Assembly: GCA_013141055.1 (NCBI GenBank)
Contig: JABFRS010000001.1
Coordinates: 1,364,001 to 1,428,000, forward strand
DNA: 64,000 nucleotides
Direction of reading: 5' to 3'
Source: Cyclobacteriaceae bacterium
GTDB lineage: Bacteria > Bacteroidota > Bacteroidia > Cytophagales > Cyclobacteriaceae
The notes below the pieces were generated by a model. It saw nothing but the letters and a program-made list of their open reading frames with translations. It was not told the DNA's origin and did not search any database. The translations under genes and the position numbers were made by a program. Below are positions 1 through 64,000 of the stretch, in pieces. How positions within the stretch are numbered: the stretch's first letter is position 1; each line of letters begins with the position of its first letter.

Positions 1-251
1 CGATGAACGAGCTTTCCCTCGATGCATACCTCGTTACCTTTCTTGAGATACTTACCTGCTGCTTCGGCGAGCTTGCCCCAGATCACCACATTGTGCCATT
101 GGGTATCTTCCACCTTCTCTCCTTTGAGATTTTTGTAGACATCCGTGGTGGCAATTGAGAAAGTAGCCTTCTTTGATTTTTCAAAGACCTTCACTTCCGG
201 GTCCTTGCCCAGGCGGCCAATGAGATGAACTGAGTTGCGTAAACTTTTCAT
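1..251 (-). CDS. ssb: Single-stranded DNA-binding protein, C-terminus cut by window edge
   Basis: The product coats single-stranded DNA during replication, repair and recombination. The visible 83 residues form the first part of the OB fold. They begin MKSLRNSVHLIGRLGKDPEV and contain the family pattern of a strand followed by WHNVVIWGKLAE and a lysine-rich turn before EGKLVH. The ATG at 249-251 is the only sensible start. The rest of the OB fold and the acidic C-terminal tail lie outside the window, so a replicative and a paralogous copy cannot be told apart. The gene is divergent from the zinc-ribbon gene, with a shared 183-base intergenic region. Confidence 0.9.
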   Translation of the reverse strand, partial: MKSLRNSVHLIGRLGKDPEVKVFEKSKKATFSIATTDVYKNLKGEKVEDTQWHNVVIWGKLAEAAGKYLKKGNEVCIEGKLVH

Positions 252-329
252 AATAGTTTGTTTTTAGTTGAACATGCAACGAAGGTGACCAAAGCATAAA
301 AAGACTGTCGTATGTTAACCGTTTATTTT

Positions 330-351
330 CGTTTGTAGACGATTGCAAACG
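330..351. repeat. Inverted repeat between divergent genes
   Basis: CGTTTG at 330-335 is mirrored by CAAACG at 346-351 with a 10-base gap, centred in the intergenic region between ssb and the zinc-ribbon gene. The position would suit an operator, but the arms are short and no regulator is encoded beside it. This is inference only. Confidence 0.25.
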
Positions 352-422
352 CATAGAATGAAACTTATAAAATGATCAGGTTTTCATTCACCAAAATCAT
401 TACCTGATTCTGCACGACTTAC

Positions 423-430
423 TATCTTCA
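423..430 (+). promoter_or_regulatory. Candidate -7 box, 12 nt before start codon
   Basis: TATCTTCA resembles the Bacteroidota -7 element TAnnTTTG with two changes at its end. Its first base is exactly 12 nt before the ATG at 435, which would put transcription initiation at or next to the start codon. No good -33 TTTG was found, so the call is weak on its own. Confidence 0.3.
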
Positions 431-434
431 ACTC

Positions 435-797
435 ATGCCGGAGAAAAAATGTCTTGAATGCGGCATAGCATTTAAGGGTCGGGCGGATAAAAAATTCTGC
501 TCGGATCAGTGCCGTAGTGCCCATCATAATGTACTTAATAGCGATGTGACGAGTTACGTCCGGAATGTTAACAATGCATTGCGCAGGAACAGGCGTATCC
601 TTGATTCATTGAATCCCGGGGGGAAGATCAAGGTTACGGCCGCGCGTTTGAAAGAGGAAGGTTTTGACTTCCGCTATCACACCTCCACCTATAAGACCCG
701 TGATGGCGTGATCTATTACTATTGTTACGAGCAAGGGTATCTTCCCATTGAGAAAAACTATTACCTGCTCGTTTTAAAACAGGATTTGTTTCAATGA
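435..797 (+). CDS. Small zinc-ribbon protein, function unknown
   Basis: This is a 120-residue soluble protein with no signal peptide. Residues 6-26 hold four cysteines spaced C-x2-C-x12-C-x3-C (CLEC and CSDQC), a classic zinc-ribbon arrangement followed by a basic segment (NNALRRNRR) that could contact nucleic acid. The remaining 80 residues are mixed alpha/beta with a tyrosine-rich strand (VIYYYCYEQGY). Proteins with this N-terminal zinc ribbon are common in Bacteroidota as hypothetical proteins. I do not recognise a specific function. It stands alone between divergent ssb and the ABC transporter genes. Confidence 0.8.
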   Translation: MPEKKCLECGIAFKGRADKKFCSDQCRSAHHNVLNSDVTSYVRNVNNALRRNRRILDSLNPGGKIKVTAARLKEEGFDFRYHTSTYKTRDGVIYYYCYEQGYLPIEKNYYLLVLKQDLFQ

Positions 798-1000
798 AAA
801 ATTCAATCAAAAGCTGTTGGTTAGCGCAGCTTGCTGCATCCGTGTAAATATTTCCGAATCAAAAGTGCTTTATTTCTTATCCCTCTATCCGCTATGCCAT
901 ATAGCCTTAGTGCTATAGGGTGTTCCTGCATTTTTTCCAAAGCAAACAAAGGGAATCACATAAATTAAAAGAAGGATTTTAAATAAGTCAAAACGAAGCT

Positions 1001-1008
1001 TACCTTCG
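1001..1008 (+). promoter_or_regulatory. Candidate -7 box, 12 nt before start codon
   Basis: TACCTTCG differs from TAnnTTTG at one position and begins exactly 12 nt before the ATG at 1013. A TTTT run at 977-980, 20 nt upstream, could serve as a poor -33 element. If used, the ABC transporter mRNA would be leaderless. Confidence 0.35.
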
Positions 1009-1012
1009 AAAC

Positions 1013-1792
1013 ATGACTCCTTCTATTGTAATCTCCACCACCAACCTCTCCAAGACGTACGACTCTCCCGTTTTGAAGAATATTAATCTTTCCATTCAAT
1101 CCGGGGAGATCATCGGATACATCGGACCCAACGGCGCAGGCAAAAGCACAACGATTAAAATACTCGCCGGGCTCATTCCCGAATTCGATGGAGAGGCAAG
1201 TGTATTGGGATTTGACGTTCGAAAGGAGCCCATTGAAATAAAAAGAAGAATCGGATACATCCCTGAGAATGCTTCCCTGTATGAAGCGCTCTCACCCATC
1301 GAGTACCTCGATTTCGTGGGACAGCTCTATGGATTGGAGACGGAACTGATCAACCGAAAATCAAAAGAGCTGCTGCATGTATTCGGCCTGAGCAATTTTG
1401 AAGAGTCACGCATGACCACCTTTTCCAAAGGAATGCGTCAGAAGGTATTGCTCATCGCAGGGATGATCCATAACCCCACTATTCTCTTTTTAGATGAACC
1501 ATTATCAGGCCTGGATGCCAATGCCGTCATACTTGTAAAAGAGATCATCAGTCAGCTGAAGAAAGGTGGCAAGACGATCTTCTACAGTTCGCACATCATG
1601 GATGTTGTTGAAAAGATCTCTGACCGGATCATGATCATCAACAAAGGTGAGATGATCGCCAACGGCACGTACTCGGAACTAAATTCACAAATGAATCAGG
1701 GGTCGCTTGAGAAGCTCTTTACAGAATTGACCGGCAATCATGAACATGAGTCGGCCGCAGGTGAGTTTATCAACATACTGGAAAGCAAATGA
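1013..1792 (+). CDS. ABC transporter ATP-binding protein
   Basis: This is the ATPase half of an ABC-2 type transporter, 259 residues. Walker A is GPNGAGKST at 38-46, the signature is the degenerate FSKGMRQ at 137-143, Walker B ends in D161-E162, and the switch histidine is H194. The signature form with KGM, together with the Walker B segment, is typical of BcrA/CcmA-type ATPases that energise export of drugs, lipids or peptides. Its stop overlaps the permease start by four bases (ATGA), so the two are translationally coupled. The substrate cannot be told from sequence. The short C-terminal tail after residue 220 is not conserved. Confidence 0.93.
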   Translation: MTPSIVISTTNLSKTYDSPVLKNINLSIQSGEIIGYIGPNGAGKSTTIKILAGLIPEFDGEASVLGFDVRKEPIEIKRRIGYIPENASLYEALSPIEYLDFVGQLYGLETELINRKSKELLHVFGLSNFEESRMTTFSKGMRQKVLLIAGMIHNPTILFLDEPLSGLDANAVILVKEIISQLKKGGKTIFYSSHIMDVVEKISDRIMIINKGEMIANGTYSELNSQMNQGSLEKLFTELTGNHEHESAAGEFINILESK

Positions 1793-3453
1793 ACGGGTTC
1801 ATACTTTGGATGCTAGACCGGTTTGCTTTCGCATATCGTCTTCTTAAAATTGATTACACTCAGCTTCGTGCGATCATTGCCATCAAGATTAAGCTCGACG
1901 GCAGGAGACAGACCATTCGGATGACCAAGAACAAACAGGAAAGAAATAATGCTTTTCTGTTTTCGTTGATCATGTATTTTCTGTTTGGGATAATGATCGC
2001 CATGGCCATCGCTGCAATGCCATTCATCGTGGGGATGATCATCTTCTTCTCTTACATCATGATGATGATCATCATTACTCTGATTACTGATTTCTCAACC
2101 GTTCTGCTGGATACGAGCGATAATACCATCATCCTTCCCCGGCCCGTCGATAGCCGGACATTTTATGCGGCACGATTCACTCACATTTTCTTATACCTGG
2201 GTCAGCTCACTCTGGCGCTTTCCTTTTTCTCATTTGTTGCCGTTGCGCTGAAGTACAGCTTTGCGCTTGTTATACCGTTTTTCATTGCTACCGTCTTCTC
2301 CGTTTTAATTGCCGTGTTTCTTACCAATGCGATCTATCTCATGATCATGCGGTTTGCCAATGAAGAAAAGCTCAAGACGATCATCAACTATTTTCAGATC
2401 GTCATGGCGGTCGTCTTTATGGGAGGATACCAGATCGGCGCAAGAATGATCTCGAACGCGAACCTGAATTATGAAAATGCAAGTTTTGACATCCACTGGT
2501 GGACCTACCTGATTCCATCTCTCTGGATGTCGTCAGCGATGGAAACGTTACACACCGGCATGCTGGATATTCCACGCGTCGCTCTTTTTTTACTGGCAGT
2601 GCTCTTTCCCTTTGCATCCATTTATATCACCAACACCTGGCTGACACCTTTCTTTAACAGGAAGATCGTCGCGATGGGGAACAGCCAACCCGTTGCAAAA
2701 GTTGAAGACGAAAGAAAATCAAAGAAGAACTTCTGGGATACCATTGGCAGCATGATAAGCACTAGTACACGTGAGCAGGGAGCTTTTTCACTTACGCAGA
2801 AGATGCTGAGTCGCGACAACAAGATCAAGCTAAAGATCTATCCTGCCTTTGGATACATTTTCGTTTTCGCGTTTATCTTCATTTTTAACGGAAAGCAAAG
2901 CCTGCACAGTTTATGGGTCAATCTTCCCAACACATCTTATCACATCCTGCTGATCTATCTTCCCTTCATGATCGTTCAAACGGCATTCAATGAAATACCG
3001 TTCACCGATGAATTTAAATCAAGCTGGATCTACTACTCCTCTCCTATTGAAAGGCCGGGAGAGATACTGCTTGGAATGATAAAGGCAATTTTTGTAAAAC
3101 TCTTCATTCCAATTTTTGTCGTCGTCACAGTTCCTGTGCTGATTATCTGGGGGCCGGGAGCAATCGATGATCTTGCTTTTGGATTGATCAATAATTTTCT
3201 GATCCTTCTGCTGATGGTCACATTCAGCACACACCGTCTACCACTTTCCATGGCACCCAACATGCGTGCACAGTCCGGCAACTTTGTAAAAAGTATCCTC
3301 ATGTTGCTCGCCACCAGTATTCCCGGTATTGGACATTACTTTTTAAGTAAAGTTCCATGGACTTTTCTGGTGGCAATCCCTATGCAGATCGGCCTCATTT
3401 ACTTTCTTTACCAGGAATACAAAAACACACCCTGGACTGCTGTAAAATACTAG
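1789..3453 (+). CDS. ABC transporter permease, large integral membrane protein
   Basis: This 554-residue protein has about 12 hydrophobic segments. The first strong ones lie near residues 60-105, after a basic cytoplasmic N-terminus, and others follow up to the C-terminus. A charged loop near residues 300-340 divides two six-helix halves. It overlaps the ATPase gene by 4 bases, so the pair forms one transporter. The length is about double that of a simple ABC-2 permease, consistent with an internally fused pair of membrane domains. It has no signal peptide or periplasmic domain of note. The substrate is unknown. The following dehydrogenase gene is 35 bases away and may be co-transcribed. Confidence 0.85.
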   Translation: MNGFILWMLDRFAFAYRLLKIDYTQLRAIIAIKIKLDGRRQTIRMTKNKQERNNAFLFSLIMYFLFGIMIAMAIAAMPFIVGMIIFFSYIMMMIIITLITDFSTVLLDTSDNTIILPRPVDSRTFYAARFTHIFLYLGQLTLALSFFSFVAVALKYSFALVIPFFIATVFSVLIAVFLTNAIYLMIMRFANEEKLKTIINYFQIVMAVVFMGGYQIGARMISNANLNYENASFDIHWWTYLIPSLWMSSAMETLHTGMLDIPRVALFLLAVLFPFASIYITNTWLTPFFNRKIVAMGNSQPVAKVEDERKSKKNFWDTIGSMISTSTREQGAFSLTQKMLSRDNKIKLKIYPAFGYIFVFAFIFIFNGKQSLHSLWVNLPNTSYHILLIYLPFMIVQTAFNEIPFTDEFKSSWIYYSSPIERPGEILLGMIKAIFVKLFIPIFVVVTVPVLIIWGPGAIDDLAFGLINNFLILLLMVTFSTHRLPLSMAPNMRAQSGNFVKSILMLLATSIPGIGHYFLSKVPWTFLVAIPMQIGLIYFLYQEYKNTPWTAVKY

Positions 3454-3488
3454 GGAGCGAATAATTTTATTCCTTACATTCAAATCCT

Positions 3489-4235
3489 ATGTGGAATCTC
3501 AATGGTAAAAAAGCCCTTGTTACGGGTGGCACCAAAGGCATTGGTCTGGCAATCGCTCAGGAATTTCTTGACCTGGGGGCAGAAGTACTTGTTATCGCAC
3601 GCGACACCTCCAATATTGAAAACAAGCTTCGCGGAAGCGCACGCCTCTTCAGACTGGATGGTGATCTTACGGACGGAGAATTCAGAAAACAGATTCTTGA
3701 TAAAGTAAAAGAGAACTGGGGCACGCTGGACATACTTGTTAATAATGTCGGCACCAACATCCGCAAGAAGTTTGTCGAATACACTGAAGATGAATACAGA
3801 AAGATATTCGAGATCAATCTATTCAGCATGACTGCCTTAACACAGGGAGCTTTTGAATTGCTGAAGTCGTCGGGAAATGCAAGCGTCATCAACATTGCTT
3901 CTGTTGCCGCAACCTTCGACCTGCAATCAGGAACTCCTTATGGAATGACCAAGGCGGCGATGGTACAGATGTCCCGTCACCTTGCTGCTGAATGGGCACC
4001 GTTCAATATTCGTGTCAACTCAGTATCACCGTGGTATATAGAAACCCCTTTGTCTAAAGCAGTTTTATCGCAACCAGACAGGCTGGAGAAAATTGTAGCC
4101 CGCACTCCGATGGCAAGGGTTGGTCAACCACAGGAAGTTGCGGGCATCGTCAGCTTCCTCGCCATGGATAAGGCTAGTTACATCACGGGACAAAACATAA
4201 TGGTAGACGGCGGGATGTCTGTGAAAGGACTTTAG
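3489..4235 (+). CDS. Short-chain dehydrogenase/reductase, tropinone-reductase-like
   Basis: This is a classical 248-residue SDR. The NAD(P) glycine-rich motif TGGTKGIG is at 12-19, followed by the NNVGTN stabilising motif, catalytic S138, and Y151-x3-K155 (YGMTK). The C-terminal signature [12 protein letters not shown] is complete. The segment [13 protein letters not shown] and the overall pattern match the tropinone reductase-like subgroup found in plants and bacteria. The real bacterial substrate of this subgroup is generally unknown. It follows the ABC permease by 35 bases in the same direction. Enzyme class is certain; substrate is not. Confidence 0.9.
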
Positions 4236-4261
4236 AATTAGTTAACCTGAAATAATTACTG

Positions 4262-6832
4262 ATGAAAATGGGATCCATGAAAATATCTTCAATCATTTTC
4301 TGTGTACTGCTGCTGGTCAACTGTTCGCCTAAAAAAGAGATCATCCCTGGCACTTCCCTTGAGCTTGCCATTGAAAGGAAGAATACGATCAGCAATCTTC
4401 AGTATGCATTATTTTTTGATATTCCTGAGAATCAAAAAGACAGCATACCTGCAACGGTTACCATACGCTTTGATTTAAACAAACTATCTGATGTTCTTCA
4501 GCTTGACTTTAACGCATCACCTGAAAATATTAAGAAAATAAGAGTCAATGATCAGGATATAAAGATCAATATTGAAAACGAGCATATCCTCATCGATAAG
4601 AAATTCCTGAAAGACAATGCGAATGCTATCAATATTGATTTTATCGCAGGTGAGAAGGCCCTCAACAGAAATCCGGATTACTTATACACCTTATTCGTTC
4701 CAAGTCGTGCAGCTTCATGCTTCCCGGTATTTGATCAGCCTGATTTAAAAGCCATCTATCATCTTGAGCTAAGTATTCCGATGACATGGCATGCACTCTC
4801 CAACGGCAGTGTCCTTTCTATCGATTCATCCACAAATAAAAAACGATACAGTTTTAGCAATACACTCGCTACGAGCACCTATCAGTTTGCCTTTACTGCA
4901 GGCAAATTCTTCAGGGCATATGATCCCGAAGCCAACATGACCATCTATTATCGTGAAACTGATACGGCTAAAGTTTCCCGCAATCTGCCCCAGATCTTCG
5001 AGATGCATCGTGAAGCAATTGCATGGCTGAAAGATTACACGGGCATTGATTATCCCTATGAGAAATTCGATTTTGCTTTGATGCCAGCGTTTCAATTTGG
5101 GGGCATGGAACATCCGGGAAGTATTTTTTACCGTGAGAGAAGTTTATTTCTGGAACCTTCTGCTTCCATCAATGAGCAATTGGGAAGAGCGAGTCTCATA
5201 GCGCATGAAACAGCACACATGTGGTTCGGCAATCTCGTCACCATGAAGTGGTTCAATGATGTCTGGCTTAAGGAAGTGTTTGCCAATTTCATGGCTGCTA
5301 AAATTGTTAACCCTGCCTTTTATCAGATCGATCATGAGCTTCGTTTTCTCATGGCACATTATCCTGCAGCTTATGCGATTGACAGAAGTCAGGGGTCGCA
5401 TCCTATTCAGCAGCCTTTGGATAATCTCAAAAATGCCGGCAGTGTGTATGGAGCAATCATCTATCAAAAGGCACCTATCATGATGCGGAATCTTGAATCG
5501 CTGATGGGTGAAGAAGATTTTAAGAAAGGACTTCAGGAATATTTAAAAACCTATTCCTATCAGAATGCAACGTGGGACGATCTTGTTAACGTTTTAAAAA
5601 AACATACCAGCAAAGATCTTGAAGTGTGGAATAAGGCATGGATAAAAACGAAAGGCATGCCCGAAATAACCTACGCATTATCATCATACAATAAAACTGT
5701 TGAAATGAAAGTGGTGAATGATTCATCAGGAATTACCTGGCCGCAGTTCTTTAACGTCGAATACAAAGACAGTAAGATCAGATTTGTAAAAGAAGTAGAA
5801 ATAAAGCGCGATAGTATTACGCGGATTGCCAATGCCGATGGAGATGACTTCACTGTTATCCCCAACTATCTTGGAAGAGGTTACGGCTACTTTCGTGCAC
5901 CCGAGAAAGACATTCAATATATGTTGTCTTATGTTGAGACACTGAAAGATCCTGAAGCAAGAGCAGGGATATGGATGAATGTCTGGGAATATGTTCTGAA
6001 CGGGGAACTTGATCCAAAGCTGACCCTTCAGAAATTGCTGATCGCATTGAAGAGCGAAAGAGATCCCCTTCTCCTGGATTATCTGACGGATAAGATCGGC
6101 GTTATCTTTTGGCAGCTTCTTACTTCTCCTCAAAGGGAAATGATCAATCACACTCTGGACGAAACGCTTTTTGAGCAGATCGCAATTGAAAAAGATAACT
6201 CCCTGAAGAGAATCTTTTTCAACTGCTACAGGAATGTGGCTACCTCTCCGGAAGCTGTTGCCAATCTCAAAAAATTATGGAAAGATGAGATCACGCTTGG
6301 CCTTGAACTATCGGAACGCGACCACATTCTTCTTGCCTATGAGCTGGCGGTTCGTGAGGAAAAAGATCATCAGGCAATACTCACCGAGCAACTGGAGAAG
6401 ATCTCAAATCCCGATCGTAAGAAAGAAATGGAATTTATCATGCCATCACTATCGGCAGATGCTTCTGTTCGTGATAATTTTTTTGAAAGTCTGAAGCACA
6501 AAGAGAATCGCACACACGAACCATGGGTACTGGAAGCTCAACGATATCTCAACCATCCTTTAAGAGGAAATTATTCTGTAAAGTATGTTGCACCAAGCCT
6601 GGAGCTACTGGAAGAGATGCAGCAAACCGGAGATATCTTTTTTCCAAAAGGATGGCTTGATGCTACATTGGGGGAATATCAGACTAAGGAAGCGGCTCAA
6701 AGTGTAAGAGATTATCTGATGCGTCATAAAGACCTTCGGCAGGATCTTAAAAACAAGCTGCTGCAATCAACGGATATGCTGTTTCGTGCTGAGAGCATTC
6801 TCAAAAAAAATCAGGTTGATACCCCGCGGTAA
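4262..6832 (+). CDS. M1 family aminopeptidase, lipoprotein
   Basis: This zinc aminopeptidase has 856 residues. The zinc site is HETAH at 315-319 with the third ligand E338, exactly 19 residues after the second histidine, as required for M1. The exopeptidase motif, normally GxMEN, reads GGMEH here. An N-terminal hydrophobic stretch ends in the lipobox LLVNC, so the enzyme is predicted to be lipid-anchored outside the inner membrane, where it would trim peptides for uptake. Three in-frame ATGs (4262, 4268, 4277) precede the signal peptide; the third gives the tidiest signal sequence. The C-terminal half is helical, as in the ERAP1-like domain. Confidence 0.92.
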   Translation: MKMGSMKISSIIFCVLLLVNCSPKKEIIPGTSLELAIERKNTISNLQYALFFDIPENQKDSIPATVTIRFDLNKLSDVLQLDFNASPENIKKIRVNDQDIKINIENEHILIDKKFLKDNANAINIDFIAGEKALNRNPDYLYTLFVPSRAASCFPVFDQPDLKAIYHLELSIPMTWHALSNGSVLSIDSSTNKKRYSFSNTLATSTYQFAFTAGKFFRAYDPEANMTIYYRETDTAKVSRNLPQIFEMHREAIAWLKDYTGIDYPYEKFDFALMPAFQFGGMEHPGSIFYRERSLFLEPSASINEQLGRASLIAHETAHMWFGNLVTMKWFNDVWLKEVFANFMAAKIVNPAFYQIDHELRFLMAHYPAAYAIDRSQGSHPIQQPLDNLKNAGSVYGAIIYQKAPIMMRNLESLMGEEDFKKGLQEYLKTYSYQNATWDDLVNVLKKHTSKDLEVWNKAWIKTKGMPEITYALSSYNKTVEMKVVNDSSGITWPQFFNVEYKDSKIRFVKEVEIKRDSITRIANADGDDFTVIPNYLGRGYGYFRAPEKDIQYMLSYVETLKDPEARAGIWMNVWEYVLNGELDPKLTLQKLLIALKSERDPLLLDYLTDKIGVIFWQLLTSPQREMINHTLDETLFEQIAIEKDNSLKRIFFNCYRNVATSPEAVANLKKLWKDEITLGLELSERDHILLAYELAVREEKDHQAILTEQLEKISNPDRKKEMEFIMPSLSADASVRDNFFESLKHKENRTHEPWVLEAQRYLNHPLRGNYSVKYVAPSLELLEEMQQTGDIFFPKGWLDATLGEYQTKEAAQSVRDYLMRHKDLRQDLKNKLLQSTDMLFRAESILKKNQVDTPR

Positions 6833-7035
6833 CCCATTTATTGAAAATATTTATTCATTGAGGTTATCACAACCTATTCCGTTTCTATGCGTAATACTAT
6901 GGAACGCATCTATCTGATTAATTGTTGATAGGTATATCTGTTCCTCCTGAAAAATTAAAAGAGAACAATCAATGGCCATTCACCGGGAGAACAGAATTTT
7001 TAATATGAACAGAGGAGAGAGGCCATTAGATTATT

Positions 7036-7365
7036 GTGAAAATGAGTTGGAAAACAATTTATATTGTAGGGAAGTCAGATTTTAGAGAAGAAGTCAAGAA
7101 GAAACTAGAACATTCAAGCCAGCGCGTCATGCCTGGATTTATCGATAGCAGTTCCATTGAGACAATACACGATTTATACTGGCTGGACGGAAGAACAGAT
7201 TTACGTTCTTTCAAACATGCCATTGGCGGTAAGCTGATCTGGAAACATCGCTTACGTTTCTATCACACATTGGAAGAATTTCTTAACGCTCAGCAGGCAA
7301 AAAAGGAAACTGAATTCTCTGCCCGCGAACGGGAAATGATTGCTCAAATGCAGCAGGTTGCCTGA
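7036..7365 (+). CDS. Conserved small protein, function unknown
   Basis: This is a 107-109 residue soluble protein. The reading frame opens with GTG at 7036, and an ATG lies two codons later at 7042; the ATG is the likelier start. The N-terminus (KTIYIVGKSDFREEVKKKL) suggests a beta-alpha unit and the C-terminus is a glutamine/glutamate-rich helix. No signal peptide, metal motif or known domain is evident. It stands alone after the aminopeptidase, separated by about 200 bases that contain only short palindromes (AATGGCCATT at 6971-6980). I do not recognise the family. Confidence 0.65.
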   Translation: MKMSWKTIYIVGKSDFREEVKKKLEHSSQRVMPGFIDSSSIETIHDLYWLDGRTDLRSFKHAIGGKLIWKHRLRFYHTLEEFLNAQQAKKETEFSAREREMIAQMQQVA

Positions 7366-7444
7366 TAGTTGGAGATTGTGTTAGCCCTTGGGATCGGGAA
7401 AATTATTACCTTGGTATTCCTGACCCAATCTAACTTAACCAACT

Positions 7445-7993
7445 ATGAAAAAAATCATCCTCATCAGTCTATCCGTTATACTGGCCCTCATTATCGGGGT
7501 GGTCCTTTACGGAGTTCTTGTCGTATCCAAGAAAAGTCCAATCAAGACAACTGAATTCAGCAGCAATGGACTTGACCTCAAAGTGGTCTATTGCCAGCCT
7601 TATAAAAAAGGTCGTGTGATCTTCGGTGAAGAATCCCAAGGTGCGTTACAGCCTTATGGAAAATACTGGAGACTTGGTGCAAACGCTGCTACTGAAATAA
7701 CATTCAGCAAGAATGTAAATTTTGGAGGCAAACCTATTAACGCAGGAACATATCGTATGTATGCAGTCCCAGGCAGTTCTGCATTTGTTATTGCACTTAA
7801 TAGTGAATTAGGAGTTTACTTCGGTGTGAACGAACCAGACTATTCAAAAGACGTACTCAAAATTGATGTACCGGTGGAGACAGCTCCTGAGACAGAGCAA
7901 CTGACAATCAATTTCGCCAACGATTCTACCGGTGTGATGATGAATGTTCTCTGGGATACAACGAAGTTAAGCGTACCGATCACCGCTCAATAA
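7445..7993 (+). CDS. DUF2911 domain protein, membrane-anchored
   Basis: This is a 182-residue protein with one N-terminal hydrophobic helix (residues 2-27) that may be an uncleaved anchor or signal. It is followed by a DUF2911 domain marked by VYCQPYKKGRVIFG, YGKYWRLGANAATEI and AGTYRMYAVPG. DUF2911 is a common all-beta domain of unknown function in Bacteroidota, usually exported. The next gene starts 7 bases after its stop, so the two probably form an operon with the amidohydrolase. Family assignment is firm; role is unknown. Confidence 0.88.
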   Translation: MKKIILISLSVILALIIGVVLYGVLVVSKKSPIKTTEFSSNGLDLKVVYCQPYKKGRVIFGEESQGALQPYGKYWRLGANAATEITFSKNVNFGGKPINAGTYRMYAVPGSSAFVIALNSELGVYFGVNEPDYSKDVLKIDVPVETAPETEQLTINFANDSTGVMMNVLWDTTKLSVPITAQ

Positions 7994-8000
7994 TTTCATT

Positions 8001-9140
8001 GTGGCTGGTTTTTCCAAAAAGAAGTGGATACTTTTTCCACTGGGTATACTTGTATTCCTTGTTGCTACCTACTGGCTCATTGGAAAAATTCAGTACCGCA
8101 ATAATGTAATGGATGTTGAGGATTATGAACCGATCTCAACATTGGTTGTTCCTCAGCATCCATTGACTCATTCCAAATTTCCATTCATTGATGTTCACAA
8201 TCATCAATGGATCATGCCCGTTCAGAATCTTGACAAGCTTGTTGTAGAGATGGATTCTCTCAACATGGGTGTGATGGTCAACCTAAGCGGCTTCCGTGGA
8301 AAGATCCTGGAATGGTCGCTTGATAACGTTCACAAGAATTATCCCAATCGATTCATCGTCTTCATGAATATCAACTTTGAAGACCTTGATGACAAAGGCT
8401 GGCCAAACGATCAGCTTCAAATGATGGAGGATGCTGTAAAGCTCGGTGCACGTGGATTGAAAGTTTACAAAGGACTTGGCTTAACAGATAAAGACAACAA
8501 CGGAAACAGAATTGCCATTGATGATCCACGGCTGGATCCGATCTGGGCAAAGTGCGGAGCGTTGGGTATTCCAGTCTTAATCCATTCTGGAGAACCATCA
8601 TCTTTCTGGAAACCCAAAGACAAATACAATGAACGGTGGCTTGAACTTAAGCAGGAACCTGATCGCTATCGGTCTGCTGATAAATTCCCTCCGTTTGAAA
8701 CCATCATGGCCGAGCAGCACAACGTGTTCCGCAGGCATCCTGAAACAAAATTTATCGATGCTCACCTCGGATGGTTTGGTAACGATCTTGACCGGCTTGG
8801 AAAGTTATTTGACGAGATGCCTAATGTCTACACGGAACTTGGGGCCGTCCTTGCGGAATTAGGTCGTCAGCCAAAATCTGCAAGAAAATTTATGATCCGG
8901 TATCAGAACAGAGTTCTGTTTGGAAAGGATACTTACAAGAAGGAAGAATACTATACTTATTTCAGGGTTCTTGAAAGCGGTGACGAGTACTTTGATTACT
9001 ATCGCAAGCGCCACGCGCACTGGAAAATGTATGGATTAGAATTGCCTGACTCCGTTTTGAAGAAGGTGTATTATGAGAATGCGCTCAATGTGATTCCCGG
9101 TGTCAGGGAGATTTTCAATACAGGCACACCAATCCCTTAG
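8001..9140 (+). CDS. Amidohydrolase-family (TIM-barrel) hydrolase, membrane-anchored
   Basis: This 379-residue protein starts with GTG and has one N-terminal transmembrane helix (about residues 10-28), so the catalytic domain probably faces the periplasm. The domain belongs to the amidohydrolase_2 group: IDVHNH near residue 64 supplies the first metal ligands, IDAHLGW a later histidine, and LFGKDT the final aspartate. Members act on carboxylic acids or esters with a zinc or manganese centre. It is coupled to the DUF2911 gene 7 bases upstream. Its last 26 bases overlap the convergent LRR gene. The substrate is unknown. Confidence 0.85.
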   Translation: MAGFSKKKWILFPLGILVFLVATYWLIGKIQYRNNVMDVEDYEPISTLVVPQHPLTHSKFPFIDVHNHQWIMPVQNLDKLVVEMDSLNMGVMVNLSGFRGKILEWSLDNVHKNYPNRFIVFMNINFEDLDDKGWPNDQLQMMEDAVKLGARGLKVYKGLGLTDKDNNGNRIAIDDPRLDPIWAKCGALGIPVLIHSGEPSSFWKPKDKYNERWLELKQEPDRYRSADKFPPFETIMAEQHNVFRRHPETKFIDAHLGWFGNDLDRLGKLFDEMPNVYTELGAVLAELGRQPKSARKFMIRYQNRVLFGKDTYKKEEYYTYFRVLESGDEYFDYYRKRHAHWKMYGLELPDSVLKKVYYENALNVIPGVREIFNTGTPIP

Positions 9141-10494
9141 CACGCATATTCTCCGCTACCCGATTTACATCCTCCGTGTTCTCCCAGGGGTTTCCTATCA
9201 AACCAAGGATCTGAAGTTTAGATAGACCATCAAGCTGCGACGGGAAATTATACATGTAGTTTCTTGAGACATCCAGATTCTCCAGTTCAGATAATTCAAA
9301 AATAGAGGGAGGCAAGGCAGTGAGGTAATTATTATTAACTCTCAATACCCGCAATTCCCTTAAGCTTTTCAGGGATTGAGGCAGACTAGCCAGTTTATTA
9401 TCATGAGCATATAATTCTTTTAAGTTTGAAAGCTTTCCGATTGACTCAGGTAATTCTGTGAGTTGGTTGTTGGACAAGTATAATACTTTAAGGCTGGAAA
9501 GCTTTGATATCTGAGAATCAATTTTGGTAAGGGAGTTGTAATAAAGATCAATGATCTGAAGATTCTTTAATTTGAAAATACCAGTTGGGATATGATCCAA
9601 TTGATTCTGGTAAAGTCCAATAGATTCAAGTCGTGTAAGTTCCCCCACTGCAGGATGCATCTCAGTTATCTTATTATAATTTAGCCCAAGCTTCTTCAGG
9701 TTAGGAAATTTGCTGATACCCGCTGATACAGAAGTGATCTTATTCTTTTGAAGATTAAGATCCTGAAGAGATGAATTTCCCTTTTTAATATCCTGAAGAG
9801 TGAGGTTATTTTCAATCAGATTCAACTTCACCAGGTTTTTATTTCTGGAGATGTTGGGAAAGGCAGTCATTCCAATATTTCTTGAAAGCTCCAATGAATC
9901 AAGGGAAGCAAAGTTCTTATAACTCTTTGGTAAACTTTTTGCCTCTACACCCTGAATGACCAATCGATGGATGTTTGGGTTTTTGCCAAGCTTCAACTTT
10001 CGTGATAACTTGTTATTATACAGATAAACGGATTGCAGTTGCTTAAGCCTGCTTAAATCGGGGGGCAAACGTTTCACGGAAGTATTAATCAATTCCAGTG
10101 CCTTGAGGTTTGAGCAGGAATAGATTTCCCGGGGGATTGTTGTAACTCCAGACTGCATAATGCTTAGCTGTATAACCTCATCTGGTTTGACTTTTCCGTT
10201 TTTTAAGTCATCTAAAGAAGTAAATCCTTTTCGCGGTTTATAAGCAATGCGGTATCCAATGATCTTATCCCGGAATCCCCGCTCGACACGGATAAGGCTA
10301 TCAAACTTTTTTGTTGACTTTTCATACTCGGTATTTACCTGACGATCAATAAATATTTTATTGATCGCTTCCACAACCAATGAATATTCAGCAGAGTCTC
10401 TCCTATTGGCAAAAACCGGAACAGATTGCTGTCCAAAAATCCCTGTGCTCGTGAGTGCAAACAGAACTATAGCAGAGATTTTCACGAAATGCAT
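9115..10494 (-). CDS. Secreted leucine-rich-repeat protein
   Basis: This 459-residue protein has a signal peptide ending after IFGQQ at about residue 23, a mixed N-terminal segment of roughly 90 residues, then about a dozen leucine-rich repeats of 22-24 residues with the consensus LxxLxxLxLxxNxLxxLP. The repeats continue almost to the C-terminus. Such LRR solenoids bind proteins, and in free-living Bacteroidota they are usually cell-surface or secreted. I see no C-terminal T9SS sorting domain. The gene runs convergently into the amidohydrolase and overlaps it by 26 bases. Confidence 0.9.
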   Translation of the reverse strand: MHFVKISAIVLFALTSTGIFGQQSVPVFANRRDSAEYSLVVEAINKIFIDRQVNTEYEKSTKKFDSLIRVERGFRDKIIGYRIAYKPRKGFTSLDDLKNGKVKPDEVIQLSIMQSGVTTIPREIYSCSNLKALELINTSVKRLPPDLSRLKQLQSVYLYNNKLSRKLKLGKNPNIHRLVIQGVEAKSLPKSYKNFASLDSLELSRNIGMTAFPNISRNKNLVKLNLIENNLTLQDIKKGNSSLQDLNLQKNKITSVSAGISKFPNLKKLGLNYNKITEMHPAVGELTRLESIGLYQNQLDHIPTGIFKLKNLQIIDLYYNSLTKIDSQISKLSSLKVLYLSNNQLTELPESIGKLSNLKELYAHDNKLASLPQSLKSLRELRVLRVNNNYLTALPPSIFELSELENLDVSRNYMYNFPSQLDGLSKLQILGLIGNPWENTEDVNRVAENMRAKGLVCLY

Positions 10495-10556
10495 GTTGAA
10501 AGAGTTTACAATTTGTGTAATAAAAATAATCTAAATTAGAATCCAAATTCCACGCC

Positions 10557-11813
10557 ATGAGATATCTATTCACTCTGATCTTTTTTGCTTTTGCAATCTC
10601 CCATCTTTTGGGGCAGTCTATTCCCGTTGGTAAACCTGCAGAAAACGGAATGTCGGCAGAACGCCTCAATCGCATAGATCCATGGATCAACGAACTGGTG
10701 GCTAAAAAGCAGATTCCGGGTGCTGTCGTTTTAATTTTACGAAATGGAAAAGTGATTCTTTACAAAGCATATGGTTACAGTGATGTTGAGAAACAAACTT
10801 TAATGAAAAAGGATGACATATTCCGCATGGCATCCCAAAGCAAAGCCATCACCAGTCTTGCGGTGATGATGCTGTATGAAGAAGGGAAATTTATGTTGGA
10901 TGAACCAGTCTCCAGGTACATTCCCGAGTTCAGGAATCCAAAAGTACTGGTGAATCTTAACTGGAAGGACACAACGTATACCACAACTCCTGCAAAAAGC
11001 GAGATCACTATCCGTCAACTTCTGACACATACTTCCGGCATTGATTATGCAGGCATTGGAAGTCAGGAGTTCAAGGCTATCTATGCAAAGGCCGGTGTTC
11101 CAAGTGGAATAGGAAATGACAACATGGTGCTTGGTGACAAAATGAAAATTCTGGCAGGTCTCCCCTTAAAAAGCAATCCCGGAGAACAATATACCTATAG
11201 CCTTAGTCTCGATGTACTTGGGTATTTAGTAGAAGTTCTTTCGAAGATGTCACTGGATCAATTCTTCCGTGAAAGAATTTTCAAGCCTCTTGGAATGAAT
11301 GACACTTACTTCTACATGCCGAAAGAAAAACATTCCCGTCTCGTTGGACTCTATCAGGTAAAGAACGGAGTTGTTGAGAAAATCCTTGGACCTGCATTCG
11401 ATGGTGTTAACGTAAACTACCCTACTCTTGCAGGGAAGTATTATTCAGGTGGCGCAGGTCTTAGCGGATCCATTGAAGACTATGCAAAGTTTCTCCAGCT
11501 TTTTATCAATAAAGGAGAATTTAATGGCGTGAGACTACTGAGTCGCAAAACTGTTGAATTAATGATGACGAATCAGATCCAACCTCCGATGACACAACAA
11601 TATGGACTTGGTTTTGGATTAGAAACGGAGAAGAACGATTATCAATCGATCTCCTCCATTGGATCCTTTCGCTGGGGCGGTGCATTTAACACGCAATACT
11701 GGGGCGATTCCCGTGAAAAACTTGTAGGCCTTATATACACCAACATGCTGGGGACACAGGTTAACACGGGAGAATTATTTAAAACATTCACCTACCAGGC
11801 AATTACCGATTAG
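10557..11813 (+). CDS. Serine hydrolase, class C beta-lactamase / DD-peptidase fold
   Basis: This 418-residue protein has a signal peptide ending near LLGQS. The nucleophile motif S93-x-x-K96 (SQSK) and a tyrosine motif at Y214 (YSLS in place of YxN) mark the beta-lactamase (PF00144) family, and a late HxG-like segment is replaced by RWGGAFNTQYWGD. The RWGG form is typical of the esterase/lactamase-like EstB group rather than true AmpC. It is probably periplasmic, hydrolysing esters, D-amino-acid peptides or lactones. It is divergent from the LRR gene with 62 bases between. It should not be read as a resistance gene. Confidence 0.9.
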   Translation: MRYLFTLIFFAFAISHLLGQSIPVGKPAENGMSAERLNRIDPWINELVAKKQIPGAVVLILRNGKVILYKAYGYSDVEKQTLMKKDDIFRMASQSKAITSLAVMMLYEEGKFMLDEPVSRYIPEFRNPKVLVNLNWKDTTYTTTPAKSEITIRQLLTHTSGIDYAGIGSQEFKAIYAKAGVPSGIGNDNMVLGDKMKILAGLPLKSNPGEQYTYSLSLDVLGYLVEVLSKMSLDQFFRERIFKPLGMNDTYFYMPKEKHSRLVGLYQVKNGVVEKILGPAFDGVNVNYPTLAGKYYSGGAGLSGSIEDYAKFLQLFINKGEFNGVRLLSRKTVELMMTNQIQPPMTQQYGLGFGLETEKNDYQSISSIGSFRWGGAFNTQYWGDSREKLVGLIYTNMLGTQVNTGELFKTFTYQAITD

Positions 11814-11814
11814 A

Positions 11815-12204
11815 TCATTCTCCTGTCAGGGAAATATCTCTGTGATACCCATTGGAAAGTTCGTTGAAAGGCAGATGGACAACCAGGGAAGTTTCCTCTT
11901 CGTTGGCGACAATGTTATGAACATCCACGTAATAGGGAATTTCCTTGTTGTATAATATCCTTGGAAACTTGATAGATTTCACTTTCGATTTGATTGGAAT
12001 CAGGTAATAGATCATCAGCTGATTATTATCAATTTCAACCTTTATATTCTCTACGTCAATACCAGGTACCCGAATTTTGACCTCATGATAGGTTGGAAAC
12101 TTCTGCAATCTTACTAACGGCTCACTAGTTCCACCATTGAGGGTATTCATAATATCAATACTTGAAATCAATTCCTGGGGCAAATTCAATGCTGTCTTCT
12201 TCAT
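11815..12204 (-). CDS. Hsp20/alpha-crystallin-like protein
   Basis: This 129-residue protein has an alpha-crystallin-type beta sandwich. The segment YHEVKIRVPGIDVENIKVEIDN is the usual start of the domain, and KFPRILYNKEIPYYVDV followed by LVVHLPF replaces the standard tail. The canonical A-x3-NGVL motif is not intact, so it is a divergent small heat-shock-like protein whose chaperone activity is inferred. Its start is preceded by an unusually good Shine-Dalgarno sequence. It converges with the serine hydrolase gene (1-base gap). Confidence 0.75.
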   Translation of the reverse strand: MKKTALNLPQELISSIDIMNTLNGGTSEPLVRLQKFPTYHEVKIRVPGIDVENIKVEIDNNQLMIYYLIPIKSKVKSIKFPRILYNKEIPYYVDVHNIVANEEETSLVVHLPFNELSNGYHRDISLTGE

Positions 12205-12212
12205 ACTCTATT

Positions 12213-12217
12213 CCTCC
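12213..12217 (-). promoter_or_regulatory. Strong Shine-Dalgarno (GGAGG) of the Hsp20-like gene
   Basis: On the minus strand GGAGG sits 8 nt before the ATG at 12204. This is near-ideal bacterial spacing and stands out because almost no other gene in the window has one. Confidence 0.5.
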
Positions 12218-12316
12218 AGTGCCACCTGCTTCAATTGTTGTACCTACAATTAAATACGCCATTCCGGCAGGGTTGGAGAGGTTTTCAAAGCCAAATTGAC
12301 GTCATTTGACAATTAT

Positions 12317-12844
12317 ATGATAGAGGATTTCTTCAATTTGTCATACCTCAGTTCAGGATCTGAAATACAGCAAAAAGGCTTCAGAACCATCCAGAAATCA
12401 AACGTCATTTCGCTGTTGTCGGATTTTAATCCCGTACTGGCGGGCACCCTTCCTCTCGATTTATTTATAGAAGGAAGTGATCTTGACATTATCTGCTTTG
12501 CACACGATTTGAGTTCTTTCGAAGAGTTTTGTGAGAGAGAGTTCAGGCATTATAGCAACTTCAACATCCGGCGAAATATTATCAACGAGATCCCTGGGGT
12601 TATTGTAAACTTTACTTTTGAAAATTTTCCATTTGAATTATTTGCCCAGGGCATACCAACAGAAAAACAAAATTCTTTTCTTCATCTGAAAATGGAATAT
12701 GAAATTCTTCAGCAGAAGGGATCATTGTTCAGAGAGAAAATACTGGACCTAAAGAAGAAAGGAATAAAAACTGAGCCTGCCTTTGCTCAGCTGCTGCGTC
12801 TTCAGGGTGATCCTTATACAGCATTATTATCCTATCGGATTTGA
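12317..12844 (+). CDS. DUF4269 family protein (nucleotidyltransferase-like)
   Basis: This is a protein of about 175 residues. LAGTLPLDLFIEGSDLDIIC resembles the GS...DxD core of minimal nucleotidyltransferases, followed by FPFELFAQGIPTEKQNSFLH, which is characteristic of DUF4269. The catalytic pattern suggests transfer of a nucleotide, but no activity is established for the family. A TTG at 12296 opens the frame 7 codons earlier; I prefer the ATG at 12317, which begins MIEDFFNLSYLSSGSE. The gene is monocistronic. Confidence 0.8.
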   Translation: MIEDFFNLSYLSSGSEIQQKGFRTIQKSNVISLLSDFNPVLAGTLPLDLFIEGSDLDIICFAHDLSSFEEFCEREFRHYSNFNIRRNIINEIPGVIVNFTFENFPFELFAQGIPTEKQNSFLHLKMEYEILQQKGSLFREKILDLKKKGIKTEPAFAQLLRLQGDPYTALLSYRI

Positions 12845-12916
12845 AACATCGTTGCAGCAGTGAATAAATTTCACGTAGCTGTGTTGCAACAACACCGAAT
12901 TATTCAGGAATAGTGA

Positions 12917-12945
12917 TTGATTCCAGATTCATGGCTGTACCTTTG
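12917..12945 (+). promoter_or_regulatory. Promoter for CDF exporter, predicted leaderless
   Basis: TTGA at 12917-12920 and TACCTTTG at 12938-12945 match the Bacteroidota -33 (TTTG) and -7 (TAnnTTTG) elements, with a 17-base spacer. The -7 box starts exactly 12 nt before the ATG at 12950, so the predicted +1 coincides with the start codon. Confidence 0.5.
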
Positions 12946-12949
12946 AAGC

Positions 12950-13861
12950 ATGGGACACGATCACCATCATCACCATGCACCGACATTATCATCGGTGAAC
13001 ACAGCCTTTAAGGTTGGGATCGCACTCAATATTGTCTTTGTTATTGTTGAGGCGTCTGTTGGGTTTTATATCAATTCACTTTCATTACTATCCGATGCAG
13101 CACACAACCTCGCGGATGTCGGAACACTCGCTCTCTCGTTGCTTGCATTCCGTTTGTTGAAAGTTAAATCCAATGAACATTTTACATACGGATATAGGAA
13201 GACCTCCATACTTGTTTCTCTTTTCAATTCTGTAGTGCTTTTGATCTCTATCGGAGGAATCGCGTTCGAGGCGATCCATAAATTCTTTCAACCTCAGATC
13301 GAGCCGTTGCCTGGAACAACGATCGCTATTGTGGCTGGTGTGGGGATTATTATAAATGGAGCATCTGCCATGCTTTTCTTCAAAGAGAAGAATAAAGATA
13401 TTAATGTAAAGAGCGCCTACCTTCACTTATTGAGTGATGCCATTGTATCCGCAGGGATTGTCGTAGGTGGAATTGTCATTTACTACACTCAGTGGTTCTG
13501 GCTCGACAGTGCTCTAAGTCTTATCATCGCCGGAGTAATTCTCATCAGCACATGGCAATTACTAAAAGAAAGTCTTCGTCTATCCCTTGACGGTGTGCCG
13601 GAAGACATTCATTTGAATGAGATAAGAGATTCTGTTTTGAAATTTGAAGGCGTCGTCGATATACATCACATCCATGTGTGGGCTATCAGTTCAACAGAGA
13701 ATGCCATGACTGCTCACCTTGTCCTGAGATCTGATATTAATCATGAGGACGAAGTAAAGCTCAAAAAAAATCTAAAGCACGAGTTGGAGCACAAGAATAT
13801 TCGTCATATCACACTCGAGACGGAGCTTGAGAATGAAAAATGCACCACAAAGGTCTGCTGA
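12950..13861 (+). CDS. Cation diffusion facilitator (CzcD/ZitB-type metal exporter)
   Basis: This 303-residue inner-membrane protein has six predicted helices. It exports zinc or a related divalent metal in exchange for protons. The two transport-site motifs are present: HNLAD in TM2 (H-x3-D) and HLLSD in TM5 (H-x3-D). The N-terminus is a histidine cluster (GHDHHHHHAP) likely to collect or sense metal. The cytoplasmic C-terminal domain (about residues 205-290) includes the conserved VDIHHIHVWAIS segment. The His-xxx-Asp pairs in both sites favour zinc. No metal regulator is adjacent. Confidence 0.95.
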   Translation: MGHDHHHHHAPTLSSVNTAFKVGIALNIVFVIVEASVGFYINSLSLLSDAAHNLADVGTLALSLLAFRLLKVKSNEHFTYGYRKTSILVSLFNSVVLLISIGGIAFEAIHKFFQPQIEPLPGTTIAIVAGVGIIINGASAMLFFKEKNKDINVKSAYLHLLSDAIVSAGIVVGGIVIYYTQWFWLDSALSLIIAGVILISTWQLLKESLRLSLDGVPEDIHLNEIRDSVLKFEGVVDIHHIHVWAISSTENAMTAHLVLRSDINHEDEVKLKKNLKHELEHKNIRHITLETELENEKCTTKVC

Positions 13862-13959
13862 GATTAATCCTTAAATAAAAACCTAAAGCCTATAAGAATC
13901 GCCTACAAAACCAGTGTTACTGCATTGGCAGCGATAACAGGCAGATCATCGATCAGTAA

Positions 13960-14763
13960 TCAGATATCAGAATTCTTCAGCTTCAGATAAGAGAAATAGT
14001 TGAAAAGGAACGTCCAGAAGGATGCTACTGCCAAAGAGATTAGTGAAACATGATCCCGGATTTCAGAAAACCAGTATCGCTTGAAGGGAAAAGGAACCAG
14101 GTTTGAGATTGACTCTAATGGGAAAAACTGAATGAAGTCAGGAATATAATCATCCAGGTTTGCCTTGATAATAAACTCGATAAGGAAAGCAAACAGCAAT
14201 AGGATGATCGTCAGCCCCGAGCGCTGGATCATGATTCCCAGCATTAATGAAAATGAAAGGAATGCAAAGACTTCAAGAAAATATGCAATGCAGAAATCCA
14301 TTCCTGTAAAGCCGTATGGAAAATCAAGTGACGGAGAGTATATAAGACCTGTTATGGAAGCAATCAAAAAAACGATGAGCATGCTGGAAAAACTCAAAAC
14401 AAAGTTTGTCAGCATCTTGGAATACAGAAACTCCTTGCGGCTCAGTCCGTCAATAATATTCTGACGAATGGTCCTGTATGTGAATTCATTGGAAATAGAT
14501 ATTACCACCATGATTCCAATTCCCAACTTCAAAAGACCAGAGCTCCACAAAAGATTTTGCCAGATATCCGGGAAGTGATAAAGAGGAATGCGATTGATAT
14601 TGATCGACTCACCAAAACCCTCAATGAGATTGCTCAGCCACTTTAAGAATTCCATACCACTCGCCGCCCCTACTATGAGGGTAAAGAAGTACAGACCGCA
14701 AATGATCCAAAAAGTGCGGTAGTCTAAAAGTTTTTTAAGATCAATTTTTAATAAGTGCAGCAT
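13960..14763 (-). CDS. ABC-2 type transporter permease
   Basis: This 267-residue protein has six predicted transmembrane helices and an extracytoplasmic loop after helix 1 (about residues 35-60). The layout is that of NatB/BcrB-like permeases. Its start lies inside the end of the ATPase gene (23-base overlap), so the two are translationally coupled. FTYRTIRQNIIDGLSRKEFL is a typical cytoplasmic coupling segment in this family. The substrate is unknown. The gene is the last in a minus-strand run beginning at the DUF4252 gene at 16207. Confidence 0.88.
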   Translation of the reverse strand: MLHLLKIDLKKLLDYRTFWIICGLYFFTLIVGAASGMEFLKWLSNLIEGFGESININRIPLYHFPDIWQNLLWSSGLLKLGIGIMVVISISNEFTYRTIRQNIIDGLSRKEFLYSKMLTNFVLSFSSMLIVFLIASITGLIYSPSLDFPYGFTGMDFCIAYFLEVFAFLSFSLMLGIMIQRSGLTIILLLFAFLIEFIIKANLDDYIPDFIQFFPLESISNLVPFPFKRYWFSEIRDHVSLISLAVASFWTFLFNYFSYLKLKNSDI

Positions 14764-15655
14764 GGTCGGCTTCCGCTAAAATTTCCAAAAATTGTTTTTC
14801 AAGACTCTTCTTCTGTGTTACCAGGTGGGTGGCAACAATTCCTTTATCAAAAAGATATTGGTTCAGGTTTTCGCTATGAAACCCTCCCTTCATCCGCACC
14901 AAAAAATGCTCATCCTCACGTTTTACAGACATTGTTCCTTCGAAACTTTCCAGTAATGATATGAGGTCATCACGATGGGCTGTTACCTCCACAAGCTCTT
15001 CTCCCTTTCCAACATCAACGACTGGTCCGTAGTGAACCAGAGATCCCTTCCTCAAAATCGCAAAATGTGAACATACCTTTTGCACTTCATCAAGCAAGTG
15101 ACTTGCAAGGATGATTGTCTTTCCGTCGTTAGCGATCTTCTTGATGATCTCGCGTATTTCAGCAATCCCCTGCGGATCAAGTCCATTGGTAGGTTCATCC
15201 AGAATAAGAACAATAGGATCGTTCAACAGCGCTGAGGCAATTGCCAGGCGTTGCTTCATTCCAAGGGAATACGTTTTATACTTATCATTTCTACGGGAAG
15301 TCAATTCAACCGTCTCAAGCACTTTTGCAATATTGGATTCCGCCGATTGCTTGATCATTGACATCAATTCCAGATTTTGCTGGCCGGTGAGGTAAGGATA
15401 AAAAATAGGATGCTCCAATACTGCACCAATCTTTCTTCTCAATTCATGTGTTGGCGGTTGACCAAACCACGAAAAACTTCCGGAAGTAGGATTCGTTACA
15501 CCCATCAGCATCCCAAGAGTAGTAGTCTTACCGCTACCATTGGGGCCCAGCATTCCAAATACCTGACCACGCTTAACTTCAAGCGAAAGATTATTGACAG
15601 CGCATAGTCTGCCGAAATTCTTTGTGAGTCCTTCTATTTTGAGTACGTTTTCCAA
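14741..15655 (-). CDS. ABC transporter ATP-binding protein (BcrA-like)
   Basis: This is a 304-residue ATPase. Walker A is GPNGSGKTT at 37-45, the signature is YSLGMKQRL, Walker B is VLILDEP, and the H-loop follows at ILASHLLDEV. The LGMKQRL signature is the hallmark of BcrA/gliding-type ABC-2 ATPases. About 90 C-terminal residues form an accessory domain. It follows the DUF4252 gene by only 6 bases and overlaps the permease gene, so a three-gene unit is likely. Similar pairs export bacitracin-like peptides or lipids; here the substrate cannot be assigned. Confidence 0.92.
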   Translation of the reverse strand: MENVLKIEGLTKNFGRLCAVNNLSLEVKRGQVFGMLGPNGSGKTTTLGMLMGVTNPTSGSFSWFGQPPTHELRRKIGAVLEHPIFYPYLTGQQNLELMSMIKQSAESNIAKVLETVELTSRRNDKYKTYSLGMKQRLAIASALLNDPIVLILDEPTNGLDPQGIAEIREIIKKIANDGKTIILASHLLDEVQKVCSHFAILRKGSLVHYGPVVDVGKGEELVEVTAHRDDLISLLESFEGTMSVKREDEHFLVRMKGGFHSENLNQYLFDKGIVATHLVTQKKSLEKQFLEILAEADHAALIKN

Positions 15656-15661
15656 AGCAGA

Positions 15662-16207
15662 TTAATTTTCTCCCTTACTTTTACCCTTAGCTTTATCCTT
15701 GTCACGTCCCATAAAATTCTTGATCCGGTTTCCGATATCCGTGCTGTTGTCAATGGAGTTGAAAAGTGAGCCAGCTTTGGAAATATCAATCGTACCGAGC
15801 ATATCCAGTACATAGAGGCTGGTAGAATCATTAATTAAGATGACGGTACCAGGAGTCGATCCTTCCTTATCTTTAAAATAAACATCGAGATTCTTTCCAT
15901 CAAAGCGTCCCGTCATAATAGACTCATAGGATTCAGACTGATAGTCTTTTGTAAGTTTTTTATAATCATCGGAACCAAAGCTTGACTTCGATTTATCAAG
16001 CATGAGAAACTTCATCTTCTCAATATTCTTGATCATTTCATCAAATTCCTTGTTATCGGATTGATTCAACATCCTCAATGTGTTCTTATAAAAGAAAAGG
16101 GTAAAAGGATTATCGAATTTGGTTTGCAAAGCTTCGGTTGTCTTCGATTGAGCAAATGCTCCTGTAAAAACAAACATTGCAATAATGGCCAGTATGCTTT
16201 TTTTCAT
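15662..16207 (-). CDS. DUF4252 protein, exported
   Basis: This 181-residue protein has a clean signal peptide (MKKSILAIIAMFVFTGAFAQ) and belongs to DUF4252, a Bacteroidota family of unknown function that is repeatedly found beside ECF sigma/anti-sigma pairs. The C-terminus is rich in lysine and aspartate. It is paralogous to the next gene upstream. An intrinsic-terminator-like hairpin separates it from that paralogue, while the ABC ATPase starts 6 bases after its stop. It may therefore form its own unit with the transporter. GGAG at 16218-16221, 10 nt before the start, could act as a ribosome-binding site. Confidence 0.8.
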   Translation of the reverse strand: MKKSILAIIAMFVFTGAFAQSKTTEALQTKFDNPFTLFFYKNTLRMLNQSDNKEFDEMIKNIEKMKFLMLDKSKSSFGSDDYKKLTKDYQSESYESIMTGRFDGKNLDVYFKDKEGSTPGTVILINDSTSLYVLDMLGTIDISKAGSLFNSIDNSTDIGNRIKNFMGRDKDKAKGKSKGEN

Positions 16208-16282
16208 ATGAGATAATCTCCTGTATATGTTGTTGACCTGTTAGTTATCAAACGTTGAATGGAGGCCTGGGTTATAAAAATA

Positions 16283-16308
16283 ATACCATGACCGTTAAGT
16301 CATGGTAT
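16283..16308 (-). terminator. Intrinsic terminator-like hairpin after DUF4252 gene
   Basis: ATACCATGAC at 16283-16292 pairs perfectly with GTCATGGTAT at 16299-16308 (10 bp, 6-nt loop). On the minus strand it is followed by TATTTTTATAA. It lies just after the 16330 stop codon, so it probably ends or attenuates the sigma-factor transcript. Confidence 0.6.
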
Positions 16309-16329
16309 CAAATCGATTAAAAACTATAA

Positions 16330-16902
16330 TTAATTTTTCTTATTGTCCTTGCTATTGCTGTTATCCTTCACTTTTTCACCTTTGTCCATCTTATTAAGGT
16401 GATTGAACCCATCAATATTGATTGCTTTTCCAATCTTACCCATCTCTTTCAGATCAATCTCACCAAATAAAGTCATCACCATGAACTCATTGTTGCCACC
16501 CATGACCATCACCAGCTCGCTGATCTTACCACCCGATTCCTTGGTGTAGAATTTCATATCCTTGTCCTTATCACGGACAGTCATCAATTCTTCAAAGTCA
16601 CCGGAAGGGATCATTGCCATCGCCTCTTTATACAGTTCACGTGAATTACGCGCCTCATCTTTCTTCAGGATCTTCAATCCTTTGATCTTGCTGATCGCTG
16701 CAATGATAGCCTTTTCATCAGGAGTATCTCCAGTGATGTTTGCCATCATGCTAAACATCTTTCCACTAATGTTGACGACACTAAAGTTTTCATCTTCCTG
16801 GTACTTTGTGAAGAATTTTGCAATCGCATCATTCTGAGCAAAGGCGCCCACTGACATCAACATCATTACTACACCAACCATTAACTTTTTCATATTGAAC
16901 AA
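16330..16902 (-). CDS. DUF4252 protein, exported
   Basis: This 190-residue protein has a signal peptide ending at VGAFAQ. DUF4252 features are shared with its downstream paralogue: SGKMFSMM, a helix around IAAISKIKGLKIL, and MTLFGEIDLKEMGKI near the end. The C-terminal 20 residues are lysine-, asparagine- and aspartate-rich. It sits 20 bases after the anti-sigma factor gene and is the likely third member of the sigma operon. Its biochemical role is unknown. Confidence 0.82.
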   Translation of the reverse strand: MFNMKKLMVGVVMMLMSVGAFAQNDAIAKFFTKYQEDENFSVVNISGKMFSMMANITGDTPDEKAIIAAISKIKGLKILKKDEARNSRELYKEAMAMIPSGDFEELMTVRDKDKDMKFYTKESGGKISELVMVMGGNNEFMVMTLFGEIDLKEMGKIGKAINIDGFNHLNKMDKGEKVKDNSNSKDNKKN

Positions 16903-16922
16903 TTTTTAAATTTTAAATCTTT

Positions 16923-17435
16923 TTAGATAGTACTTTTTTCTTTTGGGGCTTTATCCTGGATCTTTTCCTCAGCTTCAGAAAAAGCCTTGATCTTTCCCGC
17001 ATCCTTTTGAGCTGAATTGAAACTATTGGAGATCATCATCAGCGCCTTCTTTGTTTCTTCCAATGCCAGTTGAGGATCTGAATACGTATCCTGAAGCTCC
17101 TGAGGATACGATTTTCTTACTTCCTGTCTGATAAAGTAAGTCGCTGCTACCATCACCACTATGCCTGCTGCTATTCTTGAGATGTTTGTAAAACTTACCA
17201 TACTTACGACCTTTCCTCCTCGACGCTGACGAAGTTCTTTTGTTACAGTCGGCTCAAAATTTTCATTCAATGATTTATTTTTCTCGCCTTCAAAAAAAAG
17301 AAACATCTCAGCAGTAGCCTTCATAGATTCCGGAACATTCTTACCCAGGAAGAAAGCACGCAGTTGCTGCTCCTCTTCAAGGGACGTTTCACACATCCAG
17401 TATTTTTCTAGCAATTGCTCTATGTTAGAGTCCAT
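16923..17435 (-). CDS. Anti-sigma factor-like membrane protein
   Basis: This protein of about 170 residues has one transmembrane helix (ISRIAAGIVVMVAATYFI, near residue 90). The cytoplasmic N-terminal half includes ESLE-type helices (LLEKYWMCETSLEEEQQLRAF begins the protein; the first residues are MDSNIEQ). This is the size and topology of Bacteroidota anti-sigma factors that hold an ECF sigma at the membrane. The open frame extends 12 codons upstream, but MDSNIEQ at 17435 is the better start, overlapping the sigma gene by 11 bases. Assignment rests mainly on context. Confidence 0.7.
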   Translation of the reverse strand: MDSNIEQLLEKYWMCETSLEEEQQLRAFFLGKNVPESMKATAEMFLFFEGEKNKSLNENFEPTVTKELRQRRGGKVVSMVSFTNISRIAAGIVVMVAATYFIRQEVRKSYPQELQDTYSDPQLALEETKKALMMISNSFNSAQKDAGKIKAFSEAEEKIQDKAPKEKSTI

Positions 17436-17937
17436 AACTATTAATTTTTTGTAATTTCTCACGCACCGCATTCCGTGCGCGGAACAAATTCACTTTCACC
17501 TGACTCATGTCAATCTCCATGATTTCACCAATCTCACTATAACTATAACCTTCAATATCACGAAGGTGCATTACCTGGCGTTGCTTCTCAGGAAGATCCG
17601 CCATCATTTCCCCTATTCGTTTCATACTTTCAGTCATTTCAGTCTTTTCATATGGCGAAAGTGTTTCATTCGCAATATGAAGTCCCTTTTCAAGTGAATC
17701 AGTCGGCCGGCGATTTTGCTGACGAAGTCTGTCCAGCGATAGATTCTTGGTTATTCTCATACACCAAGCCTCTATATTCTGGATCTCCGAAAGTTGATCG
17801 CGACCATTCCATACTTTAATAAATACCTCCTGAACAACATCCTGAGCCTCTGCACTGCTTCCCAAAAGGCGGAAAGCAAACCTGAAAAGCTTGTTTTTGA
17901 CGGGAAATACCTGATTCTGGAAAGTTTCCAAGTTCAT
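17425..17937 (-). CDS. RNA polymerase ECF sigma factor
   Basis: This is a 170-residue sigma-70 family protein with only regions 2 and 4. Region 2 includes AQDVVQEVFIKVWNGRDQL and IEAWCMRITKNLSLDRLR; region 4 includes LPEKQRQVMHLRDIEGYSYSEI as its helix-turn-helix. It directs transcription of a stress or envelope regulon. The stop overlaps the anti-sigma gene, the usual arrangement for a sigma/anti-sigma pair. TAATTTAG upstream near 17990 resembles a -7 element and could be its own promoter. Confidence 0.95.
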   Translation of the reverse strand: MNLETFQNQVFPVKNKLFRFAFRLLGSSAEAQDVVQEVFIKVWNGRDQLSEIQNIEAWCMRITKNLSLDRLRQQNRRPTDSLEKGLHIANETLSPYEKTEMTESMKRIGEMMADLPEKQRQVMHLRDIEGYSYSEIGEIMEIDMSQVKVNLFRARNAVREKLQKINSYGL

Positions 17938-18070
17938 TGATTACAAGGGGAAGACGCCGAAGCAGCCGGTTTGTTACAAAGAGGCACTAAATTAGTCAAA
18001 CGGCTTAAATAGGATGTTTTGATTCCTCAGTCGCAACTTTTTAAGAAGGTATATTGTTGATCCAAGAGCT

Positions 18071-18940
18071 ATGGACCGCAGTCAATTTCTCACCAGCACG
18101 ATCGGATTATTATCTATGAATTCCTTACAAGATCTCAAGAAACTAAGCGACACTCTTTCTACAGAGGAAAGCAGAACGCCTGTACTTTTTATTGGCCATG
18201 GATCTCCCATGAATGGAATTGAAGACAATGAATTCAGCGAGTCATGGACTAAGCTTGGACAGGAAATGACACCTCCCAAAGCAGTGATTTGTATTTCAGC
18301 ACATTGGTTCACCCGCGGAACATTCATTACAGCCATGGATCATCCAAGGACCATTCACGACTTTGGAGGTTTCCCGAGACAACTTTTCGATGTGCAATAT
18401 CCGTCCCCGGGAAGTCCCGCTCTTGCGAAAGAAGCGGCTGCTATGATTCATAAAGCAACTGTAGGGCTTGATCATGAATGGGGACTTGATCATGGAACCT
18501 GGACTGTTGTGAGAAGAATGTTTCCTGCGGCAAATATTCCTGTCTTGCAGTTGAGCATTGATTATACCAAAGGACCTCAATTTCATTATGAATTAGCCAA
18601 AGAACTTTCATCATTAAGAAGAAAAGGAGTTTTGATCATTGGAAGCGGAAATATGGTTCACAATCTGGGCATCCTTGACTGGAGCCTTACAAATTCCGGA
18701 TATGACTGGGCTATTGAAATGAATAGTACGTTCAAAAAATTGATTGCCAATGGAGATCATACTCCATTAATCAAATATGAAACACTTGGTCAGGCAGCCA
18801 AACTCTCTATTCCTACACCTGAGCATTATCTTCCATTGATCTACACACTTGGATTAAAAGAAGAGAATGATTCGGTTAGCTTCTTCAACGATAAGACAAT
18901 GATGGGTTCGATCTCCATGACTTCAGTGAAAATAGCCTGA
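18071..18940 (+). CDS. Class III extradiol ring-cleavage dioxygenase (YgiD/DODA family)
   Basis: This 289-residue enzyme is of the LigB superfamily. VLFIGHGSPMNGI supplies the first metal histidine, ICISAHWFTRG a second, and EWGLDHGTWTVVRRMFP plus GSGNMVHNLG complete the active site. E. coli YgiD and plant DOPA dioxygenase belong here, and both open catechol rings extradiol to the hydroxyls with a non-haem metal. The first 30 residues precede the domain and contain a weak tat-less hydrophobic start; the second ATG at codon 16 is an alternative. It leads a three-gene plus-strand run with DUF2007 and DUF3445. Confidence 0.9.
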   Translation: MDRSQFLTSTIGLLSMNSLQDLKKLSDTLSTEESRTPVLFIGHGSPMNGIEDNEFSESWTKLGQEMTPPKAVICISAHWFTRGTFITAMDHPRTIHDFGGFPRQLFDVQYPSPGSPALAKEAAAMIHKATVGLDHEWGLDHGTWTVVRRMFPAANIPVLQLSIDYTKGPQFHYELAKELSSLRRKGVLIIGSGNMVHNLGILDWSLTNSGYDWAIEMNSTFKKLIANGDHTPLIKYETLGQAAKLSIPTPEHYLPLIYTLGLKEENDSVSFFNDKTMMGSISMTSVKIA

Positions 18941-18967
18941 GAGCAAAAAAAATTGTATTTTAATCGG

Positions 18968-19198
18968 ATGGAAATTCCTGAAGATAAGATTGTCATTTAT
19001 CAGGCATACGATACAGTAATGGAGGCCAACATTGCCAAAACCAAACTGGATGCTTATGGAATTCCCTGCTTTCTGACGGAAGAGAATCTTAACAATCTTT
19101 ATCCATTCAGGAATGACCTCTTTCCAGGCGTTCGACTTTTTATTTTTGAAAACGACAGAGATCGTGTCAGAGAAGTTCTGACAGAAGAAAATCCCTGA
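18968..19198 (+). CDS. DUF2007 small protein
   Basis: This is a 76-residue protein with the DUF2007 pattern IVIYQAYDTVMEANIAKTKL, GIPCFLTEEN and GVRLFIFENDRDRVREVL. DUF2007 proteins adopt a ferredoxin-like ACT/PII-type fold and are called putative signal transducers, without proven ligand. The frame opens at a TTG at 18953, but the ATG at 18968 is the natural start. The next gene begins 2 bases after its stop. Confidence 0.8.
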   Translation: MEIPEDKIVIYQAYDTVMEANIAKTKLDAYGIPCFLTEENLNNLYPFRNDLFPGVRLFIFENDRDRVREVLTEENP

Positions 19199-19200
19199 CC

Positions 19201-20121
19201 ATGCTCCGCTACTTTCCATTTTCATCAACATTTGATTTGAAGATGGGCACCAGTGCTCTGCCGGTAAATCATTCCATAGTGGAGATAGACGAGAATTATC
19301 TAAAGGAAATCAAACTAAAACGCAAGCTTCTATCCACAGATCATTCCTATTACTATCAATCGAGTACTGTTACTGAGAAAGCACAATGGGAAGTAGTTGA
19401 TAAAATTCTTTTCAATCTTTCCAATAGCTATCCGGATAAGTTCACCTATACAAAGTCATCTGCTAAATCTCAATTTGAAAATAAGTTATTAAAAGAGAAA
19501 GTTGACTTTGCATACGGGGACACCTCCACTTTGGATATGGAGCCAATGGATTGGGTAGGAAGGCAAATTCAGGAAGATCTTTTGCTGCTGGACACAGCTT
19601 CCATACTTCGGAGTGGTCAATTGTGTTTCCCCAGCGGTTGGGATATCCAATCTAAATTCGAAAAGCATTTTCTGGAACTTCATGCTCCCCTGCCAAAATT
19701 GATGGAACCAATGTTGCAAGCGGCTGATAAATTAATAGAACGAATTCCTTTTGGAAAACCAATCGCAAGAACGAACTGGGGATTCAGAATAACAGATCAA
19801 TTGGATCTTTCAACACGACGTAAGGAATCTTATTCAAGATTGATGCAAATTCTGGTACCTAAACTAACTATTGAAAATACGGGCGATAAGATTTTCGTGC
19901 GAAGTGAACGTCAGACGCTATCACGTCTGTCAGAATCAGGATTTGTGCTCTTTACAATTCATACCTATAATAGTAAAGTAATGGAAGAAACGCAGGATAT
20001 CCATCGCGCGAAAGCGATGCTCACATTCCTTCAAGGCGCACCTCCTGAACTTATTGAGTACAAGGTGATGACACCTTTCCTGGATATCCTGATGAGTTAT
20101 TTAAAGCATGCGAGTGAATGA
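19201..20121 (+). CDS. DUF3445 protein, haem-dependent oxidative N-demethylase family
   Basis: This 306-residue protein matches DUF3445. The diagnostic central block RTNWGFRITDQLDLS, then FVRSERQTLSRL and SGFVLFTIHTY, is intact. Characterised members use haem b to demethylate secondary amines such as dimethylamine, normally as one subunit with separate flavin/iron-sulfur reductase components. None of those partners is encoded here. It is 2 bases after the DUF2007 gene and shares an operon with a ring-cleavage dioxygenase. Family is sure; substrate and electron donor are open. Confidence 0.83.
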   Translation: MLRYFPFSSTFDLKMGTSALPVNHSIVEIDENYLKEIKLKRKLLSTDHSYYYQSSTVTEKAQWEVVDKILFNLSNSYPDKFTYTKSSAKSQFENKLLKEKVDFAYGDTSTLDMEPMDWVGRQIQEDLLLLDTASILRSGQLCFPSGWDIQSKFEKHFLELHAPLPKLMEPMLQAADKLIERIPFGKPIARTNWGFRITDQLDLSTRRKESYSRLMQILVPKLTIENTGDKIFVRSERQTLSRLSESGFVLFTIHTYNSKVMEETQDIHRAKAMLTFLQGAPPELIEYKVMTPFLDILMSYLKHASE

Positions 20122-20140
20122 CCCTAATGATCATTCATTC

Positions 20141-22132
20141 TTACTTCCAAAAGCCAAATCCATAGCTCGCATACATAGCCTTTGGATCATACAAATGCCC
20201 GTTCTTGATGGTAAGGTCTACTTTGCGGATATCTGAAATATTTTTAACAGGATCTCCATCCACCAGGATGAGATTGGCTTTCTTTCCAACTTCGATGGAG
20301 CCAAGTTCGGCATCTTTTCCAGCTACCTGTGCTGAGATATAAGTTGCCTTTCTCAAGACTTCGGCATTTGGAACACCGGCTTTCGCATACAACTCCAGCT
20401 CACGTTGCAACGCAAAACCAGGAAAATCATCTGTACCCGGAACGAACGTTACACCATTCGCATATAGCATTTGAAGCATTTTGAGCATCTTATCATAAGA
20501 TTGCCTGTAATCAGCTTCTCTCCCTTTCATTGTTGGAAGACCTCCATGATATAATCCTCTCTTATATTCCGCAGGAAAAGTTGACTGGATCGACTCATAA
20601 CCTGCAGCAAGTTTACCGGGTTCGTTGACAAACATCCCTTCAAAGATTGCGGCCGTTGGATCAACTACGATCTTCTTGTCCTTTAAAAGCTGAATGAATT
20701 TCTTGACGGCAGGACTATTTAAATCAATATTCTTTGCACGCTCGCCAACCTTTATAAATCGCCCCATCGAACGGGTGTCAATCGAATCACCCATAAAATT
20801 CAGCATGATCATATTTAAATGAATAATCTGATCATAACCATCATTGATGGCTCTTTCTGCTGTCATAAAGGAAGGTACGTGTCCACATACTTTCATTCCT
20901 CTTTTATGCGCTTCGGCGGCTAACGGCTTTACCCAATCAACAGGAATAGAACTATACAATTTGATCTGCTGATATCCATGATCCGCATAATAGTTGATCC
21001 CTGCCAGCCCTTCCTCAAGGGTTTTTACAATTTTTCCTGTTGGTCCAGCATACGGTCCTGCAAAATCAACGAACCCTGACATAACAGAAATTTCAGGACC
21101 CATCAGTTCATCACTATCGACTTTCTTCTTGATCTCTGGCAAGTCCAAAGAATTGGCCATGTCTTTAATATTGGTTACGCCAGCGGCAAGATGATACAGA
21201 CCCTGAGTCATATCAAAGTGAGAATGATTATCCCAGAGTCCTGGCAAAAGCATTTTCCCTTTACCTTCAATCACTTTGTAGCCAGGAAGAACTTCAATAT
21301 TCTTTGTCTTACCCACTTTCAAGATCTTACCCTTGTCGATAACAACGGTCTGGTCAGATGAAACCTTACCAGTCTTCGAATCAAATACACTCACATTCTT
21401 TATAGCAACGGGAGTGTTTGGCTTCTGAGTAAATGTTAATGACTGTTCGGTAAAGTAATCCTCCTCCATTTCATCCTGAAGTTTTTTCAATTCAGGAATC
21501 AGAAATTCAAAGCCAAACTTGATGGTTGACATCCATCCACCAATGGAAGCAAAAAACTCATGCTTCGGAGTTACCCAAACATACTCAGGAGGGCCACCCG
21601 AACCGGTAAATGAATAGAGTTCAAGTTCTTCCGGGAAACCGTTCACTTTTGCTGAATGATTCTTAATGTGGGTGGCCTTCAGCTTACCCGCTGGAAGCGT
21701 TTCCATTTCATGGATGTGCTGCTTCATAAGCAACTTCAGCATCCATTCAATTTCTCCTGGAACAGATTCATAAGGCGAATACAATACTGGTCCGGTGACC
21801 TTACGTTGATCATCCTCAAGGCTATTTTTCCACTTTGCAATGCCGCCTGAGTTTTCATAGGTCTCCATGACAGCACCTTTAAAATAATCTACGCCTGTCC
21901 CTTTGCGATAAATCACCTCACCATTGCTGATTGTAAGATCAACCCTAAGCTTAGGTCCGCGGCCGCGATCGTTATATTGATAGAGATATGAAATTTTTCC
22001 AGGTGCATCTGACCACATCAACTGCTTTCCTGAAATTTTTTCTGTAGTAACAATAGAGTAACGAGTTGTATCTGCTGCAGCAAAAACGAGATGAGCTATG
22101 CATACACTCAAAAGAGTTAATAGAATTTTCAT
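20141..22132 (-). CDS. Secreted amidohydrolase, imidazolonepropionase-like
   Basis: This 663-residue protein has a signal peptide ending near VFAAAD. The N-terminal 230 residues form an extra domain of beta-rich character that I cannot name. The catalytic metal-dependent hydrolase part starts around residue 250 (IKNVSVFDSKTGKVS). LPGLWDNHSHFD gives the HxH metal motif, KVCGHVPSFMTAERA a later histidine, and FVPGTDDFPG the final aspartate. The closing KKANLILVDGDPVKNI is typical. Related enzymes act on dipeptides or cyclic amides. It is likely periplasmic. Confidence 0.88.
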   Translation of the reverse strand: MKILLTLLSVCIAHLVFAAADTTRYSIVTTEKISGKQLMWSDAPGKISYLYQYNDRGRGPKLRVDLTISNGEVIYRKGTGVDYFKGAVMETYENSGGIAKWKNSLEDDQRKVTGPVLYSPYESVPGEIEWMLKLLMKQHIHEMETLPAGKLKATHIKNHSAKVNGFPEELELYSFTGSGGPPEYVWVTPKHEFFASIGGWMSTIKFGFEFLIPELKKLQDEMEEDYFTEQSLTFTQKPNTPVAIKNVSVFDSKTGKVSSDQTVVIDKGKILKVGKTKNIEVLPGYKVIEGKGKMLLPGLWDNHSHFDMTQGLYHLAAGVTNIKDMANSLDLPEIKKKVDSDELMGPEISVMSGFVDFAGPYAGPTGKIVKTLEEGLAGINYYADHGYQQIKLYSSIPVDWVKPLAAEAHKRGMKVCGHVPSFMTAERAINDGYDQIIHLNMIMLNFMGDSIDTRSMGRFIKVGERAKNIDLNSPAVKKFIQLLKDKKIVVDPTAAIFEGMFVNEPGKLAAGYESIQSTFPAEYKRGLYHGGLPTMKGREADYRQSYDKMLKMLQMLYANGVTFVPGTDDFPGFALQRELELYAKAGVPNAEVLRKATYISAQVAGKDAELGSIEVGKKANLILVDGDPVKNISDIRKVDLTIKNGHLYDPKAMYASYGFGFWK

Positions 22133-22173
22133 GAGAAATTAAGATTGGGGTTTGATCTTATTACTTCGACTGA

Positions 22174-23904
22174 CTACTTCTTTAAAACAGTAAATTCAAC
22201 ACGGCGATTGTTTGCTCTGCCTTCTTCTGTATCATTGGTTTCAATGGGCTTTGATTCTCCATAACCTTTGGCAGTCAGTCGACCTCTGTCAATATTTTGT
22301 GTGACAAGATACTCTACTACCGCCTGAGAGCGACCCTGGGAAAGATTCAGATTGTATTCATCACTTCCTTTGCTGTCGGTATGGCCGGAGATTTCTATTT
22401 CCACTGTTGGATTCTCATCCAGGAAGCTTACCACTTTATTTAATTCAATAAAGGATTCCGATTTTAATGTTGTCTTATTAAAATCAAAATAAATATTTTT
22501 CAATCGTACTGTAAGACCTACTTCGATCGGAGTGAGATACAAGTCTTTCGAAAGAGGAGAAAGGTCTTCAGAATTGAACTCAACACTGTCTGTCGCAGAT
22601 AAAAATCCTTCTGCCGTACCTGCCAGCACATACCATCCCAATTTACCAATCTGCAATTCAAACTTCCCATTATCTGCCTGAAGTGAGTAGCTGCTTTTCT
22701 TCTCCGGCTTCAATGTAAAGTCGACTTTAGATTTAATAGGCTCGTTTGTCTTCTTGTTGCGAACTGTTCCTGTAAGAATAAGTTTCTTGGCAATTGGAGT
22801 TAAATAAACCTCGACATAAAGCGTTGTGTCATTTCCTAACACAGGAACAATCATATCGATGTCTTGTGGCTGATAACCCGAAGCGCTTGCAGAAAGAATA
22901 TATTCATTTGTCTCAGGGATTCTTGTTTCGAACTTTCCAGTCAAAGGAGTTTTCAGACTAATCGGCTTAACGTCCTTGATAGTAACATTTACACTGGACG
23001 CAATCGGCTGTTTTGTTTTGTCATCATACACCGTTCCGGTTAGCATAACTTTAATTGGCTTGGGTATTAATATCGAAATATCAAGATTTCCTCCATCCAT
23101 TCTGCTATTGCTTCGCGCAGTATAAATATGACCTGATTGATCCATTGAAAAATAATCATCGGCCGCAACCGTGTTGATCGGTTTACCCAGATTCACAGGA
23201 TCAGTCCAGTTGTTCCAGCTCTCATCTTGCAAAGTTGACTTATAAATATCTGAACCTCCCTGTCTTCCCGGAACCAACCGGTCACTGGCAAAATAAAGTG
23301 TCTTGTTATCAGGACCGATGAAAGGTGCAAACTCATCTGCACTTGTGCTGATCTTCAACTTTTCTGGTTTTGTCCACGCTCCATTCTGTTCATGCGTCAC
23401 ATACAAATCACTCTTGACTCCCGCGGTCTGCTCGGAAAAATAGAGGATCATATGTTTAAGGTCTGCTGAAATGGTAGCGCCATTAAATCTTCCTTTCACC
23501 ATTGTCGCAAGATCTTTTACGGAAAGTTCCGTCCAGGTGCTGCCATTTCTAACCAAAGAAAAACCGATAGAGTTTCTGGATTTACCGCCCCTGACAAGCA
23601 ATGTACCGTCAGACAAAACCTGAAATACCTGATTCGTCTTATTCTGATTGAAAGGTGCGCCAAGATGCTGAGGAGGTCCCCATACATCCTTCTCGTCTCT
23701 GTTGCTCATCCATATATCCTGAGCACCTTCCTTGTTTACAACAAACCAGTAAAGTTTTTTTCCATCGATGGATACAACCGGTGCTGCGTCGTGATAGATA
23801 GAGTTTACCTCCTTAAGCTTGATCAGCTCGTAGCGAGGTGTAAATGTTTGAGAAAATCCAATAAAGCTCAGTAAGACGAAGCAAAGAATAAGGGGTGACT
23901 TCAT
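22174..23904 (-). CDS. OmpA-family outer membrane protein with PD40 propeller
   Basis: This is a 576-residue exported protein. After a signal peptide (to FSQT) come PD40/WD40-like propeller blades (for example DNKTLYFASDRLVPGRQGGSDIY), then two carboxypeptidase-regulatory-like beta sandwiches around residues 295-450 (VYDDKTKQPIASSVNV, RNKKTNEPIKSKVDF). The last domain is OmpA C-terminal peptidoglycan binding (YFDFNKTTLKSES, ISGHTDSKGSDEYN, GYGESKPIETND). This Bacteroidota-specific architecture anchors an outer-membrane complex to peptidoglycan. It is distinct from SprE/PorE of T9SS but related in domain order. Confidence 0.92.
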   Translation of the reverse strand: MKSPLILCFVLLSFIGFSQTFTPRYELIKLKEVNSIYHDAAPVVSIDGKKLYWFVVNKEGAQDIWMSNRDEKDVWGPPQHLGAPFNQNKTNQVFQVLSDGTLLVRGGKSRNSIGFSLVRNGSTWTELSVKDLATMVKGRFNGATISADLKHMILYFSEQTAGVKSDLYVTHEQNGAWTKPEKLKISTSADEFAPFIGPDNKTLYFASDRLVPGRQGGSDIYKSTLQDESWNNWTDPVNLGKPINTVAADDYFSMDQSGHIYTARSNSRMDGGNLDISILIPKPIKVMLTGTVYDDKTKQPIASSVNVTIKDVKPISLKTPLTGKFETRIPETNEYILSASASGYQPQDIDMIVPVLGNDTTLYVEVYLTPIAKKLILTGTVRNKKTNEPIKSKVDFTLKPEKKSSYSLQADNGKFELQIGKLGWYVLAGTAEGFLSATDSVEFNSEDLSPLSKDLYLTPIEVGLTVRLKNIYFDFNKTTLKSESFIELNKVVSFLDENPTVEIEISGHTDSKGSDEYNLNLSQGRSQAVVEYLVTQNIDRGRLTAKGYGESKPIETNDTEEGRANNRRVEFTVLKK

Positions 23905-23990
23905 GCAAAAAGATTTGAAGTAAAGTTAGCAGATAAATGCTTCTTTACGAAGTTCGTTTAACCTTCCGGAACGGGCTTTCGGCTCCGAAA

Positions 23991-24440
23991 TTAAGACGCT
24001 GTTCCCGGCAATGAAAAGAAACCACGCTTGGCCATAGCAATTCCAACCAAAATCAAAAGCAAAGCAATTGAATTGAAAATGAGCATGCGTTTATGTTTTG
24101 CCGTGCCATCTGTCATTTTCTTGGAAGTAATTCTTGCCATAGTGATGAACCCAATCGCAATTAACATAATCACATTATGCTCCATCGTCCAATAGCGAAG
24201 AGTAGCGTCCTTCATAGTGCCACCGCTAAACTGCACAAACGGACTAGAGAAGTAAAGAATAATACCGACGAGCAATTGGGTGTGCGTAACAGAGAAAAGA
24301 GAAAGACCCAGAATATTATCAACTTTAGTGAAAGCCTTCTTTCCGGAAAATCCCAGAAATGATTTTACAATAACCACCAGTAAAAGGATCAGGACGAAAT
24401 AGCGTAAAAACGAATGGGTGTGAAGTAGTCCCGGATACAT
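23991..24440 (-). CDS. Four-helix membrane protein with conserved histidines
   Basis: This is a 149-residue integral membrane protein with four predicted helices: about residues 10-30, 43-64, 88-103 and 120-138. Histidines lie at the start of helix 1 (H7, H9), in helix 2 (H53) and at the start of helix 3 (H88), a spacing that could ligate haem as in cytochrome b561-like proteins. That is inference. The protein resembles a Bacteroidota family usually annotated as conserved membrane protein. A TAATTTCG box 26 bases upstream could be its -7 element. No partner gene is adjacent. Confidence 0.7.
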   Translation of the reverse strand: MYPGLLHTHSFLRYFVLILLLVVIVKSFLGFSGKKAFTKVDNILGLSLFSVTHTQLLVGIILYFSSPFVQFSGGTMKDATLRYWTMEHNVIMLIAIGFITMARITSKKMTDGTAKHKRMLIFNSIALLLILVGIAMAKRGFFSLPGTAS

Positions 24441-24526
24441 ATAATGTAATTAAGAAACCGAAATTAATTGTTTGAGAGCATATAATCACAAGATTCAGTG
24501 ATTTTATGTCCGCTTATCCAAAACCG

Positions 24527-24558
24527 TTGGTGCATTTCATTTCCAGTGCTTACCTTTT
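24527..24558 (+). promoter_or_regulatory. Promoter for S9 peptidase gene
   Basis: TTGG at 24527-24530 and TACCTTTT at 24551-24558 approximate the -33/-7 elements with a 20-base spacer, leaving a short untranslated leader before the ATG at 24577. Confidence 0.35.
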
Positions 24559-24576
24559 CTTTCAAAATATTATGCT

Positions 24577-27006
24577 ATGAAAAAATATCTTTTGATAATG
24601 ACCCTCGGGTTCATTACTTCGGTCTCCCTGGCCCAGGACAACCAGGGTTATCAGCGACCCCCTGAAGAGATCGCGAAACTGGTCGAGGCTCCTCTTACTC
24701 CGGCGATCATCATCTCACCTGATAAAAGCTGGATGGCTTTGATGGATCGTTCTGATTATCCAAGTATTGAAGAACTATCTCGTCCTGAATTGCGCATTGC
24801 AGGCCTTCGCATCAATCCAGAAAATTTTGGACCAAGCCGGAACAACTTTTTCATTGGATTAAAATTCAAGAATCTCAAAGACATGAAAGAGTATTCTGTA
24901 AATGGACTTCCAACTCCTTTGCAGATCAGCAATACAAGTTTTTCTCCTGATGGAAAGAAATTTACATTCCTTCAAACATATCCTGATCGGATTGAATTAT
25001 GGCTGGTTGATGTTTCAACTGCAAGTGCAAAGCCTCTCACAAAGAAAAAAATTAATGCAACTCTTGCCAATCCTGTTGCATGGTTATCAAATTCCAGCAC
25101 GATCATTTTCCTCGCAGCGGTCGAAAGCAAAAAACTTCCTGAAAAGACCCGTGTACCGGCCGGACCTGTGATAGAAGAAAATCTTGGAAAGAAAGCTCCC
25201 GCGCGTACTTACCAGGATCTTTTGAAAAATCCTTATGATGAAACGCTATTCGATTATCATTGTACTTCTCAATTATATTCCATTTCATTGGACGGAACTG
25301 AGAAAGCAGTAGGTGTACCAGGAGTATATTCCACTCAGAGTGTTTCACCGGATGGTTCTTTTGTGCTTGCAAAAGTCATTCATCGCCCATACTCCTATCT
25401 CGTACCTGCTAACTTATTTCCACAGTTGGTTCAGGTGATGGACATGAATGGTAATGTTGTAAAAAAACTTGTTGATGTGCCACTGGGAGATAATGTTCCT
25501 GTTGGATTCAATGCTGTCATAAAAGGACCAAGAGGTCATGCATGGCGTGCTGATCAGCCATCAACACTTTATTGGGCAGAAGCCCAGGATCAGGGAGATC
25601 CAAAGATTAAAGCCGAAATCCGCGACAAGGTTATTCAACTGAGTGCACCCTTCACTGGCAACCCATCTGATGTCATCAGTCTTCCATTACGATATGCAGG
25701 GATGATGTGGGGCAATGAAAAGTTAGCGATGGTAAACGAAATCTGGTGGGCTGATCGCAAGATCCGTACCTATCAGATAGACCCATCTAATCTTTCAAAG
25801 AAAAAAGTATTGTTTGATCGTTCTTACGAAGATGCTTACACAGATCCGGGCGATATTGTTACTACCTTCAATCAATATGGTCGTTCGGTGATCCTGATTA
25901 ATTCTGACAATTCAATATATCTTGATGGCGATGGTTCTTCACCACAAGGTGATCGTCCGTTTCTAAGCAAAATGGATCTTACATCCGGAAAGATCACAAA
26001 CCTCTGGAAGAGTGATGCTCCTTATTATGAATTCGTAGTGAGCTTCATTGATCCAAAGAAAGGAACATTTATAACTTCACGTGAATCTCAAAATGAAACC
26101 GCTAACTACTTTATTCACACTATAGGATCGAAAAATGTAACAGCCGTAACTTCTTTCCCCCATCCTTATCCACAAATCAAGGATGTGAAGAAGCAAGTAT
26201 TAAAATACAAACGTCCTGATGGTGTAGATCTAACTGCAGATCTTTATTTACCTCCAGGCTATAAAAAAGAAGATGGTCCATTGCCAACCTTTCTGTGGGC
26301 TTATCCTGCCGAGTTCAAGTCAAAAGACAATGCTGGTCAGGTAAAGGGATCACCTTATACCTTCACCCGCATCAGCTCCGGCAGCCCGATCTATTGGGTG
26401 GTAAGAGGATATGCCGTGCTGGACAATGCATCTATTCCGATTGTTGGAGAAGGAGATGCTGAACCTAACGATACATATATCGAACAACTCGTTGCCAGTG
26501 CAAAATCAGCCATCGATTACGGAGCGTCATTAGGTTATGTTGATCCAAAAAGAGTTGGAGTGGGTGGTCATAGTTATGGAGCTTTCATGACTGCGAACTT
26601 ACTGGCACACTCCGATCTATTCAAAGCAGGAATTGCAAGAAGCGGCGCATACAATCGCACGCTCACTCCTTTTGGTTTCCAGCAGGAAGAACGTACTTAC
26701 TGGGAAGCGCCGGAAGTGTATAATAAAATGTCTCCATTCTCTTATGCCGATAAGGTAAAGACTCCCGTGCTCTTCATCCATGGTGAAGCGGATAATAATT
26801 CCGGAACTTTTCCAATTCAGACAGAGAGATTTTACAATGCTATAAAAGGACATGGCGGAACAGCACGTTACGTATTGCTGCCATACGAAAGTCATGGCTA
26901 CCGGGCAAAGGAATCTATCATGCACATGCTGTGGGAAATGGATAATATGCTTGAAACCTATGTAAAGGGAGGTGATAAAATGAAGGCCAAGATCGGAACA
27001 AAATAA
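24577..27006 (+). CDS. Secreted S9 family prolyl-oligopeptidase-type peptidase
   Basis: This is an 809-residue serine peptidase with a signal peptide (cleaved near SLAQD). The N-terminal two thirds form a beta-propeller gate. The C-terminal alpha/beta hydrolase carries the triad S666 (GGHSYGAF), D739 (GEADNNSG) and H773 (YESHGYRAKES). The sequence near the oxyanion region, FLWAYPAEFKSKD, and the overall length favour the glutamyl-endopeptidase-like subgroup. It probably degrades oligopeptides in the periplasm. A strong terminator follows its stop codon at 27025-27063. Confidence 0.93.
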   Translation: MKKYLLIMTLGFITSVSLAQDNQGYQRPPEEIAKLVEAPLTPAIIISPDKSWMALMDRSDYPSIEELSRPELRIAGLRINPENFGPSRNNFFIGLKFKNLKDMKEYSVNGLPTPLQISNTSFSPDGKKFTFLQTYPDRIELWLVDVSTASAKPLTKKKINATLANPVAWLSNSSTIIFLAAVESKKLPEKTRVPAGPVIEENLGKKAPARTYQDLLKNPYDETLFDYHCTSQLYSISLDGTEKAVGVPGVYSTQSVSPDGSFVLAKVIHRPYSYLVPANLFPQLVQVMDMNGNVVKKLVDVPLGDNVPVGFNAVIKGPRGHAWRADQPSTLYWAEAQDQGDPKIKAEIRDKVIQLSAPFTGNPSDVISLPLRYAGMMWGNEKLAMVNEIWWADRKIRTYQIDPSNLSKKKVLFDRSYEDAYTDPGDIVTTFNQYGRSVILINSDNSIYLDGDGSSPQGDRPFLSKMDLTSGKITNLWKSDAPYYEFVVSFIDPKKGTFITSRESQNETANYFIHTIGSKNVTAVTSFPHPYPQIKDVKKQVLKYKRPDGVDLTADLYLPPGYKKEDGPLPTFLWAYPAEFKSKDNAGQVKGSPYTFTRISSGSPIYWVVRGYAVLDNASIPIVGEGDAEPNDTYIEQLVASAKSAIDYGASLGYVDPKRVGVGGHSYGAFMTANLLAHSDLFKAGIARSGAYNRTLTPFGFQQEERTYWEAPEVYNKMSPFSYADKVKTPVLFIHGEADNNSGTFPIQTERFYNAIKGHGGTARYVLLPYESHGYRAKESIMHMLWEMDNMLETYVKGGDKMKAKIGTK

Positions 27007-27024
27007 AAATTTCGATTTTCCAGG

Positions 27025-27063
27025 AAAGAAAGATATCGGGTAATCTCGGTATCTTTCTTTTTT
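27025..27063 (+). terminator. Strong intrinsic terminator, 10 nt before the next ATG
   Basis: AAAGAAAGATATCG at 27025-27038 pairs with CGGTATCTTTCTTT at 27047-27060, a 14-bp stem with one G-T pair and an 8-nt loop. The run of T continues to 27063. It ends the S9 peptidase transcript, yet the next start codon is at 27073, so it also lies in the leader of the channel-like gene. Confidence 0.85.
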
Positions 27064-27072
27064 ATACCCCCT

Positions 27073-28011
27073 ATGAAACAACTCTTCCTGCTTCTCATTT
27101 TCGCGTGCTCTTTTTTATCATCAAAAGCACAGAGTGCCGATACAGTAAAAGTTGGCGCCTATATTATCAGTGTTCATGATATTAATTTTCATGACAAGGA
27201 ATACACCATTCGTTTCTGGTTATGGTTTTTATACAGTAATCCGGAATTTAATTTTCTAAAGCAACTTGACATCCCTAACGCAAAAGAAATAGACGAGCCG
27301 GATATTGTAGAAGACAGCGTGAACGGGAAAAAATGGGTGCAGATGAAAATGAAATGTACCATGAAAGAAAATTGGGTAGTTCATAACTTCCCGTTTGACG
27401 AACAGCACTTGAGAGTACGAGTTGAGAATTCTGTCTTCGACAAGAATAGCCTAATCTTTCTTGCTGATAAAAGGCATTCAATGTTTGATGATATTGAGGG
27501 CCTTGATGGATGGCATATCAAGGATTTTAAAGTTTCATCTGACACAACTCGTTACGGAACGGGCTTTGGTGACCCACGGGTTGGCCATGACTCTCAGACC
27601 TTCTCTACGTTTAAGATAGACATGAATATCAAGCGCGATGCATGGGGACTTTTTATGAAAATCTTCATTGGAATGTACATCGCCTTCCTTATTGCCCTGA
27701 TCAGCTTTGTATCCTTTCCGTGGGAACTGGAACCTCGCTTTGGGTTGCCAGTCGGTGGTCTGTTTGCTGCGGTGGGTAACAAATATATTATCGATTCACT
27801 GCTTCCGGAATCTCCGGAGTTTAGTCTGGTTGATACGCTGCATAGTATAACTTTCTTTGGAATCTTATCCGTTCTGGCTGTTTCGGCGATTTCTCTTAAG
27901 TATTTCAATGCCGGAAACAAAGAAGCTTGTCTGAAAGCTGACAAGATCGGATCCCGGATTGTAGCGGGAGCTTTTGTACTTTTGAATATCTATTACATTG
28001 CCTCTGCCTAA
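27073..28011 (+). CDS. Pentameric ligand-gated ion channel-like protein, copy 1
   Basis: This 312-residue protein has a signal peptide (about residues 1-20), an extracellular beta-rich domain to about residue 185, and four predicted helices. FPFDEQ at 106-111 is the conserved loop of Cys-loop receptors, here without the disulfide, as in bacterial GLIC and ELIC. R188 sits just before helix M1, as in the receptor family. The segment RFGLPVGGLFAAVGN then LLPES (P245) and FSLVDTLHSITF matches the M2-M3 pattern of these receptors. The C-terminus ends directly after M4. The length equals known prokaryotic channels. M1 lacks the usual proline, so channel function is inferred. Confidence 0.7.
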   Translation: MKQLFLLLIFACSFLSSKAQSADTVKVGAYIISVHDINFHDKEYTIRFWLWFLYSNPEFNFLKQLDIPNAKEIDEPDIVEDSVNGKKWVQMKMKCTMKENWVVHNFPFDEQHLRVRVENSVFDKNSLIFLADKRHSMFDDIEGLDGWHIKDFKVSSDTTRYGTGFGDPRVGHDSQTFSTFKIDMNIKRDAWGLFMKIFIGMYIAFLIALISFVSFPWELEPRFGLPVGGLFAAVGNKYIIDSLLPESPEFSLVDTLHSITFFGILSVLAVSAISLKYFNAGNKEACLKADKIGSRIVAGAFVLLNIYYIASA

Positions 28012-28014
28012 CCT

Positions 28015-28959
28015 GTGAAAAAATTACTATTCACCATTTCCATTTTATTCAGTTCTCTGATAGCCAGTGCTACGCCGCCTGATACTGTGCGTGCAGGTGC
28101 ATATATCATCAGTATTCATGATATTAACTTTCATGATAAAGAATACACCATCAGGTTCTGGCTTTGGTTTCAATACAGCAACCCCAACTTCGATTTCAGC
28201 AAGCAACTGGATATTCCAAACGCAAAAAGCATTGACCCACCAGAAATCATCGTCGATAGTATTGACGGCAAGGCTTGGGTGATGATGAAAATGAAATGCA
28301 CAATGAAGGAGAGCTGGGAGGTCGGCGATTTTCCTTTTGATTCACAGCATCTGAATGTTCAGATTGAAAATACGCTCTTCGATAAAAACACACTCGTATT
28401 TGATCCTGATCTTGAAGGAAGTCGTTTTGGAAAAAAGATTGCAATTGACGGATGGACCATCAGTAATTTTTCCGTGAATTCACAAATCAGTGAATATGAG
28501 ACAGGCTTTGGGGACTACAGACTTCCCAGTCAGCACACGGAGTTTGCGACGTTCAATATTGACATGAATATTGAACGTGAAGCCTGGGGCTTGTTTATGA
28601 AGATCTTTATTGGAATGTACATAGCCTTCCTGATTTCTATGATCAGCTTCACTCCGCATCCATGGGAGCTTGAGCCAAGATTTGGATTGCCAGTCGGCGG
28701 TTTGTTTGCCGCGGTTGGAAACAAATATATTATTGACTCACTCCTGCCGGAATCTTCACAATTCAGTCTTGTGGACACTCTTCATACTATAACTTTCCTG
28801 GCAATCTTTGCAACGCTATTGGTATCGGCGATCTCATTACGTTTGTATGATCGCGGGAGAAAAGAAGATTGTTTGAAAGTGAATAAATACGGATCTAGAA
28901 TTGTAGTAGGCGTTTATGCTCTTTTAAACATCTTCTTCATTTGGCTGGCAATAATCTAA
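28015..28959 (+). CDS. Pentameric ligand-gated ion channel-like protein, copy 2
   Basis: This 314-residue paralogue of the preceding gene starts with GTG 3 bases after its stop, so they are co-transcribed and probably coupled. FPFDSQ is at 106-111 and R188 precedes M1, exactly the same positions as in copy 1. The M1-M2 segment from AWGLFMKIFIGMYIAFLI to LLPES is nearly identical, whereas the extracellular domain diverges, notably around residues 130-170. This pattern fits two subunits of a hetero-oligomer or two channels of different ligand preference. Signal peptide 1-19. No ligand-producing gene is obvious next to them. Confidence 0.7.
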   Translation: MKKLLFTISILFSSLIASATPPDTVRAGAYIISIHDINFHDKEYTIRFWLWFQYSNPNFDFSKQLDIPNAKSIDPPEIIVDSIDGKAWVMMKMKCTMKESWEVGDFPFDSQHLNVQIENTLFDKNTLVFDPDLEGSRFGKKIAIDGWTISNFSVNSQISEYETGFGDYRLPSQHTEFATFNIDMNIEREAWGLFMKIFIGMYIAFLISMISFTPHPWELEPRFGLPVGGLFAAVGNKYIIDSLLPESSQFSLVDTLHTITFLAIFATLLVSAISLRLYDRGRKEDCLKVNKYGSRIVVGVYALLNIFFIWLAII

Positions 28960-29008
28960 AAAAGAGCGTTGAGCGTGCTCAATTCCCACTTTTGAGAATG
29001 GTATTCTC

Positions 29009-29461
29009 CTAGATTTTATTTTTAGTGTCAATCACAATTGTTACGGGTCCATCATTTAAAAGATTCACCTGCATATCTGCACCAAACTCTCCTGTCTGAA
29101 CGGGTTTTCCTAACTGATCTGTTAACTGCTTTACAAATTTTTCATAAATAGGAACGGCTATCTCAGGGCGCGCTGCCTTGATGTAAGAAGGTCTGTTTCC
29201 CTTCTTTGTGCTTGCCTGCAACGTAAACTGACTCACTGCAATGATATCGCCACCATCATCACGAACACTGACGTTCATCACACCCTGCTCGTCATTGAAA
29301 ATACGCAGATTAATGATCTTGGACGATAGCCATAAAATATCTTCATCATTATCGGCTTCTTCAATTCCAACAAGGATCAGAAGACCTTTATCGATTCTTG
29401 ATTTAATTGCACCACTAATTTCAACTGATGCATTTCTAACACGTTGTATGACGGCAATCAT
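29009..29461 (-). CDS. dtd: D-aminoacyl-tRNA deacylase
   Basis: This 150-residue cytoplasmic enzyme hydrolyses D-amino acids (and glycine mis-charged on tRNA-Ala) from tRNA. The two family motifs are present: SQFTLQAST and NLLNDGPVTIVID (the SQFTL and NxGPVT active-site motifs). The start MIAVIQRVRNASVEI is the canonical one. The length equals that of E. coli Dtd. It is followed upstream by the Rossmann oxidoreductase gene with 6 bases between, so the two are likely co-transcribed. Confidence 0.97.
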   Translation of the reverse strand: MIAVIQRVRNASVEISGAIKSRIDKGLLILVGIEEADNDEDILWLSSKIINLRIFNDEQGVMNVSVRDDGGDIIAVSQFTLQASTKKGNRPSYIKAARPEIAVPIYEKFVKQLTDQLGKPVQTGEFGADMQVNLLNDGPVTIVIDTKNKI

Positions 29462-29467
29462 CTGTAA

Positions 29468-30109
29468 TCAGAATGATTGCAATTCTCCAGATTCATGAAA
29501 AAAACTTCCGGTTCCAGGGGCTTTTGAAATACTAAGCATTGCTCTGGCAACCCTGATGGATTCAATAGCCTTGTATTTTTTGGGAATCACAAAATCAAGA
29601 ACCTTCATAACGCCTTGCCCAACATTCTCTCCTGCCCGTTCGTCAATTCTTGGTCCTAATAACATGGAGGGTCGAAAAACGTGAAGGGATTCAAAACCAA
29701 TTTCTGATATCATCCGCTCCACTTCACCCTTTACCCGATTATAAAAAATTGAAGATTTTTCATTAGATCCGAGTGCAGTTACCAGGTAAAAATGCTGAGC
29801 TCCCATGCTTTTAGTAATGGTGGCCAATGAAACAGGGTAGCTCAAATCTACTTTGCGGAAAGCTTCCTTTGAGCCGGCCTGTTTGATAGTGGTTCCAAGA
29901 CAACAGAAAACATCATCCGCTTTCAATTGACTTGTATATTCTTGCATTTTATCAAAGTTGATAACAACATTCTCAAATCTTGCAGAGGATTTTGTTATTG
30001 GTTTTCTTGTTACCGCAATGACTTTGCTGTAATAAGTATCCTCAAGCAATAAGTCAAGAAGCTGAGAGCCAATTAAACCGGTAGCTCCAGCGATAATAGC
30101 GATCTTCAT
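29468..30109 (-). CDS. NAD(P)-binding oxidoreductase, HTATIP2/atypical SDR-like
   Basis: This 213-residue Rossmann-fold protein has the nucleotide motif GATGLIGSQLLDLLL near residue 8 and DVFCCLGTTIKQAGS in the middle, a hallmark of the small atypical SDR group that includes HTATIP2 (TIP30). YNRVKGEVERMI supplies a K near the active-site position. The reaction is unknown. The start ATG overlaps the upstream gene stop by one base (TGATG), showing an operon with the DUF-like membrane protein and dtd. Confidence 0.85.
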   Translation of the reverse strand: MKIAIIAGATGLIGSQLLDLLLEDTYYSKVIAVTRKPITKSSARFENVVINFDKMQEYTSQLKADDVFCCLGTTIKQAGSKEAFRKVDLSYPVSLATITKSMGAQHFYLVTALGSNEKSSIFYNRVKGEVERMISEIGFESLHVFRPSMLLGPRIDERAGENVGQGVMKVLDFVIPKKYKAIESIRVARAMLSISKAPGTGSFFHESGELQSF

Positions 30110-30630
30110 CAGAAAGTCTGTTGAATTTCTTTCCTTAACTCAGAAAGAGCATGCGAAATAGGCTCTACTTTCTTATCCATGGTGAGTTCAAAGATCTTGC
30201 GCGCCAAATCAAGACTTGTTGATTCTGCCTCCATTTGTGACGACGCTTCATTAATAAGAATGGTTAAATCCTCTTTTGCATTCTTGATCATATTCCAGAC
30301 ATCTTCACTCATATAAATCTGCTGAGATACATTGTGATTGTATTCATTTCGGATCTCATCGAGCAGAAGTTTATGAAACTCACGGGCAGAGTATCCCTGA
30401 TTGTTAAGTCGCAGCAAAAGGTTGGGCGGTGAGATGCGCTCCAGGAACAGACACATTCTTTCATATGCCTGAAGACGATTGGGAAGAATCGTTTCAATGC
30501 TACGGGTTCGTATCTCCAGCTTCTTGAGCTCAATCTCTTTAATTATGAAAGAGCGAACCATCAGGTAGACGGCATAAAGGACGAGAGACGCTGGCAACAA
30601 TATTTTTCCGTATTCAATCAGAGCTTCCAT
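30109..30630 (-). CDS. Membrane-anchored helical protein, function unknown
   Basis: This 173-residue protein has one N-terminal transmembrane helix (about residues 9-28) and a long, mostly helical cytoplasmic part. The segments IETILPNRLQAYERMCLFLERI and AREFHKLLLDEIRNEYNHNV are conserved in Bacteroidota hypothetical proteins of this size. No catalytic motif is visible. It is the first gene of the unit with the Rossmann oxidoreductase and dtd, and it is divergent from the IscA-like gene. Confidence 0.75.
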   Translation of the reverse strand: MEALIEYGKILLPASLVLYAVYLMVRSFIIKEIELKKLEIRTRSIETILPNRLQAYERMCLFLERISPPNLLLRLNNQGYSAREFHKLLLDEIRNEYNHNVSQQIYMSEDVWNMIKNAKEDLTILINEASSQMEAESTSLDLARKIFELTMDKKVEPISHALSELRKEIQQTF

Positions 30631-30770
30631 AGAATTATTTGTCCCGTAAAGGTGTTTAAAAATTAGCTAATTTTGAAGGTCTTCAGGGATGTGAGTGCAT
30701 CGATAACGAAAACTCGCAAGAATCCTTGTTTGTGCACGCAAAAAGCACTCAATTAAACGCGTAGAAAATT

Positions 30771-31088
30771 ATGTTTGATCAGGTAAAGCCCGTGACTCTC
30801 TCCTCCAGGGCCGCTGAAGAAGTGCAAAAAATCATGTTTACAAAGAATATTCCTTCTGACTACGGTTTAAGAATTGGAGTAAAAGGTGGTGGTGGTTGTG
30901 GTGGAGCAAAACTTATTGTCGGCTTCGACAAGAAACATGATTCAGATATCTCCTATGAAATAAATGGAATTCCGGTCTATGTTGATAAAAAGCATGCTAT
31001 GTATGTGATCGGAAAAGAGGTTGACTTTTATGAAGGAGATGAAGGAAGAGGGTTTATGTTTGTTGAGCAGGTGAGCGAAAAATCTTAA
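30771..31088 (+). CDS. HesB/IscA-like iron-sulfur protein lacking the C-terminal CxC
   Basis: This 105-residue protein has the IscA/ErpA fold. VTLSSRAAEEVQKIM and LRIGVKGGGGCGGAKL match the start and first conserved cysteine (C43). The usual C-terminal CGCG motif is absent: the protein ends GRGFMFVEQVSEKS and C43 is its only cysteine. Canonical family members need all three cysteines to bind iron or a cluster. This one is therefore either a non-binding homologue or binds with other ligands. It is monocistronic and divergent from the 173-residue membrane protein gene. Confidence 0.85.
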   Translation: MFDQVKPVTLSSRAAEEVQKIMFTKNIPSDYGLRIGVKGGGGCGGAKLIVGFDKKHDSDISYEINGIPVYVDKKHAMYVIGKEVDFYEGDEGRGFMFVEQVSEKS

Positions 31089-31100
31089 CCGTCAGAGATT

Positions 31101-31460
31101 TTATCTCTTCTTATTAATCACAACAGACGCCTTCTTACAAACTCCTCCGATCGGCGGATTGAATTTTGAAATACTAACCTGAACTACCTTCGCATCTGTA
31201 AACACCTTCAGAATTTCTTCTGCGATCAGGTGACCCACACGCTCCAGTAACTTTGAAGGTTTCTCCATCTCCGCTTTTACCAAGGCATAGACATTTTCAT
31301 AATTAATCGTTCCAGATAAGTCATCATGAAAGGCAGCTTCCGAAAATTCGGTTTCAATAACTATATCCAACTCGAATTTATTTCCGGAAGAACGCTCATG
31401 CGGATACACTCCATGATAGGCGTGAAATTCCAGTCCTTCAAGAATGACTTTTCCGGTCAT
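31101..31460 (-). CDS. folB: Dihydroneopterin aldolase
   Basis: This 119-residue enzyme of folate biosynthesis converts dihydroneopterin to 6-hydroxymethyl-dihydropterin and glycolaldehyde. The start KVILEGLEFHAYHGVYPHER, then INYENVYALVK and KLLERVGHLIAEEIL, and SISKFNPPIGG, are all standard FolB features, including the conserved lysine in the last block. It overlaps the DivIVA-like gene by four bases (ATGA). Other folate genes are not in the window. Confidence 0.96.
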   Translation of the reverse strand: MTGKVILEGLEFHAYHGVYPHERSSGNKFELDIVIETEFSEAAFHDDLSGTINYENVYALVKAEMEKPSKLLERVGHLIAEEILKVFTDAKVVQVSISKFNPPIGGVCKKASVVINKKR

Positions 31461-32146
31461 GCTACTTCATCAAAGAAGGAACGCATAGGCTCTGATTCCT
31501 TGATGACAGGCTTTTGAGTTTCGGGCTGCGTTTGTGAGTGAAGATGCTTTCCGTTATTATCATTGGGATACATCGACTTCTTAGCTTCACGTCGGGCTAG
31601 TATAAGATGGTCTTCTGGATTAAAATTCTTAGTTGACTGGGTAACGCGATCGGCACGATCCAATGTTTCGTTGGCAAGACGCTTTAAGTCATCCAACAAA
31701 TTGTTCCGTTGTGACTCCGCTGCCTTATACTGATTAACCAGTTCGCGAAGATTGTCCTCCATTTCTCCAAGCATTTGTCTCGAAGTCATGTCAGCTTCTT
31801 CAATTGTATTCTTTGCTTTGTCCTTCGCTTCATTTAAAAGCGCATCTGCACTGATCTGAGCTTCACGTACATAAAGCTCCGCTGATTTCTTGGCCTGATC
31901 TACCATGCTTGAGCCGGTGTCTTCTGCAGTCTTCAGCGTTTTAAAGAGTGATGTTTCTACTTCGCGAAGCTTTGAAACCTCACGCTCGCAGGCATCCAGT
32001 TTCATCTTAAGTTCTTTGGCTTCATCATTCATTCGTTCCCATTCCTGGGAAAGAGAAAGGAGAAAAGCATTTACTTCATCTTTGTCGTAACCACGGAGAG
32101 TTCGCTCAAAAGATTTTTGACGAATTTCTAAAGGTGTGATTTTCAT
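31457..32146 (-). CDS. DivIVA-domain coiled-coil protein
   Basis: This is a 229-residue protein. Residues 1-30 (MKITPLEIRQKSFERTLRGY and DKDEVNAFL) form the DivIVA N-terminal domain, followed by a long coiled coil (roughly residues 30-165) and a disordered tail. In Firmicutes and Actinobacteria DivIVA marks negatively curved membranes at poles and septa; the role in Bacteroidota is not settled. The phenylalanine at the domain start resembles the membrane-binding residue of B. subtilis DivIVA. It is translationally coupled to folB, which is otherwise unrelated. Confidence 0.87.
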   Translation of the reverse strand: MKITPLEIRQKSFERTLRGYDKDEVNAFLLSLSQEWERMNDEAKELKMKLDACEREVSKLREVETSLFKTLKTAEDTGSSMVDQAKKSAELYVREAQISADALLNEAKDKAKNTIEEADMTSRQMLGEMEDNLRELVNQYKAAESQRNNLLDDLKRLANETLDRADRVTQSTKNFNPEDHLILARREAKKSMYPNDNNGKHLHSQTQPETQKPVIKESEPMRSFFDEVA

Positions 32147-32172
32147 GACGTAGTGGGTTAATGTTTAAAAGT

Positions 32173-33081
32173 TTAAAAAATTACGTCCCATATGGATATC
32201 GTTCGGTCATCACTGGCGCTGACTAACTGATTGTGAAAAGAAGTCCAGAGTAGCTTATTAACGGAAGTTCCGTGTCCAGCGTGTCTAGCCTTGTCAATTA
32301 CTTTCAGAAGTGTGAGGTCAGCCGCCTGCCAGACCTTAATCGATTTATCCAGGCTGCAAGTTACAAAATGTTTGCCATCCGGACTAAAAACAATGTTATT
32401 GATCGCGTACAGATGAGCTACCACCTCCTGATGAAGTGCATAATCGGCATCCGCATTCCATGATTTTAGTCTTGCATCCCTGGATCCACTTAACAAAAAC
32501 TTAAAATCGGGGGTATAGACGAGGGTAAAAACCGAATTTGAATGAGATTCCCACTCATACTTGCTCTCTAAACTGTCAAGGTCAAATACTCGGATATATT
32601 GATCACTATAACCAACGGCGAGCTCTCTTCGGATTGGATTCACCGCGATCGTCCTGGCACTTTTATCCGTTCTGGATAAGGTTTTAAGAATGATCAGACG
32701 ATCAAGATCTACTACAACAACAGCCCCATCGCCACAGGCTACATAACATATTCTTCCTTCCGTTTGAATATCAAAAATTGCTGCGGAAGAAATTTTCAGG
32801 GACCCAATCTCCTTTTTATTCCGCCAGTCAAGCAAATGAATCCCTTCATAATTATGGCCAACTATCAGAATATCCTTAAAGGAAGAATAATGCAGAGCAT
32901 AAATTGAATTTGGCAATTGAGCAATTCTCTCCCCCTCTTCAGGATGGTTCATATCCCATTGAACCACCATTCCATCACCAGCACTTGAAAAAAATACAGA
33001 AGAGTCCCCTGAAGATTGCAGGGTGTAAACACAATCTCGGTGACCCGTAAGTGTGTGCAGCTTTTGTATTTGAATTGCCAT
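32173..33081 (-). CDS. WD40 repeat protein
   Basis: This 302-residue cytoplasmic protein is built almost entirely of WD40 blades of about 40 residues, seven by eye, each closing with patterns such as VVQWDM, IKVWQA and ISIWDV. No enzymatic domain or signal peptide is attached. It starts IQKLHTLTGHRDCVYTLQ, so the first blade begins at the N-terminus. Seven-bladed propellers of this type act as protein-interaction platforms. It lies 26 bases before the DivIVA-like gene in the same direction and may be co-transcribed. Confidence 0.9.
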   Translation of the reverse strand: MAIQIQKLHTLTGHRDCVYTLQSSGDSSVFFSSAGDGMVVQWDMNHPEEGERIAQLPNSIYALHYSSFKDILIVGHNYEGIHLLDWRNKKEIGSLKISSAAIFDIQTEGRICYVACGDGAVVVVDLDRLIILKTLSRTDKSARTIAVNPIRRELAVGYSDQYIRVFDLDSLESKYEWESHSNSVFTLVYTPDFKFLLSGSRDARLKSWNADADYALHQEVVAHLYAINNIVFSPDGKHFVTCSLDKSIKVWQAADLTLLKVIDKARHAGHGTSVNKLLWTSFHNQLVSASDDRTISIWDVIF

Positions 33082-33098
33082 GATGAGTCTCTACACAA

Positions 33099-33158
33099 AT
33101 TACGTAATCGAATTACATTTAGCGGTTAACTGACACCGGTTAACAGTTACTATCTTTA
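33099..33158. promoter_or_regulatory. Palindrome and GGTTAAC repeats between divergent genes
   Basis: The 122-base region between the WD40 and phosphopantetheinyl transferase genes has the palindrome ATTACGTAAT (33099-33108), two direct GGTTAAC copies (33124-33130 and 33138-33144, 14 bases apart) and a -7-like TATCTTTA at 33151-33158. The GGTTAAC copies lie where a regulator or the -33 element of the plus-strand promoter would be. Confidence 0.3.
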
Positions 33159-33203
33159 CAGAAAGGTATCTGTAAAATTGAATCAGAATAGGAGATTAAC
33201 CTA

Positions 33204-33824
33204 ATGCCGCTTCTTAAAATACATTCATTGGGAGAAGAAAAAGCATGGGCCCTTTGGCACATGACGGAGTCAGAATCTGAGCTTTCAGAGATGTTGGAAG
33301 AATCATGCCCGGCAGAGATCGTCAATGAAATAAAACGACGAGAATGGCTTTCAGGCAGGAAGTTGATTAGAATTTTATTGGAAAGTCTGGAACTTCAATA
33401 TTTGGGTTTAACAAAGGATGAATTTGGAAAACCCTTTCTTAAAGGACATCCTCATCAAATATCATTATCTCATTCTTATCCGTATGTTGCCGCCCAAATC
33501 GATCGGGATAATTCCGTTGGAATTGATCTGGAGCAGCCAAAGGAAAAGCTGCGAAAAATTGCCCCAAGAGTTTTTAGTAAAATTGAAGTCGACGATGCCG
33601 GTGACAATATTGTTAAATTATGTATTTACTGGTGTGCCAAAGAGGCGCTGTATAAGATCTACGGAAAACGGAACCTTCTTTTTACAGATCACCTTTTGAT
33701 CATGCCCTTTGCAATGGAAAATGAAGGAAGTATTTCCGGGAAAATTCAATTACCAGAAGTTAATACAACGGTTAGTCTCTATTACGTTATTATGAAAGAG
33801 TTTGTAATTGTTTATACTGTATAA
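33204..33824 (+). CDS. 4'-phosphopantetheinyl transferase (Sfp/Gsp type)
   Basis: This 206-residue enzyme transfers phosphopantetheine from CoA to a carrier-protein serine. The two-part signature is present: VGIDLEQPKEKL (Mg2+ aspartate) and WCAKEALYKIYGKRNL. EFGKPFLKGHPHQISLSHSY forms the preceding motif. The size fits the Sfp family, pseudo-dimeric. No polyketide or peptide synthetase is in the window, so its target may be the fatty-acid acyl carrier protein. The redoxin gene begins 11 bases after its stop. Confidence 0.93.
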   Translation: MPLLKIHSLGEEKAWALWHMTESESELSEMLEESCPAEIVNEIKRREWLSGRKLIRILLESLELQYLGLTKDEFGKPFLKGHPHQISLSHSYPYVAAQIDRDNSVGIDLEQPKEKLRKIAPRVFSKIEVDDAGDNIVKLCIYWCAKEALYKIYGKRNLLFTDHLLIMPFAMENEGSISGKIQLPEVNTTVSLYYVIMKEFVIVYTV

Positions 33825-33835
33825 ATGAACTGAGC

Positions 33836-34405
33836 ATGCAAAGGTTTTCTTTTATTTTTTTGTTCATGGTTATGATAACCTTAGGCTCAAAGGCTCAAGT
33901 CAGGAATTTCTCTTTGACAAATGTTGTTGATGGATCAACTGTGTCCCTGGAAAGTTATCCATCATGTTCCGGAATGGTAATTGTTTTCACCAGTAATGCA
34001 TGCCCTTACGATAAATATTATACCGCCAGGTTAAAGCATCTTATCACAACTTATCAGGGCAAGATTCAGTTTCTGCTTATCAATTCTTACACCGAGCCTG
34101 AAGAATCAGCAGATAAAATGAAGGCAGCCTATGATGGATGGACTTTACCTGTTCCCTACCTTGCAGATAAGGACCAGGTCGCAATGGAATGCCTGACTGC
34201 CAGAAAAAGTCCTGAAGTCTTTCTATTGAAAAGCATCAACGGAAAATATGAAGTAGTGTTCAGTGGGGCTATTGATGACAACGCACAGGTTTCTGCCGCT
34301 GTATCTGAAACATATCTACGAGCATCTATTGATAAACTTCTTGCCGGGCAAAAGATAGAACTTACAAATGTCAGACCTGTTGGCTGTACGATAAGAAAGA
34401 AATAA
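33836..34405 (+). CDS. Secreted redoxin/thioredoxin-fold protein
   Basis: This 189-residue protein has a signal peptide (MQRFSFIFLFMVMITLGSKAQ). The fold is AhpC/TSA-like: IVFTSNACPYDKYYTARLK carries the peroxidatic-type cysteine but no CxxC. The block QVAMECLTARKSPEVFLL resembles the cis-proline region of the redoxin family. It probably acts in the periplasm in thiol or peroxide chemistry; the partner is unknown. It follows the phosphopantetheinyl transferase by 11 bases, and its stop overlaps a tiny ORF start (TAATG). Confidence 0.82.
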   Translation: MQRFSFIFLFMVMITLGSKAQVRNFSLTNVVDGSTVSLESYPSCSGMVIVFTSNACPYDKYYTARLKHLITTYQGKIQFLLINSYTEPEESADKMKAAYDGWTLPVPYLADKDQVAMECLTARKSPEVFLLKSINGKYEVVFSGAIDDNAQVSAAVSETYLRASIDKLLAGQKIELTNVRPVGCTIRKK

Positions 34406-34521
34406 TGTTATTTCTACTATACCTCAAACTGCTTGGCATTGGTGTGGTTGTTTTTTCAAAGAAAATAATCAACTGGGTCTTTGATATGTATGAATATTTT
34501 GAAAAGAGGTCAGAGAAGTAG
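34405..34521 (+). CDS. Possible 38-residue membrane miniprotein
   Basis: The ATG overlaps the redoxin stop (TAATG), the arrangement that normally marks translational coupling. The product begins MLFLLYLKLLGIGVVVFSKK and continues with a basic/aromatic tail to the stop at 34519-34521. It would be one hydrophobic helix followed by a charged end. There is no homology evidence, and the ORF is short enough to arise by chance. Confidence 0.4.
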   Translation: MLFLLYLKLLGIGVVVFSKKIINWVFDMYEYFEKRSEK

Positions 34522-34539
34522 TAAGGCTTTCTACTCGTT

Positions 34540-35394
34540 TTAAACTCCCAGATCTCCTCCATCAGAAATCTCCACAAGCAACAATTTTACTTCCTCCGCT
34601 TTTGCATGTTCCCCCATTTTTTCAAAGGACATAATCAGATTCCGTAAAGCTCTGCGAATAATCTCAAGACTATCACAGGGTTCAAAAAATGAATTCTGTG
34701 GAACAAGGTGCAACTCATTGATATAATTCTCAATGTCCTGCTTTGAGAAGATCAGACCGCGGTTAAAAGCATTGATATAAAACTGATTGTTCTGGTTGTC
34801 TTTGTAAGTGAGAATGAAAAGATTTGGAAGATTTACTCCATACACCGGCAATTTCAACTTCTGAGCTACCAACATGTAAATTACACAAAGTGTAATCGGA
34901 TTACCCTTTCTTGTTTCCAACACAACATTCAACATCGAATTTCCCGGGGAATGAAAATTCTTGGTATTCGCCCCAAATTTTAACTTATTGAATAGTACGC
35001 CATTCACAACTTTCACCTGATCATTGGGATAAAGATCGGGTCGGAACTCCAACCATGTTTCGTAATAGATTTGTTCCAGCTCCTGTTTTAGTTTATCAAG
35101 CTCCAGATCCGGATATTGATAAGTTGCCACCAGCCACATTGCTGTGAGTAAGTCCTTATCCTCACTCTTGTACCATTCCAGTAAACGATTTTTTAACAAT
35201 TCATATTGAAGAACATGAATGATATCTTCAATACGTGATTGAAGTGTGGGATTAAAACTCGTCTCCCATTCTTTCTCAAGGTATGGAATGGCTTCACGTC
35301 CAAGTGAAAGGATCTTTTCCTCCACGTGCGTAACGACCTGCTTGTCGTCATCGTCAAGTAAAGAAATAAGAGCTTTGATTTCACTTTCCTGCAT
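34540..35394 (-). CDS. SirB1/transglutaminase-like protein
   Basis: This is a 284-residue protein. The first 100 residues are helical, HEAT-like (VEEKILSLGREAIPYLEKEW). The centre carries the Transglut_core2 pattern with the cysteine-containing block RKGNPITLCVIYMLVAQKL and KLPVYGVNLPNLFIL, and a helical, TPR-like tail follows. SirB1-type proteins are common in bacteria with unknown function; whether this one keeps transglutaminase or protease activity is unclear. It ends a minus-strand unit started by the carboxyltransferase gene, 14 bases upstream. Confidence 0.85.
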   Translation of the reverse strand: MQESEIKALISLLDDDDKQVVTHVEEKILSLGREAIPYLEKEWETSFNPTLQSRIEDIIHVLQYELLKNRLLEWYKSEDKDLLTAMWLVATYQYPDLELDKLKQELEQIYYETWLEFRPDLYPNDQVKVVNGVLFNKLKFGANTKNFHSPGNSMLNVVLETRKGNPITLCVIYMLVAQKLKLPVYGVNLPNLFILTYKDNQNNQFYINAFNRGLIFSKQDIENYINELHLVPQNSFFEPCDSLEIIRRALRNLIMSFEKMGEHAKAEEVKLLLVEISDGGDLGV

Positions 35395-35408
35395 ACCTGA
35401 ATAACTAT

Positions 35409-37034
35409 TTACGTCTGAATCACCCCTACATTAAACTTCTCTACAGGCGCTTGACTGGCTGCCTCAATCCCTGCTGAAATATACTTTCGGGTATCAAGAG
35501 GATCAATGATCGCATCCACCCACAATCTCGCTGCGGCATAATATGGACTTAGCTGCTCGTTATACCTGTCAGTAATCTCTTTCAACAACTGCTCTTCCTC
35601 CTGTTTCTCTATTTTCTTCCCCTGCGCCTTCAATGTGCTGATGCGGATTTGCAGCAATGTTTTAGCGGCAGATGCTCCGCTCATTACTGCGATTTGCGCC
35701 GTCGGCCAGGCAACTATCAACCGCGGATCATAAGCCTTTCCACACATCGCATAATTCCCTGCACCGTACGAGTTTCCAAGAATCACAGTAAACTTTGGAA
35801 CGGTTGAATTGGCCATTGCGTTTACCATCTTCGCACCATCCTTTATTATCCCGCCGTGCTCTGCCTTGCTACCAACCATAAAACCACTTACATCCTGAAG
35901 GAATAGCAATGGGATCTTTCTTTGATTACAATTCATTATAAAGCGAGCGGCTTTATCCGCAGAGTCAGAATAAATTACTCCACCCATCTGCATCTCACCT
36001 TTTTTATTCTTAACCACCTTCCGCTGATTGGCTACAATACCAACAGCCCATCCATCAATTCTGCCATAGCCGCAAATAATGGTCTTTCCATGAAGTGCTT
36101 TGTACTCATCAAACTCGGAGTTATCAACCAGGCGTCTGATAATTTCCATCGTATCATGAGGCTTGGATCGATCTGCGGGAAAAATTCCATAAAGTTCCTC
36201 AGGTTTTTCCTTGGGTGCCTGTGATTTGATCCTATCAAAGCCTGCATCATGTGCCTTGCCGACTTTATCCATGATGCTCCTGATATAATCTAGACAAGCC
36301 TGATCATTCGGAAACTTATTATCAGTGACGCCGGAGATTTCACAATGCGTGGTAGCCCCTCCCAGTGTTTCGTTATCAATCTCTTCGCCAATAGCAGCTT
36401 TAACCAAATAGGATCCTGCTAAAAATATGGAACCTGTCTTATCCACGATCATTGCCTCATCCGACATAATCGGAAGATAGGCACCACCGGCAACACAACT
36501 TCCCATGATAGCGGCAATCTGCACAATGCCCATCGAAGACATTTTTGCATTGTTTCGAAACTGTCGGCCGAAATGTTCTTTATCAGGAAAAATTTCATCC
36601 TGCATAGGAAGAAAAACCCCTGCACTGTCCACCAGGTAAATGATGGGCAAATGATTTTCCATTGCAATCTCCTGAGCTCTTAAGTTTTTCTTTGCCGTGA
36701 TTGGAAACCATGCTCCTGCTTTTACAGTTGCATCATTTGCAACAATCACACACAAGCGGCCCTTCACACGACCCAATCCAGTAACCACACCACCACCTGG
36801 ACAACCACCTTGCTCTTTATACATGCCTTCTCCTGCGAGGAGGCCAACTTCTATAAAATCTGAATTTTTATCGATGAGATAATCGATACGTTCACGTGCG
36901 GTAAGCTTTCCCTTTTGATGCTGCTCTTCAATTTTCTTTTCACCTCCACCTAAACGAAGTTTCTTTTCTCTTGTCTCCAGCTGGAAACATAATTGCTTAA
37001 AAAGATCTTCGTTTCGATTGAATTCTACATCCAT
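35409..37034 (-). CDS. Acyl-CoA carboxylase carboxyltransferase subunit, MCC-beta-like
   Basis: This 541-residue protein has both crotonase-like halves of a biotin-dependent carboxyltransferase. It moves CO2 from carboxybiotin onto an acyl-CoA. Typical 3-methylcrotonyl-CoA carboxylase beta features are YKEQGGCPGGGVVTGLGRV, VDSAGVFLPMQDEIFPDK and GSCVAGGAYLPIMSDEAM. This points to leucine catabolism, although geranyl-CoA-type enzymes look alike. The biotin carboxylase/carrier subunit is not nearby. The upstream gene is the MCE protein (33-base gap), and the SirB1-like gene follows. Confidence 0.9.
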   Translation of the reverse strand: MDVEFNRNEDLFKQLCFQLETREKKLRLGGGEKKIEEQHQKGKLTARERIDYLIDKNSDFIEVGLLAGEGMYKEQGGCPGGGVVTGLGRVKGRLCVIVANDATVKAGAWFPITAKKNLRAQEIAMENHLPIIYLVDSAGVFLPMQDEIFPDKEHFGRQFRNNAKMSSMGIVQIAAIMGSCVAGGAYLPIMSDEAMIVDKTGSIFLAGSYLVKAAIGEEIDNETLGGATTHCEISGVTDNKFPNDQACLDYIRSIMDKVGKAHDAGFDRIKSQAPKEKPEELYGIFPADRSKPHDTMEIIRRLVDNSEFDEYKALHGKTIICGYGRIDGWAVGIVANQRKVVKNKKGEMQMGGVIYSDSADKAARFIMNCNQRKIPLLFLQDVSGFMVGSKAEHGGIIKDGAKMVNAMANSTVPKFTVILGNSYGAGNYAMCGKAYDPRLIVAWPTAQIAVMSGASAAKTLLQIRISTLKAQGKKIEKQEEEQLLKEITDRYNEQLSPYYAAARLWVDAIIDPLDTRKYISAGIEAASQAPVEKFNVGVIQT

Positions 37035-37067
37035 GAGGTCTGAGATTGTTACATAAAAAGCAATGGC

Positions 37068-38060
37068 TTAATTTTTAGCCGCAGCTTTTTTCTTTTCTTC
37101 GTCTGCCTTCCTCTTATCTTCATCACGCTTGAGATCACGAACTACTTTTTTACGGCTTTTGCCTAGAGGTGCCGTAAAGTGCTTCGGATAATTGTTTAAA
37201 TGACTAACCAGGCTATCCATTCTGATCAACAGTCGGTTCATATTTACGTACAGTGAGTCCTCAGTCATGAGTTTACTTACTGTATTATCTCCCTTCTTCA
37301 GCCTTCCCAGGGTTTCATTGAGGCTGGTTAATGTTTGCTGAGTTTTTAATATCGTTTTGTTCAATTCCATTCTCTTTAATGAATCTGATAAAACAGCGAA
37401 GTTCTTTAAAGTGGGTTTTAATTCAGTAAGAGTAACATTAAGATTGGAAGCGACATCAGAGAAACTTGTGGAAAGTGTTGTGATCTTTCCATTGGCATTG
37501 CGCAATGTTGCGTTTAAAAGATTTGGCGTAGCCTGCAGATCTGTAAAAATAGAATCAAGACGCTGAGAAACTTTTGTAAGCCCTTCAATTGCTGTGTTAA
37601 ATTTACGAAGCGTAGTCTGCAAATTGCTGGCAACAGGTTCGGCTGTTTCCGTGATCTTATCAAACATTCCCTTTGCTACTTCAGAGCGAAGCGTGCTGCC
37701 TGCGGGCAGGGGGTTCTTGACATCTCCAATGGAAAGAATAACATATTTACCACCCAATAGCTCACTATCTAAAATTGCTTTTGTAGAATCTCCAAGCTGG
37801 ATCTTTGAATCAATGTCGATCTCAACCAGCACGCTGTGGGTCTTGTTTTGCATGATCTCAATTTTGCTTACCCGACCCACAGAAAATCCACTCACCTGAA
37901 CCGGATTGGAAACAGCCAAGTTATCTACATTTTCATAAATGACATAATACTTGGAGGTCGATGAGAAGAAATCGATGCCTTTCAAAAAATTAAATCCAAA
38001 ATATAACAGGACGATTGCTACCGCCGCAAAAATCCCCACCATCAACTCTTTATTTCTCAC
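37068..38060 (-). CDS. MCE-domain (MlaD-like) lipid transport protein
   Basis: This 330-residue protein is anchored by one N-terminal helix (about residues 9-27). A single MCE domain spans about 37-115 (YYVIYENVDNLAVSNPVQVSG, LLGGKYVILSIG). A long helical region (about 125-285) probably forms a hexameric bridge, and a charged lysine-rich tail (RKKVVRDLKRDEDKRK) ends the protein. In the Mla/Mce systems it shuttles phospholipids between membranes. No MlaE/MlaF genes are visible here. It begins 5 bases after the amidase stop, forming an envelope-related operon. Confidence 0.9.
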   Translation of the reverse strand: MRNKELMVGIFAAVAIVLLYFGFNFLKGIDFFSSTSKYYVIYENVDNLAVSNPVQVSGFSVGRVSKIEIMQNKTHSVLVEIDIDSKIQLGDSTKAILDSELLGGKYVILSIGDVKNPLPAGSTLRSEVAKGMFDKITETAEPVASNLQTTLRKFNTAIEGLTKVSQRLDSIFTDLQATPNLLNATLRNANGKITTLSTSFSDVASNLNVTLTELKPTLKNFAVLSDSLKRMELNKTILKTQQTLTSLNETLGRLKKGDNTVSKLMTEDSLYVNMNRLLIRMDSLVSHLNNYPKHFTAPLGKSRKKVVRDLKRDEDKRKADEEKKKAAAKN

Positions 38061-38065
38061 GAATA

Positions 38066-38845
38066 TTAATTTATAGATTCTACCTGTGTTTTATAATCTT
38101 TAAAAGCCCGATAAATTCCTGAAGCAATCAGATTTTGTCCGGCTTCTTCACTCAGGAATTTTTCTTCCTTGGGATTAGTAAGAAAGCCTACTTCGATCAA
38201 TACGCTTGGCATTCCTGTACGCCACAAGACCCAGAAAGGCGCTTGCTTTACACCTTTGCTTTTTCGTCCAAGCCGAGTCTTGAATTCAGCTTCTACCTTT
38301 CCCGCGAAGTTAAGACTGCTCTCCTGATAAGCGCTCTGCGCAAGGGAAAATAAAATATTTGACTCAGGGCTGTTGGGATCAAATCCTTCATACCGCTCCT
38401 GATAATTATCGTCTAGTACAATCACTGAATTCTCGCGTTTGGCAACATCGAGATTTCCACCTGCCTTCTGAAGGCCCATAACATATGTTTCAGTACCATT
38501 GATCTCTGCCTTTGACACTGCATTGGCATGGATGCAGATGAAAAGATCAGCCTTATTTTTATTCGCTATGGCTGCCCGCTCGTCAAGGGCAATGTATCGG
38601 TCATCCTTCCGGGTATAAATAACCTTCACTCCCGGGATATTTTTTTCTATGTAGGCTCCAACCTTTAAGGCGATCTTCAGCGCCACGTCCTTCTCTTTTA
38701 AAGAAATACCTCTGGTGCCCTGATCCTTTCCCCCATGACCGGCATCAATAACGACTATATGGACACCCGTATCAACGCGCCGGGTCACTGCCGAAGAGTT
38801 TAGCAAGGTTATTGCTAACAAAAAGAGCTTAGCGCGAATATTCAC
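38066..38845 (-). CDS. N-acetylmuramoyl-L-alanine amidase (Amidase_3)
   Basis: This 259-residue zinc amidase cleaves the lactam-side peptide from peptidoglycan glycan strands during daughter-cell separation. Zinc motifs: VIDAGHGGKDQGTRG (first His), an E in the helix following KEKDVALKIALKV, ICIHANAV (second His) and VLIEVGFLTNPKEE at the end (catalytic Glu). A signal peptide is likely at residues 1-20. The start is GTG. No AMIN domain is attached. It is the first gene of a unit with the MCE protein and divergent from lptD-like. Confidence 0.93.
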   Translation of the reverse strand: MNIRAKLFLLAITLLNSSAVTRRVDTGVHIVVIDAGHGGKDQGTRGISLKEKDVALKIALKVGAYIEKNIPGVKVIYTRKDDRYIALDERAAIANKNKADLFICIHANAVSKAEINGTETYVMGLQKAGGNLDVAKRENSVIVLDDNYQERYEGFDPNSPESNILFSLAQSAYQESSLNFAGKVEAEFKTRLGRKSKGVKQAPFWVLWRTGMPSVLIEVGFLTNPKEEKFLSEEAGQNLIASGIYRAFKDYKTQVESIN

Positions 38846-38847
38846 AG

Positions 38848-38880
38848 TTGCAGCGATGTGAGGTATTTGACATAAATTCG
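38848..38880 (+). promoter_or_regulatory. Candidate promoter for the lptD-like gene
   Basis: TTG at 38848-38850 and TAAATTCG at 38873-38880 approximate the -33 and -7 elements with a 22-base spacer. This supports translation from the GTG at 38890 rather than from the TTG at 38848, which would leave the divergent genes only 2 bases apart. Confidence 0.35.
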
Positions 38881-38889
38881 CACAAAATC

Positions 38890-41718
38890 GTGAATTTTTC
38901 GCTTAAAACTAAATTTTTAGCTGTACCCTTTCCTAACACCACAGTGCGATTTGTAGGTATTTTTTTTCTTTTAATAACAGTAATCTCCTCATACGGTCAG
39001 GTTGAGAAACCTGTTGCGTCGCCCAAAGGTGATTTAAAGACCCTTCCCAAGGATTCTATAGGCTTAAAACAAGATACCGCCCGGGTAAAAAGTGATTCCC
39101 TTGCAAGAAAAAAGAAAGGTGACATTGAAACGACGATCAATTATTCTGCCCGTGATTCCATCAACTCAAGTCTGGATCGCAAAATCGTTCACCTCTATGG
39201 CGATGCAAAAATCAAGTACGGAGAGGTTGAGCTGATCGCAGAAGAAATAACTATTGACTATGAGCAGTCTACCATCACGGCTAACGGAAGGCAGGATACT
39301 CTAGGTCGATGGATTGGTTATCCTATTTTCACCAATTCAGGTGAAAAATATGAGACCAAAAAAATGATCTATAACATTAAAACAAAGAAGGCACTCATTA
39401 CTGAAGTTGTCACAAAACAAGGCGAGGGATTTCTCCACGGACAAGCAGTATTCAAAAATGAAAAGAACGAACTACTTAGCTTACGCAACGCTTACACCAC
39501 CTGTGATCTCGCTCATCCTCATTATCAGATCATAGCATCCAAAGCAAAAGCAATACCCGGAGATAAAATAGTAGTAGGTCCTTTTCATATGGAATTCAAT
39601 GACGTTCCCTTACCACTAGGATTTGCTTTCGGAATTTTCCCCTCTCCACGACAAAGCAGTTCAGGAATTATTGTTCCTGCTTATGGAGAAGAGAACAACA
39701 GAGGATTTTTTCTGAGAAATGGTGGATATTTCTTTGATATCAGTGATTACTTCAAGCTCCAACTTACTGGAGATATTTACTCAAAAGGATCCTCCGGACT
39801 TTATATCAATACAAGCTACCGCTCACGCTACAGCTACAGCGGAAATTTTAACTTCAGTTACACCAATAATCGTCTTACCAGCAACATTGAAGATCCCAAC
39901 ACTGTAAAAGATTTTCGTGTAACCTGGAGTCATACGCCATTAAGTCGTGGAAGCGGAAGATTCTCCGCTTCTGTTAATGCTGCAACTGCATCTTATAATC
40001 TCAGTAATTTCTTGCCTCTTGCTTCTAATTCTACCACCAACAGAATTGATGCAACAAGTCGAAAATTAAGTTCCAACATTTCCTATTCAAAAACTTTCGG
40101 ATCGATTGCAACACTTGGTATCAATTATAGAATCAACCAGGATCTTATAACCAAGCAGGTTGACATGCCATTGCCTGATCTTAGCTTTAACCTTAACAAT
40201 CTTTATCCTTTGAAGAAAGTCTCTGAAAGCATGATCTTTCAGAATCTTTCTATGCGTTATACAATGACTGCCACCAATCAGATCACCAATAATCTTGGAA
40301 GGATCGATATAAACGGTACCCGTCAGCCTTATCTTGATCTATCTGGTAACCCTATCACCCACGACAGTATTGCTCCCTTCAATTTTACCAACCTTCCAAC
40401 TTTCATTCGCAATGCCAATAAAGGCGTGCGTCACACTATCCCTCTCTCAACTTCTTTCAAGTTTTTGAATTTCTTCACGATCAGTCCAAGTTTCAATTAT
40501 GATGAGATATGGTATTTTGACAAAACTCGCTGGAAATTATCTGATGATAGTACTGCTGCAGTAATTGACAGAAAGGAGCAAGGATTTAACAGACTGGTGA
40601 CTTATTCCACCAGTGTGAATCTTACAACACGCATTTATGGAACTTACTTTTTTAAGAGAGCTTATGGGGTTCAAGCCATACGACACATCATTAATCCAAC
40701 GATAGGTTATAGTTATACACCCAATTTTGCAGATCCAAAGTATGAGTACTTTGATGTGTTGCGCCTTAAAAATGCAAAGTATGACACTTATAAATCTGTC
40801 CACGAGGGATATACTTATGGCGGAGCAAGAACGGGCACGAGCTCTGTATTGAGCTTTGGGATCAATAACACCATTGAGATGAAGGTTAAAAGCAAGAAAG
40901 ACACGGTCGCTAAGAAGATACCAATATTTAACACCCTTTCCATTAACAGTGGATACAACTTCGCCGCAGATTCATTCAGACTACAACCCTTTAGTCTAGC
41001 AGCCAATACAAATGTTCTGAACGATAAGCTAAACGTGAACTTAAGTGCTGTGCTGGATCCTTATCAGTATGTTAAAATCTATGAGCAGGCCAAATATGAT
41101 TCCGTTGTGGCAGTTGGTGGCAGTGATCTTGCCAACCGAACACAGGTAGTTGAAATTCAAACGCGTAACTATGCATGGGAAAGTACTCAGGCAATTCCCT
41201 TTAGAGTTATTAAAGAATCAAATTTTGGCATTGGCAGAATTACCAGCGCTAATCTTGCACTCAGCACAAACTTCAGTTCAAAAGGACAGAAAAAGGATAA
41301 TGATACTCGGGATAAGATCTTAAAATCAAATGCTCCCCCGGCAGAGAAACAGTATCTTATTCAAAATCCGGACTCGTATGTTGATTTTGATATTCCATGG
41401 AATCTAAGGCTAAGCTATAACGCCAATTATTCTCATTCTGTAAATAGCACTCCTAAGGTTACTCAATCATTAAGATTCAATGGAGATTTCAGCCTTACAA
41501 AAGCATGGAAGGTGACTTACAATTCCGGATATGACTTCGAGGCTAAAGAGATTACAACAACTCAATTAGGTATTACCCGTGACCTTCATTGCTGGACTGT
41601 CAACTTAAGCTGGGTTCCGTTTGGAAGATTCACTTCCTACACTTTCTTTATAGGTGTAAAATCTTCCCTTTTGAAGGATCTTAAGCTTAACAGAACCCGT
41701 TCCTTCTACGATCTTTAA
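38890..41718 (+). CDS. LptD-like LPS-assembly outer membrane protein
   Basis: This is a protein of about 942 residues if started at the GTG at 38890 (956 from TTG at 38848). After a signal peptide ending near SYGQV comes an OstA/LptA-like jellyroll (KIVHLYGDAKIKYGEVELIAEE). The rest is a very large beta-barrel of alternating aromatic strands. In E. coli LptD inserts lipopolysaccharide in the outer leaflet; Bacteroidota homologues are divergent, and this one aligns mainly in the jellyroll. Its last codon is 4 bases from the lysS stop on the opposite strand. Confidence 0.85.
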   Translation: MNFSLKTKFLAVPFPNTTVRFVGIFFLLITVISSYGQVEKPVASPKGDLKTLPKDSIGLKQDTARVKSDSLARKKKGDIETTINYSARDSINSSLDRKIVHLYGDAKIKYGEVELIAEEITIDYEQSTITANGRQDTLGRWIGYPIFTNSGEKYETKKMIYNIKTKKALITEVVTKQGEGFLHGQAVFKNEKNELLSLRNAYTTCDLAHPHYQIIASKAKAIPGDKIVVGPFHMEFNDVPLPLGFAFGIFPSPRQSSSGIIVPAYGEENNRGFFLRNGGYFFDISDYFKLQLTGDIYSKGSSGLYINTSYRSRYSYSGNFNFSYTNNRLTSNIEDPNTVKDFRVTWSHTPLSRGSGRFSASVNAATASYNLSNFLPLASNSTTNRIDATSRKLSSNISYSKTFGSIATLGINYRINQDLITKQVDMPLPDLSFNLNNLYPLKKVSESMIFQNLSMRYTMTATNQITNNLGRIDINGTRQPYLDLSGNPITHDSIAPFNFTNLPTFIRNANKGVRHTIPLSTSFKFLNFFTISPSFNYDEIWYFDKTRWKLSDDSTAAVIDRKEQGFNRLVTYSTSVNLTTRIYGTYFFKRAYGVQAIRHIINPTIGYSYTPNFADPKYEYFDVLRLKNAKYDTYKSVHEGYTYGGARTGTSSVLSFGINNTIEMKVKSKKDTVAKKIPIFNTLSINSGYNFAADSFRLQPFSLAANTNVLNDKLNVNLSAVLDPYQYVKIYEQAKYDSVVAVGGSDLANRTQVVEIQTRNYAWESTQAIPFRVIKESNFGIGRITSANLALSTNFSSKGQKKDNDTRDKILKSNAPPAEKQYLIQNPDSYVDFDIPWNLRLSYNANYSHSVNSTPKVTQSLRFNGDFSLTKAWKVTYNSGYDFEAKEITTTQLGITRDLHCWTVNLSWVPFGRFTSYTFFIGVKSSLLKDLKLNRTRSFYDL

Positions 41719-41722
41719 GGTC

Positions 41723-43453
41723 TTATTTCTTTTGCCAGGATTCTATTTCAGGAAGTGTTATTGGAGCTATTTCAAGTTTTAGCTTTTTTCTCATTCCGCC
41801 CATATCATTCAGAAGTTTGGATGGCTTGATCTCGCGTAGTTGCTCTACAGATGCAATATTCAATTTTTGAAGAAGTGGGATTAATTCTTCTCTCACTCCT
41901 GCTTCCTTGAATTCCTGATTATCTCCTGCAGCTGTATGCTTCTCCGGTTTCATCTGAGGAAAGAAAATCACATCCTGAATAGATGGAGAATTCGTCATGA
42001 TCATGGAAAGACGATCTATACCAATTCCCAATCCGGCTGTAGGGGGCATACCAAATTCCAACGCTCTTAAAAAATCCTCGTCCAATGTCATTGCCTCTTC
42101 GTCTCCACGCTTGCCCAGCTCGATCTGATCCTCAAATCGCTGACGCTGATCAATGGGATCATTGAGTTCAGAAAATGCATTACAGATCTCCTTGCTATTG
42201 CAGATAGCTTCAAATCTTTCAACAAGACCCGGTTTGCTCCTATGCTTCTTTGCAAGCGGTGACATCTCAACCGGATAATCGGTAATGAAGGTTGGCTGGA
42301 TCAGCAAAGGCTCACACTTTTCGCCAAAGATCTGATCAATGAGTTTTCCCTTACCCATAGTGGCATCATTGGGGATATTCAGATCCTTACAAACTTTTAA
42401 AAGTCCCTCTTCATTCATTGAAGAGATATCAATTCCTGTAAAGTGATGAATGGCCTCAAACATTGTGAAGCGCTTCCAGGGTCTTTTAAAATTCAGAACA
42501 TTGTCACCAACCTTAACTTCTGTTGTGCCGTGAAGATCAATCGCTACCTTCTCAACCATCTCTTCCACAAGATTCATCATCCAGTGATAATCTTTATAGG
42601 CAACATACAATTCCATTTGTGTGAATTCAGGATTGTGAAAGCGCGACATGCCTTCATTCCGGAAATCCTTAGAAAACTCATACACTCCACTGAATCCACC
42701 AACAATCAGTCTTTTAAGATATAGCTCATTTGCAATACGCAGGTACAGCGTCATGTCCAGCGTATTGTGATGCGTCTTGAATGGTCGCGCCAACGCTCCT
42801 CCGTAGAGTGGCTGTAAGATAGGTGTCTCAACTTCCAGATAACCTTGTGTATTGAGATACCCTCTCATGGAGTTGACAAGCTTCGTACGATTAATGAATG
42901 CAGCCCGCACTTCCGGGTTAACCACCAGATCAACATAACGCATACGGTATCGTTGCTCTGGATCAGTGAATGCAGCATGACGGTGAACAGTTCCTTGCTC
43001 ATCTGTTGTTTCTTTTACAACCGGGAGTGGCCGCAATGATTTTGAAAGGATCGTTAGAGTATTTGCATGGATGGAAGTCTCTCCGGTTTGTGTAACAAAA
43101 ACAAATCCCGTGACGCCAATAATGTCTCCGATGTCCAATAGTTTTTTGAAAACCGTGTTATAAAGTGTCTTGTCTTCACCAGGAGCGATGTCATCTCTTC
43201 TGAAATAGACCTGGATCTTCCCATGCTCGTCCTGAAGTTCTGCAAAAGAGGCATTTCCCATGATACGACGGTTCATGATCCTTCCGGCGAAAGAAACGTT
43301 TTTAAACGCCTCAGGCGCGGTAGGAAACTTCTCAAAAATTTCCTGAGAAGAGGTGCTGATTTCAAATAAGTCTGCTGGATAGGGATTAATTCCCAACTTT
43401 TGAAGTTCCTCGAGGCCCTGCCTTCTGATAATTTCCTGTTCGCTTAACTGCAT
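41723..43453 (-). CDS. lysS: Lysyl-tRNA synthetase, class II
   Basis: This 576-residue enzyme charges tRNA-Lys. It has the N-terminal OB-fold anticodon-binding domain ([21 protein letters not shown]) and the class II core: motif 1 around [19 protein letters not shown], motif 2 [18 protein letters not shown], motif 3 [11 protein letters not shown]. An extra C-terminal segment of about 65 residues follows the core ([20 protein letters not shown]), resembling a helix-hairpin motif and common in Bacteroidota LysRS. TATTTTTG at 43494-43501 is a perfect -7 box. Confidence 0.98.
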
Positions 43454-43493
43454 GTGCTTTTTACAAGTAAAAACCGCCTTTTTAACGGTGGGG

Positions 43494-43501
43494 CAAAAAT
43501 A
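43494..43501 (-). promoter_or_regulatory. -7 promoter element of lysS
   Basis: On the minus strand TATTTTTG matches TAnnTTTG perfectly and lies about 40 bases before the lysS ATG. A clear -33 element is missing. Confidence 0.4.
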
Positions 43502-43531
43502 GAGGAAATTGACAATGAATTAATTACGAAA

Positions 43532-44719
43532 TCAGGCTTTGTGATTTTTTCGCCTTGTCAGTTCTTTCCGGATAAGAGATAATTCCCGGCTGCTCTGACC
43601 TGCAACTGAAGTATTTTCTGCCGCTCTTCTCAGGAGATATGGCATTACTGCCTCTACCGGACCATATGGAACATACTTCGCAACATTATAACCTGCTTTC
43701 GCGAGGTTAAAAGAAATGTTGTCACTCATTCCCAACAGTTGAGCAAACCATACATGGTCATCATTAGGCTTCATGTTGTATTTCTCCATTAGAAGCGTTA
43801 GATAATGATTGCTATACTCATTATGCGATCCACATACAACCGAAATTCTTTGCTTGTTATCGATGCAGAAAGAAAGAGCAGTATTAAAAGCATCATCCGT
43901 TAATTGCTTAGACGCATGAATGGGATTTGGATATCCGCTCTTTTCAGCTCTGGCAGCTTCTTTCTCCATGTAAGCACCTCTTACAAGTTTTACTCCCAAT
44001 TGATAATTGTGCATAGCTGCCGAATGAAAAGCCATCTTCAAATTCTCAAGCATATCCGTACGATACAATTGAAACGTGTTGAATACAATCGCTTTCTGCG
44101 AATTATACTTTGCCATCATCTCATAGGCAAGCATATCGATTGGTGACTGAATCCAGGTTTCTTCCGCATCTACCAAAACAGGAATACCGGTAGCATGCGC
44201 CTTTGAACATATTTTATCTACACGCTGTCTTACTTTTTCAAATTGATTTTTCTCCTCCTTATCTAAAGTCAATCCGGATTGTATCTTTTCCAACAACGTT
44301 GCACTTGCTAGTCCAGTGACTTTAAAAACACAAAAGGGTATGTTGTGCGATTGAACTGCTCTTTCAAATGTATTCAATACCTCTTCTGTTGTCAGATCAA
44401 AGCCCTTCTCTGTTTTCTCGCCTTCAATAGAATAGTCAAGGATCGTCTTGACATTATAATCTCCCAGTTGCTTTACTGTCTTTTCAGTTCGCTCAATGGT
44501 TTCACCACCGCAGAAATGTTGAAATACCGTGGATCGCACAATACCTTTTATCGGAAGCTTCAGAAACATTCCCAATTTGACAGCGCTCGTAGATACCTTG
44601 GAAATAAAAGGGTTGTTTACAACGGTAAAAATAAAATTGGCCCTTTTTAATTCACTATCAGATTTATAGCGAAAGGCGGTGGCTGTATCGTCGAACCTCT
44701 CCAGGGGGTCAATTTCCAT
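43532..44719 (-). CDS. Proline dehydrogenase
   Basis: This 395-residue FAD enzyme oxidises proline to pyrroline-5-carboxylate, the first step of proline catabolism. It is the monofunctional PRODH barrel. Motifs include VDAEETWIQ, GVKLVRGAYMEKEAAR (substrate arginine/lysine region), VVCGSHNEYSNHYL and YVPYGPVEAVMPYLLRRAAEN, the last a hallmark of PRODH. The P5C dehydrogenase half is not fused or adjacent. The promoter box TATATTTG at 44738-44745 lies 26 bases upstream. Confidence 0.95.
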   Translation of the reverse strand: MEIDPLERFDDTATAFRYKSDSELKRANFIFTVVNNPFISKVSTSAVKLGMFLKLPIKGIVRSTVFQHFCGGETIERTEKTVKQLGDYNVKTILDYSIEGEKTEKGFDLTTEEVLNTFERAVQSHNIPFCVFKVTGLASATLLEKIQSGLTLDKEEKNQFEKVRQRVDKICSKAHATGIPVLVDAEETWIQSPIDMLAYEMMAKYNSQKAIVFNTFQLYRTDMLENLKMAFHSAAMHNYQLGVKLVRGAYMEKEAARAEKSGYPNPIHASKQLTDDAFNTALSFCIDNKQRISVVCGSHNEYSNHYLTLLMEKYNMKPNDDHVWFAQLLGMSDNISFNLAKAGYNVAKYVPYGPVEAVMPYLLRRAAENTSVAGQSSRELSLIRKELTRRKNHKA

Positions 44720-44737
44720 GTAACAAATTTAAGGACT

Positions 44738-44745
44738 CAAATATA
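44738..44745 (-). promoter_or_regulatory. -7 promoter element of proline dehydrogenase gene
   Basis: On the minus strand TATATTTG is a perfect TAnnTTTG. Its distance of 26 bases to the ATG at 44719 matches those of carA and pccB. Confidence 0.45.
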
Positions 44746-44822
44746 GTAGTGGATTCTATTTTACAGACGGTTCTTAATAAAATGAGTCTGCCGATAATCA
44801 GAATATGGGGTAATAATTCTAT

Positions 44823-44830
44823 TATTTTTG
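44823..44830 (+). promoter_or_regulatory. -7 promoter element of aroB
   Basis: TATTTTTG is a perfect TAnnTTTG, 21 bases before the aroB ATG at 44844. Together with the box at 44738 it makes a divergent promoter pair. Confidence 0.45.
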
Positions 44831-44843
44831 ATCTTTAAAGTAT

Positions 44844-45860
44844 ATGATCCAAACTAAAATTCAAGCAGGCACCCTCATATCAAAAAGCTATTTTAAAGCC
44901 TATTCTTCAATTGCTGTTCTGGTTGATGAAAACACCCGACGCCATTGCTACGATGGATTGATTGATAAATTGCCAAAACACGGATTAATTGAGATTAAAA
45001 GTGGCGAAGAAAATAAGACGCTGGCAACGGCTCAGGTGATCTGGCAAAAGATGACGGATCTGGGACTGGATAGACATTCTCTTCTTGTTATTATTGGTGG
45101 AGGAGTTCTGGGAGATATGGGAGGCTTTTGCGCTGCTACCTTCAAAAGAGGTATAGATTTTCTGCTGGTTCCCACAACACTCCTTTCTCAGGTTGATGCG
45201 AGCATCGGAGGAAAGCTTGCAATTGATTTTGGATCTTATAAAAATCACATAGGCATTTTTCAACAGCCTGTCACAACTCACATTGCTACCGATTTTTTGA
45301 AGACGCTTTCGACAGAAGAATTAAGGTCCGGGTTTGCAGAAGTCATCAAGCATTGCATCATAGCTGATAAAGCGATGTGGAAAAAGATTTCAAAGCGATC
45401 ACTCAACACTCAGGATTGGTTAAAACTCGTCAAGCATTCCGTTAAGATTAAAAGTCTTGTAGTAAAAAAAGATCCTAAGGAAAAAGGACTTAGAAAAATT
45501 CTGAACTTCGGCCACACTATCGGGCACGCACTGGAGGGATATTTTCTTACGTCCGGCAAACGAATCCTTCATGGAGAAGCCATCGCAATCGGTATGGTCA
45601 TGGAATCATACATTGCTAATCGTAGAAAACTGCTTTCCAGCAATGACCTAAAGGAAATTACGGGCTACATTCTGTCTGTATATGGCCGTATCGACCTTCC
45701 GGGAACGGAAGCCTGGATTCCATTATTAAAGCATGACAAGAAAAATAAAGGAAACAAGATATTAATGGCTCTTCCAAAACAGCTTGGAAAAGCCACATGG
45801 GATGTGGTGGTCAGCGCGAAAGAAATCCGCGAATCATTGGATTACTACCGGTCATTTTAA
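44844..45860 (+). CDS. aroB: 3-dehydroquinate synthase
   Basis: This 338-residue NAD-dependent enzyme converts DAHP to 3-dehydroquinate, the second step to chorismate. GGGVLGDMGGFCAATFKRG, LLSQVDASIGGK and LNFGHTIGHALEG are the standard nucleotide, substrate and zinc motifs; the histidine in GHTIGH and HGEAIAIGM ligate zinc. It is a little shorter than E. coli AroB (362). aroA follows 300 bases downstream, separated by a small gene on the opposite strand. Confidence 0.97.
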   Translation: MIQTKIQAGTLISKSYFKAYSSIAVLVDENTRRHCYDGLIDKLPKHGLIEIKSGEENKTLATAQVIWQKMTDLGLDRHSLLVIIGGGVLGDMGGFCAATFKRGIDFLLVPTTLLSQVDASIGGKLAIDFGSYKNHIGIFQQPVTTHIATDFLKTLSTEELRSGFAEVIKHCIIADKAMWKKISKRSLNTQDWLKLVKHSVKIKSLVVKKDPKEKGLRKILNFGHTIGHALEGYFLTSGKRILHGEAIAIGMVMESYIANRRKLLSSNDLKEITGYILSVYGRIDLPGTEAWIPLLKHDKKNKGNKILMALPKQLGKATWDVVVSAKEIRESLDYYRSF

Positions 45861-46048
45861 ACATAGTGAGCATCATCCTCAAGAACTACCTTTTCCTGCT
45901 TGTTCTTGAGAGTGCGCTTCAACCCATTAGCGTTACGAACGATGAATTCCTTCGTCTTTTTTTTCCGATCGCCCGTAAGCAACCAGGCCGCCAACAATGC
46001 TCCTCCGGCTATTCCAATACCAATCGCAACTTTGCGTGTTGTACTCAT
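45857..46048 (-). CDS. Small YtxH-like membrane protein
   Basis: This 63-residue protein has one N-terminal hydrophobic helix with a glycine/alanine pattern (VAIGIGIAGGALLAAWLL) and a basic cytoplasmic tail, as in the YtxH stress-protein family. It overlaps the end of aroB by four bases on the opposite strand. A role is not known. The small size and lack of further motifs keep confidence moderate, but the helix/lysine composition is consistent. Confidence 0.6.
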   Translation of the reverse strand: MSTTRKVAIGIGIAGGALLAAWLLTGDRKKKTKEFIVRNANGLKRTLKNKQEKVVLEDDAHYV

Positions 46049-46159
46049 ATCGGTCTTAACTACTTTTGATTTTAAATGGTTTCACAAAATAATAAAATCG
46101 TCAAAAAAAGTCGCTGCTTTTTATATGACGGCAAAACATTCTAATAAACTCCTAACGAC

Positions 46160-47389
46160 TTGAGCACTCGCATTGATATAGTAAAGAATTCTTCACTACT
46201 AGGAAACGTTCGTTCGCTTCCTTCTTCTAAAAGTCTGAGCAATCGTGCACTGATCATTAATGCACTCACCGAGCATAAGGGAACCCTTGAAAACCTTTCT
46301 ACGGCAAGAGATACTCAATTGATGCACGCGCTTCTTCACAGCAATGAAAGTGTTATTGATGTGATGGACGCCGGCACAACAATGCGTTTTCTAACGGCCT
46401 ATTTCAGTGTGACAGGCAGGTCCAAAATGCTGACCGGGAGTGATCGAATGAAAGAAAGGCCTATCCATCTGCTGGTTGACGCTCTTCGAAAAATTGGTGT
46501 ATCCATCGATTATAAGGGAAAAGAGGGCTTTCCTCCTATCGAAACAAAAGGCTTTGCGCGACAATTGACAAACCGGATTTCTATCCGCGGAGACGTCAGC
46601 AGTCAGTTCATATCTGCTCTGATGATGACTGCTCCTACCCTTCCAGAGGGACTTACAATTGATCTGGAAGGAAAAATCGGAAGTTTACCTTATCTGATGA
46701 TGACCGCCGAACTTATGGCTTTGTTTGGCATCCGGCCGGAAATGTCAGAACAGCAGATTAGGATTGCGCCGGGCCAATACAAACCCGCGTTTTACAGGGT
46801 GGAGCCAGATTGGTCTGCAGCAAGCTATTGGTTTGGATTCACTGCATTGGCTACGTCCGCTGAAATATTACTACCTGATGTGGATTCCTTCGCCCTGCAG
46901 GGTGACAGGGTCATAGTTGACATTATGAGTCAACTTGGTGTGGAAGCAGCCTTTAACAAAGAAGGATTGCGTCTTACAAAATCAAAATCTCAAACGGAGA
47001 AGCTGATATGGGATTTCACAAATTGCCCTGACCTTGCTCAGACCATTCTTCCTGTGTGTGCAGTTAAAAATATTCCGGGGGAATTCACGGGACTTGAAAG
47101 CCTGCGAATTAAAGAAACTGATCGCATCGCTGCTCTTCAGGCAGAGTTGATCAAGGTTGGAGCCCAGTTTATTGAAGATCAAAATCAATGGAGATTAATT
47201 CCTGGAAAGATTCCAACCACAAAACCAGTTATCGAAACATACCATGACCATCGCATGGCAATGGGATTTGCTCCTCTTGCAACTCAAATGGATATTTCTA
47301 TTCAGGTTCCCGATGTAGTAAGAAAATCATATCCTACTTTTTGGGATGATATGAAGGGACTAGGATTCAGCCTAAAGATCAATAGCTGA
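46160..47389 (+). CDS. aroA: 3-phosphoshikimate 1-carboxyvinyltransferase (EPSP synthase)
   Basis: This 409-residue enzyme makes EPSP from shikimate-3-phosphate and phosphoenolpyruvate. Motifs are DAGTTMRFLTAYF, SDRMKERPIHLLVDAL, RGDVSSQFISALMM, KETDRIAALQAEL and DHRMAMGFAPLA, covering both substrate sites. It starts with TTG. The first segment is shorter than in E. coli (427 residues). GTTMRF in place of the class-specific GNAGTAMR is a visible variation. It overlaps the convergent receptor gene by 18 bases. Confidence 0.96.
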   Translation: MSTRIDIVKNSSLLGNVRSLPSSKSLSNRALIINALTEHKGTLENLSTARDTQLMHALLHSNESVIDVMDAGTTMRFLTAYFSVTGRSKMLTGSDRMKERPIHLLVDALRKIGVSIDYKGKEGFPPIETKGFARQLTNRISIRGDVSSQFISALMMTAPTLPEGLTIDLEGKIGSLPYLMMTAELMALFGIRPEMSEQQIRIAPGQYKPAFYRVEPDWSAASYWFGFTALATSAEILLPDVDSFALQGDRVIVDIMSQLGVEAAFNKEGLRLTKSKSQTEKLIWDFTNCPDLAQTILPVCAVKNIPGEFTGLESLRIKETDRIAALQAELIKVGAQFIEDQNQWRLIPGKIPTTKPVIETYHDHRMAMGFAPLATQMDISIQVPDVVRKSYPTFWDDMKGLGFSLKINS

Positions 47390-48187
47390 TAAACCCCGAT
47401 TAGTTGCATCTCCAAATACAGATTTGAAGTAATCCGGCGCAAGTTTCATTCTACTTCCATACCAGGAAAACATTTCACCGTCCACCAGGATGATCTTCGC
47501 ATTGGGCAAGATCTGTTGTATCTCAGGAATGTGTTTCTCAGAAAAAGGGAATGGCTCACTGGATAACAGAACTATTGAAGGGTTTAAACACTGGAGATCG
47601 GAGATGGAAAGTTCAGGATAACGATCGTGATCAGTTAAAACATTGGTGAATCCTATTTTTTCCAGCATTGAGTGAATGAAAGTTCTACTGGCAACACCCA
47701 TCCATGGATTCCTCCACATGAGATAGAGAATTCGCTCTGATTTAAATGTTCCAAGTCTTTTGAAAGCCTGATCAATCTCCTTAACAATTTTGATTCCCTC
47801 AAACTTCCTATTGGTTATCCGGGCGACTGACCGGATCATATTAGTGGCATCATAAATTGTTATAATGTCACTCATCCAAACAGGAAAGTTCTTCTGCAAT
47901 GTTGCTATTCCCTCTTCGTAGTTCTCTTCTTTATTTCCAATGATGAGATCGGGATTTAGTCGCTCAATAACATCAAAATGAAAGTTTTTTGTCCCTCCTA
48001 TAATTGTTTTTGATTTTATCCAACGATTCGGGTGAACGCAGAATTTTGTGATGCCAACAACTTGCTCATTAAGACCAAGATCGAATAGCAATTCTGTTTG
48101 CGAAGGAACGAGAGAAATGATTCGCTGAGGCGGCTGGAGAAAAACAAAGCCGTTACCCATTTGATCGAGAGTGCTGGGCTTTGTCAT
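47372..48187 (-). CDS. Helical-backbone metal-receptor (BtuF/TroA-like) protein without signal peptide
   Basis: This 271-residue protein has the PeriBP_2 fold: RIISLVPSQTELLFDLGL, then VVGITKFCVHPNR, SISDLQCLNPSIVLLSS and ILVDGEMFSWYGSRM. That family normally binds B12, haem or metal-chelates in the periplasm for an ABC importer. Here no signal peptide is visible (start MTKPSTLDQMGNG) and no permease or ATPase is adjacent. The lack of export signal suggests a cytosolic use. A cysteine and a histidine in KFCVHPN may contact ligand. Confidence 0.83.
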   Translation of the reverse strand: MTKPSTLDQMGNGFVFLQPPQRIISLVPSQTELLFDLGLNEQVVGITKFCVHPNRWIKSKTIIGGTKNFHFDVIERLNPDLIIGNKEENYEEGIATLQKNFPVWMSDIITIYDATNMIRSVARITNRKFEGIKIVKEIDQAFKRLGTFKSERILYLMWRNPWMGVASRTFIHSMLEKIGFTNVLTDHDRYPELSISDLQCLNPSIVLLSSEPFPFSEKHIPEIQQILPNAKIILVDGEMFSWYGSRMKLAPDYFKSVFGDATNRGLSAIDL

Positions 48188-48200
48188 AAACTTATATAAA

Positions 48201-48236
48201 GTTCAAAGCCGAAGAACTTAATCTCCGGCTTTGAAC
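48201..48236 (-). terminator. Hairpin between M42 peptidase and metal-receptor genes
   Basis: GTTCAAAGCCG at 48201-48211 pairs perfectly with CGGCTTTGAAC at 48226-48236 and more pairs with one mismatch follow inside. On the minus strand it is followed by TTTATATAAG. It probably ends the M42 transcript. Confidence 0.6.
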
Positions 48237-48247
48237 ATAATTATTAA

Positions 48248-49318
48248 CTATTTAATATATCTAAAGTCCTGACCCGGCTTACATTGCAGCAATACCTCAT
48301 AGATCAGGTTGATAACATTTTCAACATCATTTTTATGAACCGTCTCCACTGTTGTGTGCATGTATTTCAATGGAAGAGATATCAATGCAGACGCAACACC
48401 TTCTGCTGAGTACGCAAAAGAATCTGTATCCGTACCTGTTGAACGTGAAACTGCCTGGCGCTGAAATTTTATCTTCTTCTTTTCGGCTGTTTGAATAATC
48501 ATTTTCAGAACATTATTTTGAACCGCTGGACCATAACATAGCACAGGACCCAATCCGCATTTCATATTACCACTCTCCTTCTTATTGTACATTGGAGACT
48601 GTGTATCATGAGTAACGTCTGTACAAATGGCAAGATCTGGTTTGATCCGGCGGGAGATCATTTCCGCACCACGCAATCCAATTTCTTCCTGAACAGCATT
48701 CACCACATATAATCCAAAAGGCAATTTCTTTTTATTCTCTTTTAGTCGACGGGCAACTTCCGCAATCATAAATCCGCCCATGCGATTGTCTAATGCACGA
48801 CCAACGAGATAGTTTTTATTAAGTTCAATGAGCTCATCCTGAAACGTTGCAACACAGCCTACATGAACCCCCATATCCTCAACTTCCTTCTTTGATTCCG
48901 CACCGATGTCAATGAAAATGTTTTTAAGGTTTGGCGTTTCTTCTTTACCTGCATCACGAACGTGAATAGCAGGCCATCCGAAGATTCCTTTTACAATTCC
49001 TTTATCTGTATAAATATTGACACGCATAGACGGCGCAATTTGATGGTCAGATCCTCCATTGCGTCGGACATAGATATATCCCTCTTCTGTGATATAGTTA
49101 ACAAACCATGAAATTTCATCCGCGTGAGCTTCGATAACAACTTTATACTCCGCTTTTGGATTGATCACACCAACAGCAGTGCCATAAACATCAATGATGC
49201 GATCATCAATGTAGGGCTTCATATAGTCAAGCCAGATTTGCTGACCCGTTGATTCAAAGCCAGTTGGGGATGAGTTATTTAAATACTTAAAAAGGAAATC
49301 TCTGCTTTTTTTGTCCAT
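48248..49318 (-). CDS. M42 family metallopeptidase
   Basis: This 356-residue cytoplasmic aminopeptidase of the M42/M20-like co-catalytic zinc family (tetrahedral TET-type in archaea and bacteria) processes peptides in the cytosol. Ligand motifs are EAHADE (His-x-Asp), GRALDNRMGG (bridging Asp), NAVQEEIGLRGA (Glu-Glu catalytic), CTDVTHDT and YMHTTVET (last histidine). No signal peptide. TAAATTTA about 26 bases upstream resembles a -7 box. It is followed by a terminator-like hairpin. Confidence 0.93.
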   Translation of the reverse strand: MDKKSRDFLFKYLNNSSPTGFESTGQQIWLDYMKPYIDDRIIDVYGTAVGVINPKAEYKVVIEAHADEISWFVNYITEEGYIYVRRNGGSDHQIAPSMRVNIYTDKGIVKGIFGWPAIHVRDAGKEETPNLKNIFIDIGAESKKEVEDMGVHVGCVATFQDELIELNKNYLVGRALDNRMGGFMIAEVARRLKENKKKLPFGLYVVNAVQEEIGLRGAEMISRRIKPDLAICTDVTHDTQSPMYNKKESGNMKCGLGPVLCYGPAVQNNVLKMIIQTAEKKKIKFQRQAVSRSTGTDTDSFAYSAEGVASALISLPLKYMHTTVETVHKNDVENVINLIYEVLLQCKPGQDFRYIK

Positions 49319-49490
49319 GGTCGTTTGAATTGAAGCTAAATTTAAGGCAAGAAAGTCAAAATTTCTTAAAGCTTAACTTTTGCGGAAACTGAATAATTCA
49401 AGGGGGGTTCCTTTGCTTGATTACTCACCTAACATAGCTTCGTTCCTGGAGATTCTGAACCAATTGATAACCAGCAATCAACCGCTGAAA

Positions 49491-50357
49491 TTATTTATGA
49501 AAGTTAAACTGATCCAAATGATATGTTCTCGCCTTAACATCGAGATATGTTTTTGAAAATTCGGCTTTCGCACCTTTCTTTTTGCTGACCCACCGAAACC
49601 AATGATACAATTGATCATAGTTATAGTCATGCACTTCATAAATAATCATTCTCATTACCTCGGGATCTTTCTCACCGCGTGGTATTCCTGAAAGATGATC
49701 TTTCAAGAGCTCAAGATCAGCTGGCTTTCCATAAAAAAGATACTGTCGTGTATGTTCAGTAAACGCACTTTTAGAATCATTTACTTGAATAATAGACACT
49801 GAGCCGTTCTTTAATATTTGATTCTTGTGATACAATCTCCAGTTAGTGCGTACAGTATCAATGCGGAGGTATTTTCCGTAATCACTCCCAGCGCGTATTA
49901 CGTACGGATTACGGTCACCAAGCTTATCCGTCCAAAATAGAATCAATGAATCTCCGGAAGATTTCAACCAGGGATCAACAGTGAGTCCCATCATTTCAAT
50001 ATTGTCATCAATCGCTGGCTTGAGCAATGGGCCTTTTGGTTTCTCACCCAGAATATTCAGTCCATTGCTTTTTCGGTAAACAAATTTCACCACCTTATCT
50101 ACATTGATGGTTTTCTCAAGCATAAAAGCATAACCTTCATGCGTTAATATTCCTGCATGTTCATTCTTTCGAATTGTAAGTTTTTTGGATCTGGAGAAAA
50201 CTTCAGTGCCTGGAACGACAGCTTTTCCGTCAAGCTTAACTCCCTCCGTAGCACATACTATTTTAAATAGCAATGAATCCTGTCCATGCAGAAAAAATGG
50301 ACTTAGAAAAATAATAAAAATGAAGAGTGTGGCTTTCAAACTAATTTTGAACCACAC
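49491..50357 (-). CDS. Exported protein of unknown function
   Basis: This protein has about 288 residues. The open frame extends upstream to 50435, into the pccB-like gene, but a start at the GTG of 50357 gives a clean signal sequence (WFKISLKATLFIFIIFLSPF) ending near HGQD. The mature part is rich in lysine/tyrosine and beta structure. Early residues (KLDGKAVVPGTEVFSRSKKL) repeat strands. It lacks motifs that I can assign to a family. It lies 22 bases after the carboxyltransferase stop and may be co-transcribed. Confidence 0.65.
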   Translation of the reverse strand: MWFKISLKATLFIFIIFLSPFFLHGQDSLLFKIVCATEGVKLDGKAVVPGTEVFSRSKKLTIRKNEHAGILTHEGYAFMLEKTINVDKVVKFVYRKSNGLNILGEKPKGPLLKPAIDDNIEMMGLTVDPWLKSSGDSLILFWTDKLGDRNPYVIRAGSDYGKYLRIDTVRTNWRLYHKNQILKNGSVSIIQVNDSKSAFTEHTRQYLFYGKPADLELLKDHLSGIPRGEKDPEVMRMIIYEVHDYNYDQLYHWFRWVSKKKGAKAEFSKTYLDVKARTYHLDQFNFHK

Positions 50358-50379
50358 AATACCATAATCGTGCCCACCG

Positions 50380-51942
50380 CTATAGCGGAATATTTCCGTG
50401 TTTTTTCTTTGGCAGCACCGCCACTTTATTTTCAAGCATCTGAAATGCGCGAATCAGTTTCTCACGGGTCTGATCAGGATAAATCACCTCATCTACATAA
50501 CCCCGATGTGCAGCCTTATAAGGATTGGCAAATTTTTTCGTGTACTCCTCGACTTTCTCAGCAAGCTTGGATTCAGGATTGGCAGCTTCTGAAATTTCCT
50601 TCTTGAAAATAATCTCCGCCGCACCCTTTGCACCCATAACAGCAATCTCCGCCGTAGGCCACGCATAATTCATATCCGCTCCAATGTGCTTGGAGTTCAT
50701 CACATCGTATGCACCACCATAGGCCTTGCGCGTAATCACAGTAACCCGCGGCACCGTTGCTTCTGAAAATGCATATAAGAGCTTGGCTCCATTCACAATG
50801 ATTCCATTCCATTCCTGATCCGTTCCCGGAAGGAAACCCGGAACATCCTCGAGCACCAGCAATGGAATATTAAAGCTGTCGCAGAAACGCACAAACCTTG
50901 CGCCTTTTACACTTGAGTTAATGTCAAGTACCCCTGCAAGAGATGCCGGTTGATTGCCAACAATACCAATACTTCTTCCTGCAAGCCTGGCAAAACCAAC
51001 AACAATATTCTCTGCAAAATTTTTGTGAACTTCAAAGAAACTATTTTCATCCACCACACCGTTAATCACTTCACGCATATCATACGGCTGATTTGGGTTG
51101 GCAGGAATCAGATCATTCAAAACTGATCTCTTCTCATTCGCCATCGTATAAGGAATTTTAAGAGCAGTTTCCTCACAATTCTGCGGGATGTAGCTGAATA
51201 GTTTCTTCAACTGGGCAATACACTCCGCCTCATTCACACATGAAAAATGTGTAACACCGCTCTTTGAACTATGTGCCGACGCTCCCCCCAATTCTTCCGC
51301 TGTAACAGTTTCATGTGTAACAGTTTTTACAACATTAGGGCCTGTAACGAACATGAATGAAGTATTCTCCACCATGAAAATGAAATCTGTAATTGCTGGA
51401 GAGTAAACAGCACCGCCTGCGCAAGGTCCCATGATCGCTGACAACTGCGGCACCACACCAGAAGCCATTACATTTCTGTAAAAGATATCTGCGTAACCCC
51501 CCAGAGAAACGACTCCCTCCTGAATTCTCGCACCACCCGAATCATTAAGTCCAATAACAGGTGCGCCATTCTTCATGGCCAGTTCCATAACTTTTACAAT
51601 CTTCTCTGCATGTGTTTCAGAAAGTGAGCCACCAAACACAGTAAAGTCCTGAGAGAAAACATAGACAAGTCGTCCGTCAATTGTACCATATCCTGTCACA
51701 ACACCGTCCCCCAGATAATATTCCTTGTCAAGACCAAAGTCCTTGCTCCGGTGCATAACGAATTTGCCCATTTCTTCAAAGGAGCCTTCGTCAAGTAATA
51801 AATGAATTCGCTCACGCGCTGTTAATTTTCCCTTTGCATGCTGCTGCTCAATCCTTTTCTCCCCACCACCTGTTAATGCTTCAGCATTTTTGCGATCAAG
51901 CTCAGCAAATTTTCCTTTTTCCGGCACTTTCGATTGACTCAT
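50380..51942 (-). CDS. Propionyl-CoA carboxylase carboxyltransferase-type subunit
   Basis: This 520-residue protein belongs to the carboxyltransferase family that carboxylates propionyl- or acetyl-CoA. The N-terminal half shows [20 protein letters not shown] and [20 protein letters not shown]; the C-terminal half has [19 protein letters not shown] and [19 protein letters not shown]. These match the PccB/MmdA group and differ from the MCC-type protein at 35409. Propionyl-CoA carboxylase would feed methylmalonyl-CoA to succinyl-CoA. The biotin carboxylase (PccA) is absent from the window. It has its own promoter box 27 bases upstream. Confidence 0.93.
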
Positions 51943-51961
51943 TGTTGATACAGTTGAAACT

Positions 51962-51969
51962 CAAATATA
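51962..51969 (-). promoter_or_regulatory. -7 promoter element of the pccB-like gene
   Basis: On the minus strand TATATTTG matches TAnnTTTG and begins 27 bases before the ATG at 51942. A -33 TTTG was not found at the expected distance. Confidence 0.4.
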
Positions 51970-52042
51970 TTATTGTTTGAAGCGATATACTAACTTGTCT
52001 GTTGTTCTCAAAATGGACATAGAAAATATTGGAAAGCTGAAA

Positions 52043-52996
52043 ATGGAGCAAAAAATCGCCGTTATTGATCTTGGGACAAATACTTTTCATCTCCTGATTA
52101 CGGGACTTCAGGATGGAGATTGGAGAATAATTCATAGCGAAAAACAAGCTGTAAAAATCGGCGTAGGAGGCATCAATCAGAATATCATTCCGAATGATGG
52201 AATGGAGCGGGCAATACAATGTCTTAAAAATTATAAAATCAAACTTGATGAATACCAGGTCGCGCTTGTTCTTGCACTCGGAACAAGCGCTCTTCGAAAT
52301 GCAAAGAATAGCAAAGAAGTTATAAATAAGATCTATGAAGCAACAGGAATCACGGTTCACCTGATCTCAGGTGAGCAGGAAGCAGAGTACATCTATTATG
52401 GGGTTAGATCTGCGGTGACATTAGGAGATAAAACATCAATGATCGTAGACATTGGTGGCGGAAGTGTTGAATTCATTATTGGCGATGGAAAAGATATATT
52501 CTGGAAGCAAAGCTTTGAAATAGGCGCACAACGCCTGCTTGAAATGTATCACAAACACGACCCGATTTTAGAAAGTGAATTAGTCCAGTTGAATGAGTAC
52601 TTTGAAAAATCTCTAGGGTCATTGCAAGATGCCGTTGAAAAATACACACCAACAGTTCTTGCTGGCTCTTCTGGAACATTTGATACACTCAGTGAAATCT
52701 ATTGCATGGAAAATAATATTCCCATATCAAAGAATGATGCTGAAACACCTTTGACAATTGAAGCATTTCATAAAATATATAAGCAGTTAGTTTCCAAAAA
52801 CAGGGCTCAACGTATGCAAGTTCCGGGAATGATAGAGATGCGGGTTGATATGATTGTAGTAGGAAGTTGCCTGGTGGATTACCTGATCAAAAAGTTTAAT
52901 CTCACCAGCATCAGGGTGTCCTCCTATTCCTTGAAAGAAGGAGCCATGGCGATAGAAATACTGAGGCTTAAAGCCCAGCAACAACAATTATCTTAA
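52043..52996 (+). CDS. Ppx/GppA exopolyphosphatase family protein
   Basis: This protein of about 317 residues has an actin-like ASKHA fold; it hydrolyses polyphosphate or pppGpp. AVIDLGTNTFHLLI is the phosphate-1 motif, IVDIGGGSVEFI the phosphate-2 motif and LAGSSGTFD the adenosine-side motif. The frame opens with TTG at 51977 and has an ATG at 52013, but the ATG at 52043 is preceded by GGAAAG 6 nt upstream and starts MEQKIAVIDLG, like other family members. It is divergent from the pccB-like gene. It lacks the HD domain of longer Ppx. Confidence 0.9.
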   Translation: MEQKIAVIDLGTNTFHLLITGLQDGDWRIIHSEKQAVKIGVGGINQNIIPNDGMERAIQCLKNYKIKLDEYQVALVLALGTSALRNAKNSKEVINKIYEATGITVHLISGEQEAEYIYYGVRSAVTLGDKTSMIVDIGGGSVEFIIGDGKDIFWKQSFEIGAQRLLEMYHKHDPILESELVQLNEYFEKSLGSLQDAVEKYTPTVLAGSSGTFDTLSEIYCMENNIPISKNDAETPLTIEAFHKIYKQLVSKNRAQRMQVPGMIEMRVDMIVVGSCLVDYLIKKFNLTSIRVSSYSLKEGAMAIEILRLKAQQQQLS

Positions 52997-53012
52997 TCGA
53001 GAACCAATACTC

Positions 53013-54119
53013 CTAGAACCAGGCTGTTAAACTACCCACTAGCAAAGTAGATCCATTACTAGGAAATTGATTCTCATCAATGTAGACCTTGTCTTCTGAG
53101 AAGAATCTTCTTGCTTCGAAGCGAAGCATCGCTAGTCGATGCAATTTCAGATTGAGACATGCACCAAAACTGGATGCCTTAAAGCCGGCGATGCCGGTGA
53201 TCGATGATTCATAGATTCCTCCGTTGTCTTCAAATCGCTCTATCCTCGCTGAAAGTGAGATCGTTTCGGTAAAGGCATAGCTTCCAATAAAATTAGCCTG
53301 CCACCATGAAGCTGTCGGTGCTCCGTTCTTTTCCTGATATCCAAAATAAACACATGAAGTAGCGGAAAACTTACCTCCGGAATTATAGATCCAATAAAAA
53401 TCATTAAAATATCTTGTTCTGAAATTGGGATGAACGGCTGAACGCTCATCACCAACGTACGTGTTCCAATTGACGAGCATCTGTCTATTCGGTCTGTATT
53501 CCAATTGTGTCCCAAATGATTTTCCAGTGTTATTGTCCTGAATAACCTGCCAACCATTCATAACATAGAGATACGCATTAAACTTTGACGAAAGCGGTAT
53601 TGATACTTTTGCTCCCGTTATGTAATACGGAACATTCTCTGGAGCAAGGGACCGAGTATACATTAAGTGATCCTTAGAAATTGCGCTCTCATTTGTATAA
53701 GGAGATCCCAGCACCCCCACATCAAGCCAGATTTTTCTGTTCTCGAAAATCAGTACGCCAACATTGGCTTCCACCATATTTTTAAGGGAGCCTGGTTCAC
53801 TTTTATAGTTTGCATCCATGTACGTGCCAAAACCAGGAACAAATCTCGCACGCATGTATTTAGAACGATAGCGAATGTCTACATAGGCAAGATTGATGGT
53901 AAATTCATTGTGCCTGGCTGACGACACAAAATATGGATTAACTCCATCAGAAGGTTTGTTAAAGTTGTATCCATAATAAGAGTCAACGTATCCTCCGATT
54001 CCCACACGGCCAATAACAGTTGTTTCAACGGTATCCATCGTAGCCGTGTTAATGACCTGACTATAACTCAATACAGGGAGCATTAGCAACAGAATAAAGA
54101 GAAGTCTACAGATGATCAT
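53013..54119 (-). CDS. Outer membrane porin-like beta-barrel protein
   Basis: This 368-residue protein has a signal peptide ending near SYSQV. The mature part alternates strands rich in aromatic residues (VDSYYGYNFNKPS near the start, ending at GSLTAWF with a terminal phenylalanine typical of barrel insertion). It resembles the BBP2/putative porin family of Bacteroidota. The substrate is unknown. A TATTTTTA box lies 11 bases before its ATG. Confidence 0.85.
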   Translation of the reverse strand: MIICRLLFILLLMLPVLSYSQVINTATMDTVETTVIGRVGIGGYVDSYYGYNFNKPSDGVNPYFVSSARHNEFTINLAYVDIRYRSKYMRARFVPGFGTYMDANYKSEPGSLKNMVEANVGVLIFENRKIWLDVGVLGSPYTNESAISKDHLMYTRSLAPENVPYYITGAKVSIPLSSKFNAYLYVMNGWQVIQDNNTGKSFGTQLEYRPNRQMLVNWNTYVGDERSAVHPNFRTRYFNDFYWIYNSGGKFSATSCVYFGYQEKNGAPTASWWQANFIGSYAFTETISLSARIERFEDNGGIYESSITGIAGFKASSFGACLNLKLHRLAMLRFEARRFFSEDKVYIDENQFPSNGSTLLVGSLTAWF

Positions 54120-54122
54120 TCA

Positions 54123-54130
54123 TAAAAATA
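54123..54130 (-). promoter_or_regulatory. Candidate -7 box before porin gene, 11 nt from start codon
   Basis: On the minus strand TATTTTTA differs from TAnnTTTG at one base and begins 11 bases before the ATG at 54119, again predicting a very short or absent leader. Confidence 0.3.
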
Positions 54131-54178
54131 GAAAAATACAAGTAGGAAAGGGAATAGCGTAATTCTCAGTTCCCGTCT

Positions 54179-54186
54179 TATTTTTA
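54179..54186 (+). promoter_or_regulatory. Candidate -7 box before Ldh-family gene, 12 nt from start codon
   Basis: TATTTTTA differs from TAnnTTTG at one base and begins exactly 12 bases before the ATG at 54191. The divergent porin gene has an equivalent box, so the intergenic region may hold two nearly leaderless promoters. Confidence 0.35.
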
Positions 54187-54190
54187 CCAA

Positions 54191-55270
54191 ATGAAAGCTC
54201 AGATTTTTACGCACGACCGACTCTGGCAGTTTGCCAATAACATATTTATTAAGATTGGATGTTCACCAGCCGAAGCAAAACAAGCAACTGATGTTTTACT
54301 TCGGGCCGATTTGCGGGGAATTGATTCACATGGACTTGCCAGACTTAGCGGGTATATCCGTCTTTGGGAAGCCAAAAGGATTAACAGCAAACCAAACCTT
54401 CGCATCGTTCATGAATCGCCCAGCACCGCTGTGGTTGATGGCGATCAGGGTCTAGGTTTGGTAGTAGCTCCATTTGCTATGAATGTCGCAATTGCAAAAG
54501 CCCGAACATGCGGCACGGGTTGGGTAGCAGTAAAAAATTCAAATCACTTTGGCATCGCTGGCCAACATGCAATGATGGCACTTGAACACGACATGATCGG
54601 AATAGCGATGACCAATGCAAGCCCATTAGTGGCACCGACATTTTCTGTTGAAAGATTACTTGGAACAAATCCTATTTGTGTTGCTATACCTGCAGGTGAG
54701 CAACCTCCCTTTGTGGCGGACTTTGCAACTACTACTGCTGCTAATGGTAAGCTTGAGATATTACAGCGCAAAGATCAGCAAGCACCTGTTGGTTGGATTC
54801 AAAAAAAAGACGGATCGCCCAGCACGAATCCACATGAATTAAAAGATGGCGGAGCTCTCATTCCTCTGGGAAGTGACCGTGAGCATGGAAGTCATAAAGG
54901 ATTTTGTCTTGGAGCATGGGTGGATATTTTTTCTGCTGTTTTGCCTGGCGCTAACTACGGACCGTGGGTTCCCCCTTTTGTAAGCTTTCTTGCTCCTCCA
55001 TCTGATCCGGTAGGAGATGGCATTGGACATTTCTTTGGGGCTATGAGAGTTGATGCATTTCGTCCAACATCTGATTTCAAGCATCACATGGACAACTGGA
55101 TCACTCGCTTTAGAGCTGCTAAAACAATTTCAGGTGAGTCTCATCTGGTGATTCCCGGTGATCCGGAACGTGAGTTTGAGATTCAAAGAAGAAAAGAAGG
55201 AATACCCCTTGATCCAAAGGTTGCAGACGATCTAAAACAACTTGGAGAGAAATTCCATGTTGAGTTCTGA
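54191..55270 (+). CDS. Ldh family oxidoreductase (malate/L-lactate dehydrogenase type)
   Basis: This 359-residue NAD(P)-dependent enzyme is of the Ldh_2 family (malate, L-lactate, ureidoglycolate, sulfolactate dehydrogenases). VAVKNSNHFGIAGQHAMM holds the conserved active-site histidine; RLLGTNPICVAIPAG and FVADFATTTAANGKLE continue the conserved core. The fold is distinct from classical LDH. The substrate within the family cannot be fixed; the nearest neighbours in the window do not help. C-terminal 30 residues are charged. Confidence 0.92.
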   Translation: MKAQIFTHDRLWQFANNIFIKIGCSPAEAKQATDVLLRADLRGIDSHGLARLSGYIRLWEAKRINSKPNLRIVHESPSTAVVDGDQGLGLVVAPFAMNVAIAKARTCGTGWVAVKNSNHFGIAGQHAMMALEHDMIGIAMTNASPLVAPTFSVERLLGTNPICVAIPAGEQPPFVADFATTTAANGKLEILQRKDQQAPVGWIQKKDGSPSTNPHELKDGGALIPLGSDREHGSHKGFCLGAWVDIFSAVLPGANYGPWVPPFVSFLAPPSDPVGDGIGHFFGAMRVDAFRPTSDFKHHMDNWITRFRAAKTISGESHLVIPGDPEREFEIQRRKEGIPLDPKVADDLKQLGEKFHVEF

Positions 55271-55273
55271 GCT

Positions 55274-55810
55274 CTAAAAAGAGAAGAACACACGAAATAC
55301 CCAGGGAGAGTTAAATACACGTTCAGAATCATTGTATAATACATCATACAACGCCATCGCATTGATTGAACCGCGTGATCCAATTGGCTGTGAGTATCCT
55401 ACCCCATTAAGCCATCTATTGTAAATTCTTCTACTGGCACCCTGATCATAGCTAGGAGTATTAAGAACCATAAACTCACTGTATAAAAATACAGGTCCAA
55501 AATTATACCTCGCAAAAGGACTGAAGCCATACTGAGAGATGGAAAGATTCACATCCGGATAACTATAGTATTGATAGGTAATTGTTGTTCCTACTGAAAA
55601 CTGGTTATTAACCATGTATCCTATCATTGGATAAAGTCCGACATAGGTATATTTTCCATTATATGAACTCGTTCCTGTGCTGAATCCCAGGCCACCACCA
55701 AAATAAACACGATCCATAAACTTAGGATTGCTATCCTCGTCAATTTCTCTTTGGGCAAAAGAGCTCAATGTGGTCAGCAATAAAAAACTGCAAATCAGGA
55801 GAGGTTTCAT
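55274..55810 (-). CDS. Small outer membrane beta-barrel protein
   Basis: This 178-residue protein has a signal peptide (to SSFAQR) and eight to ten amphipathic strands (YVGLYPMIGYMVNN, FSVGTTITYQYYSY), ending with phenylalanine (FRVFFSF), the barrel insertion signal. It resembles OmpW/OprF-type small barrels of Bacteroidota. It lies 3 bases after the divIC/ftsB stop, so it is probably transcribed with it. The function is unknown. Confidence 0.82.
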   Translation of the reverse strand: MKPLLICSFLLLTTLSSFAQREIDEDSNPKFMDRVYFGGGLGFSTGTSSYNGKYTYVGLYPMIGYMVNNQFSVGTTITYQYYSYPDVNLSISQYGFSPFARYNFGPVFLYSEFMVLNTPSYDQGASRRIYNRWLNGVGYSQPIGSRGSINAMALYDVLYNDSERVFNSPWVFRVFFSF

Positions 55811-55813
55811 TTT

Positions 55814-56107
55814 TCAATCTTTTTCTTGAATGATAAAAATATCTTCAGTCTGTTTTTTCATCAGGTATTTCTCTCGAGCAAATTTTTCAAGCAATTCAGT
55901 GGTGCCCATCAACTCGTTACGGTCTTTTTCCACTGCTTGAATTTTTTCCATATAGTATTCACGCTCATTCTCAAGTGAATTAAGTTTTGCTGTCAGTCTA
56001 AAACGATTGATCAGATCATTTGAATCCAAAAAAGTCATCCAGACCAAAAAAGAAACACCAGTTACGAAATAAAAATTTCTAAAGGTGGGCGGAATTTGCT
56101 TTAACAT
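55814..56107 (-). CDS. Septum formation initiator, FtsB/DivIC family
   Basis: This is a 97-residue bitopic cell-division protein. A transmembrane helix (about residues 11-27) is followed by a coiled coil (about 34-70) ending in LLEKFAREKYLMKKQTEDIFII, where KFAREKYLMKK matches the conserved motif of this family. It bridges FtsL and FtsQ-type proteins at the septum. In Bacteroidota the gene often follows eno in other genomes; here eno is 2 kb away. A TATCTTCG box lies 28 bases upstream. Confidence 0.9.
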   Translation of the reverse strand: MLKQIPPTFRNFYFVTGVSFLVWMTFLDSNDLINRFRLTAKLNSLENEREYYMEKIQAVEKDRNELMGTTELLEKFAREKYLMKKQTEDIFIIQEKD

Positions 56108-56248
56108 AAGTTTAAAAAATGGTTATACGAAGATAGAGGATTTTTGTTATTCCAGACTACAAAATGAACCCTGAGGGCCAAAATGAGCTATTTTCCATTT
56201 GTTATTCCTTTAACTTTCCAATTCTGTCACCCAAAATTCATTAGAACT

Positions 56249-56614
56249 ATGAAGAATAATGAAGATCTAAATAAAATAGCATTGACATGGTTTGCGGCTT
56301 TCAATAATCACAATCTCGAGATGCTCCTCTCATTATACCATGACGAAGCCGAACATTACAGTCCAAAGCTCAAGGTTCGGGAACCAAATACCAATGGACT
56401 TATCAAAGGCAAAGATCATTTGAGAAAATGGTGGCAGGATTCTTTTGACAGGCTCCCCTCGTTACGTTACCACATCATTAGGCTTACTCCATTTGAGGAT
56501 AGAGTTTTTATGGAATACATGCGCCACGTTGAAAATGAAGCCGAGCTACGAGTGGGTGAATTCATTGAAGTAAAAAATGGATTAATTGTTTCATCCAGGG
56601 TTTATCACAGCTAG
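56249..56614 (+). CDS. SnoaL/NTF2-like protein
   Basis: This 121-residue protein is of the NTF2-like alpha+beta cone fold: NKIALTWFAAFNNHNLEMLLSLYHDEAEHYSP, with a central GLIKGKDHLRKWWQDSFDRLP. Such domains bind small molecules or catalyse isomerisation; no catalytic aspartate pair is obvious. The frame extends upstream to 56183, but ATG at 56249 begins right at the conserved domain. Monocistronic. Confidence 0.8.
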   Translation: MKNNEDLNKIALTWFAAFNNHNLEMLLSLYHDEAEHYSPKLKVREPNTNGLIKGKDHLRKWWQDSFDRLPSLRYHIIRLTPFEDRVFMEYMRHVENEAELRVGEFIEVKNGLIVSSRVYHS

Positions 56615-56622
56615 AAAAATTA

Positions 56623-58047
56623 TTACTTTTTCTTAAACACCAATAGCTCGGATTTCTTTGCAACAATCCTTTCAAAGAACTCACGTAAGGCAGGATATTC
56701 ATTCGCATTGAAAATGATCTTATTTATTTTCATTGTACATGTTAAGTAAACTGAGTTTCCAACAATTGATGCCTGAGTATAGAAGGTAGCATGCTTATTT
56801 GGCAATGCTATCACCATACTTTTTGGGAGTTCATCGATCTTATAGCCCTCTGGTATTTCAATAGAGGTTACAACCGTTCTTGCCATTCTGGAGCCCATGT
56901 CCAAGGGATAAATACGGGTCTCTGACTTAAAGGGATTACTTTCTTCCTGAAGCACGAGATAAGGATTTAAATAGATAAAATCATCTGTCTTTTGGACATG
57001 ATCCTGGATGATCAACTCATACTTGAGAATAAGATCTTTTGAACTGTCCAAATGATTTAGTAATTCTTGCTTAACGACAGTCCAGTTCTTTTGATAAAAT
57101 TGGTCTTTTAAGAATTCCTCTTCGCTGAATTTTTTAAGACTTTTTCTGGCCTGGAGTGCTTCATAGCCTGATTTCCTTATTTCAATCACACCATTAATTT
57201 CTCCATCCTCTTTCAATCTAAATTTAACATCTGCGAAAATTTTGGTGTCCATTTTTACACTGTCGCGAATCAATCCGTATTTAAGAAGATCGTCTTTAGA
57301 ATAATGCTCTGTAATACCACGACTGAATCTATCCGGTCTGAATTCAATAGATGATTTATAATAGCGTTCTGATGGCATAGAAGGTTCTGATACGAATGCC
57401 GGAACATCAGTTAATACGTATTTTCTAGTCCTTTTATTTTTACTCTCAATAAGATCGATTTTATACTCTCCGTTGATTAAAACAAACACACCGGAATTTG
57501 TTGCCCAAAAATTAACTTCATACTCACTCCATATAACTGGGATTGAATGTTGAAAACTCCATTTAGGAACCTCAAAAGATGTGGTTTTTAATGTATAACT
57601 ATATTCAAAGATTGATCCTTCTTTTACATTCGGAATTGCAAGAGCTGAGAACTTAACATTTTTTGTATAGTCATCTTTTAAAAGATCACCCTTATCAACT
57701 TCAGTTTCAATGATCTGACCATTCTCCAAATTATAAACAACACACTCAAAATCAGCAAGACGTACACCCGGAAGTATGAAAGACAAATTAGCCCACTTAT
57801 TCAATGCGCTTTTATTATAAATTTTAATTCTTCTCTTATGAATGAACTTTGTGCCATAACTTTCCGGCATGCATTTGCCATAGTCGAAAAGGATAACAGC
57901 GGCTATCGAAGTATCTGAGGGATTTAATTTACTGGCCCACCATTCTTTGTCTGGCTCACCAAATTCACCAGGTCTTGGCCTCATTTGAGAGTAGGCACTC
58001 AAAAAGGTGATCAGAAAAAAAACAAGAAAACATGGGGCGAATTTCAT
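56623..58047 (-). CDS. DUF3857 exported protein lacking transglutaminase core
   Basis: This 474-residue protein has a signal peptide to SAYSQM. The DUF3857 domain covers about residues 45-230 (IKIYNKSALNKWANLSFILPG, GSIFEYSYTLKTTSFEVPKW). The C-terminal 230 residues are a beta-rich domain, as seen at the end of longer DUF3857 proteins, but the transglutaminase core that usually lies between is missing, as shown by the absence of a Cys/His motif. The family is common in Bacteroidota; role unknown. Confidence 0.83.
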   Translation of the reverse strand: MKFAPCFLVFFLITFLSAYSQMRPRPGEFGEPDKEWWASKLNPSDTSIAAVILFDYGKCMPESYGTKFIHKRRIKIYNKSALNKWANLSFILPGVRLADFECVVYNLENGQIIETEVDKGDLLKDDYTKNVKFSALAIPNVKEGSIFEYSYTLKTTSFEVPKWSFQHSIPVIWSEYEVNFWATNSGVFVLINGEYKIDLIESKNKRTRKYVLTDVPAFVSEPSMPSERYYKSSIEFRPDRFSRGITEHYSKDDLLKYGLIRDSVKMDTKIFADVKFRLKEDGEINGVIEIRKSGYEALQARKSLKKFSEEEFLKDQFYQKNWTVVKQELLNHLDSSKDLILKYELIIQDHVQKTDDFIYLNPYLVLQEESNPFKSETRIYPLDMGSRMARTVVTSIEIPEGYKIDELPKSMVIALPNKHATFYTQASIVGNSVYLTCTMKINKIIFNANEYPALREFFERIVAKKSELLVFKKK

Positions 58048-58100
58048 GGTAGGTTACCGATGAGCACTACAATATAAGCAGGTTTTTAAAAAGGAAGCAC

Positions 58101-58130
58101 AAAAAAAGCGCCCGAGATCAGGCGCTTTTT
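58101..58130 (-). terminator. Intrinsic terminator of eno
   Basis: GCGCC at 58108-58112 pairs with GGCGC at 58121-58125 (8-nt loop), flanked by A7 on one side and T5 on the other, extending the stem. On the minus strand it ends with seven T. It follows the eno stop and may serve both strands. Confidence 0.85.
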
Positions 58131-58149
58131 AATATAAAGAGATTATCTA

Positions 58150-59445
<1,296 letters not shown>

Positions 59446-59463
59446 TTATGATGTAACTATCTA

Positions 59464-60561
59464 TTACTTTGATTTTTCTTGTTTGATCATATCCACAAAT
59501 TGATCGAACAAATAAGCGGAGTCGTGTGGACCTGGTGATGCTTCTGGATGGTACTGCACTGAAAATGCATTCCTATTCTTCAGGCGTATTCCCATTATCG
59601 TCTGATCATTAAGATGAATATGTGTCACCTCAACATTCGGATTCTTATCAACATCTTCTGCCTTTACTGCAAAGCCATGATTTTGTGATGTCATTTCGCC
59701 GAGACCAGTGATGAGATTTTTAACAGGGTGATTCAATCCACGATGACCGTGATGCATTTTATATGTAGATAACCCTGAGGCGAGTGCCAGCAATTGATTG
59801 CCAAGGCAAATCCCGAAAAGAGGCTTGTTTGCCTCAAGCATATCCTGAACAGTTTTGATCGCATACTTCATAGGAGCCGGATCTCCAGGACCATTGGAAA
59901 TAAAATATCCATCTGGTTTCCACTTCTCCATTTCCGCAAAGGTTGTCTTGGCAGGGAATACCTTAACGAAACATCCACGCTTAACCAAGTTTCTAAGGAT
60001 GTTCTTTTTTATACCTACATCGAGTGCAGCTACTTTAAATTCTGCCTTCTCATCACCTACTGTATATGCTTCCTTGGTGCTCACTACAGATGCCAACTCT
60101 AGTCCATCCATATTTGGAACGGCAGCCAATTCCTTCTTCAGATCTTCTGGTTTTAATGCAGATGAAATAATTGCATTCTGCGCACCCTTGCTCCTAATGT
60201 GACGGACCAACATGCGTGTGTCAACATTGGCGATTCCAACGATACCATGCTTTTCCAGATACTTCTGAAGACTTTCATTTGAGGCTTTACGGCTATAGGA
60301 GTCGGAAAAATCATTTACCACCAATCCACTGATTGTTGGCTTCTCTGATTCCTGCTCTTCTGCTATTGTCCCGTAATTTCCAATATGAGCAGTTGTGTTT
60401 ACAATGATCTGACCGTAATACGAGGGATCCGTATAGATCTCCTGATAACCGGTCATTCCGGTGTTAAAACAAATTTCACCACCCGTAGTGCCTATTTTTC
60501 CGATGGCCAATCCTTCCAGGAGGAGACCGTCTTCAAGAAGGAGATATGCTTTCTGACTCAA
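59464..60561 (-). CDS. carA: Carbamoyl-phosphate synthase, small (glutaminase) subunit
   Basis: This 365-residue class I amidotransferase releases ammonia from glutamine for carbamoyl phosphate synthesis (arginine and pyrimidine pathways). The CPSase_sm N-terminal domain starts KAYLLLEDGLLLEGLAIG. The glutaminase nucleophile lies in FGICLGNQLLALASG, with the triad completed by QYHPEASPGP near the C-terminus. The H normally after ICLG is N here. The start codon is TTG at 60561. carB is not in the window. Confidence 0.97.
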   Translation of the reverse strand: MSQKAYLLLEDGLLLEGLAIGKIGTTGGEICFNTGMTGYQEIYTDPSYYGQIIVNTTAHIGNYGTIAEEQESEKPTISGLVVNDFSDSYSRKASNESLQKYLEKHGIVGIANVDTRMLVRHIRSKGAQNAIISSALKPEDLKKELAAVPNMDGLELASVVSTKEAYTVGDEKAEFKVAALDVGIKKNILRNLVKRGCFVKVFPAKTTFAEMEKWKPDGYFISNGPGDPAPMKYAIKTVQDMLEANKPLFGICLGNQLLALASGLSTYKMHHGHRGLNHPVKNLITGLGEMTSQNHGFAVKAEDVDKNPNVEVTHIHLNDQTIMGIRLKNRNAFSVQYHPEASPGPHDSAYLFDQFVDMIKQEKSK

Positions 60562-60581
60562 TGCTTATAGTGTTGGTGTGA

Positions 60582-60589
60582 CAAAAATA
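60582..60589 (-). promoter_or_regulatory. -7 promoter element of carA
   Basis: On the minus strand TATTTTTG is a perfect TAnnTTTG, 28 bases before the TTG start. The -33 element is weak. It lies directly downstream of the rplQ terminator, so carA has its own promoter. Confidence 0.45.
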
Positions 60590-60621
60590 CATTTCCAAAT
60601 TTGCTTGCCCTACAGAAAATG

Positions 60622-60657
60622 AAAAAAGGGACTGAACAAATGCTCAATCCCTTTTTT
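60622..60657 (-). terminator. Terminator of the ribosomal protein operon
   Basis: A6GGGA at 60622-60631 pairs with TCCCT6 at 60648-60657, a 10-bp stem, with TGA/TCA extending it past one mismatch. It follows the rplQ stop (60678) by 20 bases and separates that operon from carA. Confidence 0.85.
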
Positions 60658-60677
60658 CTATCTTTTGAAGTATTCAC

Positions 60678-61205
60678 CTATTCTTTGTCTTTCTTAGGAG
60701 CCTTCTTCGCTTTTGCCTTTTTCTCTGTTTTGGCCTCAGCAGAAGGAGTTTCTTCAACTACTGCATCGGTTGCGTCAGCATTTTTGCCTTTGCGGCTACG
60801 ACGGGTCTTAGCTTTCTTCTCTGCTCCATCCTTCTTGTAGATATCATTGAAATCTACAAGTTCCATGAGGCACATTTCAGCAGCATCACCGAGGCGGGCG
60901 TCGCCCAACTTGATGATACGGGTGTAGCCACCCGGGCGGTCTGCAGTGCGTGTTGCCACTTCACCAAACAATGCCTGAATAGACTCTTTGTTCTGTAGGT
61001 AAGAAAATACTGTTCTGCGTGAGTGCGTAGAGTCAGTTTTTGCCTTTGTGATCAAAGGTTCAACATACTTGCGAAGCACTTTAGCTTTAGCAAGAGTCGT
61101 TGTGATCCTCTTATTGATCAACAGCGACGATGCCATGTTTGAAAGGAGTGCATCACGGTGAGCTTTTTTGCGCCCAAGGTGATTATTTTTTTTACCGTGT
61201 CTCAT
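60678..61205 (-). CDS. rplQ: 50S ribosomal protein L17
   Basis: This is a 175-residue protein of the 50S subunit. Residues 1-120 are standard L17: [20 protein letters not shown] at the start, [37 protein letters not shown]. After that a lysine/alanine/glutamate-rich tail of about 45 residues ([15 protein letters not shown]) extends it beyond the 127 residues of E. coli. Such tails are typical of Bacteroidota. The start overlaps the rpoA stop by one base (TAATG). It closes the operon. Confidence 0.98.
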
Positions 61206-62194
61206 TAGTCTTCGTCCAATTTATATTTCGCAAGGTCCATACCGAAGGTCAGGTTCTTTTCAGAAACCAACTGCTCCAATTCGGCCAACGATTTCTTTCC
61301 AAAATTTCTGAACTTCATCATATCCGAAATCTCCAACTGAACAAGGTCACCCAGTGATTTAACATCAGCAGCCTTCAAGCAATTGTAAGCACGTACAGAT
61401 AGATCAAGATCATGAAGTGGAGTCTTCAACAGCTTGCGCATGTGAAGCATCTCTTCATCTACTTGTTCTACTTCACTGTCTGTTCCTGTTTCGAGCTCGA
61501 TCGATTTATCAGAGAAGAGACGGAAGTGTTGAATCAAAATAAACGCTGCACCTTCCAAAGCCTTTTCAGGATGGATGGAGCCGTCTGTCTCAATTTCAAC
61601 TAATAATTTTTCATAGTCAGTACGTTGTTCAACACGAGTGTTTTCAACGCTGAACTTTACATTCTTAATTGGCGTAAAGATGGCATCGATCGGAATGAAT
61701 CCGAATACCTGCTCATTTGGCTTATTCTCTTCCGCTGGCAAGTAACCACGTCCTTTTTCGATTGTTAATTCAATCTCAAAATGTGATGATTCATCCAATG
61801 TACAGATGATATGATCTGGGTTCAGGATCTCAAATGCTGAAGTGAACTTTGTGATATCACCTGCTTTGAAATGCTTTTGCTTCTTGATGTTAACTGTAAT
61901 CTTGTTGTCAAAATTATCAGCCAACTTACGGAAGCGAACTTGTTTCAAGTTCAAAATAATTTCTGCTACATCTTCTACAACTCCCTCAATGGTCGAAAAC
62001 TCATGAAGTACGCCCGGGATTTTAATTCCGGAAATCGCGTAGCCTTCCAAAGAGGATAACAAGATTCTCCTTAGGGCATTACCGATCGTAACTCCATATC
62101 CTTTTTCCAGCGGTTTGAAGGTAAAGAAGCCGTGGAAGTCATCTGACTTCTCCATCACTACCTTCTCCGGCATTTGAAATGCTAATATTGACAT
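61205..62194 (-). CDS. rpoA: RNA polymerase alpha subunit
   Basis: This 329-residue subunit has an N-terminal dimerisation/assembly domain ([38 protein letters not shown]) and a C-terminal DNA-binding domain (residues 255-325; [35 protein letters not shown]). The two are linked by a short acidic linker ([12 protein letters not shown]). The conserved arginine of the CTD is in the SVRAYN segment. It lies between rpsD and rplQ, as in most bacteria. Confidence 0.99.
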
Positions 62195-62232
62195 AGGTAC
62201 TTTTTTTTCGTTTCGAGAATTACTACTACTAC

Positions 62233-62838
62233 TTACTTGGAGTACAATTCGACGATTAACTGCTCGTTGATGTTCTCCGGAATTTCTGTGCGAGGAGGCA
62301 GATTGATAACCTTTCCTACCATCTCAGTGCTATCCCACTCTAACCAGTTATATTTTTTCGCACCGCCAATGGAAAGACTTGTTGATATCGCTTCCAATGA
62401 CTTTGATTTTTCACGCACTCCAATGGTTTCACCTGGCTTCAATGAGTAAGAAGGGATATTTACCACTTCACCATTAACAATGATGTGTCTGTGCACTACC
62501 AACTGACGAGCGGCACGACGTGTTGGAGCAATACCAAGACGATAAACCATGTTGTCCAAACGAGACTCGAGAAGTTGCAAAAGAACTTCACCAGTTACTC
62601 CCTTTTTACGGGTTGCTCTGTCAAATGTGTGAGAAAACTGACGCTCAAGAACACCATAAGTATACTTCGCCTTCTGCTTTTCAGCTAACTGAATAGCATA
62701 CTCAGACTGCTTGCGCTTCTTGGTTTTTCCGTGCTGTCCAGGAGGATAGTTTTTCTTTTGAAAAGCCTTGCTCTCTCCCATGATAGGCTCGTTGAACCTT
62801 CTTGAAATTCGCGTTTTGGGACCAGTGTATCGTGCCAT
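62233..62838 (-). CDS. rpsD: 30S ribosomal protein S4
   Basis: This 201-residue protein is a primary 16S rRNA binding protein; in E. coli it is also the repressor of this operon. [20 protein letters not shown] and [20 protein letters not shown] begin it; the S4 RNA-binding domain is [40 protein letters not shown]. The zinc cysteines found in some S4 proteins are absent. 29 bases from rpsK. Confidence 0.99.
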
Positions 62839-62867
62839 GATATTTTCTAAAAATCTTTATTACTCTT

Positions 62868-63272
62868 TTAAACTCTTCTTTTCTTCGGAGGACGGCAACC
62901 GTTGTGCGGAAGCGGTGTCAAATCCTTGATCGTCAACACTTCAATACCTGAGTTTTGAATTGCACGAATCGCAGACTCACGTCCTGAACCAGGACCTCTT
63001 ACGAAAACCTCAACTTTTCTAAGACCTAATTCGAAGGCCTTAGTAGAAGCTTCCTGAGCTGCTGTTTGTGCAGCATAAGGAGTGTTCTTCTTAGATCCTT
63101 TGAATCCCATCTTTCCGGCAGACGCCCATGCTACTACCTGACCAGTTGTATTGGTCATGGATATTACGATGTTATTGAAGGTAGCCCTGATATGGACCTG
63201 ACCTATCGCCTCCACCTGGACAGTGCGTTTTTTGCTCTTGTCTTTCTTTTTTTCTACCGGTTCGTTTGCCAT
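62868..63272 (-). CDS. rpsK: 30S ribosomal protein S11
   Basis: This is a 134-residue protein of the small-subunit platform. A lysine-rich N-terminus ([18 protein letters not shown]) precedes the conserved core: [51 protein letters not shown] and the C-terminal [18 protein letters not shown]. It is 34 bases from rpsM and 29 from rpsD. Confidence 0.99.
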
Positions 63273-63306
63273 GGAAAAAGTCTTATTCGTTCAGTTATTA
63301 AATCAA

Positions 63307-63687
63307 TTACCCTTTAGTTGCCTTCTTCTTGTTAGCAACTGTTTTGCGTTTTCCTTTACGGGTACGCGCATTATTCTTTGTCTTCTGTCCACGCACTGGT
63401 AAACCTCTGCGGTGACGTAAGCCCCTGTAAGAACCAATGTCCATCAGACGCTTGATGCTAAGCTGAACCTCAGAGCGAAGAGCACCTTCAATTCTGAATT
63501 TCTCTGCAATGATGGCACGAACCGCATTGGATTCTTCATCATTCCATTCCTTAACTTTCTTGTCCCAGTTAACTCCAGCCTGAGTAAGAATCAGTTGCGC
63601 TCTTCTACGACCAATGCCATAGATGTACGTGAGACCTACTTCGCCTCTTTTGTTATCCGGAATATCAACGCCTGCTATACGTGCCAT
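63307..63687 (-). CDS. rpsM: 30S ribosomal protein S13
   Basis: This is a 126-residue protein of the 30S head. [50 protein letters not shown] and the basic tail [18 protein letters not shown] are all standard. It touches 23S rRNA and S19. The preceding 92 bases contain alternative hairpins that may form an S4- or S13-responsive leader (see the regulatory feature). Confidence 0.99.
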
Positions 63688-63710
63688 GTTAAATTAGTTG
63701 TTCGTTAAAA

Positions 63711-63760
63711 GTTATTAGTCTCCGGCTTTCCGTTTCAGTTGTTCTTCAACAACTAATAAC
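63711..63760 (-). promoter_or_regulatory. Structured RNA leader candidate before rpsM
   Basis: Between rpmJ and rpsM, GTTATTAGT (63711-63719) can pair with ACTAATAAC (63752-63760) over 9 bp, while AGTTGTT (63737-63743) can pair with AACAACT (63748-63754) over 7 bp. The two pairings share bases 63752-63754 and so compete. In E. coli the rpsM leader is where S4 represses this operon through a pseudoknot; a similar role is inferred only from position. Confidence 0.3.
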
Positions 63761-63779
63761 GATCAGCCATCAACAGTTT

Positions 63780-63896
63780 TTATCCTTGACGCTGTTTGTA
63801 ACGTGGATTCTTCTTGTTAATCACATACAATTTGCCCTTGCGACGAATGATCTTGCAATCGGCGCTGCGCTTTTTTATGGATGCTCTTACCTTCAT
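63780..63896 (-). CDS. rpmJ: 50S ribosomal protein L36
   Basis: This is a 38-residue protein read by hand on the minus strand: it starts [20 protein letters not shown] and ends with a short basic tail to the stop at 63780-63782. The zinc-ribbon cysteines of C+ L36 (four ligands) are not all kept: only one Cys is present, so this is a C- type. It lies between infA (one base upstream) and rpsM. Confidence 0.95.
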
Positions 63897-63897
63897 A

Positions 63898-64000
63898 TTA
63901 CTTGTATCTAAACGTTATCCTACCTTTTGTCAAATCATATGGAGACATTTCAAGTCTCACTTTATCTCCCGGCAAAATCCGGATATAATGCATTCGCATC
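63898..64000 (-). CDS. infA: Translation initiation factor IF-1, N-terminus cut by window edge
   Basis: About 34 C-terminal residues of IF-1 are visible: [20 protein letters not shown], then a typical [13 protein letters not shown] before the stop at 63898-63900. These are the last strands of the OB fold. The gene continues beyond 64000. It ends 1 base before the rpmJ start, the usual infA-rpmJ-rpsM order. Confidence 0.95.

Follow-up and report, generated by a model that had tools for sequence, protein, structure and literature searches.

GLIC, the proton-gated channel of Gloeobacter, is a homopentamer encoded by a single gene. The Cys-loop receptors of animals are often heteropentameric, and their paralogous subunits differ in the ligand loops. 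For the pentameric ligand-gated ion channels (pLGICs) of bacteria, Tasneem et al. (2004; PMC549065) argued that they are homopentameric because most bacteria hold one gene; three versions were noted in Cytophaga hutchinsonii in the same paper. The pLGICs of unicellular organisms had no known biological role by 2016, according to Jaiteh et al. (2016; PMC4795631). A heteromeric prokaryotic pLGIC was absent from the literature matches listed, in a search with preprints and most subscription papers outside its scope.

We describe here two such genes, A and B, that lie head to tail in a Bacteroidota genome, within a window of 64,000 nucleotides (the whole stretch of DNA that was analysed). Gene A (27073..28011, + strand), the accessory-type pLGIC subunit, begins with ATG and encodes 312 amino acids before its stop codon; gene B (28015..28959, + strand), the core-type subunit, begins with GTG and encodes 314 amino acids before its stop codon. 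At the junction (28009..28017, + strand) the TAA of A is followed by three bases (28012-28014) and the GTG of B, and the coordinates and translations thus bear out the sequence-only reading of two adjacent open reading frames of 312 and 314 codons with a 3-base spacing. No third channel copy was found in this genome (4.6 Mb, 98.8% complete), where the Neur_chan_LBD profile at E up to 1 likewise gave no matches beyond A and B.

That A and B are pLGIC subunits without Cys-loop cysteines is well supported, for the profile and structure matches, the predicted folds and the published list of hallmarks (PMC4795631, Table 1) all point to it, and the sequence-only reading of the pair as ligand-gated ion channel-like proteins has held. 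The Pfam profiles were an uneven guide: B scored 28.1 bits against Neur_chan_LBD (PF02931), above the curated cut-off of 26 bits, A scored 19.7 bits and fell below it, and neither matched Neur_chan_memb (PF02932) at E up to 1, these being the two profiles suggested for a check with the sequence-only reading. The NCBIfam models NF033918 (LGIC_1) and TIGR00860 (LIC) match both proteins with E from 1.5e-6 to 8e-11 over about two thirds of their length (residues 83-291 at the widest), with scores of 27-42 bits; the cut-offs are 500 and 280, which puts A and B outside the curated LGIC_1 and LIC families. Single-sequence searches against solved structures retrieved GLIC chains or a chimera of GLIC and the glycine receptor (best E 8e-5 for A and 1e-6 for B; 4e-6 for B against GLIC chains), and a profile built on an alignment of 65 sequences, in which A and B were joined by 63 rows of other loci with 50-88% identity to A, found the same GLIC and chimera chains at E 1e-11.

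The predicted structures agree with these matches. AlphaFold2, run with an alignment, returned a model of A with a mean pLDDT of 89 and one of B with 86; each has a signal-like helix at the N-terminus, nine strands and, towards the C-terminus, four long helices (in A, M1 191-213, M2 219-241, M3 252-279 and M4 283-311), which is the layout of signal peptide, beta-rich domain and four helices that had been proposed, and the predicted monomer fold of both is that of a pLGIC. Foldseek was run on the A model only; it gave 1106 matches in the PDB at E up to 0.001, and the best 50 of the 1106 are GABA-A, GLIC, glycine receptor and GluCl chains (E 8e-20 to 9e-19). A beta-sandwich with four helices is found in the AlphaFold2 models of A and B and in the Foldseek result for A.

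The hallmark residues of the family are in place. The F/Y-P-x-D motif of the beta6-beta7 loop is F106 P107 F108 D109 in both proteins, within a Pro-loop at residues 106-111 that reads FPFDEQ in A (27388..27405, + strand) and FPFDSQ in B (28330..28347, + strand); P107 and D109 occur in 65/65 aligned sequences and position 106 is F in 56 and Y in nine. The beta9 aromatic is W147 (65/65), which aligns with a GLIC tryptophan and starts the strand at 147-161. The pre-M1 arginine is R188 (65/65; 27634..27636 in A and 28576..28578 in B, both + strand), with M1 beginning at 191, and the M2-M3 loop proline is P245 (65/65). The Pro-loop motif, R188 and the M2-M3 block do lie at identical positions in A and B, as had been claimed. 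At position 14' of M1, where 77% of pLGICs have proline and 5% the listed substitute glycine (PMC4795631), the proline itself is absent and the hallmark is represented by G200, which is invariant in the 65 sequences and aligned to the GLIC proline. In an ungapped alignment of the 65, M2 has the basic residue at 0' and the leucine or phenylalanine at 9' that are expected from the family, in which 0' is basic in 79% and 9' is L in 75% or F in 13% (PMC4795631, section 7). No cysteines of the animal type flank the beta6-beta7 loop in A or B; those of A are at positions 12, 95 and 286 only.

The pore helix is nearly constant across the 65 aligned sequences. M2 spans residues 219-241 in A (27727..27795, + strand) and 219-243 in B (28669..28743, + strand), and when it is numbered with R222 as 0' in the ungapped alignment anchored on the M2-M3 proline, the consensus of the 65 sequences is EPRFGLPVGGLFAAVGNKYIIDSLLPES. 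Positions 3' to 7', 9', 10', 12' to 20', 22' and 23' are invariant in 65/65, including P4', G6', G7', G13', K15' and the phenylalanine at 9', while -2' is E in 59 and D in six and 0' is R in 64 and K in one. In the genus rows E or D stands at -2' in 53/54 core sequences, and F at 9' in 53/54 core and 18/18 accessory sequences. The acidic -2' together with R0' suggests from sequence that the channel is cation-selective. Glycines at 2', 6', 7' and 13' with a proline at 4' are unusual for an M2. Residues 216-247 are identical between A and B.

Over their 309 aligned residues A and B are 65% identical without a gap (E 6e-154). The sequence-only reading had called their membrane parts nearly identical, and this applies to residues 188-258, which comprise M1, M2 and the start of M3 (87%), but not to M3-M4 at 259-312 (56%). 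The extracellular domain (22-187) is 63% identical and its part at 126-187 only 44%. The likeness of A and B in M1-M2 is nothing special to the pair, for this region is conserved across the 65 sequences. Four-fold degenerate sites agree at 15/40 in the membrane part and 6/24 in the extracellular part, so the membrane likeness looks like constraint at the protein level; recent gene conversion of the membrane part gains no support from these sites. Values of dN lie at 0.08-0.25 for comparisons between the five A genes and at 0.09-0.30 for those between the seven B genes, while dS was undefined (-1) in 30/31 pairs and read as saturated; both genes appear to be under purifying selection and seem to be kept by it.

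Our findings point to two separate lineages of channel gene. A scan of contigs gave 128 relatives, from which 80 loci were kept, the source of the 63 rows aligned with A and B; all their record titles are Bacteroidota and mostly Cytophagales. The tandem arrangement occurs in at least 4/80 loci (L003, L006, L007 and L018), a lower bound imposed by contig ends, and a further locus, L070, holds a single gene that a frame change has broken in two. A tree built from 87 proteins puts the A genes, five in all, in one clade (support 100/91) and the seven B genes in another (100/99), with no sister relation between the two. A falls among other genes of accessory type (10 rows, 100/99), and a tree with A and B constrained to one clade was rejected (p-AU 0.013). 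A recent tandem duplication was considered and the trees and the AU test are against it; by these sequence comparisons A and B are no fresh tandem duplicate.

The division can be followed through the genus of the window, where 55/62 genomes searched have a match. Of 79 extracted rows, 74 entered the genus tree, and five that were fragmentary or weak were dropped. The deep forks are weak; a branch with support 100/99 divides a core from an accessory side. The core comprises 54 rows, exactly one per genome in 54 genomes, and includes B; the accessory side comprises 19 rows in 14 genomes, A among them, and one distant outlier (L190 of G030, about 32% identity) that was counted in neither class. 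A 15th accessory genome, G354, is known by a fragment. This and the dropped pieces from G006, G001 and G005 have their closest counterparts among accessory rows, that from G031 (about 24% identity) is nearest to no class, and a 74-residue match in G374 lay outside the extracted rows. No accessory gene was found in 39/54 core-bearing genomes. Accessory genes occur with a core gene in 14/14 genomes, a result with a chance of about 0.11 that is weak evidence since the core gene is in 54/62 genomes; as proof of partnership the co-occurrence is underpowered. Of the seven B-clade loci, two are without A: at L004 the core gene stands by itself with the same neighbours on both sides, and in L005, where A is absent, the S9 peptidase gene ends 50 bases before B. 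B thus does not need A. Broken copies, counted in draft assemblies, number 2/19 accessory (in-frame stops in G001 and G005) and 1/54 core (split by a frame change in G035).

Where accessory genes are unlinked to a core gene, they face a kup-type K+ transporter gene (PF02705) in 8/11 loci examined (L155 1698-4193 and L225-L231). In six of these the channel and transporter genes adjoin each other tail to tail, and in L226 and L228 they are separated by about 2.5 kb; at this site G361 carries a tandem of two accessory genes.

Several positions separate the lineages. Position 90 is M, I or L in 54/54 core sequences and in 0/17 accessory ones (Q in 16/17), 135 is G or A in 54/54 core and 0/17 accessory, 162 is E in 47/54 core and 0/19 accessory, and 214 is P, I or L in 54/54 core and 0/18 accessory; 251 is T in 52/54 core and S in 17/18 accessory, 279 is D or E in 53/53 core and N in 16/18 accessory, and 307 is Y in 0/52 core and 18/18 accessory. 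When loops are assigned by strand order in the models, counting from the Pro-loop as beta6-beta7, position 90 lies in the loop E strand, 135 in loop F and 162 where loop C starts; 214 is at the M1-M2 turn, 251 in the M2-M3 loop, 279 at the end of M3 and 307 at the end of M4. Presumed loop C, between the last two strands, is residues 162-174, with G162 in A (27556..27594, + strand) and E162 in B (28498..28536, + strand). Some of the fixed differences thus presumably fall in ligand-pocket loops and none in the pore, and core and accessory sequences do not differ at the Pro-loop, pre-M1, 0' and M2-M3 proline residues. The differences between A and B are concentrated at 128-181 (13/28; hypergeometric 0.0003 against an even spread), but 11/26 fall there between two other clades and 9/18 for B against clade c7, so this crowding was set aside as proof of A/B specialisation; two core sub-clades are likewise set off from the rest, at 12 and 13 positions. 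With other clades and sub-clades alike, the core/accessory differences are not special in their number or in their place alone. The notable point, as read from the sequences, is that the fixed differences recur in accessory genes of several loci, and pieces outside the tree from G354, G001 and G005 mostly have the accessory pattern at them.

Short distances from stop to start are typical of co-translated partners. In five genomes an accessory gene lies directly before a core gene, and in four of these the two are 1-3 bases apart or overlap: 3 nt in the window, 2 nt in L006, 1 nt in L007 and an ATGA overlap in L018, with 167 nt in L003. Upstream of A, 3' of the stop codon of the S9 peptidase gene, a hairpin of 19 pairs that ends in a T run (27022..27063, + strand; -22.6 kcal/mol) looks like a terminator. 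It ends nine bases before the start codon of A, so that hardly any visible space is left in which A could have a promoter of its own; on inspection by eye a shorter hairpin occurs at a like place in L007, and none was obvious in L003 and L006.

The wider neighbourhood has a recurrent member of its own. A gene for a 149-residue membrane protein (23994-24440, - strand) has a homologue in the upstream flank of 67/80 channel loci, in some of which an S9 peptidase gene lies between it and the channel. The protein has no Pfam match above cut-off and no NCBIfam match, and histidines near its hydrophobic stretches allow a guess that it binds heme. The gene is also present in 8/10 genomes without a channel match, once as a 40-residue piece, so it was rejected as a functional partner and appears to share a place with the channel.

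The best reading of the pair, and one that we rate as an even call from the sequences, is that A and B are made together and co-assembled as a heteropentamer. It starts from the two genes, their family and predicted monomer folds, the pore conservation, the lineages, the junctions and the low dN. B would be the core subunit and A an accessory subunit from a separate paralogue lineage; since A is placed directly in front of B, both are probably made from one message, and they probably mix in one pentamer that would face the periplasm. With M2 identical in the two proteins, mixing would leave the pore alone, with its acidic ring at -2', its phenylalanine at 9' and a probable selectivity for cations. 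What mixing would alter are the ligand sites between neighbouring subunits, as A is without the residues that the core has in loops C, E and F, and the binding of a solute at these interfaces would open the pore. The separate core and accessory lineages and the tight junctions in 4/5 pairs give the idea indirect support. Against it stand the two B-clade loci without A, the 39/54 core-bearing genomes in which no accessory gene was found, and the siting of unlinked accessory copies opposite a K+ transporter gene in 8/11 loci. Its fullest form is a bacterial heteropentamer of a core and a co-translated accessory subunit, with an invariant pore and differences at the ligand interface, that arose separately from the two-subunit receptors of animals; to this we give tentative assent, a shade short of even.

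The main rival is that A and B form two homopentameric channels side by side, neofunctionalised paralogues with the same pore and different ligands or sensitivities, and we regard this as a serious possibility, if short of probable. It would account readily for B without A in L004 and L005, for the single gene in most genomes of the genus, for the intact pore and hallmark residues of unlinked accessory copies and for an extracellular domain that varies more than M1-M2. Near-overlapping junctions in 4/5 pairs fit products made together, and the accessory gene never replaces the core gene in 54 genomes, a point of little weight when the core is near universal. One may also suppose that A merely tunes B, whether as a subunit with a regulatory or dominant-negative role or as a copy in decay. 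The in-frame stops in G001 and G005 would suit such a role, as would the departures at positions where at least 93% of 56 other sequences agree (2.8 per protein in the A clade and 1.1 in the B clade), but the pore and gating residues of A are intact, the five A genes differ by low dN values and a core copy, that of G035, is split too, and we judge this unlikely. Least probable, and very doubtful in our estimation, is that A and B are membrane sensors with the pLGIC fold that conduct no ions and keep a glycine-rich M2 for another purpose. The unusual constancy of M2 at P4', G6', G7', G13' and K15', the missing Neur_chan_memb match and a plain hydropathy scan that misses M2 of both proteins (and M4 of A) speak for it; against it, relatives that do conduct ions match the pair in the acidic -2', R0', F9' and the 23' proline, and in both models M2 is predicted as a full helix in place.

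If A and B do co-assemble, bacteria too build mixed-subunit receptors of the neurotransmitter-receptor family. The genus, with one core gene in 54/62 genomes, an accessory gene in 15 of these and the two joined in five, is a natural test system in which mixed bacterial receptors, the start of subunit specialisation and what such channels sense can be addressed.

Relatives of the pair are scattered more widely. A was matched in 55/291 genomes at the level of the order and the profile in 17/296 at the level of the phylum, the genome of the window included in both counts. Ten plasmid records, eight from Azospirillum and two from Streptomyces, hold relatives of 24-32% identity (E 6e-34 to 2e-23). 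A search of a phage collection gave no match, and a phage origin was set aside on this result. More distant pLGIC-like genes were seen at L190 (G030:C277), L192 (G031:C1), G050:C9, G051 and elsewhere, and some with open frames of about 710 amino acids may, to judge from their sequences, carry an added sensor domain. One Azospirillum relative (L121 3842-4882) lies near two genes for substrate-binding proteins and genes for a TPR protein and alanine racemase, a neighbourhood that recalls the published link between bacterial pLGICs and periplasmic binding proteins (PMC549065).

Set beside the systems with which we began, the locus shares features with each. What is new here, on the evidence of the sequences, is the existence of distinct core and accessory channel lineages, with A not a fresh duplicate of B. 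The single genes of the Azospirillum and Streptomyces plasmids have R0' and G2' in the four examined, as do A and B, but they lie in other neighbourhoods, and three annotated records examined call them 'hypothetical protein'. The animal glycine and GABA-A receptors resemble A in fold (TM-score 0.72-0.81, normalised by A, among the chains listed), and the glycine receptor part of chain 4x5t begins its M2 with R0' G2' L3' as A and B do; in contrast to these receptors, A and B have an acidic -2' and are without the Cys-loop cysteines and the long M3-M4 loop. GLIC is matched in sequence over most of the length and is alike in length, in fold and in its lack of Cys-loop cysteines, yet it is only 14-15% identical in the structural alignments listed, its M2 differs, and the locus described here has two genes.
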